Source: Conexibacter arvalis (GTDB lineage Bacteria > Actinomycetota > Thermoleophilia > Solirubrobacterales > Solirubrobacteraceae). Taken from it: DNA of 64,000 nucleotides. A model generated the notes under the pieces. It was not told the DNA's origin. It was given only the letters and a program-made list of their open reading frames with translations, and made no database searches. This document shows positions 1 to 64,000 of this stretch, one piece after another (position 1 is the first letter of the stretch; each line of letters begins with the position of its first letter). The translations under genes and the position numbers were made by a program. The stretch is taken from NCBI RefSeq assembly GCF_014199525.1, contig NZ_JACHNU010000001.1, positions 970,182 through 1,034,181 on the forward strand. The letters run 5' to 3'.

Positions 1-1
1 C

Positions 2-613
2 GAGGCCGAGTGGGTCGAGGTGCCGTTCCAGGAGCTGATCTCGGCGCAGAAGGCCGGTCGCTTCGACATGGTCGGCATCCCGGTCGTCAACACCGCCGAG
101 CGCGCGCTCGAGGTCGCCTTCGCCGCCGCTCCCGCCTTCCTCGAGGGCACCTACCTGTTCCAGCGCAGAGGGCTCGGCCTCTCCAGAATCGAGCAGCTCA
201 ACGACGGCAGCAAGACGATCGCGCTGCTCGCCGGCTCGGCCCAGGTCAACACCGCCAAGCTGCTGTTCCCGAAGGCGAAGCGCAAGGAGCTGCCCGACGA
301 CGTCGCCGCGACCGCCGACGTCTCGACCGGCCGCTCGGACGCGCTGTTCGTCGGCGACTACGCGATCGGCGACGCCCGCCGCAAGGGCCTCGAGCTGATC
401 CAGCCGAGACCGGTCGCGACCGCCTGGAACACGTACTTCCTGCCGCAGGGCGACATCATCCTGCAGCAGTTCGTCACGACCTTCCTGCAGCAGAAGGCCA
501 GCGACCTGACGCTCGCCAACCTGTGGCAGCAGTTCGTCGCCTCGGACATCGAGAGATACGGCGTCCAGTCGGCGCCCGTGAAGGACCCCTACCTGGCTGC
601 CGCCTACGCCTGA
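2..613 (+). CDS. Polar amino-acid ABC transporter substrate-binding protein, C-terminal part
   Basis: Only the last 203 codons are in the window; the reading frame runs in from the left edge with no stop, so the true start is outside. The fragment is the second lobe of a bacterial extracellular solute-binding protein family 3 domain: a [10 protein letters not shown] segment, then a [13 protein letters not shown] stretch like the hinge region of glutamine/histidine-binding proteins, and a C-terminal helix pair. The protein should bind an amino acid or related small polar solute outside the membrane and deliver it to the permeases encoded downstream. Its stop overlaps the ATG of the ATPase gene (ATGA). 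The substrate cannot be told from the sequence. Confidence 0.85.
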
Positions 614-1398
614 TGAGCGCTTCGACCTCGTCCCTGCTGGAGCTCCGGCAGGTGACCAAGCAGTTCGGTGAGACGACCGTCCTCCATCCGACGGACCTCC
701 AGGTGGAGAGGGGCGAGGTCGTCTGCGTCATCGGGCCGAGCGGCTCCGGCAAGTCGACGCTGCTGCGCTGCGTCAACTTCATCGCCCCGCCGACCACCGG
801 CACGATCGTCTTCGACGGCGAGGAGTACCGCCCGCCGAAGGACCATCGCTGGATCCCGGCGCTCGGCATACCGGAGGAGCAGCGCCTCACGAGACTCCGC
901 ACGCAGGTCGGCATGGTCTTCCAGCAGTTCAACGTCTTCCCGCACCTGACCGTGCGGGAGAACGTGGCGCTCGGCCTGCGCAAGACCTGCGGGCTCGGCA
1001 AGAAGGCGGCCGACGCGCGCGCCGTCGAGGAGCTGGGGAAGGTCGGCATGGCCGAGAAGGCCGCCGCCTACCCCGAGCAGCTCTCCGGCGGTCAGAAGCA
1101 GCGCGTCGCGATCGCCCGCGCGCTGGCGCTGGAGCCGAAGCTGATGCTGTTCGACGAGGCGACCTCGGCGCTCGACCCGGAGCTGGTCGGCGGCGTGCTG
1201 CAAATCATGCGCGACCTCGCGGCCGGCGGCATGACGATGATGGTCGTCACCCACGAGATGCGCTTCGCGATGGACGTCGCCGACCGCGTCATCTTCATGG
1301 ACAGAGGCGGGATCGTCGAGCAGGGGACGCCCGAGCAGTTCAAGTCGCCGCAGCACGAGCGCACGCGGGCCTTCCTGAAGTCGATCAACCACGGGTGA
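613..1398 (+). CDS. Polar amino-acid ABC transporter ATP-binding protein
   Basis: A 261-residue cytoplasmic ATPase that powers the importer. Walker [10 protein letters not shown] lies at residues 41-49, the Q-loop at VFQQFN, the ABC signature LSGGQKQR at about 157, Walker [13 protein letters not shown] at about 177, and the switch histidine in VVTHEM. These match the GlnQ/HisP group. A segment of roughly 25 residues between beta-strands (EYRPPKD to EEQRLTRL) is longer than in GlnQ but is seen in related actinobacterial transporters. The ATG at 613 overlaps the preceding stop, so translation is probably coupled; the following permease begins 7 nt after its stop. Confidence 0.93.
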
Positions 1399-1405
1399 GC
1401 GCGCG

Positions 1406-2077
1406 ATGGTGTTCGCCTTCGACACGACCGTCATCTCGGACCATTCGAGCGAGCTGCTCGACGGGCTCCTGCTGACGGTCGAGGTCGCCGCGCTCGGCTT
1501 CGCGATCGCCGCGCTGCTGGGCCTGCCGCTCGCGCTCGCCGGGCGGTCGCAGTCGCCGCTGCTGCGCGTGCCGGCGACCCTGTGGGTCGGGCTGGCGCGC
1601 GGCGTGCCGCTGCTGATCGTGATCTTCTGGCTCTACTACGCCGCGGCGCAGGAGGGCCTCTTCAGCCTCACCGCCTTCCTCGCCGGCGCGCTGTCGCTCG
1701 GCCTGACCGGCTCGGGCTACATGTCCGAGATCTACCGCACCGCCTTCTCGGCGGTGCCGTCCGGGCAGCGTGAGGGCGCGGCCGCGATCGGCCTGTCGCG
1801 CTGGCAGACCTTCCGGCTGGTGATCTTCCCGCAGGCGCTGCGGACCGCGATCCCGCCCGGCATGAACGTCTTCGTGATGCTGCTGAAGGGCGCGACGCTG
1901 CTGTCGGTGATCGGCCTCGCCGACATGTTCTACACCGCCAAGCTGGTCGCGGTGAACGAGTTCAAGCCGTTCGAGCTGTACACGGCCGCGGCCGTGCTCG
2001 TGATCGCCGTCACGCTCGTCGCCGCGCTCGCGGCCGGCGTCGCCGAGCGGCGCATGTCGAAGGGGGTGCGTCGATGA
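1406..2077 (+). CDS. Polar amino-acid ABC transporter permease (first)
   Basis: A 223-residue inner-membrane protein of the HisM/GlnP family. Hydrophobic segments fit five membrane helices. The binding-protein-dependent transport signature (EAA loop, here SGQREGAAAIGLSRWQ) is present at about residues 118-133 and contacts the ATPase. It probably forms a heterodimer with the next gene product, whose ATG overlaps this stop codon (ATGA at 2074-2077). The ATG at 1406 was chosen because it follows the ATPase stop by 7 nt and starts a normal-length protein. Confidence 0.9.
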   Translation: MVFAFDTTVISDHSSELLDGLLLTVEVAALGFAIAALLGLPLALAGRSQSPLLRVPATLWVGLARGVPLLIVIFWLYYAAAQEGLFSLTAFLAGALSLGLTGSGYMSEIYRTAFSAVPSGQREGAAAIGLSRWQTFRLVIFPQALRTAIPPGMNVFVMLLKGATLLSVIGLADMFYTAKLVAVNEFKPFELYTAAAVLVIAVTLVAALAAGVAERRMSKGVRR

Positions 2078-2829
2078 CGACGACCGTGTTCGCGGCCCTC
2101 GACTTCGGGCCGGTCTGGGAGATGCGCAGCGAGCTGCTGAGCGGCATCGGGACGATGGCGCTCGTCTCCGTCGTCTCGTTCGCGATCGCGATCGTCGGCG
2201 GCCTCGTGCTCGCCGGGATGCGGCAGTCGAGATCGCTCCCGATCAGCTGGGCCGGCTTCGTGCTGATCCAGGTGCTGCGCGGCATCGCGCTGTACGTGCT
2301 GCTGCTGTGGCTGTTCTTCGGCCTCGCGGCGCAGGGCGGCTTCCAGTTCGAGCCGATCCCGGCCGGCATCTTCGCGCTGGCGCTGCTCAACAGCGCCTAC
2401 CTGGCGGAGATCTTCCGCGCCGGCTACGAGGCGGTCCCGCCCGGGCAGAAGGAGGCGGCGCTGGCCTGCGGCCTGCCGAAGCGGACGTGGTTCGGCAAGA
2501 TCCACCTGCCGCAGGTCACGCAGATCACGCTGCCGGCGATGGGCAACGTCTTCGTCGACATCATCAAGGACACCTCGATCCTGTCGGCGATCGGCGTCGC
2601 GGAGCTGCTGCGCGAGAGCCAGCGGTGGGCGCAGTTCTACGAGCTGCCGTTCGAGTTCTACACCGCCGCCGCTGCGATCTACATCGCGATCGTCACGCTC
2701 GTCACGTTCGGCTGGCGCCGCCTCGAGCGCCGCTTCAGCCGCCACCTCCACACCGCCCCGCGCGTCCGACGCTCCCGCGGCCTGCTGTTCGGGATCGGCG
2801 GCAGACCGTCGACCACCACCGCCTCCTGA
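2074..2829 (+). CDS. Polar amino-acid ABC transporter permease (second)
   Basis: A 251-residue inner-membrane permease of the same family as its neighbour, with about five hydrophobic helices and an EAA loop (PGQKEAALACGLPKRTWF). The last 25 residues are basic and proline/serine rich and probably form a cytoplasmic tail. It ends the four-gene importer operon (binding protein, ATPase, two permeases); a strong GC-rich hairpin follows its stop. Confidence 0.9.
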   Translation: MTTTVFAALDFGPVWEMRSELLSGIGTMALVSVVSFAIAIVGGLVLAGMRQSRSLPISWAGFVLIQVLRGIALYVLLLWLFFGLAAQGGFQFEPIPAGIFALALLNSAYLAEIFRAGYEAVPPGQKEAALACGLPKRTWFGKIHLPQVTQITLPAMGNVFVDIIKDTSILSAIGVAELLRESQRWAQFYELPFEFYTAAAAIYIAIVTLVTFGWRRLERRFSRHLHTAPRVRRSRGLLFGIGGRPSTTTAS

Positions 2830-2834
2830 GCTGA

Positions 2835-2871
2835 GCCCCCGCGCGCGTGGCCTTCGGGCCGGCGCGGGGGC
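2835..2871 (+). terminator. GC hairpin after the amino-acid ABC operon
   Basis: Ten-base arms GCCCCCGCGC (2835-2844) and GCGCGGGGGC (2862-2871) enclose a second hairpin, GGCC-TTCG-GGCC, with a stable TTCG tetraloop. There is no T-run, which is usual for GC-rich actinobacteria. It sits between convergent genes and could stop transcription from either side. Confidence 0.65.
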
Positions 2872-2879
2872 GGCGCCGG

Positions 2880-3806
2880 TCACCGCTCGCCGTGCGCCAG
2901 CGCCGCGCCGATCGCGGCCGCGACCCGCGCGGGCCGCTCCGTGACGTCGGCGTGCGTGAAGCGCAGCACGCGCCAGCCGCGCAGCTGGAGCGCGTTCGCC
3001 TTCTCGCGGTCGCGCTGGAAGGCGCGGCGGCCGCGGTGGAACGCCCAGCCGTCGCACTCGACGGCAAGCCCCGCCGCGCGCCAGACGGCGTCGACCTCGA
3101 CCCCCTCGATCGACGCGTTCAGCTCCGGCGCCGGCAGGCCGTGGTCGCGCACCACGGCGAGGAGCGCGATCTCCAGCTCGCTTCGCGTCAGCGTCGCGCC
3201 GGTGCGGGCGTAGTCGGCGATCGCCGCGCGCAGCCGCGCATGGCCTGCACCGGGGCGATGCGCGACCCGCTCCATCGCGGCGCGCAGCTCCCGCGCGTCG
3301 AGCCCACGCACCCGCTCCGCCTCCCCGAGCGCGTGCGCCAGCCGGTCGCGCGTGAGCACGTCGGCGAGGTCGACCAGCGTCCGCGCCACGGTCGTCACCG
3401 GGATCCCGGCGACGGCGGCGGCGTCGGCCGGCGTCACCCTCCTGCGCTCGTACACGCGCAGCGCCCCGCTCGCCGCAGCCGCTCGAGTCGGCGACGTGAC
3501 CTCGATCCGCCCTCCCGGCGCCCACCACCGTCCGATGCCGTGGAGACGAGCCGCGTCGCGGTGGCTCAGCACGGCTCCTCGTCCGCTCGCGAGCACGGCC
3601 GCGAGCCAGAAGCCGTCCTGCGTCAGCCTGCGATGCCCGGCGGCATAGACGCCACGATGGAGTTGGACGAGCGTGCCGCGCCGCAGCCGCGTCTCGATCG
3701 CCCCGCGGTTGAGGCCCGCCGCAAGCAGCTGTCTCCGCGACATCACCCCATACTGATCGTGCGCCAGCGCCGCGACGACCGGATCGATGGCGCTTTGTAC
3801 AGGCAT
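2880..3806 (-). CDS. AbiEi-like winged-helix plus DUF559 nuclease-like protein
   Basis: A 308-residue protein. Residues 1-60 resemble the N-terminal winged helix of type IV (AbiEi) antitoxins: SRRQLLAAG, then a GAIETRLRRG turn and LHRGVYA. The middle is alpha-helical. The C-terminal 110 residues match DUF559, a Vsr/endonuclease-like fold: LNASIEGVEVDAVW, LAVECDGWAFHRGRRAFQRDREK and GWRVLRFTHADV, giving candidate E, D and E/K active-site residues. This architecture is widespread in actinobacteria and its function is not known to me. No toxin gene (AbiEii) is adjacent. The start codon lies in the loop of a 37-bp inverted repeat, consistent with autorepression as known for AbiEi. Confidence 0.8.
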   Translation of the reverse strand: MPVQSAIDPVVAALAHDQYGVMSRRQLLAAGLNRGAIETRLRRGTLVQLHRGVYAAGHRRLTQDGFWLAAVLASGRGAVLSHRDAARLHGIGRWWAPGGRIEVTSPTRAAAASGALRVYERRRVTPADAAAVAGIPVTTVARTLVDLADVLTRDRLAHALGEAERVRGLDARELRAAMERVAHRPGAGHARLRAAIADYARTGATLTRSELEIALLAVVRDHGLPAPELNASIEGVEVDAVWRAAGLAVECDGWAFHRGRRAFQRDREKANALQLRGWRVLRFTHADVTERPARVAAAIGAALAHGER

Positions 3807-3824
3807 GTCCTGTACAGAGCGCCA
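3788..3824. promoter_or_regulatory. Inverted repeat over the start codon of the AbiEi/DUF559 gene
   Basis: Sixteen-base arms (3788-3803 and 3809-3824) pair at 15 of 16 positions around the 5-base loop CATGT. The core is TGTACAGG/CCTGTACA. Read on the minus strand, the loop is ACATG and contains the ATG of the gene. It may be an operator for the winged-helix domain of the gene product, or an mRNA hairpin presenting the start codon. Confidence 0.6.
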
Positions 3825-3853
3825 ATGATCGCCGGGCTCGCCCCCGGCGGGGC

Positions 3854-5596
3854 TCAGCCGGCGGTGAGGTCTTCGATGCGGCGGGGCTTGAAGGGGGCGG
3901 AGGGGGCGAAGAGGTCGAGCTCCTCGGGCGGCCGGGCGGCGCGGCGGGCGCCGATCTCGGCGAGCAGGCCGCCGCAGTAGCGGCCCTGGCAGCCGCCCAT
4001 GCCGGCCCGCGTGACGCGCTTCACCGCGCCGATGTGGCCCATGCCGGCGTCGAACGCCTCCTCCACGGCGCGCAGCGGGACGTTCTCGCAGCGGCAGACG
4101 GGCGTGTCGGGCGCGGCGAGCTGGTCGACCAGGCGGGGCGCCGCGTAGGCGGTCCAGAGCGCGTCCTGGAAGCGGCGCGCTCTCGCGTGCTCGCGCTCGG
4201 CCGACCGCTCGACGGCCGCCTGCGCCTCCGGCACGGTGCGGCCGAGGCTGCGGACGGCGTCGAGGCCGGCGAGCGTGCCGGCCGCCTGCGCGACGCGCGC
4301 TCCGCCGATCCCGCCGCCGTCGCCGACGACCCAGAGGCCGTCGACCGAGGTTCGACCCCGCGAGGAGCGCTCGACGACGAAGCCGCCCTCCTGCTTCGAC
4401 CAGCGGTGGGTCGCGCCGAGCGAGCGGGCCAGCTCGTTGGAGGGGAGGAAGCCGAAGCCGACGCAGACGGCGTCGACCTCGTAGCTCTTCTCGCTGCCGG
4501 GGACGGCGCGGCCGTCGGCGTCGATCTTCGCGACCGTCGCCCGCTCCACCCGGCCGTCGCCCTCGGCGCGCACCAGCGCGCGGCCGTGGAGCACGGGCAC
4601 CCGTCCGCGCGCGAGCGTCGCGCCGTAGCCGGCGCCCTGGACGATCAGGTCGGGGGCCGCGGCCGCCATCCGCGCCAGCGCCGGCGCACGGCGCGGGTCG
4701 GTCAGCCTGGCCAGCTCGGCGAGCGCGACGACCTTCGCGCCGCCGCGCACCAGCTCGGCGGCGACCTGCATGTTGAGCGGGCCGTTGCCGGAGACGAGCA
4801 CGCGGGTGCCGGGGGCGACCTGGTACGCGCGCAGCAGCGTCTGCGCCGCGCCGGTCGTGATCACGCCGGGGAGCGTCCAGCCGGGCAGCGGCACGCCGCG
4901 CTCATAGGCGCCGGTCGCCGCGATCAGCGCGCGGGGACGGAGCGTCAGGTCGCCGTCGGGCGTGGTCGCCAGCAGCTCGTCGACGGCGGGCGCGCCCCAG
5001 ATCTGGACGCCGGCGAGCAGCTCCACGCCGGCGGCGCGGGCGCGCGCGATCAGCCTGCGGCCCGAGCGGTACTGCGCGTCGAGGCGCCGCTCGTCGGAGA
5101 CGAGCGCCTCCGGCGGCTGCTTGTAGTACTGCCCGCCGAGCTTGGCACGCTCGTCGGCGAGGACGACGTCGAGCCCGGCCTCCGCGGCGGCGACGGCGGC
5201 GGCGAGCCCGGCCGGTCCCCCGCCCACGACGAGCAGGTCGCAGACGCGCTCGCGGGCCGGCGCGGGGGCGCCGGCCGTCTCCTCGTCGCGCGCGGCGAGC
5301 GCCGCGAGGTCGGGGCGCGCCGGCTGGTGCGCGACGGCCATCCCGTCGCGGACCGGCGTCATGCAGGCGCGGAAGCCGGGCTCGCCGTCGACCTCGACGA
5401 GGCACTCCTGGCAGACGCCCATCCCGCAGAAGATCCCGCGCGTGTCGCCGTCGATCGTCTCGCGGCAAGAGAGCTCGCCGGCGGCGACGAGCGCGGAGGC
5501 GACGGTGTCGGTCGCGCGCGCCTCCAGCCGCCGGCCGGCGAAGGTGATCTGGATCGTCTCGGGGGCGGCTTCGAGGCCGGTGCTGCGAATTCGCAC
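3854..5596 (-). CDS. Fused [2Fe-2S]/FAD oxidoreductase, opine/hydroxyproline dehydrogenase-like
   Basis: A 580-residue cytoplasmic enzyme joining two subunits that are usually separate. Residues 15-95 are a ferredoxin-like [2Fe-2S] domain with C57, C62, C65 and C78. Residues 117-460 are a pyridine-nucleotide-disulfide-type FAD domain beginning VVGGGPAGLAAA. The C-terminus is a BFD-like [2Fe-2S] domain with CRCEN and GGCQGRYC. This corresponds to the gamma plus alpha subunits of opine oxidase, hydrogen cyanide synthase (HcnA, HcnB) and D-hydroxyproline dehydrogenase. A DAO-type beta subunit that would oxidise the substrate amine is not adjacent, so partner and substrate are unknown. The start is GTG at 5596. 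It is divergent from the IclR gene, which probably regulates it. Confidence 0.82.
   Translation of the reverse strand: MRIRSTGLEAAPETIQITFAGRRLEARATDTVASALVAAGELSCRETIDGDTRGIFCGMGVCQECLVEVDGEPGFRACMTPVRDGMAVAHQPARPDLAALAARDEETAGAPAPARERVCDLLVVGGGPAGLAAAVAAAEAGLDVVLADERAKLGGQYYKQPPEALVSDERRLDAQYRSGRRLIARARAAGVELLAGVQIWGAPAVDELLATTPDGDLTLRPRALIAATGAYERGVPLPGWTLPGVITTGAAQTLLRAYQVAPGTRVLVSGNGPLNMQVAAELVRGGAKVVALAELARLTDPRRAPALARMAAAAPDLIVQGAGYGATLARGRVPVLHGRALVRAEGDGRVERATVAKIDADGRAVPGSEKSYEVDAVCVGFGFLPSNELARSLGATHRWSKQEGGFVVERSSRGRTSVDGLWVVGDGGGIGGARVAQAAGTLAGLDAVRSLGRTVPEAQAAVERSAEREHARARRFQDALWTAYAAPRLVDQLAAPDTPVCRCENVPLRAVEEAFDAGMGHIGAVKRVTRAGMGGCQGRYCGGLLAEIGARRAARPPEELDLFAPSAPFKPRRIEDLTAG
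5584..5595. promoter_or_regulatory. Palindrome TGCGAATTCGCA, probable IclR operator
   Basis: A perfect 12-bp palindrome overlapping the GTG start of the oxidoreductase gene and facing the divergent IclR gene. A close relative, TGCGAACCTTCGCA, lies between the aminotransferase and semialdehyde dehydrogenase genes at 14083. Regulator assignment is inference. Confidence 0.45.
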
Positions 5597-5714
5597 TTGT
5601 CAGTCGCTGACGGAGAGGGAACGGGTTAGGATGTGCGCATAGCGGTCAGTCCGTGCGGTCTACGAACGATTGTACATTCCGACCGACGTCACGACGCTTC
5701 AGGAGAGAGAGCCG

Positions 5715-5759
5715 ATGTCCCAGTCCACCGCTACAGTTCCCCGCCACCGTGGCCGCTGA
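5715..5759 (+). other. Short ORF with strong ribosome site, out of frame with the IclR gene
   Basis: AGGAGAGAGA at 5701-5710 is the best ribosome-binding site in this intergenic region. The ATG after it (5715) opens a 14-codon frame (MSQSTATVPRHRGR) ending at TGA 5757-5759, which overlaps the only in-frame IclR start by 11 nt. Removing one C from the CCCC run just after 5735 would fuse this start to the IclR frame and give a natural N-terminus (MSQSTATVPATVAAEL). It is either a translationally coupled leader peptide or the true start displaced by a one-base indel. Confidence 0.5.
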
Positions 5760-6582
5760 GCTCGTACCGGAAGGGGCAGACCGGGACTACGTCGCGTCGC
5801 TCGCGCGCGGCCTCAGCGTGATCCGGGCCTTCAGCCGCGCCCGCCCGAGCATGACGCTGAGCGAGGTCGCCGCCTCCGCCGACATGAACCGCGCCGCCGC
5901 GCGCCGCTTCCTGCTCACGCTGGTGCGGGAGGGGTATGCCGAGACCGACGGCAAGTACTTCCGGCTGCGCCCGAAGATCCTCGAGCTCGGCTTCTCGGCG
6001 CTCTCGTCGCTGACCTTCGCCGAGATCGCCGAGCCGCCGATGGAGGACCTCGCCGCCGAGCTCGGCGAGACCTGCCTCGCCGCGGTCCTCGACGGCGACG
6101 ACTGCGTCTACATCGCGAAGGCGAGCGCGCCGCGCGTCGTCTCGGTCGACATAGACGTCGGCAGCTCCCTGCCGGCCTTCGCGATGTCGACCGGCCGCGT
6201 CCTGCTCGGCGCGCTCGGCGACGAGGAGCTCGACCGCTGGCTCGACGAGTTCCGTCCGGCCAAGTACACCGACCGCACCGTCACCTCCCGCGCCCGCCTC
6301 AAGCAGGATGTCGCGGAGGTGCGCGAGCAGGGCTGGTCGATCGTCGACCAGGAGTACGAGATCGGCTTCCGCTCGCTGTCGGTCCCGATCAAGGACCAGG
6401 GCGGCGCGATCGTCGCCGCGCTCAACATCTGCTGCCCGAGCCCGCGGGTCTCGCTCGAGCAGATGCGCAAGGAGTTCCTGCCGGCCGCGAGACGGACGGC
6501 CGAGGAGATCCAGCGCTCGCTGCCGGAGGAGTACCGCAGGCGCGCGAGCGACCTGCGCAAGCCGACGCGGCGCGTCCGCTAG
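5749..6582 (+). CDS. IclR-family transcriptional regulator (PcaR/PobR-like)
   Basis: About 277 residues from the GTG at 5749. The winged helix-turn-helix begins at RDYVASLARGLSVIRAF and continues through the recognition helix MNRAAARRFLLTLVREGY, followed by the IclR effector domain with VYIAKASAP, PAFAMSTGRVLLG and the C-terminal AALNICCPS core. The RDYVASLxRGL/AAxRRFLLTL signature is typical of the PcaR/PcaU group that senses aromatic acids and their breakdown products. GTG 5749 has no ribosome site; the strong site belongs to the out-of-frame ATG at 5715, so the real N-terminus is uncertain. It probably controls the divergent oxidoreductase. Confidence 0.85.
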   Translation: MAAELVPEGADRDYVASLARGLSVIRAFSRARPSMTLSEVAASADMNRAAARRFLLTLVREGYAETDGKYFRLRPKILELGFSALSSLTFAEIAEPPMEDLAAELGETCLAAVLDGDDCVYIAKASAPRVVSVDIDVGSSLPAFAMSTGRVLLGALGDEELDRWLDEFRPAKYTDRTVTSRARLKQDVAEVREQGWSIVDQEYEIGFRSLSVPIKDQGGAIVAALNICCPSPRVSLEQMRKEFLPAARRTAEEIQRSLPEEYRRRASDLRKPTRRVR

Positions 6583-6591
6583 CGCGGCGAG

Positions 6592-6636
6592 CCGAGCGCG
6601 CGGGCCGGCGCGGGAGCCCGCGCCGCCCGCGCGCTC
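6592..6636. terminator. Long GC hairpin between convergent IclR genes
   Basis: An outer stem (GAGCGCGCG... against CCCGCGCGCTC) encloses an inner stem GGCGCGGG-AG-CCCGCGCC. The right arm touches the stop codon of the minus-strand gene. Its placement between two converging genes suggests a two-way terminator. Confidence 0.6.
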
Positions 6637-7444
6637 AGCGCGCCAGGTCGGCCTCGATCGCCGAGGCGGCCCGCCGCAATGCCGGCAGCAGGACCCGCTC
6701 GGCCTCCTCGCGCGTGCGCCGCGCGACGTGGGTCGAGACGTTGATCGCCGCGACCGTGCGGCCGCTGCGGTCGTGGATCGGGACGCTGATCGCCAGCAGC
6801 CCCTCCTCCAGCTCGCCCTCGACGACGGCGTAGCCGCCGCGGCGGATGCAGACGAGCAGCTCGCGCAGCTTCGCCGGGTCGGTGACGGTGCTCGGCAGGT
6901 GCTGCTCCAGCCTCGCGCGCGCGAGGTAGGCGTCGAGCTGGTCGTCGGGGAGCGCGGCGAGCAGCACGCGGCCCATCGAGGTCGCCGCCGCCGGCATCCG
7001 CGAGCCGACGTTGACGTCGGCGGTCATGATCGCCGGCCCGGTCGCCTTCGCGACGTAGACGACGTCGTCGCCGTCGAGGATCGAGACCTCGCTGGAGTCC
7101 TGCACGTCGGCGACGAGCTGCTCGATGTGGCGCTGGGCGACCTCGGGCAGCGTCAGGCTCGACAGGTAGGCGTAGCCGAGCTCGAGCACGCGCGGCGTCA
7201 GCGAGAACTGGCGCCCGTCGCTGGCGACGTAGCCGAGCTCGGAGAGCGTCAGCAGGAAGCGGCGCGCGGCGGCGCGCGTCAGGCCGGTCGCGGTCGCGAT
7301 CTGGGTCACCGTCTGCGACGGCGTCTGCGGACCGAAGCTGCGGATGATCGCGAGCGCGCGGTCGACCGACTGGACGAAGTCGCGCGAGCGCGGGGCGGGC
7401 GCCGGCGCGGCTCCGTCGGGCCGCTCGGGCGCGACGTCGGTCAC
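6635..7444 (-). CDS. IclR-family transcriptional regulator
   Basis: A 269-residue regulator. The N-terminal wHTH contains DFVQSVDRALAIIRSF and TRAAARRFLLTLSELGY; the effector domain contains VVYVAKATGP, ATSMGRVLLAAL and VEGELEEGLLAISVP. It is related to, but clearly different from, the IclR protein encoded convergently just next to it. The GTG at 7444 overlaps the TGA of the dehydrogenase gene, making it the last gene of the aminotransferase-kinase-gcvPA-gcvPB-dehydrogenase operon. This suggests feedback control of that operon by its own product, with the divergent 14.05-14.18 kb region as a likely target. Confidence 0.9.
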   Translation of the reverse strand: MTDVAPERPDGAAPAPAPRSRDFVQSVDRALAIIRSFGPQTPSQTVTQIATATGLTRAAARRFLLTLSELGYVASDGRQFSLTPRVLELGYAYLSSLTLPEVAQRHIEQLVADVQDSSEVSILDGDDVVYVAKATGPAIMTADVNVGSRMPAAATSMGRVLLAALPDDQLDAYLARARLEQHLPSTVTDPAKLRELLVCIRRGGYAVVEGELEEGLLAISVPIHDRSGRTVAAINVSTHVARRTREEAERVLLPALRRAASAIEADLAR

Positions 7445-8385
7445 AGTCCCAGCTCCCGCCGCGCGCGCTCGAAGCCCATCAGCGTCTCGTCGCGCCACGC
7501 GACCCGCTCCTCCCACTGCGCGAGCGGCAGGCGGGCGCGCCGCTGGCGCGTCACCTCCGCGACCAGCTCGGGCGTCCACGGGTCGTCCTGGCCGCGCTCG
7601 GCGCCCATGCGGGCATAGGCCGGCCCCATCTTCTCGGCGTGCGAGGCGATCCCGCCGCGCGTGTTGAGGTCGACCGTCTCGAACGGGCCGATCGCGGCCC
7701 AGCGGCGGCCGAGGCCGTCGCGCATCACGCGGTCGACGTCCTCGACGGTCGCCACCCCGTCGCGCACGAGGCAGTAGGCCTCGCGCAGGACGGCGCCCTG
7801 GAGGCGGTTGAAGAGGAAGCCCTCGACCTCGGCGCCGACGCGCACCGGTCTCATCCCGGCGGCCTCGAACAGCGCCTCCGCGCGGTCGACGACGTCGGGC
7901 GCGGTGAACGGCGCCGGCACCAGCTCGACGACCGGCAGCAGGTACGGCGGGTTGCCGGGATGGGCGACGAGGCAGCGCGAGCGCCCCGGCAGGTCGGCGG
8001 CGAAGCGCGACGCCGGCAGCGCCGAGGAGGACGAGGCGAGGATCGCGCTCGCGGGCGCGAGCAGGTCGAGCCGCTCGAACAGCTCGCGCTTCAGCTCGAC
8101 CCGCTCCGGTGCGCACTCCTGCACGAGCACGGCGTCGCGGACCGCGTCGGTCAGCTCGGCGTGGCGCGCCACGCGCGCCGCGATCGCGGCCGGCTCCTCC
8201 GACAGCAGCCGGTGCCCGGCGAGCAGCGCGAGCCGCTCGTCGAGCTCGGCGGCCGCGGCGTCGAGGCGCGTCGGATCGGGGTCGTGGAGCGCGACGCGGT
8301 GGCCGGCGCGGGCGAAGACGATCGCCCACGCGACCCCGATCGAGCCGGAGCCGACGATCGCCACCGGCCCGGCGAGACCGCTCAC
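7441..8385 (-). CDS. Lambda-crystallin-type 3-hydroxyacid dehydrogenase
   Basis: A 314-residue NAD-dependent dehydrogenase of the 3-hydroxyacyl-CoA dehydrogenase superfamily. The Rossmann motif is VAIVGSGSIGVAWA. QECAPE, LASSSSALPASRFA, VAHPGNPPYLLPVVELVP and GPFETVDLNTRGG resemble mammalian lambda-crystallin/L-gulonate 3-dehydrogenase more than acyl-CoA enzymes. The histidine in VAHPGNPP is the expected catalytic residue. It probably oxidises a free 3-hydroxyacid or reduces a 3-oxoacid; L-carnitine dehydrogenase is an alternative. The GTG at 8385 overlaps the gcvPB stop, and the stop overlaps the IclR start, so it is fully coupled in the operon. Confidence 0.85.
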   Translation of the reverse strand: MSGLAGPVAIVGSGSIGVAWAIVFARAGHRVALHDPDPTRLDAAAAELDERLALLAGHRLLSEEPAAIAARVARHAELTDAVRDAVLVQECAPERVELKRELFERLDLLAPASAILASSSSALPASRFAADLPGRSRCLVAHPGNPPYLLPVVELVPAPFTAPDVVDRAEALFEAAGMRPVRVGAEVEGFLFNRLQGAVLREAYCLVRDGVATVEDVDRVMRDGLGRRWAAIGPFETVDLNTRGGIASHAEKMGPAYARMGAERGQDDPWTPELVAEVTRQRRARLPLAQWEERVAWRDETLMGFERARRELGL

Positions 8386-10010
8386 GACCCGGCCTCCGGC
8401 GCGCCGACGCCCACGCCGCCTGCGGACCGCGCCCCGACCGGGCCCTCCTCGCCGGCCGCCGCCCGCTTCTTCAGGTGCGAGCGCCACGTCGTCGCCCACT
8501 GCCGCGGGTCGTCGATCCCGGAGGGGTCGACCTGCGCGATCGCGTGGTTGTGCGGCGCGGTGCGGACCAGCTCGGGATCGGCGTACGCCTCCTCGATCAC
8601 GTGCGCGAGCACGTCGATCCAGGTGTCGACGTCCTCCTTGGACCACAGCTCGCCCGGCTCGGGCGTGATCGGCTCGGGCGTGATCCACGGCTCGTGCGCC
8701 AGCCACGGCGCGTCGACGCCGAAGTCGACCATCCGGTTGGAGATGTCGTGGACGTCGACGCCGGTCTCCTCGCGCACCTGCTCCAGCGACCAGCGCGTCA
8801 TCTCCAGGCGCGGCTTGTCGACGCCCGGGTTGGTCTGCTGCACGCCTCTCACCTGCGCGAGGCGGGTGTCCATGTAGTTGTTCGCGAGCACCGACAGGTC
8901 GGCGGCGTCGCGGATGCCCTTGGCGCCGAGCGCGCGGACCCACGCGTACGCCTTCACGACGACCGGGACGTTGCCCCAGAACTCGCGCACCTTGCCGATC
9001 GACTGCGGCGCGTCCTCGACCTGCTCCAGCCCGTAGCGGCCCTCCTCGTCGCGCGTGACGAGCGGGCGCGGCAGGAACGGCACCAGCTCCTCCGAGCAGC
9101 CGTAGGCGCCGACGGCCGGGCCGCCGCCGCCCTTCGGCGCGCCGAAGGTCTTGTGCAGCATGTACATGCAGGCGTCGAAGCCGAGCTCGCTCGCGCGGAC
9201 GCGGGACATGACGCCGTTGAAGGTGGCGCTGTCGTAGAAGGCGAGCCCGCCGGCCTCGTGGACCAGCTCGACCCATTCCCTCACGTCCGGGTTGTAGATC
9301 CCCATGTCGTCGGGGTTGCCGATCATCAGCGCCGCCGTCCGCTCCGACAGCGCCGCTCTCAGCGACTCGATCGTCGGGTAGCCGTCGGGGCCGAGCGGCA
9401 GCGTGATCACGTCGAAGCCGGCGGCGGCCGCGGTCGCGGCGTTGCACGGGTGGGTCTGGATCGTCGTGATCACCTCGGTGCGCTGCTCCAGCTCGCCGCG
9501 GGCGGCCAGCCACGCGCGCGTCACGCATGCGTGCGTGTAGGCGGCGTCGGCGCCGCCGCCGGGCTGGAAGACGAACCGCGCCATCCCCGACAGCTCGCAG
9601 GCGAACCGCTCGAAGTCGTGGACGAGCTGCAGCACGCCCTGGAGCGTCTCGACCGGCTGGGCGGGGTGGACCTCGGCCAGCTCCGGCCGCGCCGTCACGT
9701 GCTCGTTGACGCGCGCGTTGTACTTCATCGTGCACGTGCCGAAGAGGTTGATCCCCATCATCCCCAGCGTCATCTGGGAGAGGTGGAGGTAGTGGCGCTG
9801 GACCTCGAACTCGCTCAGCTCCGGCAGCGCCGGCGCCTGCTCGCGGCGCAGGCCGGCGGGGACCAGCTCCTCCAGCGGGGCGAGGTCGTCCTCGACCTGC
9901 GGCAGCAGCTGCCCGCGGCGGCCGGGCCGGCCCATCTCCATCACGACCGGCTCGTCCCACTTCGCGCCGTGGAAGCGGGGCAGCGGGCGGGTCGGCTCGA
10001 AGGCGCTCAC
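8382..10010 (-). CDS. gcvPB: Glycine dehydrogenase (decarboxylating) subunit 2, PLP-binding half of P-protein
   Basis: A 542-residue protein with the C-terminal-half architecture of split P-protein. It has MMGINLFGTCTMKYNA, the FQPGGGADAAYTHA stretch, THPCNAAT, and the PLP-binding lysine in HKTFGAPKGGGGP. With GcvPA it would decarboxylate glycine (or a relative) and hand the aminomethyl group to lipoyl H-protein. No gcvT, gcvH or lipoamide dehydrogenase is present in the window. The C-terminal tail (AAAGEEGPVGARSAGGVGVG) is low complexity. The GTG at 10010 overlaps the gcvPA stop. Family assignment is secure; the true substrate in this operon is open. Confidence 0.9.
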   Translation of the reverse strand: MSAFEPTRPLPRFHGAKWDEPVVMEMGRPGRRGQLLPQVEDDLAPLEELVPAGLRREQAPALPELSEFEVQRHYLHLSQMTLGMMGINLFGTCTMKYNARVNEHVTARPELAEVHPAQPVETLQGVLQLVHDFERFACELSGMARFVFQPGGGADAAYTHACVTRAWLAARGELEQRTEVITTIQTHPCNAATAAAAGFDVITLPLGPDGYPTIESLRAALSERTAALMIGNPDDMGIYNPDVREWVELVHEAGGLAFYDSATFNGVMSRVRASELGFDACMYMLHKTFGAPKGGGGPAVGAYGCSEELVPFLPRPLVTRDEEGRYGLEQVEDAPQSIGKVREFWGNVPVVVKAYAWVRALGAKGIRDAADLSVLANNYMDTRLAQVRGVQQTNPGVDKPRLEMTRWSLEQVREETGVDVHDISNRMVDFGVDAPWLAHEPWITPEPITPEPGELWSKEDVDTWIDVLAHVIEEAYADPELVRTAPHNHAIAQVDPSGIDDPRQWATTWRSHLKKRAAAGEEGPVGARSAGGVGVGAPEAGS

Positions 10011-11404
10011 GCGATCACCTCCGCGAGCGCGGCGACGGCGCGGTCGACGTCCTCGCGCGTGTGGACCTCGGTCACGCACCACAGCGCCGACTGGCCGAGC
10101 TGCGGATGGCTCTGCGACAGGTCCTGCCCGCCGAAGATGCCGCGCTCCAGCAGGCCGGCGTTGATCTCGGCGACGGTGCGCCCGGTGCCCTCGAACGACA
10201 CGACGAACTCCTTGAAGTGATCGGGGTAGCGGACCTCGACGCCCGGCAGCGCGGCGATCCGGCGCGAGGCGTCGCGGCTGCGGCGGACGATCGTCTCGCC
10301 CAGCTCCGCGAAGCCCTGCGGGCCGAGCAGCGACATGTAGGTCGCGTTGACGATCGCCCACAGGTAGACCGAGTTGCCGGTCCAGTCGTTGCCCTCCTCG
10401 CGGCGGCCGTAGGAGGACTGCTCGAACAGCGTCATCGAGAAGCCGCGCTCGCCCTCGCCGCGCGTCGGCGCGATGCTGACCTGCAGCGTCGGGTACTGGC
10501 GCGCGTATCGCTCCTCGTCGCGCGTGGCGATGAAGCCGCCGCTGCCGCCGCCGCAGTTCATGTGGACGCCGAGCGGCTGCGTCGGGCCGACGGCGATGTC
10601 GGCGCCCCAGGCGCCCGGGGGCGAGAGGATCCCAAGGCTGAGCGGGTCGACGCCGGCGATCGTCTCGGCGCCGGCGGCGCGCGCCAGCCGCGCGATCTCG
10701 GCGACCTGCGTCTCCAGCGCGCCGAGCGCGGTCGGGTGCTCCACGTAGACGGCGGCGGTGCGGTCGGAGAGCTTCGCCCGCAGGTCGTCGAGCTTCAGCC
10801 GGTCGCTGGTCGGGTCGACCTCGACCTCGACGATCGCGATGTGGTCGCGGACCTCCGGCGGGGCGCAGTAGGAGCGGATGACGGCCAGCCGCTCGCGGTC
10901 GAGCGTCGTCGGCACGAGCACCTCGCGGCGGCCGGTGATCCGCGCCGCCATGCGGATCGCGTGGCCGGCGGCGCAGCCCCACGAGTAGACGGGCAGGCCG
11001 GCGAAGTCGAGCTCGAGCAGCTCGCCGAGCTGGGAGGCGAACTCGAACCACGCCTGGTTGCGGCCGAGGTCGGAGGAGGGCGTGCCCCACTCGGAGGTGA
11101 CGAACTCGGTCCGCTGCGCGATCTCGTCGCAGACGGCCGGCACGTGGTGCTGCCAGACGCCGCCGCCGAGGAAGGAGAGGTTGGCCTCGCAGGAGACGTT
11201 CCGCTGCAGCGTCGTGCGCAGGTGGCGGTGCAGCTCGGCCTCCGAGCGCAGCGGCGGCGGCAGTCTCAGCTCGCCCCGCAGACGATGGTCGGCGGGGATC
11301 TGCGCGAACAGCTGCTCGACGTCGGCGACGCCGACGGCGTCGAGCAGCTCCTGGCGCAGCGCCGGCGCCGAGTTCGCCATGTAGGGGTGGGCGGTGCGGG
11401 TCAC
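10007..11404 (-). CDS. gcvPA: Glycine dehydrogenase (decarboxylating) subunit 1
   Basis: A 465-residue protein equivalent to the N-terminal half of P-protein. Family marks include RNVSCEANLSFLGGGVWQHHVPA near the N-terminus, VYVEHPTALGALE in the middle, VGPTQPLGVHMNCGGGSGGFIA, and a C-terminal domain ending in EDVDRAVAALAEVIA. It lacks its own PLP lysine and pairs with GcvPB. GTG at 11404 is the likely start; the upstream kinase-like gene ends 10 nt earlier. Actinobacteria usually carry a single-chain GcvP, so a split pair in an aminotransferase operon is unusual. Confidence 0.9.
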   Translation of the reverse strand: MTRTAHPYMANSAPALRQELLDAVGVADVEQLFAQIPADHRLRGELRLPPPLRSEAELHRHLRTTLQRNVSCEANLSFLGGGVWQHHVPAVCDEIAQRTEFVTSEWGTPSSDLGRNQAWFEFASQLGELLELDFAGLPVYSWGCAAGHAIRMAARITGRREVLVPTTLDRERLAVIRSYCAPPEVRDHIAIVEVEVDPTSDRLKLDDLRAKLSDRTAAVYVEHPTALGALETQVAEIARLARAAGAETIAGVDPLSLGILSPPGAWGADIAVGPTQPLGVHMNCGGGSGGFIATRDEERYARQYPTLQVSIAPTRGEGERGFSMTLFEQSSYGRREEGNDWTGNSVYLWAIVNATYMSLLGPQGFAELGETIVRRSRDASRRIAALPGVEVRYPDHFKEFVVSFEGTGRTVAEINAGLLERGIFGGQDLSQSHPQLGQSALWCVTEVHTREDVDRAVAALAEVIA

Positions 11405-11414
11405 GTGGCCTCCA

Positions 11415-12578
11415 TCAGCTCGTGACGGCGCACATCAGCGTCTCGCGCGCGGCGACGCGGACGCGGACGTGGCCGCTCAGGTCGTGGTCGAGGTCTGGGT
11501 CGCCGGTGTCGACGCGCAGCTGCGGCGGGTCGAGCGCGAGCAGCTTGCGGCGGTCGGCGACGACGGTGATGCGGGAGCGGTCGACGCGGCGCAGGACGGC
11601 CGGCGACAGCGGCTGGTTGCCGCGCCCGAGCAGGCTGCCCTGGCCGCCGACGACGCCGAGCACGAGGTGGGCGGCGGGCGGCGCGCCGGGGGCGGCGGGC
11701 GTTTCGGCGGTCGCGCCGGCTCCGGCGGTCGCGCCGGCGAGCAGCGCGAGCAGCTCGGCCTCGGTCGCGTCGCGGGCGACGAGCCGGCCGTCGCGGGCGG
11801 CGTCGACGCCGCGCAGCGACGGCTCGAGGCCGAGCGCGCGCTCGATCCGGGCGGTCGTCGTGCCGGGGCCGAAGAGCGTCAGCGCCGCCGGGTCGACCTC
11901 GGCGGCGACGCGGGCGCAGGCGGCCTCCAGCGCGCCGTCGCCGCCGCCGGCCGAGGCGGCCTTGGGCCCGAGCCGGCAGCCGGGCGCGCGCGGCACGAGC
12001 GCGACGCCGTGGAGGACGGTCGAGAGCGGCGCGCGGTCGGGAGCTGCGTCGATCTGCCTACCGCTGCGGTAGGCAGATCGACGCAGCTCGGTGTCGGCGG
12101 GCTCGGCCGCGTCGGCGATCTCGGCTTCGGTCAGCGCGTGCGGGCCGGGGTCGCGCAGGTAGGCGGCGGCGGCCTCGCCGGCCGCCTCCGGGGTGGCGCC
12201 GAAGCAGGCCGAGTGCATCTTCACGCCGGCGGGGATCCCAAGGATCGGGACGCGGCTGTCGGCGGCGGCGCTGACGTCGCGCGCGGTCCCGTCGCCGCCG
12301 GCGAAGAGGATCAGGTCGACGCCCGCGGCGGCGAGCGCGGCGGCCGCGGCGCGGGTCTGGGCGGCGCTGCCGGGAGTGGGGACCTCGACGACCTCCAGCT
12401 CCGCCGGCGCGCGCTCGGCCAGCCGCGCGAGCGCGCGCCGGGCGCGCTCGGCGGCGACGGGGACCGCGCCGCGCTCGAGCGCGCGGTGCAGCAGGTCGGG
12501 ACCGTCGGTCCCCTTCAACCCGACGCGCCCGCCCATGCCGGCGATCGGGTTGACGATCACTCCGACGCGTCGCGTCAA
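11415..12578 (-). CDS. ATP-NAD kinase family protein (AcoX-like)
   Basis: A 387-residue protein. The N-terminus GVIVNPIAGMGG and the FAGGDGTARDV motif are those of the NAD kinase/diacylglycerol kinase fold; GIPAGVKMHS is typical of the AcoX-like subgroup found beside acetoin and other catabolic dehydrogenase genes. The role of AcoX-like proteins is not settled; NAD phosphorylation or another small-molecule kinase activity is possible. A perfect 49-bp palindrome (12041-12089) is embedded in frame and encodes a charged segment around RSAYRSGRQID, probably an inserted surface loop. The gene lies between the aminotransferase (79 nt upstream) and gcvPA (10 nt downstream). Confidence 0.82.
   Translation of the reverse strand: MTRRVGVIVNPIAGMGGRVGLKGTDGPDLLHRALERGAVPVAAERARRALARLAERAPAELEVVEVPTPGSAAQTRAAAAALAAAGVDLILFAGGDGTARDVSAAADSRVPILGIPAGVKMHSACFGATPEAAGEAAAAYLRDPGPHALTEAEIADAAEPADTELRRSAYRSGRQIDAAPDRAPLSTVLHGVALVPRAPGCRLGPKAASAGGGDGALEAACARVAAEVDPAALTLFGPGTTTARIERALGLEPSLRGVDAARDGRLVARDATEAELLALLAGATAGAGATAETPAAPGAPPAAHLVLGVVGGQGSLLGRGNQPLSPAVLRRVDRSRITVVADRRKLLALDPPQLRVDTGDPDLDHDLSGHVRVRVAARETLMCAVTS
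12041..12089. repeat. Perfect 49-bp palindrome inside the kinase-like gene
   Basis: Two perfectly complementary 24-base arms (12041-12064 and 12066-12089) flank a single T at 12065. The arms begin GAGCTGCGTCGATCTGCC and continue TACCGC. It is read through in frame by the minus-strand gene. No second copy was seen in the window. Confidence 0.9.
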
Positions 12579-12657
12579 ACGGAGCCCTCCGGCCTGGAGG
12601 AACGAGCGGCCGGGCGGGCTCCCGCGACGTGCGCCGAGGCGGCGGACCGAGCTGCGG

Positions 12658-14046
12658 TCACGCCTTCTCCCGCGCGAGCGCGTCGGCGACGGAGTCGACC
12701 GCCTCGCGCGCGATCGCGACGATCTGGTCGATCTCCTGCTCGGCGATCGTGAACGGCGGCGAGAACGAGATCGTGTCGGCCGCCGGCAGCGCGCGCGTGA
12801 TCATGCCGCGCTCGAGGCAGGCGCGCGTGATGCGGGCGGCGACCGCGAGCGACGGGTCGAACCGCTTCGGCTGCTCGCCGCGCTCGGCGACGAACTCGAC
12901 CGCGGCGACGAGGCCGAGCCCGCGCACCTCGCCGACGAGCGGATGGTCGCCGAGCGCCTCGTTCAGACGCGCGCGCAGGTGGTCGCCGCGGGCGCTGACC
13001 TGGGCGACGAGCCCCTCCTCCTCGACCACCTCGAGGTTGGCGAGCGCGGCCGCCGCGGCGAGCGGATGGGAGCTGTAGGTGTAGCCGTGCTGGAAGACGC
13101 CGCCGTCGCCGGACAGGACCTTCCAGACGTGCTCGGAGACGACGACGCCCGAGAGCGGCACGTACGCCGAGGTGACGCCCTTGGCGATCGTCATCAGGTC
13201 GGGCTCGATGCCGAGCACGTGGCTGCCGAACCAGCCGCCAAGGCGGCCGAAGCCGGAGACGACCTCGTCGGCGATCATCAGCACGTCGTGCTTGCGCAGG
13301 ACCGCCTGGATCGCGGGGAAGTAGCCCTCCGGGGGCGGCAGCACGCCGCCGGCCGCCTGGACCGGCTCGGCGATGAAGGCGGCGACGGTGTCGGGCCCCT
13401 CGGCGACGATCAGCGCGTCGAGCTCGGCGGCGAGGCGGGCGGAGAAGGCGGCGTCGTCCTCGCCCGGCCGGCGCTCCCACAGCGAGTACGGCGGGGTGAC
13501 GTGGCGCACCTGCGGCAGCGGCAGGTCGAACTGCGCGTGCATCGCCGGCAGGCCGGTGAGGCTGGCGGAGGCGACGGTGACGCCGTGGTAGCCGCGGTGG
13601 CGGGCGATGATCTTCTTCTTCTGCGGGCGGCCGAGCAGGTTGTTGTAGTGCCAGACGAGCTTGACCTGCGTGTCGTTTGCGTCCGAGCCCGAGGAGCCGA
13701 AGAAGACCTTCGACATGCCGAGGTCGCCGGTCAGCTCGATGATCTTGTCGGCCAGCAGCGCGGGCTGGTCGGTCGCCATCGAGGAGAACGAGTGGTAGTA
13801 CGGGAGCTTGACCGCCTGCCGATGGATCGCCTCGGCGACCTTCGGGTGGCCGTAGCCGACGTTGACGCACCACAGGCCGGCCATCGCGTCGAGGTAGGTG
13901 CGGCCGTCGGCGGCGGTCAGCGTGCTGCCGCTGCCGGAGACGATCATCGCCGGACCGCCGTCGCGCTCGTGCGCGCCGGGGATCGAGAAGGGGTGGAAGA
14001 CGCGGCGGCGGTCGAGGTCGCCAGGGGTGGAGGTCGTTGCAGTCAT
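12658..14046 (-). CDS. Class III omega-amino acid aminotransferase
   Basis: A 462-residue PLP enzyme of the omega-amino acid:pyruvate/GABA aminotransferase family. LDAMAGLWCVNVGYGHP and FFGSSGSDANDTQVKLVWHYNN are typical; the cofactor aspartate is in MIADEVVSGFGRLG and the PLP lysine in MTIAKGVTSAYVPL. Likely substrates are GABA, beta-alanine, polyamine-derived amino acids or taurine, with pyruvate as acceptor. The ATG at 14046 starts a protein of family length; the longer upstream frame has arginine-rich non-family sequence. It heads the gcvPA-gcvPB operon and is divergent from a semialdehyde dehydrogenase, its natural next step. Confidence 0.9.
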   Translation of the reverse strand: MTATTSTPGDLDRRRVFHPFSIPGAHERDGGPAMIVSGSGSTLTAADGRTYLDAMAGLWCVNVGYGHPKVAEAIHRQAVKLPYYHSFSSMATDQPALLADKIIELTGDLGMSKVFFGSSGSDANDTQVKLVWHYNNLLGRPQKKKIIARHRGYHGVTVASASLTGLPAMHAQFDLPLPQVRHVTPPYSLWERRPGEDDAAFSARLAAELDALIVAEGPDTVAAFIAEPVQAAGGVLPPPEGYFPAIQAVLRKHDVLMIADEVVSGFGRLGGWFGSHVLGIEPDLMTIAKGVTSAYVPLSGVVVSEHVWKVLSGDGGVFQHGYTYSSHPLAAAAALANLEVVEEEGLVAQVSARGDHLRARLNEALGDHPLVGEVRGLGLVAAVEFVAERGEQPKRFDPSLAVAARITRACLERGMITRALPAADTISFSPPFTIAEQEIDQIVAIAREAVDSVADALAREKA

Positions 14047-14082
14047 CTCGTCGTTGTTCGCATTGCGGTCAAGTGCTCGGTA

Positions 14083-14096
14083 TGCGAACCTTCGCA
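14083..14096. promoter_or_regulatory. Inverted repeat TGCGAACCTTCGCA in the divergent promoter region
   Basis: Six-base arms TGCGAA/TTCGCA with a CC spacer, between the divergent aminotransferase and semialdehyde dehydrogenase genes. The half-sites are the same as in the 5584 palindrome beside another IclR gene. A second inverted repeat, GTGCGC-CAC-GCGCAC, lies at 14117-14131. It is a good operator candidate for the IclR regulator encoded at the end of the operon. Confidence 0.45.
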
Positions 14097-14177
14097 CACT
14101 GGCTATGCGCTGTCGAGTGCGCCACGCGCACCTTTGTACGCAGTGTCGCACTGACTGACCCGAAGGAGACCACCCCG

Positions 14178-15644
14178 ATGACGCTCACCGCCCTTCAGCT
14201 CGCGGACGCGGCGCTGCTGCGCGAGGACCTCTACGTCGACGGTGCCTGGAAGGCCGGCGCCGGCGGTGAGCGTGCTGCGGTCGTCGATCCGGCGACCGGC
14301 GTCGAGATCGCGCGGGTCGCCGAGGGCACGCGCGCCGACGCGGCCGCCGCGGTCGCCGCCGCGCAGGCCGCCTTCCCCGCCTGGTCGCGCCGCACCGCCA
14401 AGGAGCGCGCCGCGCTGATGCGCCGCTGGCACGACCTGATCGTCGAGCACGCCGACGACCTCGCGCGGCTGCTGACCGCCGAGCAGGGCAAGCCGCTCGC
14501 GGAGGCGCGCGGCGAGATCCTCTACGGCGCCGGCTTCGTCGAGTGGTACGCGGAGGAGGGCAAGCGCGCCTACGGCGACGTGATCCCGACCAACGGCGCC
14601 GGCAGACGGCTGTTCGCGATCCGCCAGCCGATCGGCGTCTGCGCCGCGATCACCCCGTGGAACTTCCCGATGGCGATGATCGCCCGCAAGGTCGCCCCCG
14701 CGCTCGGCGCCGGCTGCACGATCGTCGTCAAGCCGGCCCCCGCGACGCCGCTCTCCGCGCTGGCGCTGGCCGAGCTGGCCGACCGCGCCGGCATCCCCGC
14801 GGGCGTGGTCAACGTCGTCACCGGCCCCGCCGAGGAGGTCGGCAACGAGCTGGCCGTCAACCCGGCCGTGCGCAAGCTGACCTTCACCGGTTCGACCGCC
14901 GTCGGCCGCCTGCTGCTGGAGCAGACGGCGCCTACCGTCAAGAAGGTCTCGCTCGAGCTCGGCGGCAACGCGCCGTTCATCGTCTTCGACGACGCCGACC
15001 TCGACGCCGCCGTCGAGGGCGCGATCGCCTCCAAGTTCCGCAACTCCGGCCAGACCTGCGTCTGCGCCAACCGCGTCCTGGTGCAGGCCGGCATTCACGA
15101 CGCCTTCGTCGAGCGGTTCGCCGCCGCGACGGCGGCGCTGAAGGTCGGCAACGGCTTCGACGACGGCGTCGAGCAGGGGCCGCTGATCGACGCGCGCGCG
15201 CTCGCGAAGGTCCAGGACCACGTCGACGACGCGACCTCCAAGGGCGCCACCGCCGTCACCGGCGGCAAGCCGCACGAGCTCGGCGGCACCTGGTTCCAGC
15301 CGACCGTCCTCGCCGGCGTCACGACGGAGATGAAGATCGCCGAGGAGGAGACCTTCGGCCCGGTCGCGCCGGTCTTCCGCTTCGAGACCGAGGAGCAGGC
15401 GGTCGCGCTCGCCAACGCGACCGAGTCGGGCCTCGCCGCCTACCTCTACACGCGCGACAGCGGCCGCGTCTGGCGCGTCGGCGAGGCGCTCGAGTTCGGC
15501 GTCGTCGGGGTCAACACCGGCCTCATCTCCTACGAGGGCGCGCCGTTCGGCGGCGTCAAGCAGTCGGGCCTCGGCCGCGAGGGCTCGCGCCACGGCCTCG
15601 ACGACTTCATGGAGCTGAAGTACCTCTGCCTCGACGGCGTCTGA
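14178..15644 (+). CDS. gabD: NAD(P)-dependent succinate-semialdehyde dehydrogenase family protein
   Basis: A 488-residue aldehyde dehydrogenase. ITPWNFPMAMIARKVAPALGAGC, the glutamate of VSLELGGNAPFIVF and the nucleophilic cysteine in NSGQTCVCANR are in their standard places. The C-terminal VNTGLISYEGAPFGGVKQSGLGREGSRHG stretch is characteristic of succinate-semialdehyde dehydrogenase GabD. The ATG at 14178 follows the ribosome site GAAGGAGA. The gene is divergent from the omega-aminotransferase, so the pair could convert GABA to succinate; malonate or glutarate semialdehyde remain alternatives. A GC hairpin follows. Confidence 0.9.
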   Translation: MTLTALQLADAALLREDLYVDGAWKAGAGGERAAVVDPATGVEIARVAEGTRADAAAAVAAAQAAFPAWSRRTAKERAALMRRWHDLIVEHADDLARLLTAEQGKPLAEARGEILYGAGFVEWYAEEGKRAYGDVIPTNGAGRRLFAIRQPIGVCAAITPWNFPMAMIARKVAPALGAGCTIVVKPAPATPLSALALAELADRAGIPAGVVNVVTGPAEEVGNELAVNPAVRKLTFTGSTAVGRLLLEQTAPTVKKVSLELGGNAPFIVFDDADLDAAVEGAIASKFRNSGQTCVCANRVLVQAGIHDAFVERFAAATAALKVGNGFDDGVEQGPLIDARALAKVQDHVDDATSKGATAVTGGKPHELGGTWFQPTVLAGVTTEMKIAEEETFGPVAPVFRFETEEQAVALANATESGLAAYLYTRDSGRVWRVGEALEFGVVGVNTGLISYEGAPFGGVKQSGLGREGSRHGLDDFMELKYLCLDGV

Positions 15645-15657
15645 GCCGGCGGGGCGA

Positions 15658-15685
15658 GCGGGTCGCGTCGTAGGGCGCGACCCGC
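15658..15685 (+). terminator. Hairpin after the semialdehyde dehydrogenase gene
   Basis: Perfect 10-base arms GCGGGTCGCG and CGCGACCCGC around an 8-base loop, 14 nt after the stop codon. No T-run. Confidence 0.65.
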
Positions 15686-15692
15686 CCCCCAT

Positions 15693-15710
15693 GCGGAATT
15701 CCGTTTCCGC
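15693..15710. promoter_or_regulatory. GCGGAA-N6-TTCCGC operator candidate before pyruvate carboxylase
   Basis: The inverted repeat CGGAA-N6-TTCCG (15694-15709) has the same arms and spacing as the two sites flanking the ilvD/tetR divergent promoter (26814 and 26853). It lies about 80 nt before the pyruvate carboxylase start. It suggests that the TetR protein encoded at 26857 also controls this gene. Confidence 0.5.
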
Positions 15711-15791
15711 GGAGGGTTCGCCATAGTGCCTCTCCGAGTGCGTGGCACGCGCACGGGAGACGACGATCCGCGAGCTGGAAGCAGGCGGCAG

Positions 15792-18700
15792 ATGATCAAG
15801 AAGGTGCTCGTCGCCAACCGCGGCGAGATCGCGATCCGGGCGTTCCGCGCCGCGAACGAGCTGCGCATCCGCAGCGTGGCGCTGTACGCGCCGGAGGACC
15901 GCGACTCGGTCCACCGGCTGAAGGCCGACGAGGCGTACGAGGTCGGCACGCCCGGTCACCCGGTCAGCACCTACCTCGATCCCGACGTGGCGGTCGAGCT
16001 GGCGCTGCGCGTCGGCGCCGACGCGATCTATCCGGGGTACGGCTTCATGTCGGAGAACCCGGAGCTGGCGCGCCGCTGCGCCGCGGCGGGGATCGTCTTC
16101 GTCGGCCCGCCGCCGGAGGTGCTCGGGCTCGCCGGCAACAAGACCCGCGCGCGCGACGCGGCGATCGCCGCCGGGGTTCCGGTGCTCCAGGCATCCGAGC
16201 CGGTCGCGAACGGCGCGGAGGCGATGGAGGCGGCCGAGCAGATCGGCTTCCCCGTCTTCGTCAAGGCCTCCCACGGCGGCGGCGGCCGCGGCATGCGGCT
16301 CGTCACCGACCCGGCGAAGCTCGCCGCGGCCGTGACCGAGGCGCGCGCCGAGGCCGAGGCCGCCTTCGGCGACGGCACCGTCTACATCGAGCAGGCGCTG
16401 ATCCGCCCGCGCCACATCGAGGTGCAGCTGCTCGCCGACGCGACCGGCGACGTCGTCCACCTCTACGAGCGCGACTGCTCGCTCCAGCGCCGCCACCAGA
16501 AGGTGATCGAGATCACCCCGGCGCCGAACCTCGACCCCGAGCTGCGCGACCGCATCTGCGCCGACGCGGTCAAGTTCGCCCGCCACGTCGGCTACGTCAA
16601 CGCCGGCACCGTCGAGTTCCTGCTCGATCCCGCCGACGGCCGCTACGCCTTCATCGAGATGAACCCGCGGATCCAGGTCGAGCACACCGTGACCGAGGAG
16701 ACGACCGACGTCGACCTCGTGCGCGCGCAGCTGCGGGTCGCCGGCGGCGCGACGCTCGCCGACCTGAGGCTGTCGCAGGAGACGATCCGCCAGCGCGGCG
16801 TCGCGCTCCAGTGCCGCGTCACGACCGAGGACCCGGCCAACGGCTTCCGCCCCGACTCCGGCCGCATCACGGCATACCGCTCGCCGGGCGGCGCCGGCGT
16901 CCGGCTCGACGAGGGCTCGGCCTTCGTCGGCGCCGAGATCTCGCCGTTCTTCGACCCGCTGCTGGTGAAGATCTCCGCGCGCGGCCGCGACCTGCAGTCG
17001 GCCGTCTCGCGGGCGCGGCGCGCCGTCGCCGAGCTGCGCGTCCGCGGCGTCAAGACCAACCAGGGCTTCCTGCTGGCGCTGCTCGACGACCCCGACGTGC
17101 TCGCCGGCGACACGCACACCACCTTCGTCGACGAGCGGCCCGACCTGTCGGCCGCCGGCCCCGGCCAGGACCGCGCCAGCCGCCTGCTCGGCCGCCTCGC
17201 CGAGGTGACCGTCAACCACGAGCCCGCGACCGCCCAGCTCTCCGGCGACCCGCGCGGCAAGCTGCCGCCGCTCTCGGCCGGCGACCCGCCGGCCGGCTCG
17301 CGCCAGCGGCTGCTGGAGCTGGGCCCGGCCGCCTTCGCGCAGGCGCTGCGCGCGCAGACCGCCGTCGCGGTCACCGACACCACCCTGCGCGACGCCCACC
17401 AGTCGCTGTTCGCGACGCGGATGCGGACCCACGACATGCGCGCCGTCGCGCCCCACCTCGCGCGCGAGCTGCCGGGCCTGCTGTCGATGGAGGTGTGGGG
17501 CGGGGCGACCTTCGACGTCGCGCTGCGCTTCCTGCACGAGGACCCGTGGGAGCGGCTCGCCGAGCTGCGCGAGCTGGTCCCGAACGTCTGCCTGCAGATG
17601 CTGCTGCGCGGCCAGAACCTGCTCGCCTACTCGCGCTTCCCGACCAAGGTCGTGAAGGCGTTCGTCGCCGAGGCGGTCGAGACCGGCATCGACGTCTTCC
17701 GCATCTTCGACGCGCTCAACGACGTCGAGGGGATGCGGGCGGCGATCGAGGCGACGCTGGAGACCCCCGCGATCGCCGAGGGGACGCTCTGCTACACCGG
17801 CGACCTCTCCGACCCGCGCGAGCGGCTCTACACGCTCGACTACTACCTGAAGCTCGCCGAGCAGCTCGTCGACGCCGGCGTCCACGTGCTCGCGATCAAG
17901 GACATGGCCGGCCTGCTGCGCGCCCCCGCCGCCCGCCAGCTCGTCACCGCGCTGCGCAGGGAGTTCGACCTGCCGGTCCACCTCCACACGCACGACACCG
18001 CCGGCGGCCAGCTCGCGACGTACATCGCCGCGATCGAGGCCGGCGTCGACGCCGTCGACGGCGCCGCCGCGCCGATGGCGGGGATGACCAGCCAGCCGTC
18101 GCTGGCGGCGATCGTCGGCGCGACCGCGACGACCGAGCGCGACACCGGCCTCTCGCTCGACGCGCTGCTGGCGCTCGAGCCGTACTGGGAGGCGGTCCGC
18201 AGCATGTACGGCGCCTTCGAGACCGGGCTGAAGGCGCCGACCGGCCGCGTCTACCGTCACGAGATGCCGGGCGGCCAGATCTCCAACCTGCGCCAGCAGG
18301 CCGACGCCGTCGGCCTCAGAGGGCGCTTCGAGGAGGTCGAGGCCGCCTACGAGCGGGCCAACGCGCTGCTCGGGAACATCGTCAAGGTGACGCCGTCGAG
18401 CAAGGTCGTCGGCGATCTCGCGCTGTTCGCCGTCTCGGCCGGGATCGACTTCGACGAGCTGGAGGCGAGACCGGCCTCCTTCGACCTGCCCGACTCGGTG
18501 ATCGACTTCCTGCGCGGCGGCCTCGGCGTCCCGCCGGCCGGCTTCCCGCAGCCGTTCACCGACCGGGCGCTGGAGGGCCGCGCGCCCGCGCCGGCGCCGC
18601 TGGAGGTCGAGGGCGAGCTGGCCGAGCGGCTGGCGCAGCCGGGCGCCGAGCGGCGGGCAGCGCTCGCCGAGGTGCTGTTCCCCGGCCCGGCGAGGGAGTT

Positions 18701-19181
18701 CGCGGCCGCGCAGGCGGAGTGGGGCGACGTCTCGCTGATCCCGACGCCCGAGTTCTTCCGCGGCCTGCGCGAGGACGAGGAGCTGGCGATCGAGCTCGGC
18801 CCCGGCGTCACGCTGCTCTACGAGCTGGAGGCGATCGGCGAGGCCGACGCGCGCGGCATGCGGACGGTGCTCGTGCGCGTCAACGGGCAGATGCGTCCGG
18901 TCGAGGTGCGCGACCGCTCGGTCGACGCGGCCGGCGAGCAGATCGAGCGCGCCGACCCGACGCAGCCCGGCCAGGTGCCGGCGCCGGTCACCGGCATCGT
19001 CACCGTGCTGGTCGAGCCCGGCCAGCAGGTCGCCGAGGGCGATCCGGTCGCGACGCTGGAGGCGATGAAGATGGAGTCGACGATCACGGCACCGCTGTCG
19101 GGCACCGTCGAGCGTCTCGCCGCGGCCAGCGGCAGACGGCTCGAGCAGGGCGACCTGCTGCTCGTGCTCGCGCCGGCCTGA
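15792..19181 (+). CDS. pyc: Pyruvate carboxylase
   Basis: A 1129-residue single-chain biotin enzyme making oxaloacetate from pyruvate, bicarbonate and ATP. In order: biotin carboxylase (from KKVLVANRGEIAIRAFRA, with the glycine-rich KASHGGGGRGMR loop and the FIEMNPRIQVEHTVTEE active-site segment), carboxyltransferase/HMGL domain (VTDTTLRDAHQSLFATRMRT, later VYRHEMPGGQISNLRQQ), and biotinyl domain with the biotinylated lysine in LEAMKMEST near the C-terminus. Length is normal. The ATG at 15792 was chosen because homologous sequence begins with IKKVLVANRG; codons upstream are not family-like. It replenishes the TCA cycle for growth on three-carbon products. A CGGAA-N6-TTCCG site lies upstream. 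Confidence 0.95.
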   Translation: MIKKVLVANRGEIAIRAFRAANELRIRSVALYAPEDRDSVHRLKADEAYEVGTPGHPVSTYLDPDVAVELALRVGADAIYPGYGFMSENPELARRCAAAGIVFVGPPPEVLGLAGNKTRARDAAIAAGVPVLQASEPVANGAEAMEAAEQIGFPVFVKASHGGGGRGMRLVTDPAKLAAAVTEARAEAEAAFGDGTVYIEQALIRPRHIEVQLLADATGDVVHLYERDCSLQRRHQKVIEITPAPNLDPELRDRICADAVKFARHVGYVNAGTVEFLLDPADGRYAFIEMNPRIQVEHTVTEETTDVDLVRAQLRVAGGATLADLRLSQETIRQRGVALQCRVTTEDPANGFRPDSGRITAYRSPGGAGVRLDEGSAFVGAEISPFFDPLLVKISARGRDLQSAVSRARRAVAELRVRGVKTNQGFLLALLDDPDVLAGDTHTTFVDERPDLSAAGPGQDRASRLLGRLAEVTVNHEPATAQLSGDPRGKLPPLSAGDPPAGSRQRLLELGPAAFAQALRAQTAVAVTDTTLRDAHQSLFATRMRTHDMRAVAPHLARELPGLLSMEVWGGATFDVALRFLHEDPWERLAELRELVPNVCLQMLLRGQNLLAYSRFPTKVVKAFVAEAVETGIDVFRIFDALNDVEGMRAAIEATLETPAIAEGTLCYTGDLSDPRERLYTLDYYLKLAEQLVDAGVHVLAIKDMAGLLRAPAARQLVTALRREFDLPVHLHTHDTAGGQLATYIAAIEAGVDAVDGAAAPMAGMTSQPSLAAIVGATATTERDTGLSLDALLALEPYWEAVRSMYGAFETGLKAPTGRVYRHEMPGGQISNLRQQADAVGLRGRFEEVEAAYERANALLGNIVKVTPSSKVVGDLALFAVSAGIDFDELEARPASFDLPDSVIDFLRGGLGVPPAGFPQPFTDRALEGRAPAPAPLEVEGELAERLAQPGAERRAALAEVLFPGPAREFAAAQAEWGDVSLIPTPEFFRGLREDEELAIELGPGVTLLYELEAIGEADARGMRTVLVRVNGQMRPVEVRDRSVDAAGEQIERADPTQPGQVPAPVTGIVTVLVEPGQQVAEGDPVATLEAMKMESTITAPLSGTVERLAAASGRRLEQGDLLLVLAPA

Positions 19182-19342
19182 CCGGCGACCGCGCGGCGTT
19201 CGGGGCCGGTTCGTCGCCGGCCTTCGTCGCCGCCGGTCGGATCGGGCAGAAAGACACACATGTCTATCGCGGTCGAATAGGCTGGCGCCTGCCCGCGCGG
19301 TGAGCCACGACCGGCGCGGGCAGGAGGAGGGACCGACCAGGC

Positions 19343-20722
19343 ATGAATCGAAGCCGGCGCATCGACGCCGACGATCTCGCGCGCCGTGTCGCGAACGCGG
19401 TCGGCGACGGGAGCGTCGTGCGGCTGCACGACGCCGAGGCGCGACTGCTGCGCCCCGTCGCGACCGCCCACCGCGACCCGTCCGACCGCGCTGCGCCGGG
19501 CGCGCGCCAGACTGGACCGCCCGATCTCGACGACGAGCGCGGCTGGACGGCGCAGGCGTTCCGCACCGGCCGGCCGGTCCGGCTCGCGCAGGTGCGGCTG
19601 CCGGTCCGCGACCGCGGCGAGCTGGACCGCCTCCCGTTCGAGCGCTACGTCGGCGCGGTCCTGATCGTCCCGCTGCGCGTCGACGGCGAGACGGTCGGCA
19701 CCGTCACCGCCTTCCGGGCTCCCGGCAGCGTGCCGTACACGTTGCGCGAGCAGGCGCTGGTCGAGTCGCTGCTCGGCAGAGCGCTCCGGCGCAGCGGCGG
19801 CGGCGCGCCGCAGGAGCGGGAGCCGACGGTGGGGGAGCGCGAGCCCGCGGCGGGGGAGCTGCTCGCGCGCAGCGACGCCGCCGTCTGGGCGACCGACCTG
19901 CAGGGGCGGACGCTGTTCGTCAGCCCCGCGATGAGCGAGCTGCTCGCGCTGCCGGCCGGCGACGTCGCCGGCTTGCCGATGACCGACTTCGTCGACGTGC
20001 CGCCGCTGTCGCTGACGGGGATGGTCCCCGACGAGCCCGAGCGCGGCGACCGCCGCCTGCGGCGCGCCGACGGCACGCAGCTGTGGCTGCAGACCAGCTC
20101 GACGCCGCTCGTCGACGCCGGCGGCCGTCGGCGCGGCACGCTCACGACGGTCGCCGACGTGACGGAGCGCAAGACCGAGGAGGTCACGCTGCGGTTGCGG
20201 CTAGACGCGACCCGCGGCCTGCTGCGGCTGGTGAGCGAGGTCCTGCGCGGCAGCGACCGCGCCGCGCTGCTCGACGCCTCGGTCGCGGTCGCGGCCGAGC
20301 TGCTCGACGCGTGGCGGGTCGGGGTCTTCGAGCTCGGCGACGACGGGCTGCTGCGGCTGCGCGCCGGCCGCGGCTGGCCGCGCGGCGCGATCGGCGGTCG
20401 CGAGCTGCCGGCGCTGCGCTCGCCGGCCGAGCTGGCGCTGCGCTCGGACGAGCCGCTGGTCGTGCGCGACCTCGACCGCTGGGAGCGGCTCGTCCGCACC
20501 GAGAGCGTCGGAGAGGAGGTGCGCAGCGGCTGCTGGATCGGGATCGGCGGTCGCGGCGTGCTGGCCGTGCTCGAGCGCGAGCCGCGCGCCTTCTCGGCCG
20601 ACGAGGTCGACCTGCTCGCCTCGCTCGCCGAGGCGCTGACCGCCTGCATGCCGCAGCAGGCGCGCCGCCGCGGCGGCGCCGCTGCGCCGCCCGCGCAGGC
20701 GATGCTCGCAGAGCCGGTGTAG
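19343..20722 (+). CDS. GAF-PAS-GAF sensory protein without an output domain
   Basis: A 459-residue cytoplasmic protein. Residues 10-150 look like a GAF domain (YVGAVLIVPLRVDGETVGTVTAF). Residues 170-280 are a PAS domain (SDAAVWATDLQGRTLFVSPAMSELL, ending with a PAC-like TLTTVADVTERKTEE). Residues 285-445 are a second GAF-like domain (LLDASVAVAAELLDAWRVGVFEL). No kinase, GGDEF, HTH or phosphatase domain follows, so it must act through a partner or is a truncated sensor. The ribosome site AGGAGGAGGGA precedes ATG 19343. It stands alone; the next genes are on the other strand. Confidence 0.75.
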   Translation: MNRSRRIDADDLARRVANAVGDGSVVRLHDAEARLLRPVATAHRDPSDRAAPGARQTGPPDLDDERGWTAQAFRTGRPVRLAQVRLPVRDRGELDRLPFERYVGAVLIVPLRVDGETVGTVTAFRAPGSVPYTLREQALVESLLGRALRRSGGGAPQEREPTVGEREPAAGELLARSDAAVWATDLQGRTLFVSPAMSELLALPAGDVAGLPMTDFVDVPPLSLTGMVPDEPERGDRRLRRADGTQLWLQTSSTPLVDAGGRRRGTLTTVADVTERKTEEVTLRLRLDATRGLLRLVSEVLRGSDRAALLDASVAVAAELLDAWRVGVFELGDDGLLRLRAGRGWPRGAIGGRELPALRSPAELALRSDEPLVVRDLDRWERLVRTESVGEEVRSGCWIGIGGRGVLAVLEREPRAFSADEVDLLASLAEALTACMPQQARRRGGAAAPPAQAMLAEPV

Positions 20723-20750
20723 GGCTGGGCGCGGTCGCGCCGGAGCGCCG

Positions 20751-20891
20751 CGCGGGCTCCCGCCGCGCGTGCGACGGCGCGGACGGGCGCAGTGCGGTGC
20801 GACCCGCGCGGGCTCACGCCGCGCGTGCGACGGCGCGGACGGGCGCAGTGCGGTGCGACCCGCGCGGGCTCACGCCGCGCGTGCGACGGCG
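20751..20891. repeat. 56-bp direct repeat, 2.5 copies, each with a hairpin
   Basis: Copies begin CGCGGGCTC at 20751, 20807 and 20863, exactly 56 bp apart; the third is partial, matching to 20891. The second and third contain the stem CGCGCGG-GCTCACG-CCGCGCG; the first has a C for A in the loop. The array fills the gap between convergent genes and may act as stacked terminators. Confidence 0.8.
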
Positions 20892-20919
20892 GGCGCCGTG
20901 CGGCGCGGCCGCCCGCGCC

Positions 20920-21786
20920 CTACCGCGCGGCCGGTCTGCGGCCGCTGCGCCGCGGCGGCACGGGGCGCTCGTCGTCGCCGCTCGGCGTGGCGCCGGAGCG
21001 CGGCCTGCGCCCGCTGCGGCGCGGCGGGATCGCCCTGGTCGGCGGCGTCTTCGGCGCGGCCGCGGACGGCCGCTCGGCCGCCTCGGCCCGCAGGCGCTCC
21101 ATCTCGGCGACGGCCGCCTCGTGGCCGAGGAACGGCATCATCGCCCAGTACATGAGCTCGGGCAGCAGCCGCGGCAGCTCGTCGATCGTGCCGCGCAGGA
21201 CGCGACCGTAGACGATCTCGTACATGCCGCCGGTGACCGCCTCGGCGGTCAGCCCGGGCAGCGCGCGCGGGGCGTCGGCGCGGCCGGCGTCGAGCAGGTA
21301 GTAGAAGCCGCGCACGGCGGCGTCGCGGCGCGCGAGCGCGCGCGGCCCGACCGCGTGGACGTCGACGATGCACAGCCGCGTCAGGTCGGGATGGTCGGCG
21401 AGGAAGCCGAGGAAGGCCCGCAGCGCCGCGCGGATCGCGTCGACCCAGTCGTCCTCCTGCTCGAACGCCTGCGTGACGCCGCCCATCAGCAGCGAGACCG
21501 CCATGTCGTAGGCGGCGAGGAAGCACTCCTCCTTGTCGGCGAAGTGCTCGTAGAAGGTCTTGCGCGAGACGCCCGAGCGCGCGATCAGGTCGGTGACGCG
21601 CGTCTCCGGGTAGCCCTGCTCGGCGACGCACGCGACCAGCGCGTCGAGGATCCGCTCGCGCTGCGACTGCGCGACGAAGTCGCGCGAAAGCCCGTGCCGA
21701 CCGGCCGGGAGCTGCCGTCCCGGCTGCTGGGTCCATGGTGCGGGCGTCATGAGCCCGTGTCCCCCAGTCTCCTCACGGTCGCTCAT
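20920..21786 (-). CDS. TetR-family transcriptional regulator with basic C-terminal tail
   Basis: Up to 288 residues. The TetR HTH is at ERILDALVACVAEQGYPETRVTDLIARSGVSRKTFYEHFADKEE, about residues 43-86 from the first start. A ligand-binding helical domain follows. The last 50 residues are a proline/arginine tail in which PPRRSGRRP occurs twice, probably disordered and perhaps DNA-binding. The start could be ATG 21786 or the internal ATG 21750, which has a GGGGGA site upstream. It is followed on the same strand by no gene but preceded by a second, related TetR gene. An inverted repeat lies just upstream (21793-21807). Confidence 0.85.
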   Translation of the reverse strand: MSDREETGGHGLMTPAPWTQQPGRQLPAGRHGLSRDFVAQSQRERILDALVACVAEQGYPETRVTDLIARSGVSRKTFYEHFADKEECFLAAYDMAVSLLMGGVTQAFEQEDDWVDAIRAALRAFLGFLADHPDLTRLCIVDVHAVGPRALARRDAAVRGFYYLLDAGRADAPRALPGLTAEAVTGGMYEIVYGRVLRGTIDELPRLLPELMYWAMMPFLGHEAAVAEMERLRAEAAERPSAAAPKTPPTRAIPPRRSGRRPRSGATPSGDDERPVPPRRSGRRPAAR

Positions 21787-21792
21787 CCTACA

Positions 21793-21807
21793 GAAACTCG
21801 CTGTTTC
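21793..21807. promoter_or_regulatory. GAAAC-N5-GTTTC inverted repeat before the first TetR gene
   Basis: Five-base arms around TCGCT, 7 nt upstream of ATG 21786. A degenerate version sharing AAACTC and GTT lies upstream of the neighbouring TetR gene at 22549-22563. It is a candidate operator read by one or both regulators. Confidence 0.4.
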
Positions 21808-21868
21808 CGTTTTTGGTGCATTGCAGTCATTCCCCCCGGATGCGGCGCCCCCCGATCGGCTTCCCCCG

Positions 21869-22510
21869 TCACTCCTCCTCGTCGCGGTCCACGAGCTGGC
21901 CGAGCCCCGCGTCCATCAGCTCCCCGAGCAGCTCCGGCAGCTGCTCGGTCTCCCCGCGCGCGATCCGCGAGTAGAGGATCCCGTAGATGCCGCCGGCGAT
22001 CGCTTCGCTCACCAGCGACGGCGCGGAGTCGCCGCGGGCCTCTTCGCGCGGGAACTCGATGAAGCGGGCGAACTCGAGGATCGCCGCGTCGCGGCGCTCG
22101 CGCGCCCGCGGCCCGGCCGCCAGGACCTCGACGACGCACATGCGCGCGAAGGCCGGCTCGGCCGCGCAGCAGTTCAGGAACGCGCGCAGCCCCGATTCGA
22201 CCCGCTCGCGCAGCGACCGCCACCTTCCGCCCTCGTGGTAGGCGGCGCCGACGAGCATCCGCGCGCGCAGCAGCGCGGCGTCGTAGGCCTGGAGGAAGCA
22301 GTCCTCCCTGTTCTCGAACAATTCGTAGAACGTCTTGCGCGACATTCCCGCGCGTCTGAGCACGTGCGCGACGGCGGTGTCGGCGTAGCCGCGCTCGCCG
22401 ACCTCCGCCACGAACGCGGCGAAAAGGCGCTCGCGCTTGGCGACGAGCGCGAAGTCGGGCGGTTCGAGGCCGTCGGCGAAGGCGTCGTTCGGGGCTGGAG
22501 CCATCTGCAT
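21869..22510 (-). CDS. TetR-family transcriptional regulator
   Basis: A 213-residue regulator paralogous to its neighbour. The HTH runs from KRERLFAAFVAEVGERGY to RAGMSRKTFYELFENREDCFLQAYD; both proteins share the RKTFYE(H/L)F recognition helix and a similar ligand domain (GGIYGILYSRIARGETEQLPELL against GGMYEIVYGRVLRGTIDELPRLL). The ATG at 22510 sits 6 nt after a -10 hexamer TAGTCT, so the mRNA may be leaderless. Targets are unknown; glutamate decarboxylase lies upstream on the same strand. Confidence 0.88.
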   Translation of the reverse strand: MQMAPAPNDAFADGLEPPDFALVAKRERLFAAFVAEVGERGYADTAVAHVLRRAGMSRKTFYELFENREDCFLQAYDAALLRARMLVGAAYHEGGRWRSLRERVESGLRAFLNCCAAEPAFARMCVVEVLAAGPRARERRDAAILEFARFIEFPREEARGDSAPSLVSEAIAGGIYGILYSRIARGETEQLPELLGELMDAGLGQLVDRDEEE

Positions 22511-22516
22511 GGCGCG

Positions 22517-22545
22517 AGACTAGTGCGTCGCAGAGCGCTTGACAA
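22517..22545 (-). promoter_or_regulatory. Promoter of the second TetR gene (leaderless type)
   Basis: On the minus strand TTGTCA (22545-22540) and TAGTCT (22522-22517) are separated by 17 nt. The -10 ends 6 nt before the ATG, so transcription would start at or next to the start codon. Confidence 0.5.
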
Positions 22546-22548
22546 CCA

Positions 22549-22563
22549 AAAACTCACCGTTCT
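22549..22563. promoter_or_regulatory. Degenerate copy of the TetR operator candidate
   Basis: AAAACTCACCGTTCT matches 10 of 15 positions of GAAACTCGCTGTTTC at 21793. It lies just upstream of the -35 of the second TetR gene, where it could mediate cross- or autoregulation. Confidence 0.3.
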
Positions 22564-22626
22564 ATGGGGACCGCGAAAAGAGCGGCCTGGTGAGAGGAAA
22601 CTCCGGGGACGCTGGAGGTTCCGGGT

Positions 22627-22653
22627 GGGCGCGGGCGGAGACCGCCCGCGCCC
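22627..22653 (-). terminator. Hairpin after the glutamate decarboxylase gene
   Basis: Perfect 12-base arms GGGCGCGGGCGG and CCGCCCGCGCCC around AGA, starting 12 nt beyond the stop codon of the minus-strand gene. No T-run. Confidence 0.65.
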
Positions 22654-22665
22654 TCCCGCGGCGCT

Positions 22666-24042
22666 CTAGTAGCCGTGGCCGCTGTGGACCGGGCCCGGCA
22701 CCCGGTGGCCGGCAGCCCTTCTGCGCAGGTCGGCGATCGAGGCGGAGACGTCGTCGGCGAGCGCGTCGGCCAGCTCGCGCGTCTGGTTGACCTTCACCAG
22801 CATCCGCATGATCTGCTGGTCGTCGTTCTGCGGCGGCAGCATGTAGGCGGGCACCATCCAGCCGCGCCGCTGGGCCAGCTCGCCGACGAGGTCGGTCGCG
22901 GTGAACGGCTCGTCCTCGCGCACGCGCGAGATCACGAGCGGCAGCCGCGGCTCGTCGTCGTCGAACAGCTCAAGAGCGTCCTCCGCTCGCAGCCGGTCCG
23001 CGAGCGCGGCGGCGTTCTTGTCCATCGTCCGCACGAGCGAGGCGTAGCCCTGCCGGCCGAAGCGGACGAAGTTGTAGTACTGGGCGAGTATGAACGCCGA
23101 GCTGCCGGAGAAGTTGAGCGTGAAGGTCGCGTCGCGCTCGCCGAGGTAGTCCTCGTAGAAGACGAGCTGCTCGGGCAGCTGCTCCTCGTCGCGGAAGACC
23201 AGCCAGCCGACGCCCGGGTAGACGAGCCCGAACTTGTGGCCGGAGACGTTGATCGACTTGACCGACTCCAGCCGGAAGTCCCAGTCGAAGTCCGGGTGGC
23301 TGAAGGGGAAGACGAAGCCGCCGCTGGCGGCGTCGACGTGCATCGGCACGTCCAGGCCCCTGCCCTTCAGCTCTCTCAGGTGGGCGTCGATCTGCGCGAC
23401 CGCGTCGCACTCGCCGGTGAAGGTCGTGCCGACGACGGCGACGACCCCGATCGTGTTCTCGTCGATCAGCGGCGCCAGCTCCTCGGCGCCGACGGTCGTC
23501 TGCCCGCGCGGCAGGTCGGCCTGCCGCGGCTCGACGTCGAAGTAGCGGCAGAACTTGTCCCACACGACGTGCACGTCGGCGCCGTAGACGAGGTTGGGCC
23601 GGTCGGCCGGCTTGCCGGCCGCGGCGCGCGCGTTTCTCCAGCGCCACTTCATCGCCAGCGCCCCGAGCATCACCGCCTCCGAGGAGCCGGCCGTCGCGGT
23701 GCCGGGGGCCTCCGGCTCGCCCGGCCCGTGGAAGAGGTGGTGGAGCATCCGCACGCAGCGGTTGGCGATCTCGGCGGTGCGCGGATACTCGGCGTGATCG
23801 ATCCAGTTGCGATGGAGGTTCGTCGCGATCACGTCCTGTGCCTCGGGCTCCATGAACGTCGTCACGAATGTGGCGAGGTTCTTCGCCGGGTCGCCGTCGA
23901 GCAGCATCTCCGACTCGACCAGCGCCCGCGCGACGCGCGGGTCGCGGCTGTGCTCCGGCAGCTCCCGCACCGGCGCCGGCTCGGTGAAATAGCGCTCGGC
24001 GAAGTTGACCTCTCGCCCGTTCTCGGTCCGCTCGTCCAGCAT
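22666..24042 (-). CDS. gad: Glutamate decarboxylase
   Basis: A 458-residue PLP-dependent decarboxylase converting glutamate to GABA with proton uptake. GTATAGSSEAVMLGALAMKWRW, the cofactor aspartate in MHVDAASGGFVFPF and the PLP lysine in SINVSGHKFGLVYPGVGW are all present, and length matches bacterial GadA/GadB. Residues such as NDDQQIMRMLVKVNQTRELADAL near the C-terminus are also family-typical. The N-terminus lacks the long helical acid-sensing region of E. coli GadB. GABA could then feed the aminotransferase (12658) and semialdehyde dehydrogenase (14178). No glutamate/GABA antiporter is next to it. Confidence 0.93.
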   Translation of the reverse strand: MLDERTENGREVNFAERYFTEPAPVRELPEHSRDPRVARALVESEMLLDGDPAKNLATFVTTFMEPEAQDVIATNLHRNWIDHAEYPRTAEIANRCVRMLHHLFHGPGEPEAPGTATAGSSEAVMLGALAMKWRWRNARAAAGKPADRPNLVYGADVHVVWDKFCRYFDVEPRQADLPRGQTTVGAEELAPLIDENTIGVVAVVGTTFTGECDAVAQIDAHLRELKGRGLDVPMHVDAASGGFVFPFSHPDFDWDFRLESVKSINVSGHKFGLVYPGVGWLVFRDEEQLPEQLVFYEDYLGERDATFTLNFSGSSAFILAQYYNFVRFGRQGYASLVRTMDKNAAALADRLRAEDALELFDDDEPRLPLVISRVREDEPFTATDLVGELAQRRGWMVPAYMLPPQNDDQQIMRMLVKVNQTRELADALADDVSASIADLRRRAAGHRVPGPVHSGHGY

Positions 24043-24206
24043 CAGGCCCGTCCCTTCCTGGTCGCGTGGCGGTCGCGGCGACGCTACCGCAGCGGTCGAC
24101 CGCGCGCCGGCCGATTTTCGGCGCGGGCGCCGACGCGCGCGCCCGCGGCGCGGAGAGGAGCGGCTGCCGATCGCCTCGCCGGGGACGCCCGGCGACGCGA
24201 CGTCCG

Positions 24207-24218
24207 GACCGGTCGGTC
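24207..24218. promoter_or_regulatory. GACCG-GT-CGGTC inverted repeat before a TetR gene
   Basis: Perfect 5-base arms with a GT spacer, 6 nt before ATG 24225 and 18 nt before ATG 24237. The arrangement fits an autoregulatory TetR operator; it also lies between two divergent genes. Confidence 0.4.
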
Positions 24219-24236
24219 GGCATCATGCGACGGGCG

Positions 24237-24854
24237 ATGGCGACGCGAACCGAGCCGCGCGGAACGCGCGGCAGCCATGATCCCGAGCAGACGCGCCGGC
24301 TGCTGATCGACAGCGCGCTGGCGCTGTTCAGCGACCGCGGCTTCCACGGCACCTCGGTGCAGGAGATCGTCGAGCGCGCGCACGTGACGAAGGGCGCCTT
24401 CTACCACCACTTCGACAGCAAGGAGGACGTCCTCGCGCTGATCCACGAGCGGTTCCTCGACGCGTGGCGCGCGTCGCTGGAGCGGATCGTCGCCGAGCTC
24501 GCGTCGCCGGCCGACCAGCTGCGCGAGGCGATCCGCGAGTCGGTGCTGGCGGTCGCGCGCCACCGCCAGCAGGTCGCCGTCTTCTTCCAGGAGCGCCGCT
24601 GCCTGACCGGCAGACGCGCGCTCGAGGTCGACCGCAAGCGCGACGCGATCGACCGCGCGATGGACGCGATCGTGCACGCCGGCGTCGAGCAGGGCCTCTT
24701 CGACCGGCGCACGACCGCGCGCGTCGCCGTCCTCGGGATCGTCGGCATGTCGGCCTGGGTCCACCAGTGGTACCGCCCCGAGGACCCGATGCCGGCCGAC
24801 CGGGTCGCCGACGAGCTGGCCGCCCTCGCGCTCGACGGCCTGCTCGTCCGCTGA
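24237..24854 (+). CDS. TetR-family transcriptional regulator
   Basis: About 205 residues. The HTH is RRLLIDSALALFSDRGFHGTSVQEIVERAHVTKGAFYHHFDSKEDVL; the TKGAFYHHF recognition helix is frequent in regulators of fatty-acid and CoA-ester metabolism. The C-terminal domain has VFFQERRCLTG and VGMSAWVHQWYRPEDP, similar to KstR2/FadR-like TetR proteins. Start ATG 24237 or, four codons earlier, 24225. It is divergent from glutamate decarboxylase and only 7 nt from the convergent end of ilvD. Its ligand is unknown. Confidence 0.87.
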   Translation: MATRTEPRGTRGSHDPEQTRRLLIDSALALFSDRGFHGTSVQEIVERAHVTKGAFYHHFDSKEDVLALIHERFLDAWRASLERIVAELASPADQLREAIRESVLAVARHRQQVAVFFQERRCLTGRRALEVDRKRDAIDRAMDAIVHAGVEQGLFDRRTTARVAVLGIVGMSAWVHQWYRPEDPMPADRVADELAALALDGLLVR

Positions 24855-24861
24855 CCAGGGC

Positions 24862-26763
24862 CTACGCGACCGGCGTGCCGCCGGCGTCGCGCTCGGCCAT
24901 CGCCGCGACCGCGCGCTCGACGGCCGCGACATCGCGGACGGCGCCGGTGTCGGCGGAGGTCGCCATCGCGGCGTAGGCGCGCAGCGCCGGGGAGACCTGG
25001 CGCGGGCGCGGCGCGGCGGGGGCGTAGCCGCCGTTCGCCTCCAGCTCGCGGCGCCGCTCGGCCAGCTCGTCGTCGGAGACGGCGAGGTTGATCGTGCGGG
25101 CGGGGATGTCGATCTCGATCGTGTCGCCGCTGCGCACCAGCGCGATCGCGCCGCCGCTCGCCGCCTCGGGCGAGACGTGGCCGATCGAGAGGCCCGAGGT
25201 GCCGCCGGAGAAGCGGCCGTCGGTCAGCAGCGCGCACTCCTTGCCGAGGCCGCGGCCCTTCAGGTAGGAGGTCGGGTAGAGCATCTCCTGCATGCCGGGG
25301 CCGCCGCGCGGGCCCTCGTAGCGGATCACGACCACGTCGCCCGGTCTGACGCCGCCGGCGAGGATCGTCTCGACGGCGTCCTCCTGCGACTCGACGACGA
25401 CCGCCGGGCCGCTGAATCTGAGGATCGACTCGTCGACGCCGGCCGTCTTCACCACGCATCCCCGCGTGGCGACGTTGCCGTAGAGGATCGCGAGGCCGCC
25501 GTCGGCCGAGTAGGCGTGGTCGACGTCGCGAATGCAGCCGTCGGCGGCGTCGAGGTCGAGCGACTCCCACCGCTCCGACTGCGAGAAGGCGGTCGCCGAG
25601 CGTCTGCAGCCGGGCGCGGCGTGGAACAGCTCGACGGCGACCTCGGCCGGTCTCGGGCCGCGCACGTCCCACGTCTGCAGCCACTCGTCCATCGTGCGCG
25701 CGTGGACGGTCGTCACGTCTTCGTTCAGCAGGCCGCCGCGGCGCAGCTCGCCGAGGATCGCGGGGATGCCGCCGGCGCGGTGGACGTCCTCCATCAGGTA
25801 GTGGCCGTTGGGCGCGACCTTGCAGACGCACGGCACGCGGCGCGAGATCGCGTCGATGTCGGCCATCGTGAAGTCGACCTCGGCCTCCTGCGCGGCGGCG
25901 AGCAGGTGGAGGACGGTGTTGGTCGAGCCGCCCATCGCGACGTCGAGCGTCATCGCGTTCTCGAACGCCTCGCGGGTCGCGACGGCGCGGGGGAGGATCG
26001 AGGCGTCGTCCTCGCCGTAGAACCGTCTGCACAGCTCGACGGCGGTGGCGCCGGCCGCCTCGTACAGCTCCTTGCGCGCGGTGTGGGTCGCGAGCGTCGA
26101 GCCGTTGCCGGGCAGCGAGAGGCCGAGCGCCTCGGTCAGGCAGTTCATCGAGTTGGCGGTGAACATGCCCGAGCAGGAGCCGCAGGTCGGGCAGGCGGCC
26201 TCCTCGATCAGCGCCATGTCGTCGTCGCTGACCGACGGCGAGACGGCCTCGGCCATCGCGGTGATCAGGTTGAGGCCCTTGCGCACGGTGCCGTCGACCA
26301 GCGTCGCGGTGCCGCCCTCCATCGGGCCGCCGGAGACGAAGACGGTCGGGATGTTCAGCCGCAGCGCGGCGTTCAGCATCCCCGGCGTGATCTTGTCGCA
26401 GTTGGAGATGCAGACCATCGCGTCGGCGCAGTGGGCGTTGACCATGTACTCGACGCTGTCGGCGATCAGGTCGCGCGAGGGCAGCGAGTAGAGCATCCCG
26501 TCGTGGCCCATCGCGATCCCGTCGTCGACCGCGATCGTGTTGAACTCGCGCGGGACGCCGCCGGCGGCGATCACCGCGTCGGCGACGACCTCGCCGACCG
26601 GCTTCAGGTGGGTGTGGCCGGGGACGAACTGGGTGTAGGAGTTGGCGATCGCCACGATCGGCTTGCCGAAGTCCTCGCGCGCTACGCCGGCCGCGCGCAG
26701 CAGGGCGCGGGCGCCGGCCATGTTGCGGCCGTGGGTGACGGTGCGGGACCGCAGCGGTGCCAT
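24862..26763 (-). CDS. ilvD: Dihydroxy-acid dehydratase
   Basis: A 633-residue Fe-S dehydratase of the IlvD/Edd family, making 2-oxoisovalerate and 2-oxo-3-methylvalerate in valine/isoleucine synthesis. Cluster cysteines are in [10 protein letters not shown] and [53 protein letters not shown] and the C-terminal region match IlvD rather than sugar-acid dehydratases, although some sugar-acid enzymes are similar. ATG 26763 has GGAGACGAACCACC upstream. It is alone rather than with ilvBNC. The divergent TetR gene and twin operators suggest specific control. Confidence 0.93.
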
Positions 26764-26813
26764 GGTGGTTCGTCTCCTCGTCGGTGCCGGGGTTTCGAGT
26801 CGCCGCAGGAGGT

Positions 26814-26829
26814 CGGAACGGGGATTCCG
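26814..26829. promoter_or_regulatory. CGGAA-N6-TTCCG operator candidate, ilvD side
   Basis: Perfect 5-base arms with spacer CGGGGA. Its centre is 39 bp from that of the second copy at 26853. It is positioned to control ilvD and the divergent tetR gene. Confidence 0.65.
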
Positions 26830-26852
26830 GGCGACGGTCTGCGATAGAGTAC

Positions 26853-26868
26853 CGGAATGGCCGTTCCG
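26853..26868. promoter_or_regulatory. CGGAA-N6-TTCCG operator candidate, over the tetR start
   Basis: Perfect 5-base arms with spacer TGGCCG; the left arm includes the A of the tetR ATG at 26857. It lies just after the -10-like TAGAGT (26845-26850), so a bound repressor would block initiation. Confidence 0.65.
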
Positions 26869-27414
26869 CCGCCATGGACATCGCTCACCTCCGACGAGAA
26901 GCGGGCGCGGACGCTCGCCGTCGCCAACGAGCTGTTCGCGCGCCAGGGGATCGCGGTCTCGATGCCGGCGCTCGCCGAGGCGGTCGGCGCCGGCGTCGGC
27001 TCGATCTACCGCCAGGTCGGCAGCAAGGAGGACGTGATCGCCGCGCTCGTGATCGAGCGCTCGCGGGTCCTGCGCGAGCGCTTCCTCGCGACGCTGGAGG
27101 AGCCCGACCCGTGGGCGGCGCTCGCCGCCGCGACCCACGCGACCGTCGACGACTGCGTCGCCGACGCGCTCACGCAGACGGCGTGGGACGAGGCCGCCTT
27201 CGCCTCCAAGGCGGTCCGCGAGGCCCGCGCCGGCGCGACCGAGGCGCTCGCGCTGATGACCGAGCGGGCCCGTGCCGCCGGCGAGCTGCGCGACGACGCG
27301 ACCCACGAGGACCTGCGGATCGTCTTCTGCGCGCTGCGCGAGCTCGGCGGCATCGGCCCCGACGCAGCCCACCGGCTCGCCGAGCTGGTGCTGCGCGGGA
27401 TGCGCGCCGGCTGA
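26857..27414 (+). CDS. TetR-family transcriptional regulator divergent from ilvD
   Basis: A 185-residue regulator. The HTH runs [45 protein letters not shown]; the ligand domain contains [21 protein letters not shown] -10-like TAGAGT ends 6 nt before the ATG, so the transcript is probably leaderless. Two CGGAA-N6-TTCCG repeats flank and overlap its promoter, pointing to autoregulation and control of ilvD; a third such site precedes pyruvate carboxylase. Confidence 0.87.
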
Positions 27415-27493
27415 GGCGACTCGCGCCGCCGCGGCGCCCGGCTCCCTCCGCGCGTGCGGCGGCCGCGCGGGGGCCGCTCGTCCGGCCGCCCGC

Positions 27494-28930
27494 TCACCAC
27501 GGCGGCGGGAAGCGGCCCGCCGGGTCGTAGCGCTCGCGCACCGCGCGCAGCCGCTCCCACGCCTCCGCGCTGAAGCAGTGCGGCGCGCGCTCGGGGTGGC
27601 GCAGCACGTCGGTCTCGTTCAGGTAGCAGCCGGCGCGGAACGGCTCCATCGCCGCGGTCGTCGCGTCGGCCCAGTCGCCGTTGCGGTCGTCCGCGGCCGG
27701 GTCGTCCCACTTCGCCGCCCACGACAGGAAGCCGCGCGCCGCGACCGAGGCGGCGGCGTCGTGCGGCAGCTCCGGCGCGGTGCGGAAGTCGACCATGCCG
27801 AAGCTGCGGCGGTCCGGCGCGGCGGCGACCCGCTCGGCGAGCGCGGCGGCGGCGCCGACCGGGTCGTCGCTCCAGATCGTGTCGCTGACGACGCGCAGCC
27901 GCTCGCCGGTGATGCCGCCGCGGGCGTACAGCCGCGGGAAGTCGATCGGCAGCGGGCCGACCTGCTCGAGCGCGCCGGGCGGCGCGGCCGCGGCGAGGTC
28001 GCGGAGCGCGGCGCGGGCCTCGTCGGGGTCGTCGTGGAAGGCGATCGCGCGCACGCGGCAGAGCGGCGGGCGCGACTGGAGGCCGCGCGCCGCGGTCGGC
28101 CCGGCGGCGCCCGCGGCGGGCGCGAGCGAGGTGCCGGGCGCCCCTTCGCCGACCCGGCGAGCGTCGCCCGCGCCGTCGACGTCCCCCTCGAAGGCGGCGA
28201 ACCGCTCGAGGTCCGGTCGGCCGGCGTCTGCGTCGCGCTGGAGCCACTCGGCGACCGCGCGGGCGGCGCCGAGCGGATAGGTCCAGCCGGCCGCGTGCAT
28301 GCCGCGCGGGAGCGGGCGGGTCGCGAGGCGGAAGCCGACCGCGACGGCGGGGAAGCCGGCCCCGGCGCCGCGCGCCGCCCAGAAGAGGTCGGGGTCGCGC
28401 TCGGCGTCGATCGTGCGCAGCTCGCCGTCGGCGCAGACGACGTCGACCGCCTCGACGCCGAAGCAGGCGTACTCGCCCCACGAGCGGCCGTTGAAGCCCA
28501 TCCCGCCGCCGAGCAGGAAGCCGCCGATCCCGACGGTCGCGTGGTGGCCGGTCGGGAAGGCCCGGCCGCGCTCGGCGAGGAAGCGGGCGAGCGTGGCGGA
28601 GGCGATCCCGGGGCCGACGTGGGCCGTCTCGCCGTCGAGCGCGGCGCCGTCGAGCGCCGAGACGTCGAGCATCACGCCGCCGTCGCGCAGGAAGGTGCCG
28701 GCGTAGTTGTGGCCGCTGCCCTTGATCGCGACCGGCGCGCCCGCGGCCGCCGCGTGCCGCACGACGGCGACGACGTCGTCGACCGTCCGCGCCTGCACGA
28801 TCAGGTCCGGTCGGCGGGCGGGGAGGTTGCGCGCCCACAGGCTCGCCCGTCGCGCCGGCTCGTAGCCGGGCTCGCCGCGGCGCAGCACCGGAGCGCCGTC
28901 GAGCGGGAGATCGTCGCCGAGCGCCGCCAT
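27494..28930 (-). CDS. FAD-binding oxidoreductase, berberine-bridge-enzyme-like
   Basis: A 478-residue flavoprotein. The FAD domain has [20 protein letters not shown] and GSGHNYAG, whose histidine is the usual 8-alpha covalent FAD site; [21 protein letters not shown] is the second FAD segment. The cysteine that gives bicovalent FAD in many BBE-like oxidases is replaced by His in TGHHATVG, so attachment is probably single. The C-terminus [12 protein letters not shown] is a BBE-type end. No signal peptide is seen. -10-like TATATT (28945-28940, minus strand) lies 9 nt before ATG 28930. Substrate unknown: sugars, alcohols and alkaloids are all known for the family. Confidence 0.85.
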
Positions 28931-29050
28931 CGCGGCGACAATATACAGTCGCCAGAGGCATCCATCGGATGCGTCCCGACGCGATGCTCGACCCTCAGCG
29001 GCCGGCCGCTCCCGCCGATGAGTTCGCGCCGCCGCTGCGGTCGTAGGGGC

Positions 29051-29335
29051 ATGCTGATCATCGCCGGTCACCTCCTCGTCGACCCCGCCGACCGCGACGC
29101 CTACGTGCGCGACTGCGCCGCCGTCGTCGAGCTGGCGCGCGCCGCCCCGGGCTGTCTCGACTTCGCCCTCACCGCCGACTCGCTCGACCCCGCGCGCGTC
29201 AACGTCTACGAGCGCTGGCGGGACGACGCCGCGCTCGACGCCTTCCGCGGCTCGGGCCCGGACGGCGCCGTCGCCGCGCGCATCGTCGCCGCCGACGTCC
29301 GCAAGCACCGCGTGGCGTCGACCGAGGCTGCGTGA
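29051..29335 (+). CDS. Antibiotic biosynthesis monooxygenase (ABM) domain protein
   Basis: A 94-residue single ABM ferredoxin-like domain: MLIIAGHLLVDPADRDAYV, ELARAAPGCLDFALTAD, NVYERWRDDAALDAF and a closing VRKHRVAS. Such proteins are dimeric cofactor-free oxygenases, haem-degrading enzymes or quinol mono-oxygenases; this one has no haem-ligand signature I can recognise. ATG 29051 was chosen because it begins the domain and follows GTAGGGG. It is divergent from the BBE-like oxidase, suggesting a shared redox role. Confidence 0.82.
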   Translation: MLIIAGHLLVDPADRDAYVRDCAAVVELARAAPGCLDFALTADSLDPARVNVYERWRDDAALDAFRGSGPDGAVAARIVAADVRKHRVASTEAA

Positions 29336-29339
29336 GGGC

Positions 29340-29373
29340 GCTGTTGCGCGAGCGTCTCCGTTCGCGCAACAGC
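29340..29373. terminator. Perfect hairpin between convergent genes
   Basis: Twelve-base arms GCTGTTGCGCGA and TCGCGCAACAGC around a 10-base loop, 5 nt after the ABM gene stop. The opposing minus-strand gene ends 69 nt further on. Probably a two-way terminator. Confidence 0.65.
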
Positions 29374-29441
29374 CGTCGGCGGCTCGGCCCCGACGCTGGA
29401 GGAGGCCGGCGCCGACCTGGTGCAGTCGCCCAGCGCGGCGC

Positions 29442-30518
29442 TCACTCCCGGTCGGCCCGCTCCCGCGCGGCGCGCGCCTCCGCGAGTCGCGTCGCGGCCG
29501 CTTCGTGCTCGGCGCGACGCGCGGCGGCGGCGCGCTCGGCCGCCTCCAGCTCCCGTGCCGCCGCCGCCAGCTCGTCCTCCGCCGCTGCGACCGCGGCGTC
29601 GGCCCGCTCGATCCGCCGCGCCCGCTCCGCCGCCGCGCGCTCCGCTGCGGCCTTCTCGGCCGCGGCGCGCTCGGCGGCGGCTTTCTCGGCCGCGGCGCGC
29701 TCGGCGGCGGCTTTCTCGGCCGCGGCGCGCTCGGCGGCGGCTTTCTCGGCCGCGGCGCGCTCGGCGGCGGTCTTCTCGGCCGCGGCGCGCTCGGCGGCGG
29801 TCTTCTCGGCCGCTGCGCGCTCGGCGGCGGTCTTCTCGGCCGCTGCGCGCTCGGCGGCGGTCCGCTCCAGCTCTGCGGCTTCCGCGGCGGCGGGCGCCGC
29901 GGCGGAGTCGTCGGCCGCGGGAGCCCCCATTCGGGCGGCGTCCTGGGGTGCCGCCCTTCTCGGCGCGGCAGGCGCGGCGTCTCGAGCGGCCGCTCTTCTC
30001 CCTGCGGCGCGCGGCGCGGGCGCCGCCGGCGGCACGATCCCGCCGAGGTCGCCGAAGCCGCTGGCGACCTGCTCGCGCAGCAGCCGGCTGCGCGCGATCT
30101 CGGCGAGCACGTCGGCGTCGACGGCAGCGGCGCGCAGCGTGGCGCGGATCTTCTCCAGCGTCGGCGGATCGGTCGCCGGCGCGGCGGCCGCGACCGCATC
30201 GGCGGCGGCGCGGACGCGCTGCTCGGCGTCGCGCAGCGAGGTCGCGTCGGCGCCGCCGCCGAGCAGGTCGCGGTGGGCGGCGTGCAGCGCATCGACCGCT
30301 TCGGCGAGCGCGCCGACCAGCTCGGGACGCTCGCGCGCCGCGACGTTCAGCGCCCACGCAGCCCGCGTCGGCCGCCGCAGTCTTCTCACGCGCGCGGCGC
30401 CGGCTCTGTCGCCAGCCTCCCGCAGCCGCTTGGCGAGCGCGTCGCGCGCCGCGACGAACTGCTCGGGAGCCGCCGCGTAGAGCGCCGCGATCGCGTCGTC
30501 GTCGGAGTCGGACCTCAC
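29442..30518 (-). CDS. Alanine-rich coiled-coil protein with decapeptide repeats
   Basis: About 358 residues from GTG 30518 (the longer frame upstream is proline-rich and unlikely). Residues 1-190 are helical and contain a segment like other actinobacterial proteins of unknown function (RPTRAAWALNVAARERPELV, then ATLRAAAVDADVLAEI). The C-terminal half is a long charged helix of about eight repeats of an ERAAAEKTAA-type decapeptide followed by more Ala/Arg/Glu-rich helix, resembling the TolA stalk. No signal peptide or membrane segment is evident. Function unknown; a structural or spacer role is likely. Confidence 0.7.
   Translation of the reverse strand: MRSDSDDDAIAALYAAAPEQFVAARDALAKRLREAGDRAGAARVRRLRRPTRAAWALNVAARERPELVGALAEAVDALHAAHRDLLGGGADATSLRDAEQRVRAAADAVAAAAPATDPPTLEKIRATLRAAAVDADVLAEIARSRLLREQVASGFGDLGGIVPPAAPAPRAAGRRAAARDAAPAAPRRAAPQDAARMGAPAADDSAAAPAAAEAAELERTAAERAAAEKTAAERAAAEKTAAERAAAEKTAAERAAAEKAAAERAAAEKAAAERAAAEKAAAERAAAEKAAAERAAAERARRIERADAAVAAAEDELAAAARELEAAERAAAARRAEHEAAATRLAEARAARERADRE
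29641..29878. repeat. 30-bp in-frame tandem repeat
   Basis: Seven exact-length 30-bp units from 29641 to 29850 plus part of an eighth. Units differ by one or two bases (CTTTCTC/TCTTCTC, CGCGGCGCG/CGCTGCGCG). Each encodes ten residues of the coiled coil, so copy-number change would keep the frame. Confidence 0.9.
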
Positions 30519-30595
30519 GTCGCGAGACGCTAGCGCGGTCGCTGGTGGGCGCGGCGGTGGCACCAGCACCCCGGCCTGAGGGAGGAGGGGCGACT

Positions 30596-30616
30596 TGGGG
30601 GTGCATATCACCCCCA
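30596..30616. terminator. TGGGGGTG-CATAT-CACCCCCA hairpin
   Basis: Perfect 8-base arms in the 170-bp gap between scoB (ending at 30688) and the coiled-coil gene start (30518), both on the minus strand. Either the end of the scoAB transcript or an operator for the downstream gene. Confidence 0.45.
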
Positions 30617-30687
30617 GGGCGCCACTGGTCCGCTCAGGCGGTCGCGCTGTGGGAGCGGGCGGAGAGCGCGCTCGAGCTGCCGATCCT

Positions 30688-31380
30688 CTAGCTGGCCACG
30701 ACGGGCTCGGAATCGCCGTCCGCGCCGGCCACGCGGAACTCCGCCTCCGTGCGCTCGCGCACCTGCTCGACGGTGACGCCGGGCTGGGTCTCGACGAGCA
30801 CGAGCTCGCGGGAGCCGTCGGCGGCGCGCGGGAGGTCGAAGACGGCGAGGTCGGTGATCAGCCGGTCGACGACGCCGCGGCCGGTCAGCGGCAGCGTGCA
30901 GGCGGGCTTGACCTTCGACTCACCGGCCTTGCTGAGGTGCTCCATCACGACGACGGTCCGCTTGGCGCCGTGGACGAGGTCCATCGCGCCGCCCATGCCC
31001 TTGACGAGCTTGCCGGGGACCATCCAGTTGGCGAGGTCGCCGCCGGCCGACACCTCCATGCCGCCAAGGATCGCCAGGTCGACGTGGCCGCCGCGGATCA
31101 TCGCGAACGACTCGGCGCTGTCGAAGTAGGCGTGGCCGGCGACGGCGGTGACCGTCTCCTTGCCGGCGTTGATCAGGTCGGGGTCGACCTCGTCCTCGGT
31201 CGGGTAGGGGCCGATGCCGAGCAGGCCGTTCTCGGACTGGAGCAACACGCCGGCTCTGGCGACGCCGACGTCGGCCAGCAGCGTCGGCATGCCGATCCCG
31301 AGGTTGACGACCATGCCGTCGGCGATCTCCTGCGCGGCGCGGGCGATGATCAGCTCGCGCGGGGTGACGGTGGCGCTCAT
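30688..31380 (-). CDS. scoB: 3-oxoacid CoA-transferase subunit B
   Basis: A 230-residue subunit. [18 protein letters not shown] begins the domain, and the catalytic glutamate is in [51 protein letters not shown] is the family signature. With ScoA it transfers CoA from succinyl-CoA to acetoacetate; the beta-ketoadipate enzyme PcaJ is a close alternative. ATG 31380 overlaps the scoA stop (ATGA). Confidence 0.92.
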
Positions 31381-32087
31381 CGGCTCGCCACCATCCGCCG
31401 CTCGATCCGCTTCTCGCCCGGCGGCGCCTGCACGACGCGCTGGACGTAGAGCCCCGGCGTGTGGATCGCGTCGCCGTCGAGCTCGCCGACCTCGACCAGC
31501 TGCTCGACCTCCGCGATCGTGACGCGGCCGGCCGCGGCGGCGAGCGGGTTGAAGTTGCGGGCGGTGCGGCGGTAGACGAGGTTGCCGAGCGCGTCGCCCT
31601 TCCATGCGCGCACGAGCGCGAAGTCGGCGACGATCGCGTGCTCGAGCACGTGGTCGCGCCCGTCGAAGGCGCGCGTCTCCTTGCCGTCGGCGACCGGCGT
31701 GCCGACGCCGGCCGGCGTGTAGAAGGCCGGGATCCCGGCGCCGCCGGCGCGCAGCCGCTCGGCGAGCGTGCCCTGCGGCACCAGCTCGACCTCCAGCTCG
31801 CCGGAGAGGAACAGCCGCTCGAAGGTCTTGTTCTCGCCGACGTAGGAGGAGACCATCTTGCGGATCTGCCCGTTGGCGAGCAGCAGGCCGAGGCCGGCGT
31901 CGTCGACTCCGCAGTTGTTGCTGACCGCGGTCAGGTCGCGCGCCCCCTGGTCGCGCAGGGCGGCGATCGTCGCCTGCGGGATCCCGCACAGGCCGAAGCC
32001 GCCGACCGCGAGCGTCGCGCCGTCGCGGACGTCGGCGACCGCCTCCGCCGCGCTCGCGACCACCTTGCCCGCCGTTCCCGTCGTCAT
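31377..32087 (-). CDS. scoA: 3-oxoacid CoA-transferase subunit A
   Basis: A 236-residue subunit. [22 protein letters not shown] and [16 protein letters not shown] are the CoA-binding family motifs; [17 protein letters not shown] and [13 protein letters not shown]-like segments complete the fold. A strong ribosome site (AAGGAGGAG) precedes ATG 32087. It is the first gene of scoAB and is divergent from a LysR gene, the usual arrangement for LysR-activated catabolic operons. PcaI remains possible. Confidence 0.92.
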
Positions 32088-32175
32088 CGCTCCTCCTTCG
32101 TCTCGCGTCGGTGCGCGTCACGGCCACTGTGAGGCGCGGCGATTGAGAAGTCCAAGACCAAACCAGTCCGACTGT

Positions 32176-32191
32176 TATAAGTGGCGCTTAT
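32176..32191. promoter_or_regulatory. LysR box ATAAG-TGGCG-CTTAT overlapping -10 and start
   Basis: A 15-bp inverted repeat (32177-32191) that contains the LysR consensus T-N11-A. It overlaps the -10-like TATAAG (32176-32181) and the ATG (32190) of the LysR gene, giving an obvious autorepression site facing scoAB. Confidence 0.6.
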
Positions 32192-33122
32192 GGAACTGCG
32201 GCAGCTGCGCTACCTCGTCGCGCTCGCCGACGAAGGCCACTTCACGCGCGCGGCGGCCCGCTCGCGCGTCGCCCAGCCGGCGCTGTCGCAGCAGATCCGC
32301 AAGCTGGAGGAGGAGCTGGGCGTCGCGCTCGTCGACCGCACGACGCGCCGCGTCGCGCTGACCGCCGCCGGCGCGGCGCTGGTCGCGCGCGCACGGCGGG
32401 TGCTCGCCGAGCTCGACGCCGCCGACGCCGAGCTGCAGCAGCTGACCGGACTGCTCGCCGGCCGTCTCACGATCGGGATCACGACGACCCCCGGCCCGCT
32501 CGACCTGGTGCCGCTGCTGGAGCGCTTCCACGCCCGCCACCCCGCCGTCGAGCTGGTCGTGCGCGAGGGGCTGAGCGTCCGCCTGGCCGCGGAGCTGCGC
32601 GCCGACGCGCTCGACGTCGCGCTGCTGTCGGGCGCCGCGCCGGAGGACCGCGGCCGGCTCGAACTGGAGCCGCTGGCGCGCGAGCCGCTGGTCGTCGCGC
32701 TCGGCCCCTCGCATCGGCTCGCCGGCCGGCGCCGGATCGCGATGCGCGAGCTGCGCGACGAGAGCTTCGTCGCCTTCCGCGAGGGCGCGACGATCCGCGA
32801 GGCGGTCGCGCGCGCCGCGCTCGACGCCGGCTTCGCGCCGCGGATCGCCTTCGAGATCCAGGAGGTCGCCCGCGCCCGCGCGATCGTCGCCGCCGGCCTC
32901 GGCGTCGCCGTGCTGCCGCGCTCCGACGCGACCGCGCCCGGTCCCCCCGTCGCGACGGCCGCGCTCGTGAAGCCGGCGCTGACGCACGCGATCTCGCTCG
33001 CCGTCCGCGGCGGCCGCCGTCACGCTCCCGCCGCGCGGGCGCTGCTGGCGCTGGCGCGCGAGACCTACGGCGCCGGCGACCGGCGCCGGTCGCGCCCCGC
33101 GCCGTCGGTCGATTCGTCATGA
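32190..33122 (+). CDS. LysR-family transcriptional regulator
   Basis: A 310-residue regulator: N-terminal wHTH MELRQLRYLVALADEGHFTRAAARSRVAQPALSQQIRKLEEELG, then a periplasmic-binding-like effector domain starting GRLTIGITTTPG. GTG 32181 is an alternative start three codons upstream, but ATG 32190 gives the standard LysR N-terminus. It is divergent from scoAB and its stop overlaps the start of the phosphatase-like gene (ATGA at 33119). Confidence 0.92.
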   Translation: MELRQLRYLVALADEGHFTRAAARSRVAQPALSQQIRKLEEELGVALVDRTTRRVALTAAGAALVARARRVLAELDAADAELQQLTGLLAGRLTIGITTTPGPLDLVPLLERFHARHPAVELVVREGLSVRLAAELRADALDVALLSGAAPEDRGRLELEPLAREPLVVALGPSHRLAGRRRIAMRELRDESFVAFREGATIREAVARAALDAGFAPRIAFEIQEVARARAIVAAGLGVAVLPRSDATAPGPPVATAALVKPALTHAISLAVRGGRRHAPAARALLALARETYGAGDRRRSRPAPSVDSS

Positions 33123-33601
33123 TCGGCCCGATGGCATGGGAGATCGGCCCGGGCGTGATCGAGCTGCCCGACGGCGCGCGCCTGCGCGGCCGCGGGCTCC
33201 GCGACGGCGCGATCCCCGAGCCGCCGCCGGAGTGGGGCCTCTACCTGCTCGGCAGGCCGCCGGCGGACGCGCCGTGGCCCGGCCGGTGGCTGCGCTGCCG
33301 GGACTTCTCCGTGCCGCGCGACCTCGCCGACGCGCGTTCTGCGTTCGAGGAGGCCCATCGCCGCGCGCGCGACGGCGTGCGGGTCGAGGTGGCATGTGGC
33401 GGCGGCAAGGGGCGCACGGGCGTCGCGCTGGCGTGCATCGCGCAGCTCGCCGGCGTCCCCGCCCACGAGGCGACCGCGTGGGTCCGTCAGCGCTACGACT
33501 CCCGTGCGGTCGAGACGCCGTGGCAGCGGCGCTGGGTGCGGCGCTTTGCGGCTGGCGGTTCGGTGCCGCCGGCGCAGCGTTCCAGCGGCCGTTTGGATTA
33601 A
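33119..33601 (+). CDS. Protein-tyrosine-phosphatase-like protein
   Basis: A 160-residue protein. VACGGGKGRTGVALACIAQLAG holds the CX5R phosphatase loop (C-GGGKG-R) followed by TG; the residue before Cys is Ala rather than the usual His. A general acid could be Asp in CRDFSVPRD. This small family is found in actinobacteria beside unrelated genes. ATG 33119 overlaps the LysR stop, so the two are translationally coupled, although no functional link is obvious. Substrate unknown. Confidence 0.75.
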   Translation: MIGPMAWEIGPGVIELPDGARLRGRGLRDGAIPEPPPEWGLYLLGRPPADAPWPGRWLRCRDFSVPRDLADARSAFEEAHRRARDGVRVEVACGGGKGRTGVALACIAQLAGVPAHEATAWVRQRYDSRAVETPWQRRWVRRFAAGGSVPPAQRSSGRLD

Positions 33602-33661
33602 TTGAGCGCATGCACGACGGCACCTGCGCCCCGACGACCGTCGGGGCGCTGGCGGTCCGAA

Positions 33662-33955
33662 TCAGCACCGGAGCTGGTTGGTGCGCACCCACATGTCGCT
33701 GCTGTTGCCGTCGGTGTGGCCGAACGACCAGAAGACCCCGCTGTGGACGACCGTGTAGTGGCCGTGGAACGCCTGGCCGGTGTGCAGGATCCAGTCGACC
33801 GGACCGATGCCCGGGCCGTCGCCGTACAGGTAGACGTTGCTCTGGTTGGCGACGCAGGTGAACGCCGGCGTGCCGCCAGCAGCGGCTGTTCCGGCGGTAC
33901 CGAGTGAGAGGGCCGCGGCGCTCGCGAGCCCGACGATGCAGTGACGGAGCTTCAT
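33662..33955 (-). CDS. Small secreted SH3-like protein
   Basis: A 97-residue protein. Residues 1-25 are a Sec signal peptide (KLRHCIVGLASAAALSLGTAG, cleavage near TAAAG). The mature part is about 70 residues with many aromatics, two cysteines (FTCV and QLRC ends) that could form a disulphide, and IHTGQ/FWSFGHTDG-type turns that resemble bacterial SH3 folds. ATG 33955 has a good ribosome site (GGAAGGACGTACGG). Function unknown; cell-wall binding or a small secreted effector is possible. It borders the least gene-dense part of the window. Confidence 0.72.
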   Translation of the reverse strand: MKLRHCIVGLASAAALSLGTAGTAAAGGTPAFTCVANQSNVYLYGDGPGIGPVDWILHTGQAFHGHYTVVHSGVFWSFGHTDGNSSDMWVRTNQLRC

Positions 33956-34559
33956 CCGTACGTCCTTCCAGTTGTTGAGTTGACGCCATGGCCTCGCACC
34001 GCGCGCATCATTGAGCATGCCGAGTCCAAGTACGGGCGACAGATGCTTCATAATCAATTGAGGATCGACCCGGATCCATCGGGTCGCGCGGTGTGTCTCC
34101 CAAGCCGACCGTACATTGATGAGCCGTCGGAAGCAAGCGGTTGATGTCCGTCAATTCGCACAAGTTTCATTAGCTGACGGGCGCGCGCGACCAGGTTTAT
34201 GTGGTCCGCCGGCGACATCCAGGTCAAAAGCCCTGAAAGAGGTCTTACTGCCCTGTGGTGAAAAGGTGAGGCATGGGCCCGTCGTCGCAGGCGTGTACGA
34301 AAGACGTCACCTGAGTGTGACAGCGAAGTGGCAGATCAACGCGTCGTCGCAGCGACGCGCAGCAAGCGGAGGACCGGGTCGGAGGCGCCGTGCAGGCGGA
34401 GGCCGGCCGCGTGGAGCAAGACGAGCTGCTCGATCGCCGCCGCGGCGATCGGCTCCCCGGACAGCAGCGCGTCGCGCCGGCGGCGTCGCGTGACGCGGTT
34501 GATCGGCCGCCAGCGGGTGTGAGAGCATCGCTCGCCGATGTCTCGGGGCCGTCACTAGC
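33956..34559. other. 604-bp region without a clear intact gene
   Basis: The first 300 bases are visibly less GC-rich than the surroundings and contain TAATCAATTGAGG near 34051 and an inverted repeat CGACCCG-N7-CGGGTCG (34066-34086). The open frames here lack coding character. The right part (34336-34551) has strong coding bias on the minus strand but no start. It must contain the promoters of the secreted protein gene and the LysR gene at 34560. Confidence 0.6.
34336..34551 (-). pseudogene. Possible 5'-truncated gene remnant
   Basis: An open stretch of 71 codons ending at TGA (34338-34336) has nearly all third positions G or C and reads ALLSGEPIAAAAIEQLVLLH and AGLRLHGASDPVLRLLRVA, which looks like real helical protein. 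There is no ATG or GTG in frame; a stop at 34554-34552 closes it upstream, against the start of the LysR gene. I do not recognise the family. It may be the tail of a gene cut off by rearrangement, or chance. Confidence 0.3.
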
Positions 34560-35471
34560 GTGGAGCTTCGCCACCTCCGATACTTCCTGGCGGTCGCCGA
34601 CACGGGCTCGGTCACGCGCGCGGCGAGCGCGTGCTTCGTCGCCCAGCCGTCGCTGTCGCGGCAGCTGAAGCGGCTGGAGGAGGAGCTGGGCGTCGCGCTC
34701 TTCCGCCGCGACGCCGGACGGCTGCAGCTCAGCCCTGCCGGCTTGCAGTTCGTCGAGATCGCGCGGGATCTCGTCGCTCGCGCCGACCGCGCGCAGGCGA
34801 CGGTGGCGGCCCTCAAAGAGGGCGAGGCGCCGCGGCTGACGGTCGCCGCGCCGCCGACGACGATCGCCGACGTGATCGCGCCGTTCCTCGCCACCACGAC
34901 GCCGGACGACCCCTTCATCACCGCCCACGAGACGGTGCCCGCGGCGGCCTACGACGCGCTCGCGCGCGGCGCCGACGTGGCGATCTCCTCCGCGCCGCCG
35001 CCGACGCAACTGATCGGCGAGCCGCTCGCGCGCCTTCCGATCCTCGCCTACGTGCGCGCCGACCATCCCCTTTCGCGCCGGCGCGCGGTCGCGATCGACG
35101 AGCTGGCAGCGGCGGGGCCGCTGCTGCTGCTGACCGGCGAGCACGGCACGCGCCAGCGGTTCGATCGCGCGGCGGTCGACGCCGGCGTCCGCTACCAGGT
35201 CGCGTTCGAGACCGGCTCCTCGCAGATCGCGCAGGCGCTCGCGGCCGCCGGTCACGGGATCGCCGTCGTCTCCGACGATCCCCGCTACGGCCTCCACCCG
35301 CTCGCGATCGAGGGGCAGCGAGACAGGCTGTGGATCGACCTCTTCGCGGCCTGGGATCGCGATCACTACGCGGTCGACACGATCCGGTGGTTCGTCAGCC
35401 GTCTGGTCCGCTACTGCATCCATACCTACGGATCAGAGGCCGCTCCGCCCGGGATGCGCCAGATCGCATAG
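34560..35471 (+). CDS. LysR-family transcriptional regulator
   Basis: A 303-residue regulator: MELRHLRYFLAVADTGSVTRAASACFVAQPSLSRQLKRLEEELG is the wHTH; the effector domain starts at RLTVAAPPTTIADVI. GTG 34560 gives the canonical N-terminus. It precedes the peptide-type ABC importer and nitrilase genes on the same strand (134 nt gap) and is the likely regulator of that operon. Confidence 0.92.
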   Translation: MELRHLRYFLAVADTGSVTRAASACFVAQPSLSRQLKRLEEELGVALFRRDAGRLQLSPAGLQFVEIARDLVARADRAQATVAALKEGEAPRLTVAAPPTTIADVIAPFLATTTPDDPFITAHETVPAAAYDALARGADVAISSAPPPTQLIGEPLARLPILAYVRADHPLSRRRAVAIDELAAAGPLLLLTGEHGTRQRFDRAAVDAGVRYQVAFETGSSQIAQALAAAGHGIAVVSDDPRYGLHPLAIEGQRDRLWIDLFAAWDRDHYAVDTIRWFVSRLVRYCIHTYGSEAAPPGMRQIA

Positions 35472-35605
35472 GCCAGGTCGCCGCCGCCCGAGCCGGCCGC
35501 CCAGCCATGCCTCGAAGCTATCGCCTGCGCCCGCCACAGGCATTGGACAGCATGGGATCGCCCGGCGAGCATGTCGCGCCGTTGAACGTGACTCGGGAGA
35601 GAGCC

Positions 35606-37216
35606 ATGAAGCGCACGCGACGTCTTGCGAAGTTCGGGGCGGCCACAGCGGTGGCCGCGATGGTGGCGGCCGGCTGCGGCAGCAGCGGGGGAACCGGCAC
35701 GGGCTCGGGCTCGGGCCCCGCCGGCACGTCGATCCTCGACGTGGCGACGACCGCCGCCGTGACGACCTGGGATCCGGTCAAGAGCTTCTCGACCGAGGTC
35801 TACTACCTCGCGAACGTCTACGAGCCGCTGCTGTGGGCCAACCCGCCCGGCGCCGCCGAGCGCTTTCGTCCCGGTCTCGCGGTCAGCTGGAGAAGATCGG
35901 CGGACGCGAAGACCTGGACCTTCAGACTGCGCTCCGGGGTGACCTTCCACGACGGCTCGCCGCTGACGGCGGCCGCGGTCAAGCAGTCGATCCTCGCGGT
36001 CAAGGACCGCGGCGGCGCCTCCTTCCTGTGGAGCGCGCTCGACCGCATCGAGACGCCCGACGAGCAGACGGTCGTCTTCCGCATGTCGGCGCCGACCGAG
36101 GTCGACGTCGCGGCCTCGTCGATGTACGGCGCCTGGATCGTCGCGCCGAGAGCGCTCGCCGCCGCCGCCAGAGACGAGCGCTGGTTCGAGCGCGGCCGCG
36201 ACGCCGGGACCGGCCCGTACTCGATCGCCGAGTACACGCCCGGCAAGCAGGTCGTGCTGAGAGCGTATCCGGGCTACTGGGGCGCGTCCGAGAACGGCGG
36301 AGCGTTCCGCACCGTCAACGTGCAGATCGCCGCCGACGCCGTCGCGCAGCAGCAGATGCTGCAGAGCGGGCAGGTCGACATCGCCAGCTCGCTGCCGCTG
36401 GAGAACGTCGCGCAGTTCGAGCACGACGACCGCTTCGCCGTCGAGGTCTGCGAGAGCAGCCTCAGCTATCTCGGCTTCTTCAACACGACGCGCAGACCGC
36501 TCGACGATCCGAAGGTCCGGCGCGCGCTCGCGCTGGCGCTGCCCTACGACGAGATCATCGACGTCGGCGCCGAGGGCTTCGGGACCGCCGCGCGCGGCCC
36601 GGTGCCGAAGGGCGTCTTCCCCTACGACGAGGAGATCCCGGCCTCGGCGCAGGATCTCGCGGAGGCGAGACGGCTGCTCGCCGAGGCCGGGCACCCGAAC
36701 GGCGGCTTCACGCTGCGGCTCACCTACGCCGCCGAGAACGACCAGCAGAAGCAGTTCGCGCCGCTGATCAAGGACGCGCTCGCGAAGATCGGTGTGAAGG
36801 TCACGCTCTCCGGCAAGCTGTTCAACCAGCAGTGGGAGGAGGCGAAGGGCGACCCGCGCAAGGCCCAGGACATCTTCCTGCTGCTCTACTGGCCGACCGC
36901 GAGCGACGCCGGGTCCGACAACCTCGCGACCCTCTTCCGCTCCAGCGAGAGACCGTTCTTCAACCTCAGCTACTGGAGAAGCGCGACGTACGACAGGCTC
37001 GTCGACGAGGCGATCGGCCTGACCGCGACCGACCGCGACGGCGCGCAGCGGCTCTACACGAGAGCGATGCGGCTGCTGATCGACGAGGCGCCCGGCATCT
37101 ACCTCTACGACGTGCGCCGGCCGGTCGTCGTCGCCAAGGGGCTGACCGGCCTCGAGTGCAACCCCAACTACTCGTTCAACCTCTTCTTCCACGAGCTCGG
37201 GACCGGGGCCGCCTGA
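35606..37216 (+). CDS. Peptide/nickel-type ABC transporter substrate-binding lipoprotein
   Basis: A 536-residue family 5 extracellular solute-binding protein. The signal peptide ends in a lipobox VAAGC (Cys about 24), then a Gly/Ser linker. WDPVKSFSTEVYYLANVYEPLL, WTFRLRSGVTFHDGSPLTAAAVK and GTGPYSIAEYTPGKQVVL are DppA/OppA-type motifs. It captures an oligopeptide, opine, glutathione-like or related ligand at the outer face of the membrane. The ribosome site GGGAGAGAG precedes ATG 35606. The operon continues with both permeases, both ATPases and a nitrilase. Confidence 0.92.
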   Translation: MKRTRRLAKFGAATAVAAMVAAGCGSSGGTGTGSGSGPAGTSILDVATTAAVTTWDPVKSFSTEVYYLANVYEPLLWANPPGAAERFRPGLAVSWRRSADAKTWTFRLRSGVTFHDGSPLTAAAVKQSILAVKDRGGASFLWSALDRIETPDEQTVVFRMSAPTEVDVAASSMYGAWIVAPRALAAAARDERWFERGRDAGTGPYSIAEYTPGKQVVLRAYPGYWGASENGGAFRTVNVQIAADAVAQQQMLQSGQVDIASSLPLENVAQFEHDDRFAVEVCESSLSYLGFFNTTRRPLDDPKVRRALALALPYDEIIDVGAEGFGTAARGPVPKGVFPYDEEIPASAQDLAEARRLLAEAGHPNGGFTLRLTYAAENDQQKQFAPLIKDALAKIGVKVTLSGKLFNQQWEEAKGDPRKAQDIFLLLYWPTASDAGSDNLATLFRSSERPFFNLSYWRSATYDRLVDEAIGLTATDRDGAQRLYTRAMRLLIDEAPGIYLYDVRRPVVVAKGLTGLECNPNYSFNLFFHELGTGAA

Positions 37217-37231
37217 GCGGGGCGCAGGAGG

Positions 37232-38248
37232 ATGGCACGCTTCCTGGCGCGCCGGGCCGCCACCGCGATGGTGGTCCTGCTCGGCGTCAGCTTCATCACG
37301 TTCATGCTCGCGCGGGTCGTCCCGGCTGACCCGGCGGCCTCCTACGTCGGGCAGCACGCGCGCCCGGCCGAGGTCGAGGAGGCCCGCCGGGCGCTCGGGC
37401 TCGACCGGCCGCTGCTGGAGCAGTACTGGACCTACCTGAAGGACGTCGCCTCGGGCGACTGGGGCACGTCGATCGGCACCAAGCGGTCGGTGCTCAGCGA
37501 GATCGGCAGCCGCTTCCCGGCGACGCTGGAGCTGCTGCTGGCGGCGATCGCGATCGCCGCCGTGCTCGGGACGGTGCTCGGCGTGGTCGCCGCGCGCCGC
37601 CACGGCCGGGGGCTCGACGCCGCGCTGCGGCTGTTCAGCACGGCCGGCATCTCGATGCCCGCCTTCTGGCTCGGCCTCGTCCTCCAGATCGTCTTCTGCT
37701 ATCGGCTCGGGCTGCTGCCGCCGACCGGCCGCTACGCAAGCGACCTGCAGTTCACCTCGCCGGTCGAGCAGATCACCGGATTCGTCTTGTTCGACAGCCT
37801 CGTGACGGGGAACTTCGCCGTCTTCGGCAGCGCGGTCGAGCACCTGCTGCTGCCCGCGCTGACGCTCGCCGCCTATCCGACCGGCGTGATCGCGCGGATG
37901 GTCCGCGCCAGCATGCTGGAGGCGCTGAGTCAGGACTACGTCCGCGCGGCGCGCGCGTACGGGGTGCGCGAGCGGGTGGTCGTCTGGCGGATCGCGCTGC
38001 GCAACGCGCTGCCGCCGGCGACGACCGTGCTCGGGCTGACGCTCGCGTACCTGTTGACCGGGGCCTTCTTCGTCGAGGTCGTCTTCAACTGGCCGGGGCT
38101 CGGCCAGTTCACCGCCGACGCGCTGCTCAGCTCCGACTACCCGGCGATCATGGGCGTCACGCTGCTGGGGGCGATCGGCTACATCCTCGTGAACCTCGCC
38201 GTCGATCTCGTGCAGGCGCGGCTCGACCCGCGGGTGCGGCTCTCATGA
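37232..38248 (+). CDS. ABC transporter permease, DppB type
   Basis: A 338-residue membrane protein with six predicted helices. The N-terminal RFLARRAATAMVVLLGVSFITFMLARVVPADPA segment and the EAA loop (LSQDYVRAARAYGVRERVV) are typical of DppB/OppB. AGGAGG directly abuts ATG 37232, an unusually short spacing; ATG 37268 is a possible later start but would truncate the first helix. Its stop overlaps the next start (ATGA). Confidence 0.92.
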   Translation: MARFLARRAATAMVVLLGVSFITFMLARVVPADPAASYVGQHARPAEVEEARRALGLDRPLLEQYWTYLKDVASGDWGTSIGTKRSVLSEIGSRFPATLELLLAAIAIAAVLGTVLGVVAARRHGRGLDAALRLFSTAGISMPAFWLGLVLQIVFCYRLGLLPPTGRYASDLQFTSPVEQITGFVLFDSLVTGNFAVFGSAVEHLLLPALTLAAYPTGVIARMVRASMLEALSQDYVRAARAYGVRERVVVWRIALRNALPPATTVLGLTLAYLLTGAFFVEVVFNWPGLGQFTADALLSSDYPAIMGVTLLGAIGYILVNLAVDLVQARLDPRVRLS

Positions 38249-39147
38249 GCGCGGAGCTGGCCACGCTCCCGCGGGCGGCCGCGTCGCCGGCGCCGCGCTC
38301 GCGCCTGCGCGGCGCGTGGGAGGTCTTCGCCCGCGACCGGCTCGCGCTGGTCGGCCTGGCGATCGTCGTCCTGCTCGTGCTGGTCGCGGTGCTCGCGCCG
38401 TGGATCGCCCCCGATCCCGCGCAGGGGCGCGGCGCGGCCGCGGTCGCGCAGCGCAACCTCGCGCCGTCGCTCGACCACCTGCTCGGGACCGATCCGCTCG
38501 GGCGCGACGTGCTGAGCCGAGTGATCTTCGGTGCCCGCTCGGCGCTCGGCGTCGCGCTGGCGGTCGTGTCGCTCGCGATCGCGATCGGCGTCCCGCTCGG
38601 GCTGCTCGCCGGCTATCGCGGCGGATGGGTCGACGAGGCGATCATGCGCGTGACCGACACCTTCCTCGCGTTCCCGCCGCTGCTGCTGGCGATGGTGATC
38701 GTCAGCCTGCTCGGCCCGAGCCTCCGCAACGCCGCGCTCGCGCTCGCGATCTCGTGGTGGCCGTGGTACGCCCGCCTCGTGCGCGGCGTCGCCGCGTCGC
38801 TGCGCGAGCGGCCGTTCGTGGAGGGGGCGCGGGCGCTCGGGCTCTCCGACGCGGCGGTGATGCGGCGCCACCTGCTGCCGAACGCGCTCGGCCCGATCGT
38901 GGTCCAGGCGACGGTCGACGTCGGCTCGGTGATCCTCGCCGCCGCGTCGCTCGCCTTCCTCGGCCTCGGCGCCCAGGCGCCGGCGCCCGACTGGGGGCTG
39001 ATGGTCTTCGACGGGCGCGCCGCGATCTTCGACCACTGGTGGTATTCGACCTTCGCCGGGCTGGCGATCTTCCTCGCGGTGCTCGGGTTCAACCTCGTCG
39101 GCGACGCGCTGCGGGACGCGCTCGATCCGCGGGAGGCGCGCCGATGA
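38245..39147 (+). CDS. ABC transporter permease, DppC type
   Basis: A 300-residue membrane protein: cytoplasmic N-terminus, first helix at LALVGLAIVVLLVLVAVLAPWIAPDP, then LGTDPLGRDVLSRVIFGARSAL, the DppC signature, and an EAA loop (RPFVEGARALGLSDAAVM). Partner of the DppB-type permease. Overlaps neighbours by 4 nt at both ends. Confidence 0.92.
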   Translation: MSAELATLPRAAASPAPRSRLRGAWEVFARDRLALVGLAIVVLLVLVAVLAPWIAPDPAQGRGAAAVAQRNLAPSLDHLLGTDPLGRDVLSRVIFGARSALGVALAVVSLAIAIGVPLGLLAGYRGGWVDEAIMRVTDTFLAFPPLLLAMVIVSLLGPSLRNAALALAISWWPWYARLVRGVAASLRERPFVEGARALGLSDAAVMRRHLLPNALGPIVVQATVDVGSVILAAASLAFLGLGAQAPAPDWGLMVFDGRAAIFDHWWYSTFAGLAIFLAVLGFNLVGDALRDALDPREARR

Positions 39148-40112
39148 GCGCGCTGCTGGAGATCGAGGGGCTGAGCGTGACGATCCGGCGCGGCCGGCAC
39201 GAGAGCACGCCGGTCCGCTCGGTCGACCTGCGCGTCGACGCCGGCGAGGTCGCCGGCGTCGTCGGCGAGACCGGCTGCGGCAAGACGCTGACCGGCCTCG
39301 CGACGCTCGGCCTGCTGCCGCCCGGCAGCGTCGCCCGCGGCAGCGTGCGCGTCGCCGGGCGCGAGGTGACGACGATGGACGAGCGGACGCTGCGCGAGCT
39401 GCGCGGCCGGGAGGTCGCGATGGTCTTCCAGAACGCCGCGACGGCCTTCGACCCGGTCACGACGATCGGCCGCCAGCTGACGCGCGTGATCGGGATGCGC
39501 GACCGATCCCGGGGCGGCGCCGCGACCGCAGCCGCCGTCGAGCGGCTGCGGTCGGTCGGCCTGCCCGAGCCCGATCGCGTGATGGGGAGCTACCCGCACC
39601 AGCTCTCGGGCGGGATGCTGCAGCGGGCGATGATCGCGCTCGCGCTGTCGGCCCGGCCGCGGCTGATCGTCGCCGACGAGCCGACGACCGCGCTCGACGT
39701 GACGGTCGCACGGCGCGTCCGGCGCCTGCTGCTCACGCTCCAGCAGGAGCACGGCTTCGGCGTCGTCTTCATCACCCACGACCTCGCCGAGGCGCGCGAC
39801 CTCTGCACCTCGGTCAACGTCCTGTACGCCGGCACGGTCGTCGAGTCGGGACCGGTCGAGCAGGTGCTCGACGGGCCGGCCCATCCGTACACGCGGGCGC
39901 TGCTCGCCGCGCTGCCCCGGCTCGACGCGCCCGCGAGACGGCTCGCGTCGCTGGCGGGGACGGTGCCGCGCAGCGACGCGGCGGTCGCCGGCTGCCTGTT
40001 CGCGAACCGCTGCGCGGAGGCGTTCGAGCGCTGCCGGCACGAGCGTCCGCGGAGCCGTGCGGTCGACGACGATCGCACCGCGGCCTGCCATCTCTGGGAG
40101 GAGGCGCGATGA
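39144..40112 (+). CDS. ABC transporter ATP-binding protein, DppD type
   Basis: A 322-residue ATPase: Walker A GETGCGKT, signature LSGGMLQR, Walker B LIVADEPTTALD, switch His in FITHDLAEA. The C-terminus has the oligopeptide-transporter extension with cysteines (AGCLFANRCAEAFERC) that in DppD proteins can hold an Fe-S cluster. Overlaps both neighbouring genes by ATGA. Confidence 0.92.
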   Translation: MSALLEIEGLSVTIRRGRHESTPVRSVDLRVDAGEVAGVVGETGCGKTLTGLATLGLLPPGSVARGSVRVAGREVTTMDERTLRELRGREVAMVFQNAATAFDPVTTIGRQLTRVIGMRDRSRGGAATAAAVERLRSVGLPEPDRVMGSYPHQLSGGMLQRAMIALALSARPRLIVADEPTTALDVTVARRVRRLLLTLQQEHGFGVVFITHDLAEARDLCTSVNVLYAGTVVESGPVEQVLDGPAHPYTRALLAALPRLDAPARRLASLAGTVPRSDAAVAGCLFANRCAEAFERCRHERPRSRAVDDDRTAACHLWEEAR

Positions 40113-41101
40113 CCGCCGCCCTGCTCGAGGTCGACGGCCTGGTCAAGCAGTTCGGCCGCCACGGCGCCCGCGCCGTCGACGGCGTCGACCTGCGGCTGGT
40201 CGAAGGCGAGGCGCTCGCGATCGTCGGCGAGTCGGGCTCCGGCAAGACGACGCTGGCGCGCTGCCTGCTCGGGCTGATCGAGCCGAGCGCCGGGACCGTC
40301 CGCCTCTGCGGCGCCGATCTCGCGTCGCTGCCCCGGCGGCGGCGGCGGGCGGTGCGCGCACGGGCCCAGATCGTCTTCCAGAACCCGCTCGCGTCGCTCA
40401 ACCCGCGCATGACGGTCGAGCGGCTGGTGGCGGAGCCGCTGCGGCTCCACGCCGGCCTGCGGGGAGAGCGGCTGAGCGAGCGCGTCGACGCGCTGCTCGG
40501 CGACGTCGGTCTCGACGCCGGCCACCGGCGGCGCTATCCGCACGAGCTGTCGGGCGGACAGGCGCAGCGCGTCGCGATCGCCCGTGCGCTGGCGTGCGAG
40601 CCGTCGCTGCTGGTGCTCGACGAGCCGACCTCGGCGCTCGACGTCTCCGTGCAGGCCCAGATCCTCAACCTGCTCGCCGACCTGCGCGACCGGCACGGGC
40701 TGGCGTACCTGCTGATCTCCCACGACCTCGCCGTCGTGCGGAACCTCTGCACGCGCGTGGGGGTGATGTTCGCGGGACGGTTGGTGGAGGTCGGGGAGGC
40801 CGGCGCCGTCTTCGCCGCGCCGCGCCATCCCTACACCGCGGAGCTGCTCGCCTCGGCGCCAGGCGCGGGCCGCGCCGCGCTCATGGCCGGCGAGGAGGCG
40901 GCCGACCCGGGCGGGCCGCGCCGCTCCGGCGGCTGTCACTACGCGCCGCGCTGCGCGCGACGCGCCGAGCTGGACGGTCCCGAGGCGTGTGCGCGCGACC
41001 GGCCGACGCTCCCGGACGGCGCCGACGGCGCCGCCTGCCACTTCGCCCTTGCAACGCGGCGCGAGGGGCGCGCCCATCACGACGAAGGTGTTTCACTGTG
41101 A
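40109..41101 (+). CDS. ABC transporter ATP-binding protein, DppF type
   Basis: A 330-residue ATPase: Walker A GESGSGKTT, signature LSGGQAQR, Walker B LLVLDEPTSALD, switch His in LLISHDLAVV. The C-terminal cysteine-containing oligopeptide extension (GGCHYAPRCARRAELDGPEAC) is present. It forms the ATPase pair with the preceding product. Its stop overlaps the GTG start of the nitrilase gene. Confidence 0.92.
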   Translation: MTAALLEVDGLVKQFGRHGARAVDGVDLRLVEGEALAIVGESGSGKTTLARCLLGLIEPSAGTVRLCGADLASLPRRRRRAVRARAQIVFQNPLASLNPRMTVERLVAEPLRLHAGLRGERLSERVDALLGDVGLDAGHRRRYPHELSGGQAQRVAIARALACEPSLLVLDEPTSALDVSVQAQILNLLADLRDRHGLAYLLISHDLAVVRNLCTRVGVMFAGRLVEVGEAGAVFAAPRHPYTAELLASAPGAGRAALMAGEEAADPGGPRRSGGCHYAPRCARRAELDGPEACARDRPTLPDGADGAACHFALATRREGRAHHDEGVSL

Positions 41102-42015
41102 ACCGGATCATTGGCATCGCGGCCGTCCAGGTCGCTCCCGTCGCGTACGACGTCGAGGCGACCTTCCGCTCGTTCGAGCAGCACGTGCGACAGCTGGCGG
41201 CGAGCGTGCCGTCCGCCGTCCTGCACGTCTTCCCCGAGTTCTACCTGCCGGCGCTCGGCAGCTATGACGAGCCGGCGCCCTCCGGGTGGGCGAGCGCCGT
41301 CGCCGAGCCGATCCCGGGTCCGACGACCGAGCGCGTCGCCGAGCTGGCGCGCGAGGTCGGGAAGTGGATCGTGCCGGGATCGCTGGTCGAGCGGGCCGGC
41401 GACGCGCTGCACAACACGACGGTCGTGATCGGGCCCGACGGGGAGCTGGTGGCCGCCTACCGGAAGCTGTTCCCGTGGATGCCGCACGAGAACAGCGTCC
41501 CCGGCGATCGCTACGTGACGTTCGACGTCCCGCGCGTCGGCCGCTTCGGGCTGGCGATCTGCTACGACGGCTGGGTCCCGGAGATCTCGCGCACGCTCGC
41601 GTGGATGGGGGCGGAGGTGATCCTGCAGCCGACCTACACGCGCAGCATCGACCGCGAGCAGGAGCTGGTGCTCGCGCGCGCGAACGCGATCGCCAACCAG
41701 CTGTACGTCGTCAACCCCAACATCGGCGGCCTGTTCGGCACCGGGCGCAGCACGATCATCGATCCCGAGGGACGGGTGCTCGCGCAGGGGGCGAGCGGCG
41801 AGGAGTACCTCAGCGCCTTCCTCGACCTCGACCTCGTCGCGACGGTGCGCGAGCACGGCACGGCCGGACTCAACCAGCTGTGGAAGCAGCTGCGCGACTT
41901 CCCGCCGCCGTTCCCGCCCGCGCTGGAGAGCTATGCGGCCGGCGAGATCATGCGCGACCTCGGCCCCCTGCGGGCGCCCGCGGCGCGGCCGTGCGCGCCG
42001 CCGACCCGCGCGTAG
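41098..42015 (+). CDS. Nitrilase-superfamily carbon-nitrogen hydrolase
   Basis: A 305-residue enzyme with the full Glu-Lys-Cys triad: Glu in HVFPEFYLP, Lys in YRKLFPWMPHE and Cys in LAICYDGWVPE. RTLAWMGAEVILQPTYTRS and ANQLYVVNPNIGG are family segments. It hydrolyses a nitrile, amide or carbamoyl group; in-operon position after a peptide-type importer suggests it processes the imported compound in the cytoplasm. GTG 41098 overlaps the preceding stop. Branch assignment (nitrilase or amidase) is not possible by eye. Confidence 0.88.
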   Translation: MNRIIGIAAVQVAPVAYDVEATFRSFEQHVRQLAASVPSAVLHVFPEFYLPALGSYDEPAPSGWASAVAEPIPGPTTERVAELAREVGKWIVPGSLVERAGDALHNTTVVIGPDGELVAAYRKLFPWMPHENSVPGDRYVTFDVPRVGRFGLAICYDGWVPEISRTLAWMGAEVILQPTYTRSIDREQELVLARANAIANQLYVVNPNIGGLFGTGRSTIIDPEGRVLAQGASGEEYLSAFLDLDLVATVREHGTAGLNQLWKQLRDFPPPFPPALESYAAGEIMRDLGPLRAPAARPCAPPTRA

Positions 42016-42028
42016 CGCCCGCGGCGGC

Positions 42029-42053
42029 GTCGCATGCCTGCAAGGCATGCGAC
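42029..42053. repeat. Palindrome GTCGCATGCCT-GCA-AGGCATGCGAC
   Basis: Perfect 11-base arms with a 3-base loop (arms 42029-42039 and 42043-42053), 14 nt after the nitrilase stop. The sequence is markedly less GC-rich than other terminator hairpins here; a stronger GC hairpin follows at 42119. It may be a dispersed palindromic repeat. Confidence 0.6.
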
Positions 42054-42118
42054 CGTGGGAAGCGGGCATTGGATCGGCGCGGCCGGCTCGTCGAGACTCG
42101 CACCGCACTCGTGTGAGC

Positions 42119-42144
42119 GGCGGCGCGGCCGAGGCCGCGCCGCC
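42119..42144 (+). terminator. Hairpin before the secreted hydrolase gene
   Basis: Perfect 12-base arms GGCGGCGCGGCC and GGCCGCGCCGCC with a 2-base loop GA, about 100 nt after the nitrilase stop. Likely end of the importer-nitrilase transcript. Confidence 0.6.
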
Positions 42145-42166
42145 CCGATCGACTCGGAGGTGAGTC

Positions 42167-43996
42167 GTGTCCAGATCCACTGGCATGCGGCCGGCTGCCC
42201 GTGCGCGCAGACGCGCGGTCGCCGGCCTCTCGACGACGGCGGCCGCGCTCGCCGCGGGGCTCGCGCTCGCGGCGACGGCGGCCGCGATCCCGGTCCCGGA
42301 CGACCCGCTGACAGGCTCGGGCGCCGTCGCGCGCACCCTGCTGACGAGAGCCGACCTGACCAGCGGCGCGAGCACAGCGCCGGTCTCCGACGGCGCCTTC
42401 GCGCTGCCTGCGGCCGCCGCCCCGCCGAGACACGACTTCGAAGGGACGCTGACGCTCGAGAACACCGCGACCGGGGGCGGCTTCAAGGAGATCGTCGACA
42501 CCGACTCGCGCACGTCGAGAGCCGACAGCCCCTGGAAGCACCTGCCGCCGTTCTCGGTGACGCTCGTGCAGAACGGCAGCCACCTGATCCCGACCAAGCG
42601 CGGTCTCACATACACCGGCAGCCCGACCTACAACCTCGTCGTCAGCCCGGGGCGCGTCTGGAGCGAGAGCGGCGACGGCGGGATGACGCGGGCGGCGCTG
42701 CCGTTCGCGCTGGTGGAGCGCAACGCCAACTGCGTCCACAACGGGGTGCTCACGTTCCTGTTCGACGACGCGACGACGACGCAGGCGCGCTACCAGGTGA
42801 CCCAGGAGACCTGCCGCTACCAGAAGAACGACATGTGGGGCCAGCTGCCCGTCACCGTCAGACGATTCGCCGTCCCGGGCGCCGCCGCGATCGAGGACGC
42901 GTACGCGACCGAGGTCGGCGACCGCCTGCCGACGAAGCCGATCGCGGCGCTCGCGACCGACCACCCGTCGGCCGGGCTCGACCTGAGCAGATTCGGCGGC
43001 GGCATCTCGGCGGCCCACATGAGCGCGTACGGCGTCGTCGTGAACGGCGTCAACTACACCGGCGGCTGCGGGACGCGGTACGGGACCTACGCCTTCTGCG
43101 ACCAGCTGCTGCTGCCGTCGTACTCGACCGCGAAGTCGGCCTTCGCCGGGACCGCCTTCATGCGGTTGGCGCAGCTCTACGGCGGCTCGGTCGCGAACGA
43201 GTCGATCGGCAGATGGGTGCCGGAGACGGCGGGCGCCGCGGGCACGTGGAGCGACGTGACGCTCGACAACGCGCTCGACATGGCGACCGGCAACTACGCG
43301 CTCGCCGGTTACGAATCTGACGAGAACAGCCTCAAGATGACGGCGTTCCTCACCGCCGAGTCCTACGCCGACAAGATGGCGAAGGCGCTGGTCTTCCCGC
43401 GCAAGGCGACGCCGGGGACCAAGTGGATCTACCACACCTCCGACACCTTCCTCGCCACGCGCGCGCAGAACGCGATCCTCCGGTCGCACCAGGGCAGCGG
43501 GGCGGAGATCTTCGCGATGCTGCGCGACGACGTCTTCAAGCCGCTGAAGCTCGCGCCGGAGACGTGGGAGAGCGAGCGAACCGACAACAGCCCCACCGGC
43601 GCGGCATGGGGCGGCTACGGCCTGGTGTGGACCACGGACGCGATCGCGAAGGTCGCGAAGCTGCACAACAACGACGGCGGCAGAATCGCCGGCGCGCAGG
43701 TGCTGAGCCCGACCGCGCTCGCGGCGTCGATGCAGAGAGACCCGGCCGACCGCGGTCTCACCACCAGCGGCCCCACGCCGTTCAAGTACAACAACGGCTT
43801 CTGGGCGCTGCAGTTCACGCCCGCGGCCTACCCCCAGTACAGATGCTCGTTCTACGTGCCGTTCATGTCCGGCTACGGAGGAATCACCGTCGCGATGGCG
43901 CCCAACGGGGCGACGTACTACTACTTCAGCGACAACAACGAGTTCGCCTGGGCCGGCGCCGTCAACGAGACCGCGAAGATCGCGCCGATGTGCTGA
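42167..43996 (+). CDS. Secreted beta-lactamase-fold serine hydrolase
   Basis: A 609-residue protein. A twin-arginine-like or Sec signal (residues 1-40; RRRAVAGLSTTAAALAAGLALAATAAA) directs export. The SxxK catalytic motif is SYSTAKSAF; YHTSD later is the likely YxN-equivalent tyrosine motif. The fold is that of class C beta-lactamases, D-peptidases, EstB esterases and 6-aminohexanoate-dimer hydrolase. The N-terminal 280 residues are an extra domain I do not recognise. GGAGGTGA is a near-perfect ribosome site for GTG 42167. Arginine is often encoded by AGA. Substrate unknown. Confidence 0.8.
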   Translation: MSRSTGMRPAARARRRAVAGLSTTAAALAAGLALAATAAAIPVPDDPLTGSGAVARTLLTRADLTSGASTAPVSDGAFALPAAAAPPRHDFEGTLTLENTATGGGFKEIVDTDSRTSRADSPWKHLPPFSVTLVQNGSHLIPTKRGLTYTGSPTYNLVVSPGRVWSESGDGGMTRAALPFALVERNANCVHNGVLTFLFDDATTTQARYQVTQETCRYQKNDMWGQLPVTVRRFAVPGAAAIEDAYATEVGDRLPTKPIAALATDHPSAGLDLSRFGGGISAAHMSAYGVVVNGVNYTGGCGTRYGTYAFCDQLLLPSYSTAKSAFAGTAFMRLAQLYGGSVANESIGRWVPETAGAAGTWSDVTLDNALDMATGNYALAGYESDENSLKMTAFLTAESYADKMAKALVFPRKATPGTKWIYHTSDTFLATRAQNAILRSHQGSGAEIFAMLRDDVFKPLKLAPETWESERTDNSPTGAAWGGYGLVWTTDAIAKVAKLHNNDGGRIAGAQVLSPTALAASMQRDPADRGLTTSGPTPFKYNNGFWALQFTPAAYPQYRCSFYVPFMSGYGGITVAMAPNGATYYYFSDNNEFAWAGAVNETAKIAPMC

Positions 43997-44007
43997 CCGC
44001 CGCCGAC

Positions 44008-44031
44008 GCCCCCGGCCAGGAGGCTGGGGGC
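44008..44031 (+). terminator. Hairpin after the secreted hydrolase gene
   Basis: Arms GCCCCCGGCC and GGCTGGGGGC around AGGA pair fully in RNA (one G-U pair), 12 nt after the stop. Confidence 0.6.
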
Positions 44032-44198
44032 GCTCCGCGGATCCCCGGGGAGCGTCGCTGCGACGGCCACCTGCAGTCACCCGGGTGAAGGTGCGCCTGG
44101 CGGGTCCGCAGCGGGCATCGCGCCGCTACAGTCGCCGTCGTCGATGCAACCAGGTTCGCGTTCCGCCAGGTACCGGATCTCACCGGGCAGGGGGATGC

Positions 44199-45137
44199 AT
44201 GTCGGGGCGTGAACGCTGTCGATCGGCTCGGCCGGCGACGGGTCGGCCGCTGTCGCGCGGGGGCCTCGTGGGAGGGGCTGTGGCACTCGCGATGATCGTG
44301 GTCGGCTGCGGCAGCGGGGCTGATGGCGACGGTGGGGTCGAGCGGTCCGCAACGATCGAGCGGGACCCTGCCGGTGACGTCATCGACTACCGCGCCGCCG
44401 ACCGGCTGCTGGCGGAGCCGGATCTCGATCCGAGAACGTTCGCGCGAGCGGTGGCGGCCGACCGCCCCGACCTCGACCTGCGGGAGGCTCGACTCGCGAC
44501 CGCGGGCCGGACGCTGAGGCTGAGCGTCAGAACCGAGGCGCCGATCGGGACCGCGACGCTCGAGCTCACCGCATCCGCAGATGAGAGCTGCGCAGACGCA
44601 CAGCTCACCGTCTACATCCGGGTCGGCGGGGATGGCGAGACGACCGTCCGCGCGACCGACCTTCCCGACCGACCAGCCAGAGCGGTCAAGGCAGCGGTCG
44701 AGATCGACGGATCGCAGCTGACGCTCACGCTGCCGCTGAAGGCCGCTGCGAGGTTCCCACGATGGCATCTGTCGAGCTACGACACGCCGCCGGAACAGGC
44801 CATGACCGCCCGCTACGGCGACATGGTTCCGGAGTGGGGCATCGAACGCGTCGAGTTCACCCGCGGGACCGGCGCTCCCGTGGGCGCTCGCGCGCTACAG
44901 CGCACGCTCCACCATGCCGGACGGGCGCAGCGTCCCGCTCGTCTGCCAGGCCTTCGGTCGGCTGTTCGAAGGGCAGCTCGGGATGCTGCAGGTCGACGAC
45001 GTCTTTCGTCCGCTGCCGCCGACGATCGGTGGATGCGCGGAGGAGAGCCTGACCGGCTTCGTTGGGGAGGGCGACAGCCTGCGGCTCGCGCGCGAGCCGC
45101 TCGGCGGATGCACCCTCTTCGGGCCCCCGGCACGTGA
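44199..45137 (+). CDS. Lipoprotein, N-terminal part, frame broken near 44880
   Basis: From ATG 44199 the frame encodes a signal peptide with lipobox (AMIVVGC, Cys about 38) and a beta-rich domain (RLSVRTEAPIGTATLELTA, TLPLKAAARFPRWHLSSYD). Beyond about codon 228 (near 44880) the sequence turns into Arg/Ala-rich nonsense down to the stop at 45137. At the same point coding quality moves into the next frame (PWALARYSARST, then the 44914 ORF). The simplest reading is one exported lipoprotein interrupted by a one-base indel in the CCCGTGGG stretch at 44877-44884. I do not recognise the family. Confidence 0.6.
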   Translation: MSGRERCRSARPATGRPLSRGGLVGGAVALAMIVVGCGSGADGDGGVERSATIERDPAGDVIDYRAADRLLAEPDLDPRTFARAVAADRPDLDLREARLATAGRTLRLSVRTEAPIGTATLELTASADESCADAQLTVYIRVGGDGETTVRATDLPDRPARAVKAAVEIDGSQLTLTLPLKAAARFPRWHLSSYDTPPEQAMTARYGDMVPEWGIERVEFTRGTGAPVGARALQRTLHHAGRAQRPARLPGLRSAVRRAARDAAGRRRLSSAAADDRWMRGGEPDRLRWGGRQPAARARAARRMHPLRAPGT

Positions 45138-45858
45138 TCGGCCTGCTTGCGAGAGACGAGATGTGCGCACGATCCGCAGCGGCATCCTCGGCCGCGGCAT
45201 CGTCGGCCTCGCCGTCAGGACCGGCCAGAACCGTTGGCGCACGGTGCCGCTCGGCGAGGACGGCGCGTACATCCTCGCGCAACGCGGCCTCTTCACCGCC
45301 AGATCGATCCCGCCGCTGCGCGTGACCGCGACCCTGTGCGGCCCGAACGCCCGCCATGACCTCCTCGGGCTCTACCAAGCGGCTCGCAGAGGCTGCACCG
45401 TCACCTACGAGCTTCCGAACGGACCCCGTCCGGCGAGAGAATCGCCCGCATCCAGACGCGCGCGCCGGGCAGCGCGCCTCGACGTGCCGGTTCGCGTCGA
45501 GCGAGATCCTCGGGCGGCAGCGTCGGTCGCCTACCGGATCGCGTTTCGCATCCCGATAACGATCGCGACCGCGCTGGAGTTCTACACCTGGCGGATCACC
45601 GGCCCTTCAGCGCCGGCCTGCAAGCGCACCCGGTCGGCCGCGAGCACCTACCAGAGCTATCTCTGGACCGCGGGCAGAACCGTACGTCTGCCGCTCTGGC
45701 CGCCGAACAGCCGATCCGACTGGTGCCCGGGCAGATACACCGTGACGGTCGCGTTCACGCAGGCCTACGCCACCCGGGCGCACGGCAGAAGGAAGTCGGT
45801 CGTCCGTACCCGCTCCAAGAAGATCGGAACGGCCCACTTCACCGTCCCGCGGCACTGA
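44914..45858 (+). CDS. Continuation of the frameshifted lipoprotein (C-terminal part)
   Basis: A 314-codon frame, +1 relative to the preceding one. The ATG at 44914 is internal and has no ribosome site; good coding sequence extends upstream of it to about 44880. It contains SVPLVCQAFGRLFEG, a cysteine-rich middle and a C-terminal basic beta domain (WRITGPSAPACKRTR, PGRYTVTVAFTQAYATR). With the 44199 frame it would make a lipoprotein of roughly 550 residues. If the break is real, this is a pseudogene. Function unknown. Confidence 0.6.
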   Translation: MPDGRSVPLVCQAFGRLFEGQLGMLQVDDVFRPLPPTIGGCAEESLTGFVGEGDSLRLAREPLGGCTLFGPPARDRPACERRDVRTIRSGILGRGIVGLAVRTGQNRWRTVPLGEDGAYILAQRGLFTARSIPPLRVTATLCGPNARHDLLGLYQAARRGCTVTYELPNGPRPARESPASRRARRAARLDVPVRVERDPRAAASVAYRIAFRIPITIATALEFYTWRITGPSAPACKRTRSAASTYQSYLWTAGRTVRLPLWPPNSRSDWCPGRYTVTVAFTQAYATRAHGRRKSVVRTRSKKIGTAHFTVPRH

Positions 45859-45981
45859 CGCCGGCGCTGCGAGGGGCGGCCTGCCGGGCTGTGCTGAGCG
45901 GCGCGCATCCACCACAGCCCGCTGCGCCGCGCCACCGGGGGCGGCTGAGCCCGCGCGAGAGCTGGTCGGCGCAGCGCGGCC

Positions 45982-45995
45982 CCGACCGCGGTCGG
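45982..45995. terminator. CCGACCGCGGTCGG palindrome between convergent genes
   Basis: Perfect 14-bp palindrome within a GC-rich 149-bp gap between the lipoprotein end and the NpdG stop at 46008. Possible two-way terminator or operator. Confidence 0.35.
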
Positions 45996-46007
45996 CGCCG
46001 CGCCGCC

Positions 46008-46679
46008 TCAGTCCAGGCCGGTGATGCGGATGCCGGTGTGCGTTCTGTTGCGGATGTTGAGACCGATCAGCAGCGGGGTGAGCGACTCGGCGATCCGGCT
46101 CGCCTCCAGCTTGCCTCCGTCGATCGCGCGCAGCCCGGGTACGAGCGAGAGCAGCTCGATCACCGCAGCCTTCTGCGCTCTGTCGTCGCCGCAGACGAGG
46201 GTGTCCTGATCGAGGGCGCGGTCGAGCCGCTCCAGATCCGCGGCGCTGATCGTGTGCAGGCCCGAGACCACCCCGACGTGCGCCGGCAGCAGCGCGCGCG
46301 CCTGCTGCGCGGCCGAGCCGTGCCAGACCCCCAGCACGTGGGTCGGACGGCCACCGACCGCGGGGGCGAGCGGCACGGTCGCGTCGAGCACGATCTGGCC
46401 CTCTCGCAACGCGGGAGCGATCGATCTCAACGTCGCGGCCTGGCTCGCGAACGGGACCGTCAGCACCACGATCGTGCCCGCGGCCGCGACCGCGTCCTCG
46501 TTGCGGGTGCCGTCGAAGCGGCCGTCGGGGCACGAGGCCGCGGCGCGCTCGGCTGCGGCGCGCGCTCTCGCCTCATCGCGCGAACCGATGGTGACCGGCA
46601 CGCCGACGCTGCCGAGCCGGAGCGCCAGCCCGTAGCCAAGCGCGCCGGTGCCGCCGAGGATCGCCACCTTCTCTGCCAT
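46008..46679 (-). CDS. npdG: NADPH-dependent F420 reductase (F420H2:NADP oxidoreductase)
   Basis: A 223-residue protein. KVAILGGTGALGYGLALRLGSVGVPVTIGSRD binds NADP (GSRD is the phosphate-binding turn); VVLTVPF, DATVPLAPA and LVCGDDRAQKAAVIELLSLVPGLRAIDGG are typical of Fno/NpdG. It moves hydride between NADPH and F420. AAAGGA precedes ATG 46679. It is divergent from the cupin operon; with the LLM-type oxidoreductase at 55620 it implies F420-dependent chemistry in this island. Confidence 0.85.
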   Translation of the reverse strand: MAEKVAILGGTGALGYGLALRLGSVGVPVTIGSRDEARARAAAERAAASCPDGRFDGTRNEDAVAAAGTIVVLTVPFASQAATLRSIAPALREGQIVLDATVPLAPAVGGRPTHVLGVWHGSAAQQARALLPAHVGVVSGLHTISAADLERLDRALDQDTLVCGDDRAQKAAVIELLSLVPGLRAIDGGKLEASRIAESLTPLLIGLNIRNRTHTGIRITGLD

Positions 46680-47025
46680 TGGGTTCCTTTCGGGGTTGGA
46701 CTCGGTGCCGGGCGTCGGAGGAGCCGGACCGATCCGGTCGTCTGTCGTGATCTCGCACGTCGGTTGGGAATGCGCCCCGTCCGCTTCGGACGACGACGCT
46801 GGTGTGTCGCGCGAGGTCGCGCGCGCCTTCCGCTCTGCAGCATGGTTGACGTTCGTAGGCCTCCCGTTCCAACCAGGGTGCATCGCGGAAGGCGCGTGGT
46901 GCGCGATGCGGCACTGGCACCCTGCCGTCCCTCGTGTGAGTTCTTCAGTACAACTGAAGGACTTGTACACTATCACTACTTCACGATGCGGTATGGACCG
47001 CGTTGGTGGGCAAGGGAGGGACGCA
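46680..47025. other. 346-bp divergent regulatory region
   Basis: Between npdG and the first cupin gene. No coding character on either strand. It holds the CTTCAG palindrome at 46943 and several TA-rich stretches (TTGTACACTATCAC near 46963) that are plausible -10 elements for the plus-strand operon. Confidence 0.6.
46943..46959. promoter_or_regulatory. CTTCAG-TACAA-CTGAAG operator candidate
   Basis: Perfect 6-base arms, followed 5 nt later by TACACT, a -10-like hexamer. It lies about 70 nt before the cupin start. Related CTTCAA palindromes precede the DapA-type gene and the polyamine-type ABC operon. Confidence 0.5.
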
Positions 47026-47697
47026 ATGGCCAAACCGGTCGTACGCGCGCATCAGAGAGACATCGACGAGCTCCCGTGGAGGCAGATCGCCGGCGGCTCC
47101 GGGTCGTTCGAGCGCGTCATCGCGCTCGACGAGGCGAACGGTTCCGCGACGCGGTTCCTGAAGCTCGAGCCAGGCGCCTCGCTGCCGGCGGAGCGGCTCG
47201 ACCGCTGGGAGGAGACGTACGTGCTGGAGGGCGCGTTCGAGCGTGACGGGGTCGCGTACCGGGCCGGCTCCTACATCTGCCAGCGGCCGGGCGAGGCGCG
47301 TGCCGCCACCGCCTCGGCCGACGGCGCGCTCGTCTTCCAGCTGCGCGACTTCAACGACGTCCTCGACAAGGAGTCGGTCGCGTGGACCGCGGAGGCGCTC
47401 GAGGCGCTGCCGTGGGAGCGGATCCCCTACCGCGACGACGACTTCGAGCAGAAGGTGCTCTCCCAGGGCCCGTCCGGCTCGCTGACCGCGCTCGGTCGCA
47501 TCGAGGCGGGGGCGCGCACGACCGAGCCCGACCTGCACGACTTCGACGAGGAGGTCCTGATCTTCGACGGCGCGTGCAGCTCGCACCGCGGCGTCTACCG
47601 TGCGGGGACGTACACGTGCATGCCCGCCGGCGCCGAGGACGGTCCGTTCGTGTTCGACGAGCGGCTGACCTGTCTGGAGATCAAGAACTACTCCTAG
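47026..47697 (+). CDS. Bicupin protein (first copy)
   Basis: A 223-residue protein of two cupin repeats. The first has LEPGASLPAERLDRWEETYVLEGAFERDGVAYRAGSY; the second has DLHDFDEEVLIFDGACSSHRGVYRAGTY and ends in EIKNY. Histidines DLHDF and glutamates could bind a metal; the first repeat lacks the usual histidines. It resembles ChrR-type cupins that often act as small-molecule dioxygenases or sensors. A paralog lies at 61504. The ribosome site GGGAGGG precedes ATG 47026. First gene of a two-gene unit with the isochorismatase-type hydrolase. Confidence 0.8.
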   Translation: MAKPVVRAHQRDIDELPWRQIAGGSGSFERVIALDEANGSATRFLKLEPGASLPAERLDRWEETYVLEGAFERDGVAYRAGSYICQRPGEARAATASADGALVFQLRDFNDVLDKESVAWTAEALEALPWERIPYRDDDFEQKVLSQGPSGSLTALGRIEAGARTTEPDLHDFDEEVLIFDGACSSHRGVYRAGTYTCMPAGAEDGPFVFDERLTCLEIKNYS

Positions 47698-47758
47698 CGG
47701 CGATGGCGACGTGCACGAACACGACAACAGCGGCGGGGACGCCGGGAGGCGAGACGGA

Positions 47759-48517
47759 ATGAGTGGTTGGGACGCGTACATCACGGAGCGGGACAAGAGA
47801 CTGTTTCCGCTGACCGGATACGGCGAGCGCGGCGGCTTCGGCGAGCGACCGGTGCTGCTCGTGATCGACGTCTCCTACGCCTTCACCGGCGACGGCCCCG
47901 AGCCGATCTTCGAGTCGATCAAGAGATGGCACAACAGCGCGGGCGAGGCGGCGTGGAGAGCGATCGCCCAGATCCAGCGTCTGATCGCGGCCGCGCGCGA
48001 GCGGCGGCTGCCGATCTTCTACACGACCGGCCCGCAGGCGCCGATCGCCGGCGACTTCGGCATGGGCCGCTGGAAGGACAAGTGCGGCCGCGAGACCGAG
48101 GACCTCGAGCCCGAGCGGGCCAACCGGATCGTCCGCGAGATCGAGCCGGGACCGGCCGACGTCGTGATCGAGAAGGGCAAGTCGAGCGCCTTCTTCGGGA
48201 CGCTGCTGCCCTCCTACCTGGCCGACCTCGGCGCCGACTCGATCATCACCTGCGGCGTCGCCACGAGCGGCTGCGTCCGCGCAAGCGTCAACGACGGCTT
48301 CTCCTACAACTACAGAATGATCGTCGTCGAGGAGGGGACGTTCGACCGCGCCGAGGCCTCGCACTGGGTCAACCTCTTCGACATGCACATGAAGTACGCC
48401 GACGTGCTCAGAGTCGACGAGGTGCTGGAGTACATCGGCACGCTGCCCGACGACCTGTTCGTCGACCGCATGCCGATCCTGAAGCGCGCCGCCGCCGGCG
48501 GGCTCGCGGCCCGCTGA
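47759..48517 (+). CDS. Isochorismatase-superfamily hydrolase (N-carbamoylsarcosine amidase-like)
   Basis: A 252-residue cysteine hydrolase with the full triad: Asp in LLVIDVSYAF, Lys in IEKGKSSAFFGT and Cys in TCGVATSGCVRASVNDGF. The size, the GDGPEPIFESIKRWHNSAGEAAW segment and the C-terminal EVLEYIGTLP resemble N-carbamoylsarcosine amidase and maleamate amidohydrolase more than isochorismatase. It should release ammonia (or CO2 plus ammonia) from an amide or carbamoyl group. GGGAGGCGAGACGGA precedes ATG 47759; the cupin stop is 61 nt upstream. A terminator follows. Confidence 0.85.
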   Translation: MSGWDAYITERDKRLFPLTGYGERGGFGERPVLLVIDVSYAFTGDGPEPIFESIKRWHNSAGEAAWRAIAQIQRLIAAARERRLPIFYTTGPQAPIAGDFGMGRWKDKCGRETEDLEPERANRIVREIEPGPADVVIEKGKSSAFFGTLLPSYLADLGADSIITCGVATSGCVRASVNDGFSYNYRMIVVEEGTFDRAEASHWVNLFDMHMKYADVLRVDEVLEYIGTLPDDLFVDRMPILKRAAAGGLAAR

Positions 48518-48523
48518 GCGGGT

Positions 48524-48558
48524 GCGGCTGCGGGACGGCGCCGCCGCCCCGCAGCCGC
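48524..48558. terminator. Hairpin between convergent hydrolase and aldehyde dehydrogenase genes
   Basis: Perfect 11-base arms GCGGCTGCGGG and CCCGCAGCCGC around a 13-base loop, 7 nt after one stop and 4 nt before the other. Two-way terminator. Confidence 0.7.
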
Positions 48559-48562
48559 GGCC

Positions 48563-50017
48563 TCAGCCGGCGGCGCCGTCAGCGATCATCACGTGCTTGA
48601 CGTCGGTGTAGTCGTCGAGCGAGTACGCGCTCATGTCCTTGCCGTAGCCGGACGCCTTGTAGCCGCCGTGCGGCATCTCGGAGACGAGCGGGAGGTGGGT
48701 GTTGACCCACACGCAGCCGGCGTGGATCGCGCGCGAGGCGCGCATCGCGCGGCCGACGTCGGCGGTCCACACCGAGGAGGCGAGGCCGAACGGCGTGTCG
48801 TTGGCGAGCTGCAGCGCCTCCTCCTCGTCGGCGAACGGCTGCACGGTGACGACCGGACCGAAGATCTCCTCTTGGACGACGTCGTCGTCCTGCCGCGCGC
48901 CGGCGAGCACGGTCGGCTCGTAGAACGACCCGTCGGTGAGCGCGTCGGGGACGCGCCCGCCGGTGACGAGCTCGACGTGCGCCGGCCGCTCGTCGACGAA
49001 ACGCGCCACGCGCGCGCGGTGGCCGAGCGAGTTGAGCGGCCCGAGCGTCGTCTCGGGCGCGAGCGTGTCGCCGAGCACGAGCTTGCGCGCCTCGGCGGCG
49101 AGCCCGTCGACGACCTTGTCGTAGACGTCCTTCGCCGCCAGCACGCGCGTCGCCGCGGTGCAGTCCTGCCCGGCGTTGAAGAATGCCGCGGTCGCGAGCC
49201 CGGGAAGCGCCGTCTCCAGGTCGGCGTCGTCGAAGACGATCGCCGGCGCCTTGCCGCCGAGCTCGAGGTGGAGGCGCTTGACGCCGTCCGCGGCGAGCCG
49301 GGCGATGTGCTGCCCGGTCGAGACCGAGCCGGTCAGCGAGACCATCGCGACATCGCGATGCAGCACCAGCGAGTCGCCGATCGCCGAGCCGTGGCCGGCG
49401 ATCACGTTGAGCACGCCGGGCGGCAGCAGCTCGGCGCAGAGGCGACCGAGCGCGAGCGTCGTGACCGGCGTCGTGCGGGCCGGCTTGAGCACGACCGTGT
49501 TGCCGGCCGCGAGCGCCGGGCCGATCTTCCAGACGGCCATCATCAGCGGGTAGTTCCACGGCGCGATCTGGCCGACCACGCCGATCGCTTCGCGCCGAGT
49601 GAACGACGTGTGGCCCGCGAGGTACTCGTCGGCGGCGCGTCCTTCCAGGCAGCGCGCGGCGCCCGCGAAGAAGCGCAGGTTGTCGATCGCCAGCGTGACG
49701 TCCTCCTCCAGCAGCCCGGTGATCGGCTTGCCGGCGTCGAGCGCCTCGAGCCGCGCGAACCGCTCGGCGTCGTCCTCGAGCGCCTGCGCGACCCGCAGCA
49801 GCGCCTCCGCCCGCGCGCGCGGCGTCGCGCCGGACCAGGCGGGGAACGCGGCGCGCGCGGCCGCGACCGCGCGGTCGACGTCGGCCTCCGTCGAGACCGG
49901 CACCGTCGCGATCGCCGCCCCGGTCGCCGGGTTGACGACGGCCTCGGTGCGGTGGTCGGAGGCGGCGGTCAGCTCGCCGCCGACGAGGTTGAGCAGTTCT
50001 TCGGGCACGCTGTGCAT
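48563..50017 (-). CDS. NAD-dependent aldehyde dehydrogenase (aminobutyraldehyde dehydrogenase-like)
   Basis: A 484-residue aldehyde dehydrogenase. IAPWNYPLMMAVWKIGPALAAGN, Glu in LHLELGGKAPAIVF and nucleophilic Cys in FFNAGQDCTAATRVL are in place; CVWVNTHLPLVSEMPHGGYKASGYGKDMS is typical of gamma-aminobutyraldehyde/betaine-aldehyde dehydrogenases. ATG 50017 follows a strong AGGGAGGAA site. It is divergent from the XRE-cupin regulator. In this island it could oxidise an amino-aldehyde formed from the imported amine. Confidence 0.9.
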   Translation of the reverse strand: MHSVPEELLNLVGGELTAASDHRTEAVVNPATGAAIATVPVSTEADVDRAVAAARAAFPAWSGATPRARAEALLRVAQALEDDAERFARLEALDAGKPITGLLEEDVTLAIDNLRFFAGAARCLEGRAADEYLAGHTSFTRREAIGVVGQIAPWNYPLMMAVWKIGPALAAGNTVVLKPARTTPVTTLALGRLCAELLPPGVLNVIAGHGSAIGDSLVLHRDVAMVSLTGSVSTGQHIARLAADGVKRLHLELGGKAPAIVFDDADLETALPGLATAAFFNAGQDCTAATRVLAAKDVYDKVVDGLAAEARKLVLGDTLAPETTLGPLNSLGHRARVARFVDERPAHVELVTGGRVPDALTDGSFYEPTVLAGARQDDDVVQEEIFGPVVTVQPFADEEEALQLANDTPFGLASSVWTADVGRAMRASRAIHAGCVWVNTHLPLVSEMPHGGYKASGYGKDMSAYSLDDYTDVKHVMIADGAAG

Positions 50018-50047
50018 CGATTCCTCCCTTGGTGGGGTCGAGAATTC

Positions 50048-50063
50048 GATGTTACTGAACATC
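50048..50063. promoter_or_regulatory. GATGTT-ACTG-AACATC operator candidate
   Basis: Perfect 6-base arms 31 nt upstream of the aldehyde dehydrogenase start. A second GAACATC occurs at 50101. It is a candidate site for the divergent XRE-cupin regulator. Confidence 0.4.
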
Positions 50064-50199
50064 TGGCCCCATGATTTTCATTCTTATTAAAACATCCCGC
50101 GAACATCTCGGGATCCTGCAGTCCTGCGGTGTTTCGCGTGCACGGCGTGTGCACGCGGATTGAACTTTTCCCGCGTTGTCCCTGGTAGGGTGTCCGAGT

Positions 50200-50835
50200 A
50201 TGGGGGCTGATCGGCAAGCACCAGCGGCATCGGCAGATGGCGCCTCCGAGGACGAGCTCGACGGCGTGCGCCTCGGCGGCCAGCTGCGCGCGATCCGGAC
50301 CGACCAGGGCTTGACGCTGCAGGAGCTGGCGGGGCGCGCCGGCGTCTCGCAGAGCCTGATCTCGCAGGTGGAGCGAGGCATCGCCAGCCCGTCGATCACG
50401 ACGCTGCGGCGGCTTGCCGCCGCGCTCAACGTCCCGATCGCCGCGCTGTTCGTCGAGCACGACCAGGCGGAGAGCAGCGCCGAAGAGCTGGACGGCAAGC
50501 GGATCATCGTCCGAAGAGGCGAACGCAAGGGGCTGCGGGTGCAGCGCTCTCGCGTCGAGTACGAGCTGCTGACGCCCGACCTCAACCGGGCGATCGAGTT
50601 CCTGTGGATCGAGTACGCGCCGCGCTCGCGCACGCATCCGACGCCGATGTCGCATCCGGGCGAGGAGAACGCCGTCTGCATCGAGGGTACGGTCGTCGTC
50701 ACGATCGAGGGGCGCGAGTACGTGCTCGGCCCCGGCGACAGCATCTCGTTCGACAGCGGCCGGCCGCATCAGGTCGAGAACCGCTCGGGCGAGCGGGCGG
50801 TGCTGGTCTCGGCGATCACGCCGCCGTCGTTCTGA
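50200..50835 (+). CDS. XRE-family regulator with C-terminal cupin sensor
   Basis: A 211-residue protein. The HTH is LRAIRTDQGLTLQELAGRAGVSQSLISQVERGIASPSITTLRRLAAALN; the C-terminal cupin has SHPGEENAVCIEGTVVVTIEGREYVLGPGDSISFDSGRPHQVENRS. This architecture (PuuR-, SutR-like) senses small molecules from amine or sulfur metabolism. ATG 50200 lies 8 nt after a -10-like TAGGGT; the mRNA may be leaderless. It is divergent from the aldehyde dehydrogenase and is the only dedicated regulator seen inside the 46-64 kb island. Confidence 0.9.
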   Translation: MGADRQAPAASADGASEDELDGVRLGGQLRAIRTDQGLTLQELAGRAGVSQSLISQVERGIASPSITTLRRLAAALNVPIAALFVEHDQAESSAEELDGKRIIVRRGERKGLRVQRSRVEYELLTPDLNRAIEFLWIEYAPRSRTHPTPMSHPGEENAVCIEGTVVVTIEGREYVLGPGDSISFDSGRPHQVENRSGERAVLVSAITPPSF

Positions 50836-50903
50836 CGGCGGCTGACCGCGTCCTGGGGCGAGGACAAATTTCAATGTAGTTGCCCCGCTGTTACAGTGGG
50901 GCT

Positions 50904-51809
50904 GTGGAGGTGGTCTCATCGCAGGCGTCGCCGGCCGCGGCCGGCGGAGCGCCGTGGCGCCCGTCGCGGCCCGCCGGCATCGCGTTCGCGTTCACCGACG
51001 TCCTGTTCGTCGGGACCTCCTTCATCGCGTTCGCCGCGGTCGGCGGCTACCCGACCGCGACCGGGCAGGCGCTGCGCTACGCGCTGGTCGCCGCGGTCCT
51101 GCTGATGACGCTGCCGTCCGCGCGGCGCCGGCTGCCGTCGCGCCGCGACATGGTCGCGATGCTCGTGCTGTCGGCTGGCGGAGTCGTCGGCTCCAACGTC
51201 CTGACGGTCGCCGCGGTGCGCGAGATCGGGCCGGCGTCGACCGGGATGATCGTGGGCTGTCTGCCGGTGGCGCTCGCGCTGCTGGCGCCGCTGGCCGAGC
51301 GGCGCCGGCCGGCGCGGCGGAGCCTCGTCGCGGCGGTGCTCGTGTCGCTCGGCGTCGCGGTGCTCTCCGGCGGCGGCGCGCTGTCGCCGTTGGGCGCCGC
51401 GGAGGCGATCGGCGGCCTGCTGCTGCAGGCCGGCTTCATGGTCGCGATCGGCGGGTTCCTCGCGCGGCTCGGGGCGCATCGGGTCGCCGCGTGGACCTGC
51501 CTCGCGGCGGCGGGCGTCTCCGGTGGCGCGGCGCTGCTGCTCGACCCGTCCTTCGCCGCTCCGCGGGTCGGCGAGGCGGTCGCGATCGTCTATCTCGGGC
51601 TGTTCGTGACCGCGGCGGCGTTCCTCTGCTGGAGCTTCGCGGTGCTCACGCTCGGCGCAGAGCGGATGGGGCTGTTCGTCGGCGGCGTGCCGATGCTCGC
51701 GCTGGTCAGCGCGGTCGTGCTCGGGCACGACGCGCTGACGGTCAGCGCGACGCTGGGCTGCGCGGCGATCGTCGCCGGCGTGGTGTTCGGGTTGGGCGGC
51801 GAGCGATAG
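50904..51809 (+). CDS. DMT-superfamily (EamA) transporter
   Basis: About 301 residues and ten hydrophobic helices in two five-helix halves: IAFAFTDVLFVGTSFIAF, GMIVGCLPVALALLAPL, AEAIGGLLLQAGFMVAIGG and AFLCWSFAVLTLGAERMGLF. EamA proteins usually export amino acids or other metabolites. GTG 50904 follows a -10-like TACAGT by 6 nt; an upstream TTG at 50880 is less likely. It may relieve build-up of intermediates in the neighbouring pathway. Confidence 0.85.
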   Translation: MEVVSSQASPAAAGGAPWRPSRPAGIAFAFTDVLFVGTSFIAFAAVGGYPTATGQALRYALVAAVLLMTLPSARRRLPSRRDMVAMLVLSAGGVVGSNVLTVAAVREIGPASTGMIVGCLPVALALLAPLAERRRPARRSLVAAVLVSLGVAVLSGGGALSPLGAAEAIGGLLLQAGFMVAIGGFLARLGAHRVAAWTCLAAAGVSGGAALLLDPSFAAPRVGEAVAIVYLGLFVTAAAFLCWSFAVLTLGAERMGLFVGGVPMLALVSAVVLGHDALTVSATLGCAAIVAGVVFGLGGER

Positions 51810-51824
51810 ACGGCGTGGAGGCGG

Positions 51825-51854
51825 TCTTCAACTCAGTTGCAATCGAGTTGAAGA
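51825..51854. promoter_or_regulatory. Inverted repeat with TCTTCAACTC arms
   Basis: Ten-base arms TCTTCAACTC and GAGTTGAAGA around a 10-base loop, about 60 nt before the DapA-type gene. TACACT follows 6 nt later, as after the 46943 site. Operator candidate for the eight-gene run starting at 51916. Confidence 0.5.
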
Positions 51855-51915
51855 GTCTCTACACTCAGCCTTAAGAGAGGCCGTGCCGTCCTGGTCATGG
51901 CGTGAAAGGAGCTAC

Positions 51916-52839
51916 GTGGCTGAGACTGTGGGAGTGATGCCCCCGTGCGTCACCATCTTCGACGAGGGCGGGGCCGTCGACGAGGCGCGCACGAAGGAAC
52001 ACGTCGACTGGTTGCTCGACGCCGGCGTCCACGCGCTGCTGGCACTGGGCACCTGCGGCGAGTTCTTCTCGTTCGAGACCGATGAGCGCGAGCGGCTGGC
52101 GGCGAAGTTCGTCGAGTGGGTCGACGGCCGCGTGCCGCTCTACATCGGCGTGATGGACACGTCGACCGACAAGGCGGTCCGGCTGGCGAAGGCCGCGGAG
52201 GCGGCGGGCGCGACTGGCGTCATGAGCGTCGCCCCGTACTACTCCAGCCCGCCGCGTCGGGAGGTCATGCAGTACTTCCGCGACATCGCCGCGGCGGTCG
52301 ACATCCCGTTCATCGTGTACAACAACCCGCCCGCGTCGGGCGTCTCGCTGGAGACCGCCGACCTCGCAGAGCTGGCCAACGACGGCACCGCGAAGATCGT
52401 CAAGGAGTCGCACGGCGATCCCGCGCGGATCCACGACCTCAAGCTGACCGTTCCCGCCGACGTGCCGGTCCTCTACGGCGAGGACTACGGCGCCTTCGAG
52501 GCGATCTGCGGCGGCGCCGACGGCTGGGTCGCCGGCGTCAGCAACTTCATGCCGCACGAGGCGGTCAAGCTGTGGAACCTCGCCCGGAGCGGCGACCTCG
52601 AGGCGGCGCGCGAGCAGTGGTACCGGATCCTGCCGCTCGTGAACATGACCTCGATCAAGCCGATGTTCGGGCGCCCCGACGAGCGCCCCGACTTCATCCA
52701 GATCTTCAAGGCCGGCCTCGACCGGATCGGGCGCACCGGGGGCCCCTGCCGTCGCCCGCTGCTCCCGCTGCCGCCGGAGGACGTCCACTACCTGCACAGA
52801 CTGATGGACGAGATCGGGCTGACCCCCGTCGCGGCCTGA
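51916..52839 (+). CDS. DapA-family aldolase/lyase
   Basis: A 307-residue TIM-barrel enzyme of the dihydrodipicolinate synthase/N-acetylneuraminate lyase family. The Schiff-base lysine is in AKIVKESHGD and the catalytic tyrosine in FIVYNNPPAS; GTCGEFFSFETDER replaces the usual GTTGE glycine-rich turn. Substrate class (pyruvate aldol addition or cleavage, or decarboxylative keto-acid breakdown) cannot be fixed. GTG 51916 was chosen for the AAAGGAG site; the upstream frame has no ribosome site. It is the first gene of the central operon of the island. Confidence 0.87.
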   Translation: MAETVGVMPPCVTIFDEGGAVDEARTKEHVDWLLDAGVHALLALGTCGEFFSFETDERERLAAKFVEWVDGRVPLYIGVMDTSTDKAVRLAKAAEAAGATGVMSVAPYYSSPPRREVMQYFRDIAAAVDIPFIVYNNPPASGVSLETADLAELANDGTAKIVKESHGDPARIHDLKLTVPADVPVLYGEDYGAFEAICGGADGWVAGVSNFMPHEAVKLWNLARSGDLEAAREQWYRILPLVNMTSIKPMFGRPDERPDFIQIFKAGLDRIGRTGGPCRRPLLPLPPEDVHYLHRLMDEIGLTPVAA

Positions 52840-52876
52840 CGCCCGGCGAACCGACGACGAAGGAGAGCACCCACCG

Positions 52877-53812
52877 ATGATCGACATCAGAGGCGCATTC
52901 GACTGCCACGTCCACACCGCGCCGTCGCTGTTCGAGCGGCCGTGGACCGCGTTCGAGACGGCCGAGGCCGCGCTCAGACAGGGGATGAAGGGCTTCGTCC
53001 TCAAGCATCACTTCCAGCCCTCGGTCGCCCAGGCGAGCGACGTGCAGAAGGCCTACCCGGAGCTGACGGTCGTCGGCGGCGTCGTGCTGAACCGCTACAC
53101 CGGCGGCCTCAACCCGTACGCGGTCGAGTCGGCGATCAAGATGGGCGGCCGCGTCGTGTGGTTCCCGACGGTCGACGCGAAGAACCACTTCGACTACTTC
53201 GGCACCGCGAGCAGCTACGACGTCAGCGATGCCGGCGACGGCGGCCCGCAGCTGATCGGCGGCAACAAGGGCTTCGAGCGCCTCACGAGCGGCCCGGGCA
53301 TCACCGCGCTGGGCGAGGACGGCGAGCTGCTGCCCGAGGCCAGAGAGATCGTCGACATCTGCGTCCGACACGACGTCGTGCTCGGCACCGCCCACCTCGG
53401 CCGCGAGGAGACCTTTGCCGTCTTCCGCTACGCGGCCTCGAGAAGAGCGAGACGGCTGCTGCTCGGCCATGCGCTGTGGAAGCCGCTCAACCTCTCGCTG
53501 GAGGAGCTGATCGAGATCGCCGACCTGGGCGTGACGATCGAGTTCGCGGCATCGATCTCGCTGCCGATCCCGTGCCACGCGTCGCCGGGGCTGGTCGTCG
53601 AGACGATCAAGGCGATCGGGCCGGAGCGCTGCATTCTCTCCTCCGACGCGGGCGCGGCGGTCTTCCCGATCGTCCCGGAGGCTCTGCGCAGCTACACCCA
53701 GTGCCTCGTCGACACCGGGCTGGACGAGGACGACGCCCACCGGATGCTCGCCGTCAACCCGGTGAGACTGGTGCTCGAGGGCGCACCCACGCCGCAGGGG
53801 AGCAACGGTTGA
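52877..53812 (+). CDS. DUF6282-family amidohydrolase-like protein
   Basis: A 311-residue protein. AFDCHVHTAPSLFERPW resembles the HxH metal site of amidohydrolase-fold enzymes; FVLKHHFQPS, LGTAHLGREET, LLLGHALWKPLN and CILSSDAGAA supply further His/Asp ligands in amidohydrolase order. It probably opens a cyclic amide or hydrolyses an ester. Members of this family are uncharacterised as far as I know. Its stop overlaps the next TTG start; the ribosome site AAGGAGAG precedes ATG 52877. Confidence 0.8.
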   Translation: MIDIRGAFDCHVHTAPSLFERPWTAFETAEAALRQGMKGFVLKHHFQPSVAQASDVQKAYPELTVVGGVVLNRYTGGLNPYAVESAIKMGGRVVWFPTVDAKNHFDYFGTASSYDVSDAGDGGPQLIGGNKGFERLTSGPGITALGEDGELLPEAREIVDICVRHDVVLGTAHLGREETFAVFRYAASRRARRLLLGHALWKPLNLSLEELIEIADLGVTIEFAASISLPIPCHASPGLVVETIKAIGPERCILSSDAGAAVFPIVPEALRSYTQCLVDTGLDEDDAHRMLAVNPVRLVLEGAPTPQGSNG

Positions 53813-54861
53813 CGCCAGCGATCCGCACCGTGCACTGGGGGACCGGGGCGATGGGCAGCCACGCGCTGCGCATCGCCGCGCGGACCCCGGGGCTCGCGGT
53901 CGCCGGCGTCGTCTCGCAGCGTTCGGCCGCCCATGCCGCGGCGACGCTCGCGCGTGAGGCGCCGGGCGCCGCCGGCGCCGTCGCCGGCGACGACCTCGCC
54001 GGGGTCGTCGCCCGCTGCGGCGGCGCGGACGTCGTGCTGCTCGCCACCCACGGCCATCTCGTCGACCTCGAGGCCCAGCTGACGGCCGCCTTCGAGCTCG
54101 GCCTGCGGGTCGTCTGCATCGGCGAGGACGCGATCTACCCCGCGGCCGTCGACGCCGAGCTGGCCCGCCGCCTCGAGCGGCTCGCGCAGCGGCGCGGGGT
54201 GGCGATGGTCGGCACCGGCGCCAACCCCGGCTACGTCATGGACTGGCTGCCGATGGTGCTCACCGCCGCGACCGCCGGCTGGACGAGCATCCGCGTGCGG
54301 CGGGCGAGCAGCCTCGCCCCGTTCGGCGAGACGGTGCTGCGCAGCATGGGCGTCGGCCTCTCGCCCGAGCAGTTCGGGGCTGCCGCGGCCCGCGGCGAGA
54401 TCGACGGCCACGTCGGCTACGGCGCCTCGGTCGCCTTCCTCGCCGCCGGCCTCGGCGTGCCGCTGGAGATCGTCGACGACGTCTGCGAGCCGATCGTGCG
54501 CGAACGCCCGACCGAGCTCGACGGCCACTCCCATCCCGGCGGCGTGGTCGTCGGGGTCGACCAGCGCTGCCGCGCCGTCGCGCCGACGGGGCAGACCGTG
54601 ACGCTCGAGCACCCGCAGCGGCTCGGCCGGCTCGAGGGCGAGGAGCCGCTGCACGACCTGATCGAGATCGACGGCGGCGAACTGCTGCGCGCGCGGATCA
54701 GCCCCGCGCTCGACGGCGGCATCGCGACCGTCGCGCTGATGATCAACCTGATCCCGGCGCTGGTGAACGCCGAGCCGGGAATCCACACCATCGCCAGCCT
54801 GCCGCTCACGCCGTTCCACGCCCCCGCGGCGCAGGGACGGGTCGCGGCAGCCAACGTCTGA
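53809..54861 (+). CDS. Ord-like (2,4-diaminopentanoate dehydrogenase family) dehydrogenase
   Basis: A 350-residue NAD(P)-dependent dehydrogenase. The Rossmann turn is VHWGTGAMGSHALRIAA; GTGANPGYVMDWLPMVLTAA and the C-terminal MINLIPALVNAEPGIHTIASLPL segments match the family of the ornithine-degradation enzyme Ord, which acts on a 2,4-diamino acid. TTG 53809 overlaps the preceding stop (TTGA). It likely oxidises or reductively aminates a diamino- or amino-keto acid. The next gene is a shorter relative. Confidence 0.8.
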   Translation: MTPAIRTVHWGTGAMGSHALRIAARTPGLAVAGVVSQRSAAHAAATLAREAPGAAGAVAGDDLAGVVARCGGADVVLLATHGHLVDLEAQLTAAFELGLRVVCIGEDAIYPAAVDAELARRLERLAQRRGVAMVGTGANPGYVMDWLPMVLTAATAGWTSIRVRRASSLAPFGETVLRSMGVGLSPEQFGAAAARGEIDGHVGYGASVAFLAAGLGVPLEIVDDVCEPIVRERPTELDGHSHPGGVVVGVDQRCRAVAPTGQTVTLEHPQRLGRLEGEEPLHDLIEIDGGELLRARISPALDGGIATVALMINLIPALVNAEPGIHTIASLPLTPFHAPAAQGRVAAANV

Positions 54862-54873
54862 GAGGTGACGCTC

Positions 54874-55623
54874 GTGCCTGCTGTGAGAAGTCGTCGTTCG
54901 GCCGAGGCGGTCGGGACGACGCGGGTCCTCTGCGCCGGGGACGAAGAGACGGGCCGGGCCCTCGCCGCCTCCGTCGCGCGGCACCCCGCGCTCGAGCTGG
55001 CGGCGGTCGTCTCCGCGCGGGATGCCGGCGCGATCGGCGCCGCGGTCGCCGACGCGCGGGCCGCTGTGGCGCTGCTGGCGCCGGCCTCGCCCGCGTCGGC
55101 CTCGGCGCTCGCCGGGGCGGTCGTCGCGGCCGGCGCCTCGGCGGTCGTGCTGCTGCCCGCTCCGGGCTGGCCGGAGGACGAGCTGACACGGCACAACGCC
55201 GCCGCGTCCGCGGCGGGATGCGCGCTCCTGCTGATCGAGGGCGAGGACGCCTTCGTGAGCGACATGCTCCCGGCCGTGCTGGCGATGGCGTGCGTCTCGG
55301 TCGACCGCATCGACGTCAGCCTGCCGGCCGCGGGGCGGCCGGCCCCGGCCGGACCGGGCCCGATGCTCCGCGCGCTGCTGGGCGGCGAGACTGCGCGAGC
55401 GCGCTTCGTGACGGCGGAGAGCGCGCCGCCGAGCGCGCGGATATCGATCGTCGGCGACGGCGACATCGAGTTCACGATGGAGGGCGAGGCGATCCGCGAC
55501 GGTGGTCGCGCCGGGCTGATGGTCAACGCGATCCCCGCGCTGCTGGAGGCCAGACCGGGCGTCCACCGCCTGGTGGAGCTGCCGCTCCCGCACGCGTGGT
55601 CTTCCGCGGGAGGTGCGGCGTGA
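54874..55623 (+). CDS. Short Ord-like paralog
   Basis: About 249 residues from GTG 54874 (AGGTGA site 3 nt upstream); GTG 54865 is an alternative. The N-terminus TTRVLCAGDEETGRALAASVA is a weak Rossmann start lacking a clean GxGxxG. The middle is shorter than in its neighbour, and the C-terminal MVNAIPALLEARPGVHRLVELPL repeats the same motif as the 53809 product. It may be a regulatory or structural partner, forming a heteromer with the full-length enzyme. Function unproven. Confidence 0.65.
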   Translation: MPAVRSRRSAEAVGTTRVLCAGDEETGRALAASVARHPALELAAVVSARDAGAIGAAVADARAAVALLAPASPASASALAGAVVAAGASAVVLLPAPGWPEDELTRHNAAASAAGCALLLIEGEDAFVSDMLPAVLAMACVSVDRIDVSLPAAGRPAPAGPGPMLRALLGGETARARFVTAESAPPSARISIVGDGDIEFTMEGEAIRDGGRAGLMVNAIPALLEARPGVHRLVELPLPHAWSSAGGAA

Positions 55624-56621
55624 GCTTCGACGTCGGCGTGCAGGTCTTCCCCGGACAGCCGCGGGACGCGGTCGCCGAGGCGATCGCCTACGAGCGACTG
55701 GGGATCTCGTCGGTGTGGATCGCCGACCACTTCCACGGCGCCGGCCGCGACACGAGCTGGATCGTCCCGGAGGTGTTCACGACGCTCGGCGCGGTCGCCG
55801 CCTCGACGGAGACGCTGCGGTTCGGCACCTGCGTCGTCTCGACGACGAAGCGCGATCCGGCGGTGCTCGCGCACGGAGCGCTGACGCTCTCCTCGCTCTC
55901 CGGCGGGCGCTTCGAGCTCGGCCTCGGGACCGGCTTCGGACCCGACCTGCACGCCTTCGGCATCCCGACCAGAGCAGCCGTCTCGCGACTGGAGGAGTCG
56001 CTGGAGGTCGTGCGCGGGCTGTTCGCGTCGAGCCCCGAGCGGCCGTTCGACCACGACGGCAGACGGTGGCAGCTCAGCGGCGCCTTCCTGAACCTGCCGG
56101 GCGCGGCCGCGCCGCCGGTGTCGCTGGCGGCGATCGGCCCCCGCATGCTCGAGCTCGCCGCGACGCGGGCCGACGGCTGGCTCCCGTTCGGGCTGACGCC
56201 TGACATCTACCGCGCCTTCCTCGACCGCATGGCGCCGCGCTCAGCCGCGTTCAGAGCGCGGCTGTGGGTGCCGACCTTCGTCGAGGAGCCGGGCGAGGAC
56301 CGCTCGGCGGAGGCTGAGGCGAGCGGCCGGCTCTATCTGTCGATGGCGCCGCAGGTGCTCGAGCACGCGCTCGGGGCGGAGGCCGGCGGGAGCGCCGGGA
56401 GCTCGCTGGCGTGGTCGCCGGAGCGCGGCAGGGAGATCGCGCGGGCGATCCCGCGCGAGCTGGCGCTCGCGGTCACCGTCCACGGCCCGCCGGAGCGCTG
56501 CGTCGAGCAGCTGCGCGCCTTCGAGGCCGCCGGCTGCGACGGCGTCGTGCTGCGGATCACCGATCCGACCCGGCGCCGCGGCGACGTCGAGCGCCTCGCG
56601 CAGGCGCTTCAGAGCGCCTGA
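55620..56621 (+). CDS. LLM-class flavin/F420-dependent oxidoreductase
   Basis: A 333-residue luciferase-like TIM barrel. ERLGISSVWIADHFHG, TTLGAVAASTETLRFGTCV, LSSLSGGRFELGLGTGFGPDLHAFG and SLEVVRGLF are typical of F420-dependent (MER, FGD-like) and FMN-dependent members; I cannot separate the two by eye. npdG at 46008 supports F420. GTG 55620 overlaps the preceding stop. The C-terminus contains ERCVEQLRAFEAAGCDGVVLR. It probably oxidises or reduces an intermediate of the pathway. Confidence 0.85.
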   Translation: MSFDVGVQVFPGQPRDAVAEAIAYERLGISSVWIADHFHGAGRDTSWIVPEVFTTLGAVAASTETLRFGTCVVSTTKRDPAVLAHGALTLSSLSGGRFELGLGTGFGPDLHAFGIPTRAAVSRLEESLEVVRGLFASSPERPFDHDGRRWQLSGAFLNLPGAAAPPVSLAAIGPRMLELAATRADGWLPFGLTPDIYRAFLDRMAPRSAAFRARLWVPTFVEEPGEDRSAEAEASGRLYLSMAPQVLEHALGAEAGGSAGSSLAWSPERGREIARAIPRELALAVTVHGPPERCVEQLRAFEAAGCDGVVLRITDPTRRRGDVERLAQALQSA

Positions 56622-56645
56622 ACGAAACGTCCAGATGATGCATTG

Positions 56646-56668
56646 CTATTGAAGAACCTCTTCAATAG
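56646..56668. promoter_or_regulatory. CTATTGAAGA-ACC-TCTTCAATAG operator candidate
   Basis: Perfect 10-base arms with a 3-base loop, about 84 nt before the ABC binding-protein gene. TAAAAC follows. The TTGAAG/CTTCAA hexamers recur in the sites at 51825 and, with one change, at 46943. Confidence 0.55.
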
Positions 56669-56751
56669 TGGTAAAACTACCTGTGGCCGGAGCGGACGAG
56701 CGGCGTCCGCCCGTCCGCGGTGGTCGAGGAGAGACCGGTGAAAGGTTGTGG

Positions 56752-57873
56752 ATGGAGACCATGTCCGAGATCGATCGAGGCAGCGGGTATTCAGGCCAGA
56801 CGCGGCGCGAGCTCCTTGTCAAGGGAGGCGGCGCGCTGTTCGGGCTCAGCACCGTCGGCGCGCTGCTGGGCGCCTGCGGCGGGAGCGGCGGCGAGAGCAG
56901 CGGCGCCGGCAGCAGGTTGAGCAGATTCATCCTCGCCGACTGGGGCGGCAACACGGCGAGAATCCGCCGTGACACGTGGGGGCGAGCCTTCACCGAGCGC
57001 ACGGGCCTGTCGGTCGCCAGCACGGCGCTCGACTACGGCAAGTTCCGGGCCCAGGTGGAGAGCGGCAACGTCAGCTGGAACTGGCTCGACGCCGAGGGCT
57101 GGTTCGCGCTCGGCAACGAGGACCTGTTCGAGGAGATCCCCTACGACACGCTCGGCATAACCGAGAGAGACGTCCTCCCGGTGCCCAACGCCTTCACGCC
57201 GAAGGCCGTGATGTCGTACCACAGCTGCTACGCGATCGGGCACAAGACCGACGGCGACCTCAAGCCGCCGGAGGACTGGGTCGAGTTCTTCGACACCAAG
57301 GCGGTGCCGGGCAAGCGGAGCCTCTTCAACTGGCCGTACGGCACCGTCGAGATCGCGCTGATCGCCGACGGCGTCCCCTACGACGAGCTCTATCCGCTCG
57401 ATCTCGACCGGGCGTTCAGAAAGATCGACTCGATCCGCGACGACGTCGTCTTCTACAACTCCGGCGCGGAATCCCAGCAGCTGCTCGTCAGCGGCTCGGT
57501 CGACTTCGTCCAGGCGTGGCACAACCGCATCGGCAGCGCCGCCAAGCTGGGCTCGCCGGTCGACCTGCGCTGGGGGCAGAACCTCCAGATCGTCACGCAC
57601 CACACGATCTCCAAGCACCAGAAGGACCCCGACGCCTGCGTCGAGTTCATCAGAACGGCGCTGTCGCCCGAGCCGCTGGCCGAGTACGCGAGAGCGTCGC
57701 TCAACGCGCCGCCGACGCAGGCGGCCTACGACCTGCTCGACGAGGAGACCAGACGCTGGATGTCGACCAATCCCGCGCATCTGGAGCTGTCGGTCGGCGT
57801 GATCGACGATCGCTGGTGGGGCGAGAACCTCGACCGGGTCTCGAGAGCGTGGACGGAGTGGATCGGGGCGTAG
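56752..57873 (+). CDS. Polyamine-type ABC transporter substrate-binding lipoprotein
   Basis: A 373-residue family 1 (PotD/PotF-like) binding protein. The signal has TRRELLVKGGGALFGLS, a twin-arginine motif, and lipobox LLGAC, so it is probably a Tat-exported lipoprotein. RFILADWGGNTARIRRDTW and GAESQQLLVSGSVDFVQAWHN match spermidine/putrescine and opine-type binding proteins; the ligand is likely a cationic amine or guanidino compound. ATG 56752 follows GAAAGG; ATG 56761 is an alternative. Eight of about 27 arginines are AGA codons. Confidence 0.85.
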   Translation: METMSEIDRGSGYSGQTRRELLVKGGGALFGLSTVGALLGACGGSGGESSGAGSRLSRFILADWGGNTARIRRDTWGRAFTERTGLSVASTALDYGKFRAQVESGNVSWNWLDAEGWFALGNEDLFEEIPYDTLGITERDVLPVPNAFTPKAVMSYHSCYAIGHKTDGDLKPPEDWVEFFDTKAVPGKRSLFNWPYGTVEIALIADGVPYDELYPLDLDRAFRKIDSIRDDVVFYNSGAESQQLLVSGSVDFVQAWHNRIGSAAKLGSPVDLRWGQNLQIVTHHTISKHQKDPDACVEFIRTALSPEPLAEYARASLNAPPTQAAYDLLDEETRRWMSTNPAHLELSVGVIDDRWWGENLDRVSRAWTEWIGA

Positions 57874-57896
57874 GCCCCGGCCCGGGACGACGACCG

Positions 57897-58724
57897 ATGC
57901 GACCGATGCTCCGCGTCGAGAAACTGCTGCTGCCGGCGCTGGGGCTCGTCGCCCTCGCCTTCGTCTATCCGGCGGCCGAGCTGCTCGGACGCTCGTTCAC
58001 CGAGCCGCCGGGAGGCTTCTCCCATTACCAGGACGTCTTCGGCAGCTCCTCGCTGATGACGATCGTCGGGCGCAGCGCGCTGACGGCGGCGTTGGTGATG
58101 GCGGTCTCGCTGCTGCTCGGCTTCCCGGTCGCGTGGCTCGCGGCCAACTCCTCGCCGCGCGTCGCGAAGCTGATCCTCGGCGTCGTCGCGGCGTCGCTGT
58201 TCGTCAGCGTCATCGTCCGCGGCTACTCCTGGCTGGCGATCCTCGACCGCAACGGCGTCCTCAACACCGTGCTCGGGGCGATCGGGCTGGAGAGCATGCA
58301 GCGGACGTTGGTCCACAACAGAGCCGGCGTCGTGATCGGCATGTCCCAGTACGGGATCCCATTCATGATCCTGCCGCTCTACGACGTGATGAGCCGCTTC
58401 GACAACCGCCTGCTGGCCGCGTCGGCCAACCTCGGCGCGCGGCAGTGGACGACCTTCTGGCGCGTCTACGTGCCGCTGATCCTCCCCGGGATCGGCGCGG
58501 GCTGCACGATCGTCTTCATCGCCACGCTCGGCTACTACGTGCTGCCGTCGATCCTCGGCGGGCCGGGCGACGTGATGATCGGCGAGCTGATCGCCGACAA
58601 GATCCAGACGACCGGCGACTGGGGCCAGGGGACGGCGCTGGCCAGCGTGCTGCTCGCCGTCGCGCTGCTGTTCTTCGTCGCCTTCTACCGCTTCAGCCTC
58701 CGCGGCAGGGAGGGGTCGTCGTGA
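57897..58724 (+). CDS. Polyamine-type ABC transporter permease (PotB-like)
   Basis: A 275-residue membrane protein with six predicted helices: LLLPALGLVALAFVYPAAELLGRSF, an EAA loop at ASANLGARQWTTFWRVYVPLILPGI, and TLGYYVLPSILGG. It forms the first half of the pore. ATG 57897 and ATG 57906 are both possible; the gap from the binding-protein stop is 23 nt. Confidence 0.9.
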   Translation: MRPMLRVEKLLLPALGLVALAFVYPAAELLGRSFTEPPGGFSHYQDVFGSSSLMTIVGRSALTAALVMAVSLLLGFPVAWLAANSSPRVAKLILGVVAASLFVSVIVRGYSWLAILDRNGVLNTVLGAIGLESMQRTLVHNRAGVVIGMSQYGIPFMILPLYDVMSRFDNRLLAASANLGARQWTTFWRVYVPLILPGIGAGCTIVFIATLGYYVLPSILGGPGDVMIGELIADKIQTTGDWGQGTALASVLLAVALLFFVAFYRFSLRGREGSS

Positions 58725-59578
58725 CGATGCGCCGATGCGTGCAGGCGCTCGTGGTCGCGATCCTGCTCTTCCTCGTCACGCCGGTGCTCGTCGTCATCCC
58801 GATGGCCTTCAGCTCCAGCGCCTTCCTGGAGTTCCCGCCGCCGGGCTGGACGACCGAGTGGTTCGCCGAGTTCTTCCGCGACCCCGACTGGATCGACGCC
58901 CTGACGCTGAGCCTGCGCGTCGCGGGCGGGGCGATGGTCCTCTCGCTCACCGTGGGGACCGCCGCCGCCTACGCGCTGGTCCGCCGCGGCGTCCGCTTCC
59001 GCGGCGCGACGCAGGGCTTCCTGACGCTGCCGATCGTGATGCCGACGATCGTCTACGCCGTCGGCGCCTACCTCGTCGCACTGAAGCTCGGGCTGGTCGG
59101 CTCCGAGCTGCTGCTGATGTGCGCCCACGCCGTCCTGGCGCTGCCGTTCGTCCTGCTCAACGTAACCGCGAGCCTCCAGACGATCGACCAGCGGCTGGAG
59201 CTGGTCGCGCAGAGCATGGGCGCGCGGCCGTGGACGGCCTTCCGCAGCGTCACGCTGCCGTTGATCGCGCCGGCGCTGATCGCCAGCGCGCTGATCGCCG
59301 TCGTGATCTCGCTCGACGAGACGGTCGTGGCGCTGTTCCTCACCGAGGACACGAGACCGACCCTGCCGGTGAAGGTCTACAACAGCATCCGGTACGACCT
59401 CAACGCGGTGGTGCCGGCGGCCGCGGCGGTCGTCCTCGCCGGGACGGTCGCGATCGCGGCGGCGCTCGGGCTCGTGCGGTGGGTCATCGCCCGCGCGACC
59501 GGGATGCGCGCCGGCGCGCCCGCCGGCGACGGCGTCGAGATCGGCGCCGGCGAGCCCGAGACGGGAGGAGCACGATGA
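58721..59578 (+). CDS. Polyamine-type ABC transporter permease (PotC-like)
   Basis: A 285-residue membrane protein: ALVVAILLFLVTPVLVVIPMAFSSSAFLEFPPPGWTTEWFAEFF is the PotC-type N-terminus; EAA loop at LVAQSMGARPWTAFRSVTLPLIAPA. GTG 58721 overlaps the upstream stop and follows GGGAGGGG; ATG 58727 is an alternative. Its stop overlaps the ATPase ATG. Confidence 0.9.
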   Translation: MTMRRCVQALVVAILLFLVTPVLVVIPMAFSSSAFLEFPPPGWTTEWFAEFFRDPDWIDALTLSLRVAGGAMVLSLTVGTAAAYALVRRGVRFRGATQGFLTLPIVMPTIVYAVGAYLVALKLGLVGSELLLMCAHAVLALPFVLLNVTASLQTIDQRLELVAQSMGARPWTAFRSVTLPLIAPALIASALIAVVISLDETVVALFLTEDTRPTLPVKVYNSIRYDLNAVVPAAAAVVLAGTVAIAAALGLVRWVIARATGMRAGAPAGDGVEIGAGEPETGGAR

Positions 59579-60735
59579 GCCTGCAGAGCAGCGCAGTGAG
59601 GAGTGAAGCGATGCGACAGCCGGCGACGGCGGACGCGAACCGTGGGGCGATCGGCCTGGAGCAGGTCGCCAAGTCGTTCAAGGGCGCCGTCGCGGTCGAT
59701 GTCGTCGACATCGACATCCGCCCGGGGGAGTTCGTCACCCTGCTGGGCGAGAGCGGCTGCGGCAAGACGACGACGCTGCTGCTGATCGCGGGCTTCCACG
59801 CGCCGACCTCCGGCCGCGTGACGCTCGACGGCCGCGACGTCACGAGACTGCCGCCGTACGAGCGCAACCTCGGGATGGTCTTCCAGAACTACGCGCTGTT
59901 CCCGCACATGACCGTGGAGGAGAACATCGCCTACCCGCTCAAGCGGCGCAAGCTCGGCCGCGGCGAGATCGCCGCGAAGGTCGCGCGCTCGCTGGAGCTG
60001 GTCGGCCTGGCCGGCTACGGGAAGCGGCACCCGCGCGAGCTCTCCGGCGGGCAGCAGCAGCGCGTCGCCGTCGCGCGGGCGACCGTCTTCGACCCGCCGG
60101 CGCTGCTGATGGACGAGCCGTTGAGCGCGCTCGACCGCAAGCTGCGGCAGTCGCTGCAGGACGAGATCCGTCAGATCCACCGGCAACTCGGCACGACGGT
60201 CGTCTACGTCACCCACGACCAGGACGAGGCGCTGGCGATGAGCGACCGGATCGCGTTGATGCGCGGCGGGCGGATCGAGCAGATCGGCAGCCCGACCGAC
60301 GTCTACCGCCGGCCGCGGACGCTGTTCGCCGCCGCCTTCCTCGGCGACGCCAACCTGCTGCGGGGGAGGGTCGTCTCCAGCGCCGGGGGCACGGCGGTCG
60401 TCGAGCTGCGCTCCGGGACGAGGGTCGGTGCGCTCGCCGATCCCGAGATCGCCGCCGGGAGGGAGGTGACGGTCGTCGTGCGGCCGGAGCACCTGCGCCC
60501 GGCCGACGCCTCGGCGCCCGGCGGCGCGGCGGTCCGCGCGACCGTCGAGGACGTGACGTACCTCGGCCGCAGCATCTGCTGCACCGGCTCCTTCGAGAGC
60601 GGCGACCGCTGCATCGTGCCGATCGAGACCTCGGGCGCGACGGAGTTCCCGCGCGTCGGCGACACGCTCCACCTCAGTTGGGAGGCGTCGCTCGCGACCC
60701 TCGTCGCCGACGTCGACGACCACGACGGAAGGTGA
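59575..60735 (+). CDS. Polyamine-type ABC transporter ATP-binding protein (PotA-like)
   Basis: A 386-residue ATPase: Walker A GESGCGKTTT, signature LSGGQQQR, Walker B LLMDEPLSALD, switch His in VYVTHDQDEAL; a C-terminal TOBE regulatory domain (VVRPEHLRP, VEDVTYLGRS). It completes the four-gene importer. ATGA overlap with the preceding permease. Confidence 0.92.
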   Translation: MSLQSSAVRSEAMRQPATADANRGAIGLEQVAKSFKGAVAVDVVDIDIRPGEFVTLLGESGCGKTTTLLLIAGFHAPTSGRVTLDGRDVTRLPPYERNLGMVFQNYALFPHMTVEENIAYPLKRRKLGRGEIAAKVARSLELVGLAGYGKRHPRELSGGQQQRVAVARATVFDPPALLMDEPLSALDRKLRQSLQDEIRQIHRQLGTTVVYVTHDQDEALAMSDRIALMRGGRIEQIGSPTDVYRRPRTLFAAAFLGDANLLRGRVVSSAGGTAVVELRSGTRVGALADPEIAAGREVTVVVRPEHLRPADASAPGGAAVRATVEDVTYLGRSICCTGSFESGDRCIVPIETSGATEFPRVGDTLHLSWEASLATLVADVDDHDGR

Positions 60736-60746
60736 AGGAAGTGAGT

Positions 60747-61493
60747 GTGGACCCAGCACGCCTCGACGGGCGCACGGCGATCGTCTGCGGCGCGTCGACC
60801 GGCATCGGCCTCGGCATCGCCGAGGCGCTGCGCGAAGCCGGCGCCGACATCGTGATGTTCGCGCTCGACGGCGAGGAGCTGAGACGCGAGGCCGACCGCC
60901 TCGGCAGCCCGGCGCTGGCCGGCGACTTCACCGACGAGCGCGACCTGAGGGCGCTGGTGGAGCTGACGCTGAGCGCCTACGGGAGGATCGACGTCGTCGT
61001 CCACAACGGCGCCGGCGCGCCCGACGCCTCGGCGACCGCCACCACCGAGGAGCTGCTGCGGCTCGGCTTCGAGCGGATGCTCGTCCCGACGGTCAAGCTG
61101 ACCCAGCTGGCGCTGCCTCACCTGAAGCGCAGCGACGCCGGCCGCGTGATCGCGATCACCTCGACCTCGGTGCGCGAGCCGATCCCCGGGATGGCGACCT
61201 CGAATGCCTTCCGGCCCGCGACGGCCGGCTGGCTGAAGATGCTCAGCAGCGAGGTCGGCGAGTTCGGCATCACCGTCAACTCGGTCGGTCCCGGTCGCAT
61301 CGCGACGCGCACGCTGCTGTCGTTCTACGAGGGGCGCTCGCGCGACCAGGACCTGGCCGAGATCCCGCTGCGCCGGTTCGGGACCGCGCGCGAGGTCGGC
61401 GAGGTGGTCCGCTTCCTCGCCTCCGACGCGGGCGCCTACGTCAACGGCGCCCACATCCCGGTCGACGGCGGCTTGAGCCGCGAGCTCTGTTAG
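60747..61493 (+). CDS. SDR-family oxidoreductase with SNAxR in place of YxxxK
   Basis: A 248-residue Rossmann enzyme. IVCGASTGIGLGIAEAL and VVHNGAGAPD are the cofactor motifs. At the catalytic position the sequence is PIPGMATSNAFRPATAGWLK, so the usual Tyr-x3-Lys is replaced by SNAxR. SDR members with PIPGLxLSNAxR are known as a separate subgroup of uncharacterised reductases, so this is probably not a damaged gene. GTG 60747 fits the AAGGAAG ribosome site (GTG 60741 is the alternative). It opens the second half of the island, after the importer. Confidence 0.82.
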   Translation: MDPARLDGRTAIVCGASTGIGLGIAEALREAGADIVMFALDGEELRREADRLGSPALAGDFTDERDLRALVELTLSAYGRIDVVVHNGAGAPDASATATTEELLRLGFERMLVPTVKLTQLALPHLKRSDAGRVIAITSTSVREPIPGMATSNAFRPATAGWLKMLSSEVGEFGITVNSVGPGRIATRTLLSFYEGRSRDQDLAEIPLRRFGTAREVGEVVRFLASDAGAYVNGAHIPVDGGLSRELC

Positions 61494-61503
61494 GAGGATT
61501 TTC

Positions 61504-62184
61504 ATGGCAAAGAAGCTGGTTCGCCTCTACCCGCAGGACATCGAGCGGATGGAGTGGGTCGCGGCCGCCGACGGAGGCCGCGAGCGCGTCGTCGCGAGCG
61601 ACGGCGACGGCTCGGTGACGCGGTTCCACCGCCTGGACGCGGGCGAGCGCCGGGCGGCGCGGCCCGAGGAGCGCTGGCACGAGGTCTTCGTGCTGGAGGG
61701 ATCGTTCGAGGAGGACGGCGTCCGCTACGAGGCGGGGAGCTACCTCTGCCTCCCGCCGGGCGCGCGGCGCGGGGAGGTCACCTCCGCGGAGGGGGTGCTG
61801 AGCATCGAGGCGCTCGACCACCACGATCGTCTCGACAAGCCGGAGCGGCGGCTGACCGCCGCCGAGGTCGAGGCGCTGCCCTGGCAGGCGGCCGAGAGCG
61901 GCCAGCCCGGCTTCCGCGAGAAGTTCCTGGCGCGCGACGAACGCGGCTCGCTCACCCGCCTGCTCGACGTCGGGCTCGACGGCAACACGGTCGAGCTCGA
62001 CGACCACGACCACGACGAGGAGGTCCTGATCGTGCGCGGCGCGTGCCGCAACGGCGAGGAGCTGCACCCGGCCGGGACCTACACCTTCAACCCCCCGCAC
62101 GCCGTCCACGGCCCGTTCGACATCTACGAGCCGCTGCTCTGCTACGAGATCAAGAACGTCCCCCGCAGCGAGGACCTGCGATGA
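61504..62184 (+). CDS. Bicupin protein (second copy)
   Basis: A 226-residue protein paralogous to the 47026 product. First repeat: ERWHEVFVLEGSFEEDGVRYEAGSYLCLPPG; second repeat: DDHDHDEEVLIVRGACRNGEELHPAGTYTFNPPHAVHGPF, ending in YEIKN. It carries more histidines (RWHEV, DDHDHD, PPHAVHG) than its paralog, so it is the likelier metalloenzyme of the two. AGGAGG precedes ATG 61504. It overlaps the first DUF1989 gene by ATGA. Confidence 0.8.
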   Translation: MAKKLVRLYPQDIERMEWVAAADGGRERVVASDGDGSVTRFHRLDAGERRAARPEERWHEVFVLEGSFEEDGVRYEAGSYLCLPPGARRGEVTSAEGVLSIEALDHHDRLDKPERRLTAAEVEALPWQAAESGQPGFREKFLARDERGSLTRLLDVGLDGNTVELDDHDHDEEVLIVRGACRNGEELHPAGTYTFNPPHAVHGPFDIYEPLLCYEIKNVPRSEDLR

Positions 62185-62825
62185 GGCAGGACGTGCTGCT
62201 CGAACCGCGGTCGTACACCGCGTCGGAGGTCGAGGTCGGGGAGTCGCTGCGCATCACCGTCGTCGACGGTCAGCAGGTGCCCGACATCGTCCTGTGGGCG
62301 CGGGAGGACGCCGGCGAGCGGCTGTCGCCCACCGCGTCGCAGCTGCTCAACGGCAGCCACCTGATGGTGCCGGGATGCGTCCTCTACTCCCACCGCGCGT
62401 CCGGGCTGGCCCGGGTCGACGCATGCACCGCGGGCGCCGGGGTGATCGTCGGCGGCTCCTGCAGCGCGCCCCTCAACTACGCCCGCTTCGGCATCCCCGA
62501 CACGCCGAACTGCCGCAGCAACCTGCTTGCCGCCGGCGCGCCGTACGGCGTCGAGGAGGCCGACGTGCAGCACATCTACTGCCCCTTCATGACGATCCGT
62601 CGCGACGACGACGGGAGCTACGTGATCGACCTTCCCGAGGCGGAGCCGGGGGACTACGTCGAGCTGGCGGCGCTGGTCGACCTCGTGGTCCTGACCTCCA
62701 ACTGCCCGCAGGAGCGCACTCCGACCAACGCATTCAACCCGTCGCGCCTGCACCTCTGGGTCGGTCCCTCCGACGCGTCCCGGCCGACGCTCGACGCGAT
62801 CGTCGCGGAGGCCGCCCATGCCTGA
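62181..62825 (+). CDS. DUF1989 (urea carboxylase-associated) protein, first subunit
   Basis: A 214-residue protein of the UAAP/DUF1989 family. GQQVPDIVLWARED, LNGSHLMVPGCVLYSH, GVIVGGSCSAPLNYARFG, YCPFMTI and LTSNCPQERTPTNAFNPSRLHLW match the family; NCPQE holds its conserved cysteine. DUF1989 pairs are known as carboxyguanidine deiminase (CgdA/CgdB), which works after guanidine carboxylase. No carboxylase gene is present here, so the substrate may be another carbamoyl/amidino compound. It overlaps both neighbours. Confidence 0.82.
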   Translation: MRQDVLLEPRSYTASEVEVGESLRITVVDGQQVPDIVLWAREDAGERLSPTASQLLNGSHLMVPGCVLYSHRASGLARVDACTAGAGVIVGGSCSAPLNYARFGIPDTPNCRSNLLAAGAPYGVEEADVQHIYCPFMTIRRDDDGSYVIDLPEAEPGDYVELAALVDLVVLTSNCPQERTPTNAFNPSRLHLWVGPSDASRPTLDAIVAEAAHA

Positions 62826-63408
62826 CGTCACGCTGACAGCCGGCAGCGCGGCCGCGATCTCGCTGTCGCCGGGCGACGCCCTCAGCGTCCGCGCGATCGT
62901 CGCCGGTCAGGTCGCCGAGCTGGTTGCCCACAGCGCCGCCGATCCGCGCGAGCGGCTCTCGACGCTGCTGACCGGGCTGGCCGAGGAGGCCCACACGCTG
63001 CGCGAGGGGATGACCCTCTGGAGCCAGGAGTACCGCCCGCTGCTCCGCGTCGAGGAGCTGACCAACGACGAGCACGACCTCGCCCTGGAGGCGTGCACGC
63101 CGTGGCTCGGCCGCGCGCTCGGAGCGGAGCTGGTCGGCGACTGCTGCTGGACGAGCTTCCGCGCGTGGCTGGAGGGCGAGGGGCTGCCGGAGAAGTGGGT
63201 GCCGTATCCGGTCGGGATCTTCAAGCGCGCCGACGAGCGCGACGGGCGCTACGGCCTGCGCCCGGGCTCCAGCAGACCGGGCGACCTCGTCCGCTTCAGC
63301 GCCGCGAGCGCCTGCACGGTGCTCGTCTCCGCCTGCCCCCTGACCCGGGGCGCCGCCGATCCGGCCGCGCCCGTCATCGAGGTGACATGGAATGAACAGA
63401 ACAGTTGA
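62818..63408 (+). CDS. DUF1989 (urea carboxylase-associated) protein, second subunit
   Basis: A 196-residue paralog of the preceding protein. MTLWSQEYRPLLRVEEL, ACTPWLGRALGAELVGDCCWTSFRAWL, WVPYPVGIFKR and VLVSACPLTRG parallel its family; SACPL is the conserved cysteine region. A two-gene pair with heterodimer-type divergence fits CgdA/CgdB or UAAP1/UAAP2. ATG 62818 overlaps the upstream stop by 8 nt, and its end overlaps the following small gene by 17 nt. Confidence 0.78.
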   Translation: MPDVTLTAGSAAAISLSPGDALSVRAIVAGQVAELVAHSAADPRERLSTLLTGLAEEAHTLREGMTLWSQEYRPLLRVEELTNDEHDLALEACTPWLGRALGAELVGDCCWTSFRAWLEGEGLPEKWVPYPVGIFKRADERDGRYGLRPGSSRPGDLVRFSAASACTVLVSACPLTRGAADPAAPVIEVTWNEQNS

Positions 63409-63592
63409 AGCGCGCGACCTCGAGCTCGACGAGGTGCGTGTGATCGTGCTCCCTCCGCCGCAGACGGCCGCGGTCAACCGCCTGTTGCGCGAGGAGCGGG
63501 GCTGGCGGCTGCTCGAGGTCAAGGTGGCCGAGGGCGCCGGCGGCGCGGTGCAGGTCGTCTACGTGCTCGGGCACGAGAGAGAAGGAGCGTGA
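63392..63592 (+). CDS. Small protein of unknown function (66 residues)
   Basis: Starts inside the end of the second DUF1989 gene (17-nt overlap) and ends 6 nt before the SDR start. The sequence shows an amphipathic middle (TAAVNRLLREERGWRLLEVKVAE) and a beta-rich ending (VQVVYVLGHERE), reminiscent of a small alpha/beta domain. No signal, cysteines or known motif. Tight packing suggests a real small subunit or accessory factor. I do not recognise it. Confidence 0.55.
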   Translation: MNRTVEARDLELDEVRVIVLPPPQTAAVNRLLREERGWRLLEVKVAEGAGGAVQVVYVLGHEREGA

Positions 63593-63598
63593 TCGGTC

Positions 63599-64000
63599 GT
63601 GGATCTCGGTCTCGAGGGGCGCGTCGCCCTGATCGGCGGCGGCAGCGAGGGCCTCGGCTTCGGCGTCGCGGAGGTGCTGGCGCACGAAGGCGTCAGGCTG
63701 GCGATCTACGGGCTCGACGACGCCCGTCTGCGGGAGGCGCAGGCGGAGCTGAGCGCGATCGCCGTCGAAGAGGTCCTGGCGCTCCCGTGCGACGTGCGGG
63801 TCGCCGCGGACTGCGAGCGCGTCGTGCGCGAGACGGTCGCCCGGTTCGGGCAGCTCGACTTCCTGCTGACGAACATGAAGGGCTCCTACGGGACTCCCTT
63901 CCCCGACGACGACGCGATCTGGGCCGACGCCTGGGAGATGTGGGCGATGGGGCCCGTGCGGCTGATGCGCAGCGCGGTGCCCGAGATGCGCCGCAACGGC
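63599..64000 (+). CDS. SDR-family oxidoreductase, N-terminal part
   Basis: The first 134 codons of a short-chain dehydrogenase running off the window. VALIGGGSEGLGFGVAEVLAHEGVRLAIYG is the nucleotide-binding turn (acidic ending favours NAD), and LDFLLTNMKGSYG stands where NNAG usually is. It resembles the SDR at 60747 in lacking the classical NNAG spelling; the active-site region lies outside. GTG 63599 follows AAGGAG. Confidence 0.85.
   Translation, partial: MDLGLEGRVALIGGGSEGLGFGVAEVLAHEGVRLAIYGLDDARLREAQAELSAIAVEEVLALPCDVRVAADCERVVRETVARFGQLDFLLTNMKGSYGTPFPDDDAIWADAWEMWAMGPVRLMRSAVPEMRRNG

What the first reader, a model, noticed from the sequence alone, without database searches (positions are those of the whole stretch)
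3788..3824. Start codon held in the loop of a 37-bp inverted repeat
Arms of 16 bases (15 paired) place the ATG of the AbiEi/DUF559 gene exactly in the 5-base loop. AbiEi proteins are known to bind inverted repeats and repress their own operon, so this may be the autoregulatory site of a toxin-less AbiEi fused to a nuclease-like domain. It could also be an RNA switch on the start codon.
Basis: partly seen in the sequence, partly recalled or inferred. Interest (0 to 1): 0.6.

Follow-up and report, generated by a model that had tools for sequence, protein, structure and literature searches.

The report
Nuclease genes with private dispersed palindromes
The start-codon palindrome is one copy of a short repeat scattered through this bacterial genome, and each gene of a family of DNA-binding nucleases has its own such repeat at its start, sometimes at both ends, which looks like an undescribed kind of small mobile or self-targeting DNA element.

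Summary
The inverted repeat is real and far beyond chance. It is a 49-bp palindrome (3782-3830) with the gene's only plausible ATG in its loop. It is not a one-off operator. Nine copies lie in the 5.2-Mb genome, with compensatory stem changes. The genome encodes eight AbiEi-DUF559 (Vsr-like nuclease) paralogs; each has a DIFFERENT ~45-53-bp palindrome at its start, and seven of these eight also occur as dispersed copies. In sampled DNA of two species, 27 assignable palindromes all matched a paralog of their own genome, none the other's. Across the genus, 19 of 24 homologs have a strong start hairpin, against 4.9% of ordinary gene starts; about nine put an in-frame ATG in the loop. Five genus genes and one very distant homolog carry the palindrome at both ends. 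Copies are species-specific, mostly just after stop codons or between convergent genes, sometimes inside variable parts of genes. This resembles REP/RAYT repeats, but the partner is an AbiEi-type DNA-binding protein fused to a homing-endonuclease-like nuclease, and no Y1 transposase is present. Autorepression and nuclease-driven spread are inferred, not shown. I found no published description in the held library.

The parts
3782..3830 (.).
   Evidence: nine copies in the genome
3804..3806 (-). ATG start codon of the AbiEi-nuclease gene, in the palindrome loop (3804-3808)
   Evidence: only in-frame start codon upstream of the AbiEi_4 domain
2880..3806 (-). gene for a 308-aa AbiEi-type DNA-binding protein (residues about 11-212) fused to a Vsr/DUF559/MTES_1575 nuclease (228-303)
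   Evidence: AlphaFold2 model pLDDT 90 matches AbiEi 6y8q, Rv2827c 1zel and the I-Bth0305I catalytic domain 3r3p; E212, D239, E250, H257, D266 invariant in 34 homologs
12041..12089 (.). 49-bp family-D palindrome (perfect 23-nt arms), a dispersed copy of the palindrome of another AbiEi-nuclease paralog (G000:C7:31183-32028, L008), inside an ATP-NAD-kinase-like gene
11415..12578 (-). ATP-NAD-kinase-like gene that holds the family-D palindrome in frame, in a segment that two homologs lack
   Evidence: annotation by resemblance

Best explanation
The palindrome is the recognition element of a small element built from a nuclease gene and its private palindrome. The gene codes for an AbiEi-like winged-helix protein fused to a Vsr/homing-endonuclease-like nuclease, and it carries its own ~45-53-bp palindrome at its 5' end, often over the start codon and sometimes also right after its stop codon. 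Each paralog diverged together with its own palindrome. Copies of that palindrome spread through the same genome as non-autonomous repeats, landing mostly after stop codons and between convergent genes. Shown here: association, one-to-one pairing, species specificity, one empty junction, flanking at both ends, conserved catalytic residues. Inferred: (i) the AbiEi part binds its palindrome as two inverted half-sites and represses its own gene; (ii) the nuclease nicks or cuts the palindrome, perhaps extruded as a hairpin, and so drives its copying; solo copies may also arise when recombination between two flanking palindromes removes the gene.
For: Start palindromes: 19/24 genus homologs vs 94/1916 control starts, Fisher 3e-20 (sequences). 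Pairing: 23 palindromes in 1.26 Mb of G000 match only G000 paralogs, 4 in 0.8 Mb of G003 only G003 paralogs, score above every reversed-sequence null. Family A 9 places, family B 13 places in G000, B in none of 60 relatives. Both-end flanking: L002, L003, L004, L006, L205. Distant G076: palindromes 412139-412188 and 413172-413219 flank the gene 412246-413121, 13 more places in that genome, none in seven others searched. Junction without palindrome in relatives at C7:16853. Compensatory pairs in families A and B. Protein similarity tracks palindrome similarity, Mantel r 0.42, p 2e-4. Convergent gaps 11/24 vs 84/576, p 2.5e-4. Fold and catalytic residues. AbiEi and Rv2827c bind inverted repeats in their own promoters (PMC7319586).
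Against: No target-site duplication or fixed target was seen. Not every homolog has a palindrome: 2 of 24 in the genus had no detectable hairpin, and most homolog starts examined in distant families lack one. An upstream control region also correlates with protein similarity, though less (r 0.24, p 0.002). Empty junctions were resolved at one locus only, and insertion is not told from loss there except by parsimony. No biochemistry. A Vsr-like nuclease is not known to move DNA to unrelated sites.
Confidence: 0.6

Rival explanations
1. The palindromes are only DNA binding sites. Each AbiEi-nuclease paralog is a repressor of its own gene, and the dispersed copies are its regulon or decoys; nothing is mobile.
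For: AbiEi and Rv2827c repress their own operons through inverted repeats (PMC7319586); start location and co-divergence with the protein.
Against: Dispersed copies lie mainly after stop codons and between convergent genes, 3 of 24 intergenic copies are in divergent (promoter) gaps, and four lie in reading frames. Outer stem positions vary with compensation, which base-specific dsDNA binding does not require. Copies are species-specific.
Confidence: 0.2
2. The palindromes are bidirectional transcription terminators or mRNA 3' stabilisers, multiplied by gene conversion; the nuclease link is incidental.
For: Very stable hairpins, just after stop codons and between convergent genes, compensatory changes.
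Against: No T tract; copies inside genes and in divergent gaps; same convergent pair works without it in relatives; the one-to-one pairing with nuclease paralogs and flanking of their genes is unexplained.
Confidence: 0.1
3. A hairpin RNA switch over the start codon controls translation of the nuclease genes; dispersed copies are by-products.
For: In-frame ATG in the loop in eight genes by script and one more by eye; RNA fold z -4.6.
Against: In most homologs the likely start lies outside the loop; the window's gene strand folds less well than the other strand; no known RNA family; does not explain dispersal.
Confidence: 0.05

Closest known systems
REP / REPIN palindromes with RAYT (TnpA-REP) tyrosine transposases (PMC3733652, PMC3116915, PMC8266576)
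   Same: Short dispersed palindromes, species-specific families, mainly after genes and between convergent genes, some inside genes, and a dedicated gene flanked by the same palindromes.
   Different: The partner is an AbiEi-Vsr-like nuclease, no Y1 transposase is in the genome, palindromes are ~45-53 bp rather than 20-40 bp, no GTAG/CGTC tag was seen by eye, and the palindrome overlaps the start codon of the gene.
AbiEi / Rv2827c autoregulating antitoxins of type IV toxin-antitoxin systems (PMC7319586, PMC3985639)
   Same: Full AbiEi-like fold (6y8q, 1zel), inverted repeats at the gene's own start.
   Different: No AbiEii toxin gene beside it, a nuclease domain is fused on, one ~49-bp hairpin-forming palindrome instead of two 23-bp repeats, and dispersed copies across the chromosome.
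EDxHD homing endonucleases (I-Bth0305I) and Vsr
   Same: C-terminal domain matches the I-Bth0305I catalytic domain (TM 0.80 over the target) and Vsr; catalytic-type residues invariant.
   Different: Fused to AbiEi, sits with a palindrome instead of in an intron or split gene, and its palindromes occur at unrelated sites.
Rickettsia palindromic elements (from memory)
   Same: Palindromic repeats that also sit in frame in protein genes.
   Different: Those are longer and have no known dedicated nuclease gene.

Membership tests
REP/RAYT | dispersed palindromic repeats in multiple copies in one genome | tested here: met
   family A 9 places, family B 13 places
REP/RAYT | a dedicated gene flanked by the same palindromes | tested here: met
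   5' end in most genes, both ends in L002, L003, L004, L006, L205 and G076
REP/RAYT | HUH/Y1 tyrosine transposase (RAYT) | tested here: not met
   no PF01797 match in the genome; control genomes ring
REP/RAYT | GTAG or CGTC tag next to the stem | tested here: not met
   flanks of nine family-A copies show no shared tag, by eye
AbiE type IV toxin-antitoxin | AbiEi antitoxin fold | tested here: met
   PADLOC AbiEi 4e-24 over residues 12-190; Foldseek 6y8q E 1e-5
AbiE type IV toxin-antitoxin | adjacent AbiEii nucleotidyltransferase toxin | tested here: not met
   neighbours are an ABC-transporter permease and a sarcosine-oxidase-alpha-like gene
AbiE type IV toxin-antitoxin | autorepression by binding inverted repeats | not testable with these tools
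   needs gel shift or reporter assay
Vsr / EDxHD homing endonuclease fold | fold and catalytic residues | tested here: met
   3r3p, 1cw0, 1vsr matches; E212, D239, E250, H257, D266 invariant
Vsr / EDxHD homing endonuclease fold | site-specific cutting that leads to copying | not testable with these tools
   needs cleavage and mobility assays
intrinsic terminator | stable hairpin followed by a T tract | tested here: not met
   stable hairpin but no T run on either side

The most novel reading that the evidence does not exclude
A new class of bacterial mobile palindrome: each AbiEi-Vsr-like nuclease binds and cuts only its own palindrome and copies it to new sites, as RAYTs are thought to do for REPs but with unrelated, homing-endonuclease-like chemistry, and palindrome and protein specificity diverge together to give several independent families per genome.
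Probability: 0.45. Interest if true: 0.85.

Novelty: new variant of a known kind. Interest (0 to 1): 0.7.

Why it matters
DUF559/AbiEi fusion genes recur in many actinobacterial genomes (35 of 296 sampled genomes at E 1e-25) and are annotated as antitoxin-like or of unknown function. Linking each to a private dispersed palindrome gives a testable function, an easily read set of protein-DNA specificity pairs (eight in one genome), and a second, chemically unrelated solution to the REP/RAYT problem. It also warns that palindromes beside such genes are not unique operators.

Tried and rejected
Unique autoregulatory operator: rejected, since the palindrome has eight further copies. Operator of an unrelated regulator with a wide regulon: an exact scan of 84,980 genomes found TGTACAGG-N5-CCTGTACA only as scattered hits with no hit titled as a close relative, although records near the own genome are left out there. 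REP/RAYT membership: no Y1 transposase. Known RNA family: none. Sequence relatives in the PDB: none convincing, hence the structure route. Plasmid-borne relatives: none at 1e-15. My first orientation of minus-strand loci was wrong for ten loci and was redone. The first NAD-kinase alignment used wrong frames and was redone. The gene caller is a simple codon-usage script, so individual contexts may be off.

Full report
Observation. The repeat exists as described: 16-nt arms, 15 Watson-Crick pairs, a 5-nt loop CATGT, with the minus-strand ATG of the gene 2880-3806 inside the loop. The palindrome really spans 3782-3830. It folds far better than shuffles, and only one other hairpin of the window scores as high. 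The ATG is the only in-frame start codon ahead of the AbiEi_4 domain.

It is a dispersed repeat. A pattern search of the 5.2-Mb genome (G000; the window is C1:970182-1034181) found four exact and five one-mismatch copies of TGTACAGG-N5-CCTGTACA, with similar 49-bp extents. A covariance model recovered the same nine places at E < 1e-12 and nothing comparable in 60 relatives. One helix position swaps G-C, C-G and T-A with its partner, and covariation exceeds all 500 shuffles. The loop ACATG/CATGT recurs in copies that start no gene, so the ATG alone could be coincidence; the homologs show that it is not a one-off.

Many palindrome families, one per nuclease paralog. De novo hairpin searches of sampled DNA showed several further families of 43-53-bp palindromes. 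The genome has eight paralogs of the protein. After correct orientation, each has its own palindrome over or within about 60 nt of its start. These match the dispersed families: A = window gene, B = L006, C = L007, D = L008, E = L002, F = L003, G = L004. The eighth (L005) had no dispersed match in the sampled part. In 1.26 Mb of G000 and 0.8 Mb of G003 (same genus), 27 palindromes aligned to a paralog's palindrome above the best score of a reversed-sequence null: 23 in G000, all to G000 paralogs, and 4 in G003, all to G003 paralogs (these counts include three palindromes at gene starts, and one family-E assignment is weak). Family B has 13 places in G000 and none in 60 relatives.

Start hairpins are a property of the gene family. 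Of 24 genus homologs, 19 have a hairpin score of at least 10 near the start, against 94 of 1,916 control gene starts (Fisher 3e-20). Eight have an in-frame ATG in the loop by script, and L002 has one by eye. In many others the likely start lies 10-20 nt upstream of the palindrome, which is then translated. Protein and palindrome similarity correlate (Mantel r 0.42, p 2e-4); a control stretch further upstream correlates less (r 0.24).

Both ends. L002, L003, L004, L006 and L205 have a second cognate palindrome directly after the stop codon; the family-B pattern search finds both copies around L006 independently (C4:193288 and 194251). In G076, a distant member of the phylum whose homolog is 33% identical, near-identical palindromes flank the gene at both ends. 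Thirteen more places carry half or whole copies, by my merging of overlapping hits, and none occur in seven other genomes searched. Other distant homologs (L227, L231, L233, L235) also have strong upstream palindromes, but most distant ones examined do not.

Placement and mobility. Of 24 intergenic non-self copies in G000 (counted by hand), 11 lie between convergent genes against 84 of 576 gaps (p 2.5e-4). Many are 1-8 bp from a stop codon. Four lie in called reading frames, including an ATP-NAD-kinase-like gene in this window (12041-12089), where two homologs lack the segment and a third has unrelated sequence, and a CydDC-like gene in an Ala/Pro-rich stretch. At C7:16853 the convergent thiolase/SDR junction is conserved at 84-93% DNA identity in relatives, none of which has the palindrome; in G005 the two genes nearly touch. 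I read this as species-specific gain. No target-site duplication was visible.

The protein. Residues 11-212 match AbiEi profiles and 228-303 match MTES_1575/DUF559, described as a Vsr-type REase (PMC3710099). The AlphaFold2 model (pLDDT 90) matches AbiEi 6y8q, Rv2827c 1zel, the homing endonuclease I-Bth0305I catalytic domain and, more weakly, Vsr. E212, D239, E250, H257 and D266 are invariant in 34 homologs, so the nuclease is probably active. No toxin gene adjoins.

Mechanism. AbiEi and Rv2827c bind inverted repeats in their own promoters and repress themselves (PMC7319586). The same act on the start palindrome is likely here but untested. For dispersal, the pairing, flanking and species-specific copies parallel REP/RAYT (PMC3733652), but no Y1 transposase exists in the genome, so the cognate nuclease is the obvious candidate. 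How a Vsr-like nick would place a palindrome at an unrelated site is unknown; deletion of the gene between two flanking palindromes could also leave solo copies. Compensatory changes could partly come from template-switch repair of palindromes rather than selection.

Literature. Ten searches of the held open-access library found no description of palindromes tied to AbiEi-DUF559 genes; subscription papers and preprints were not searchable. From memory, the length of G003 (6,359,369 bp) suggests Conexibacter woesei; this was not checked.

Noticed in passing
window 12041-12089: Perfect 49-bp palindrome of another paralog's family (D) in frame inside an ATP-NAD-kinase-like gene, in a segment absent from two homologs.
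   Followed up: yes
L110 1501-1553, L115 1501-1554; G000:C1:386168-386218: Palindromes of similar build that match no or only weakly a palindrome of the eight paralogs; they may belong to lost or more divergent nuclease genes.
   Followed up: partly
G003:C1:3257053, 3461848 and 3117004 (in L173, L184, L166): G003 has further long palindromes, two sharing GGTCGTCCTGG, that match none of its three closest paralogs; more distant paralogs may exist.
   Followed up: no
G076:C1:1850515 and 1851350: Two half-palindrome hits 835 bp apart in G076 could bracket another gene or a decayed unit.
   Followed up: no
L204 (G006:C28:17495-18382): AbiEi-nuclease homolog reported with one in-frame TGA in its match, possibly decaying.
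   Followed up: no
upstream of L191, L197, L198, L201, L204, L206: A GGGGCGAA motif stands just upstream of the palindrome mainly in genes whose ATG is in the loop; other genes have a GGCACGAT-like motif before an ATG upstream of the palindrome. Possibly two promoter types.
   Followed up: no
window 46934-46968: An A/T-richer hairpin unlike the GC-rich surroundings, not related to the families described.
   Followed up: no

Follow-up and report, generated by a model that had tools for sequence, protein, structure and literature searches.

Downstream of a gene for an amine dehydrogenase-like enzyme, Conexibacter arvalis carries a second, reduced member of the same family, which is maintained by selection although residues and domains expected for catalysis are missing. 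The two open reading frames lie side by side on the forward strand of the window, the 64,000-nucleotide stretch of DNA that was analyzed. The first (LONG, 53809-54861, TTG start, 350 residues) encodes a putative native amine dehydrogenase or 2,4-diaminopentanoate dehydrogenase (2,4-DAPDH)-like enzyme, and the second (SHORT, 54874-55623, GTG start, 249 residues) a Rossmann-only relative, so that the preliminary description of a full-length protein followed by a reduced one at this place is borne out. With moderate confidence, we read SHORT as a maintained Rossmann-only pseudoenzyme that most likely binds LONG and stabilizes or regulates it in a catabolic pathway.

By sequence, LONG looks like an ordinary native amine dehydrogenase (AmDH) and is not an Ord enzyme in the strict sense. 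Its match to the Pfam domain PF19328 (DAP_DH_C) spans model positions 1-193 of 206 (E 4.7e-41, 141.1 bits against a cut-off of 23.3). The best solved relatives are 7xdu (E 2.9e-53) and 6g1h/6g1m (E 1.1e-42); the latter two are entries for the amine dehydrogenase of Petrotoga mobilis, and some hits labelled reductases in one search bear amine dehydrogenase titles in another. According to PMC11164908, the 2,4-DAPDH label on PF19328-type domains is misleading. In our alignment, LONG has Glu106 and the loop G11-x-G13-x-x-G16 (GxGxMG), and both the glutamate and the loop glycines recur in six more distant relatives (alignment A5, which comprises the three LONG proteins and these six). Glu106 is equivalent to Glu111 of MATOUAmDH2, described as the catalytic residue in PMC9325545.

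Both proteins had initially been called Ord-like. The term is loose: LONG aligns with positions 1-329 of 335 of the Ord equivalog model NF040740, but the score of 230 bits is below the equivalog cut-off of 400. Ornithine aminomutase (OAM_alpha, PF16552) was found in none of the three genomes with the LONG-SHORT pair (90-99% complete), and the same search did find it in two out of three genomes outside this set that have a strong PF19328 gene (among the comparison genomes, G528 and G535 were positive, G439 and G385 negative). Ornithine fermentation as the pathway is therefore unsupported.

SHORT is related to LONG over its full length. BLASTP between the two detects little beyond a C-terminal motif (E 4e-07), correctly recognized as conserved in the preliminary description. 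SHORT, too, matches PF19328, but just at model positions 143-197 (E 9.2e-08; score 32.4 bits, cut-off 23.3). All three SHORT proteins match this domain, and a Pfam scan of these detected no DNA-binding or other added domain. A profile-profile comparison, in contrast to BLASTP, aligned SHORT residues 15-248 to nearly the whole of LONG with an internal deletion (probability 98.1%, E 6.4e-14), so that the homology extends over the full length.

The deletion falls on the catalytic domain. In a related solved AmDH, the Rossmann domain (residues 8-158 and 309-351) surrounds an inserted seven-stranded sheet domain (159-309), as described in PMC9325545. SHORT can be divided into a Rossmann part (15-148), a linker (149-187) and a C-terminal return segment (188-249); it retains both Rossmann pieces, with most of the catalytic sheet domain gone. 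Between the two pieces, where the sheet domain would lie, SHORT has 41 residues, as against 102-129 in all 47 full-length family rows. These rows derive from 79 loci with a match at E <= 1e-10: 21 pair loci and 14 duplicates were dropped, the remaining 44 were combined with the three LONG proteins, and a 280-residue length filter removed none.

Within the retained parts, the nucleotide turn GTGAMG of LONG reads GDEETG, GDAETG and GESETG in the three SHORT proteins. The middle glycine of GxGxxG (G13) is glycine in 47 of 47 family rows and E, A or S in the SHORT proteins. The catalytic Glu106 loop is deleted in all three, N139-P140-G141 (GxNPG) is replaced and HPQ is lost as well, while D145, N313, P316 and G324 are retained. 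A5 has 52 invariant positions; all three SHORT proteins share 14 of these, a further 20 are not shared by all of them and 18 are deleted. The SHORT alignment is loose in the linker. The degraded turn in the preliminary description is thus real, but the reduction goes much further than had been stated, as SHORT is without the Glu loop and has little left of the sheet domain.

Loss of the glutamate alone is weak evidence for inactivity, because it is present in just 20 of the 47 full-length rows of the family and absent from 27. The loop glycine and the lost domain weigh more than the missing Glu. Lacking the nucleotide loop, Glu and most of the substrate domain, SHORT is very probably ruled out as a catalyst. 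The residues agree with the suggested pairing of a catalytic with a non-catalytic protein, since LONG has the Gly-rich loop and Glu and SHORT has neither.

We asked how selection acts on the three parts of SHORT in pairwise comparisons of the three genomes, with 300 neutral simulations for each pair (neutral median dN/dS 1.08-1.26). In the Rossmann block (15-148), dN/dS was 0.33-0.57, and 0, 0 and 1 of the 300 neutral copies were as low. Constraint was stronger in the C-terminal block (188-249), with dN/dS of 0.18-0.20 and no neutral copy as low in any pair. The linker looks neutral: its dN/dS of 0.94-1.42 was matched or undercut by 196, 73 and 192 of the 300 neutral copies, and it sits where the sheet domain was. 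SHORT is therefore under purifying selection on both Rossmann-forming blocks and is not a decaying copy, and the constraint traces a Rossmann module with a free linker in place of the catalytic domain.

Structure prediction also gives SHORT a Rossmann core. An AlphaFold model of SHORT, made from three alignment rows, had a mean pLDDT of 53.4 and a pTM of 0.53, with block pLDDT values of 60-89 over residues 11-120, the Rossmann core. Residues beyond about 120 were modelled at pLDDT 25-50, so that packing of the C-terminal block is deduced from sequence and solved relatives. Among 1000 chains compared with the model by VIA-align, DapB reductases were best (Z up to 17.6); the P. mobilis amine dehydrogenase 6g1m gave Z 15.0 with 134 residues aligned (model residues 15-217). 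Receiver domains, which have a similar alpha/beta arrangement, also reach Z of about 14, so that kinship is proven not by similarity of fold but by the sequence profile.

The pair is known from one genus and three genomes, and its conservation is narrow. SHORT was found in three of seven Conexibacter genomes, and the same three carry LONG. The hosts are three related soil-type bacteria. LONG of the two relatives is 88 and 89% identical to that of the window; of the other four Conexibacter genomes, one (G003) has LONG matches of 30 and 27% identity and three have no match. Beyond the two orthologs, a search of 101 genomes gave no LONG match above 36% identity, and among 396 genomes of the phylum the next relatives at E <= 1e-30 were 30-36% identical. 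A LONG profile search found no relatives on viral contigs. The preliminary description held that absence or decay of the short gene where the long one persists would speak against a functional pair. Instead, SHORT is present, intact and in the same place, with gene order kept, in all three genomes found to have a LONG ortholog.

Searches for SHORT itself gave the same picture; each scored a restricted number of initial candidates in every genome, and "none" stands for none found. A profile search of 146 family genomes returned three matches, all in the known pair genomes, and a search of genome contigs returned two loci, in the two other pair-bearing Conexibacter genomes. No SHORT relatives were found on plasmids. 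A single-protein search of 399 class genomes (a draw in which G004 is not listed) gave matches at E <= 0.001 in 14 genomes. Full-length SHORT proteins are found in two of them, that of the window and G005, and the other 12 matches are partial (E 8.6e-06 to 7.9e-04), one of them (L020) being a full-length dehydrogenase. In 396 phylum genomes, the profile search gave 19 matches at E <= 0.01, that of the window at full length and the rest partial, the best partial one lying in a 387-residue frame (E 1.2e-07).

Gene neighborhoods were also inspected at 102 loci. Two open reading frames matching both profiles were seen at 21, all of which represent the LONG-SHORT place in the three genomes; one matching frame was seen at 65 (several loci being the same gene) and none at 16. 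No reduced neighbor was seen at the 65 single-frame loci within flanks of about 1.5 kb, or less at contig ends. One genome (G476) has a tandem of two PF19328 matches, both long frames and neither reduced. No other reduced pair was found in the loci examined.

LONG and SHORT are arranged head to tail in a gene cluster. The gap between them (54862-54873, forward strand) is 12 nucleotides long and contains a ribosome-binding site (GAGGTG). This site, the string TGAGAGGTGACG at the junction and the GTG start of SHORT are each identical in the three genomes. Directly upstream, the TTG start of LONG overlaps the stop of a gene for a DUF6282/amidohydrolase-like protein (52877-53812, forward strand, PF19799 E 4.1e-64), and downstream the GTG start of a luciferase-like (LLM) oxidoreductase gene (55620-56621, forward strand, PF00296 E 1.1e-55) overlaps the SHORT stop. 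Because of the two overlaps, the gene set reads as one operon. The cluster also encodes a DHDPS/aldolase-family enzyme (51883-52839, forward strand, PF00701 E 3.4e-55) and an HTH-cupin regulator (50176-50835).

Common to the three genomes is the order DHDPS-DUF6282-LONG-SHORT-LLM, followed by an SDR gene and two DUF1989 genes. The two DUF1989 genes, adjacent and sharing 26% identity, close the cluster. LLM and SDR are separated by an ABC transporter in the window, and SDR and DUF1989 by a second cupin gene. Both relatives have LLM, SDR and DUF1989 directly one after another, with the best transporter matches (31-47% identical) further downstream.

SHORT need not be a recent tandem duplicate of LONG, since in the best tree the SHORT proteins do not group with LONG but join the relatives L035 and L083 (ultrafast bootstrap of the node 69). 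A tree with SHORT forced beside LONG was not rejected (AU p 0.191); the trees were built from 234 columns, of which those in the linker are loosely aligned. A histidine at position 326, present only in LONG, SHORT, L020 and L010 (8 of 50 rows), is a weak pointer to kinship between LONG and SHORT.

In the mechanism that we infer, which covers co-translation, physical contact, the influence on LONG and the type of pathway, LONG would carry out the redox chemistry, and SHORT would bind LONG, or the oligomer of LONG, through its Rossmann module and would stabilize or regulate it within the catabolism of a nitrogen compound. A partner role is our best guess, by analogy with the metformin hydrolase MetCaCb, because SHORT lies directly behind LONG and has two conserved blocks. 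AmDH dimers pack through the sheet domain, which serves as dimer platform. A mixed dimer of the usual type would accordingly be unlikely for SHORT, which is without most of this domain, and contact via the Rossmann side of LONG or with a further protein is more plausible. A model of the two proteins as one fused chain had low confidence (mean pLDDT 45.2, pTM 0.35), at a level too poor for reading contacts. The more specific proposal that SHORT is an obligate Rossmann-only subunit of a two-component amine dehydrogenase, with a contact surface other than the usual dimer sheet, is possible, and we put it forward tentatively.

A rather unlikely explanation is that SHORT acts as a separate ligand-binding or regulatory Rossmann protein, for example an amine or nucleotide sensor, without contact to LONG. 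Selection on the Rossmann module and C-terminal block would fit such a protein, and with little of the sheet domain left, the usual AmDH contact is improbable. However, the 12-nucleotide spacing and the conserved place behind LONG speak against a free protein, the cluster already has its HTH-cupin regulator, no DNA-binding or added Pfam domain is present in SHORT, and its dinucleotide loop is broken.

It is improbable that SHORT has a catalytic or nucleotide-binding activity of its own, with a changed loop and substrate site. The three SHORT proteins do share new invariant stretches (ETGR and EGEAIRDGGRA), and a chemistry other than that of Glu-bearing enzymes could be imagined, given the 27 of 47 full-length rows without Glu and group G5 of the amine dehydrogenase family, described as mainly without it (PMC11164908). 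Nevertheless, the site is not conserved among the SHORT proteins themselves, as the second loop glycine varies between E, A and S. In MATOUAmDH2, moreover, it is loops of the sheet domain that cover the active site (PMC9325545), and SHORT lacks most of this domain.

The view of SHORT as a functionless, decaying duplicate is largely refuted and very improbable. It could draw on the lost catalytic residues and on the evolutionary rate, which is the fastest of the ten cluster genes compared (dN/dS 0.43-0.51 versus 0.11-0.24 in eight neighbors; the tenth, EamA, with 0.26-0.38, is a flawed row with a stop in one of three sequences). Against it, the three genomes differ at 154-170 of 744-747 SHORT bases without a stop or frameshift in any, while a stop arose in 180-208 of 300 neutral simulations. 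The whole-gene dN/dS was reached by none of the 300 neutral simulations in each of the three pairs, and only the two folded blocks are constrained. The selection test thus rejects SHORT as a pseudogene.

Fusion of LONG and SHORT by stop-codon read-through into one protein with two Rossmann modules, as the shared frame, the single TGA and the identical junction might suggest, is extremely improbable, since the ribosome-binding site and GTG start just behind the TGA account for the junction and a shared frame has a one-in-three chance.

If the preferred reading of SHORT as a maintained partner of LONG is true, the pair would be a clean test case for a pseudoenzyme subunit that arose by loss of the catalytic domain. 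There is demand for amine dehydrogenases in the synthesis of chiral amines, and a partner of the SHORT type, if true, might offer a lever on their stability or specificity. Our literature search, which had most subscription journals outside its reach, found nothing on DUF6282 or on amine dehydrogenase in Conexibacter, and no such pair among the papers listed on diaminopentanoate and native amine dehydrogenases, on pseudoenzyme heteromers, or on carboxyguanidine deiminase and DUF1989.

Compared with known systems, LONG matches the native AmDHs (AmDH4 of P. mobilis, 6g1m; CfusAmDH, 6iau; MsmeAmDH, 6iaq) over nearly the whole length and shares their catalytic Glu and Gly-rich loop, also when MATOUAmDH2 (7r09) is included. 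SHORT has in common with them the Rossmann module and the C-terminal return segment, but not the Glu loop, the middle loop glycine and most of the sheet domain. One solved AmDH is described as a dimer of one chain kind (PMC9325545). Ord of ornithine fermentation resembles LONG across nearly its entire model, though below the equivalog level.

The preliminary description called a catalytic plus non-catalytic heteromer an arrangement that it had not seen described. Within the literature searched, this applies to the particular pair, but not to the principle, as pairs of an active and an inactive homolog are known elsewhere. In MetCaCb, each subunit is inactive alone and one is without the metal site, and the DUF1989 pair CgdAB is named among enzymes with inactive cognates (PMC11271267); DUF1989 is also the family of the two genes that close the present cluster. 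MetCaCb, CgdAB and DnhAB combine an active with an inactive homolog in nitrogen-compound catabolism (PMC11271267), as LONG and SHORT may do, and an intact and an inactivated homolog are adjacent in all three genomes found with a LONG ortholog. MetCaCb differs in having an unrelated fold and chemistry and a proven complex, whereas binding between LONG and SHORT is a prediction by analogy; moreover, MetCb lost metal binding and not a domain (PMC11271267), while SHORT lost most of one. That a pseudoenzyme can lie beside its enzyme is known; what is new is a putative partner, within the amine dehydrogenase family, that has been stripped down to its Rossmann module.

The gene order around LONG, the amine dehydrogenase-type enzyme, and SHORT, its reduced relative, is not identical in the two other Conexibacter genomes with the pair (G004 and G005). 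In the window only, an ABC transporter (56752-60735, + strand) separates the luciferase-like oxidoreductase (55620-56621, + strand) from the SDR gene, which adjoin one another in both relatives. There the best transporter matches, at 31-47% identity, are found downstream, a few kilobases past the DUF1989 genes; on these sequence comparisons, it looks as if the uptake system differs between the window and the two relatives.

The cluster has a ChrR-type cupin gene at either end (47026-47697 and 61504-62184, both + strand). Used as a query in the two relatives, the second cupin matched only the orthologue of the first (43-45%), and the SDR-DUF1989 interval is too small for it in both. The aldehyde dehydrogenase gene (48563-50062, - strand) has an orthologue in G004 (89%); a search across 40 kb of G005 gave none.

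F420 chemistry within the cluster is possible, because of a PF03807 match (F420-dependent NADP oxidoreductase; 46008-46679, - strand) and because the best NCBIfam models for the luciferase-like oxidoreductase are F420-dependent, every one scoring under its cut-off.

Elsewhere in the phylum, genome G476 has two matches to PF19328, the C-terminal domain of LONG's family, in direct tandem on the same strand (contig C1, 3191220-3192711). Since each lies within a long open frame (436 and 387 residues), this pair is, judged by frame length, tandem and not reduced. At locus L020 of G385, a genome from the window's own order, a full-length Ord-like dehydrogenase (L020:53-1336, + strand) faces a gene (L020:1480-2754, - strand) that looks like a PLP threonine synthase relative and is reminiscent of ortB; a search of G385 for the ornithine aminomutase alpha domain (OAM_alpha) found none.

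The question of active and inactive subunits arises again at the two adjoining DUF1989 genes (62193-62825 and 62818-63408, both + strand), which share 26% identity and whose side-by-side layout recalls the carboxyguanidine deiminase CgdAB.
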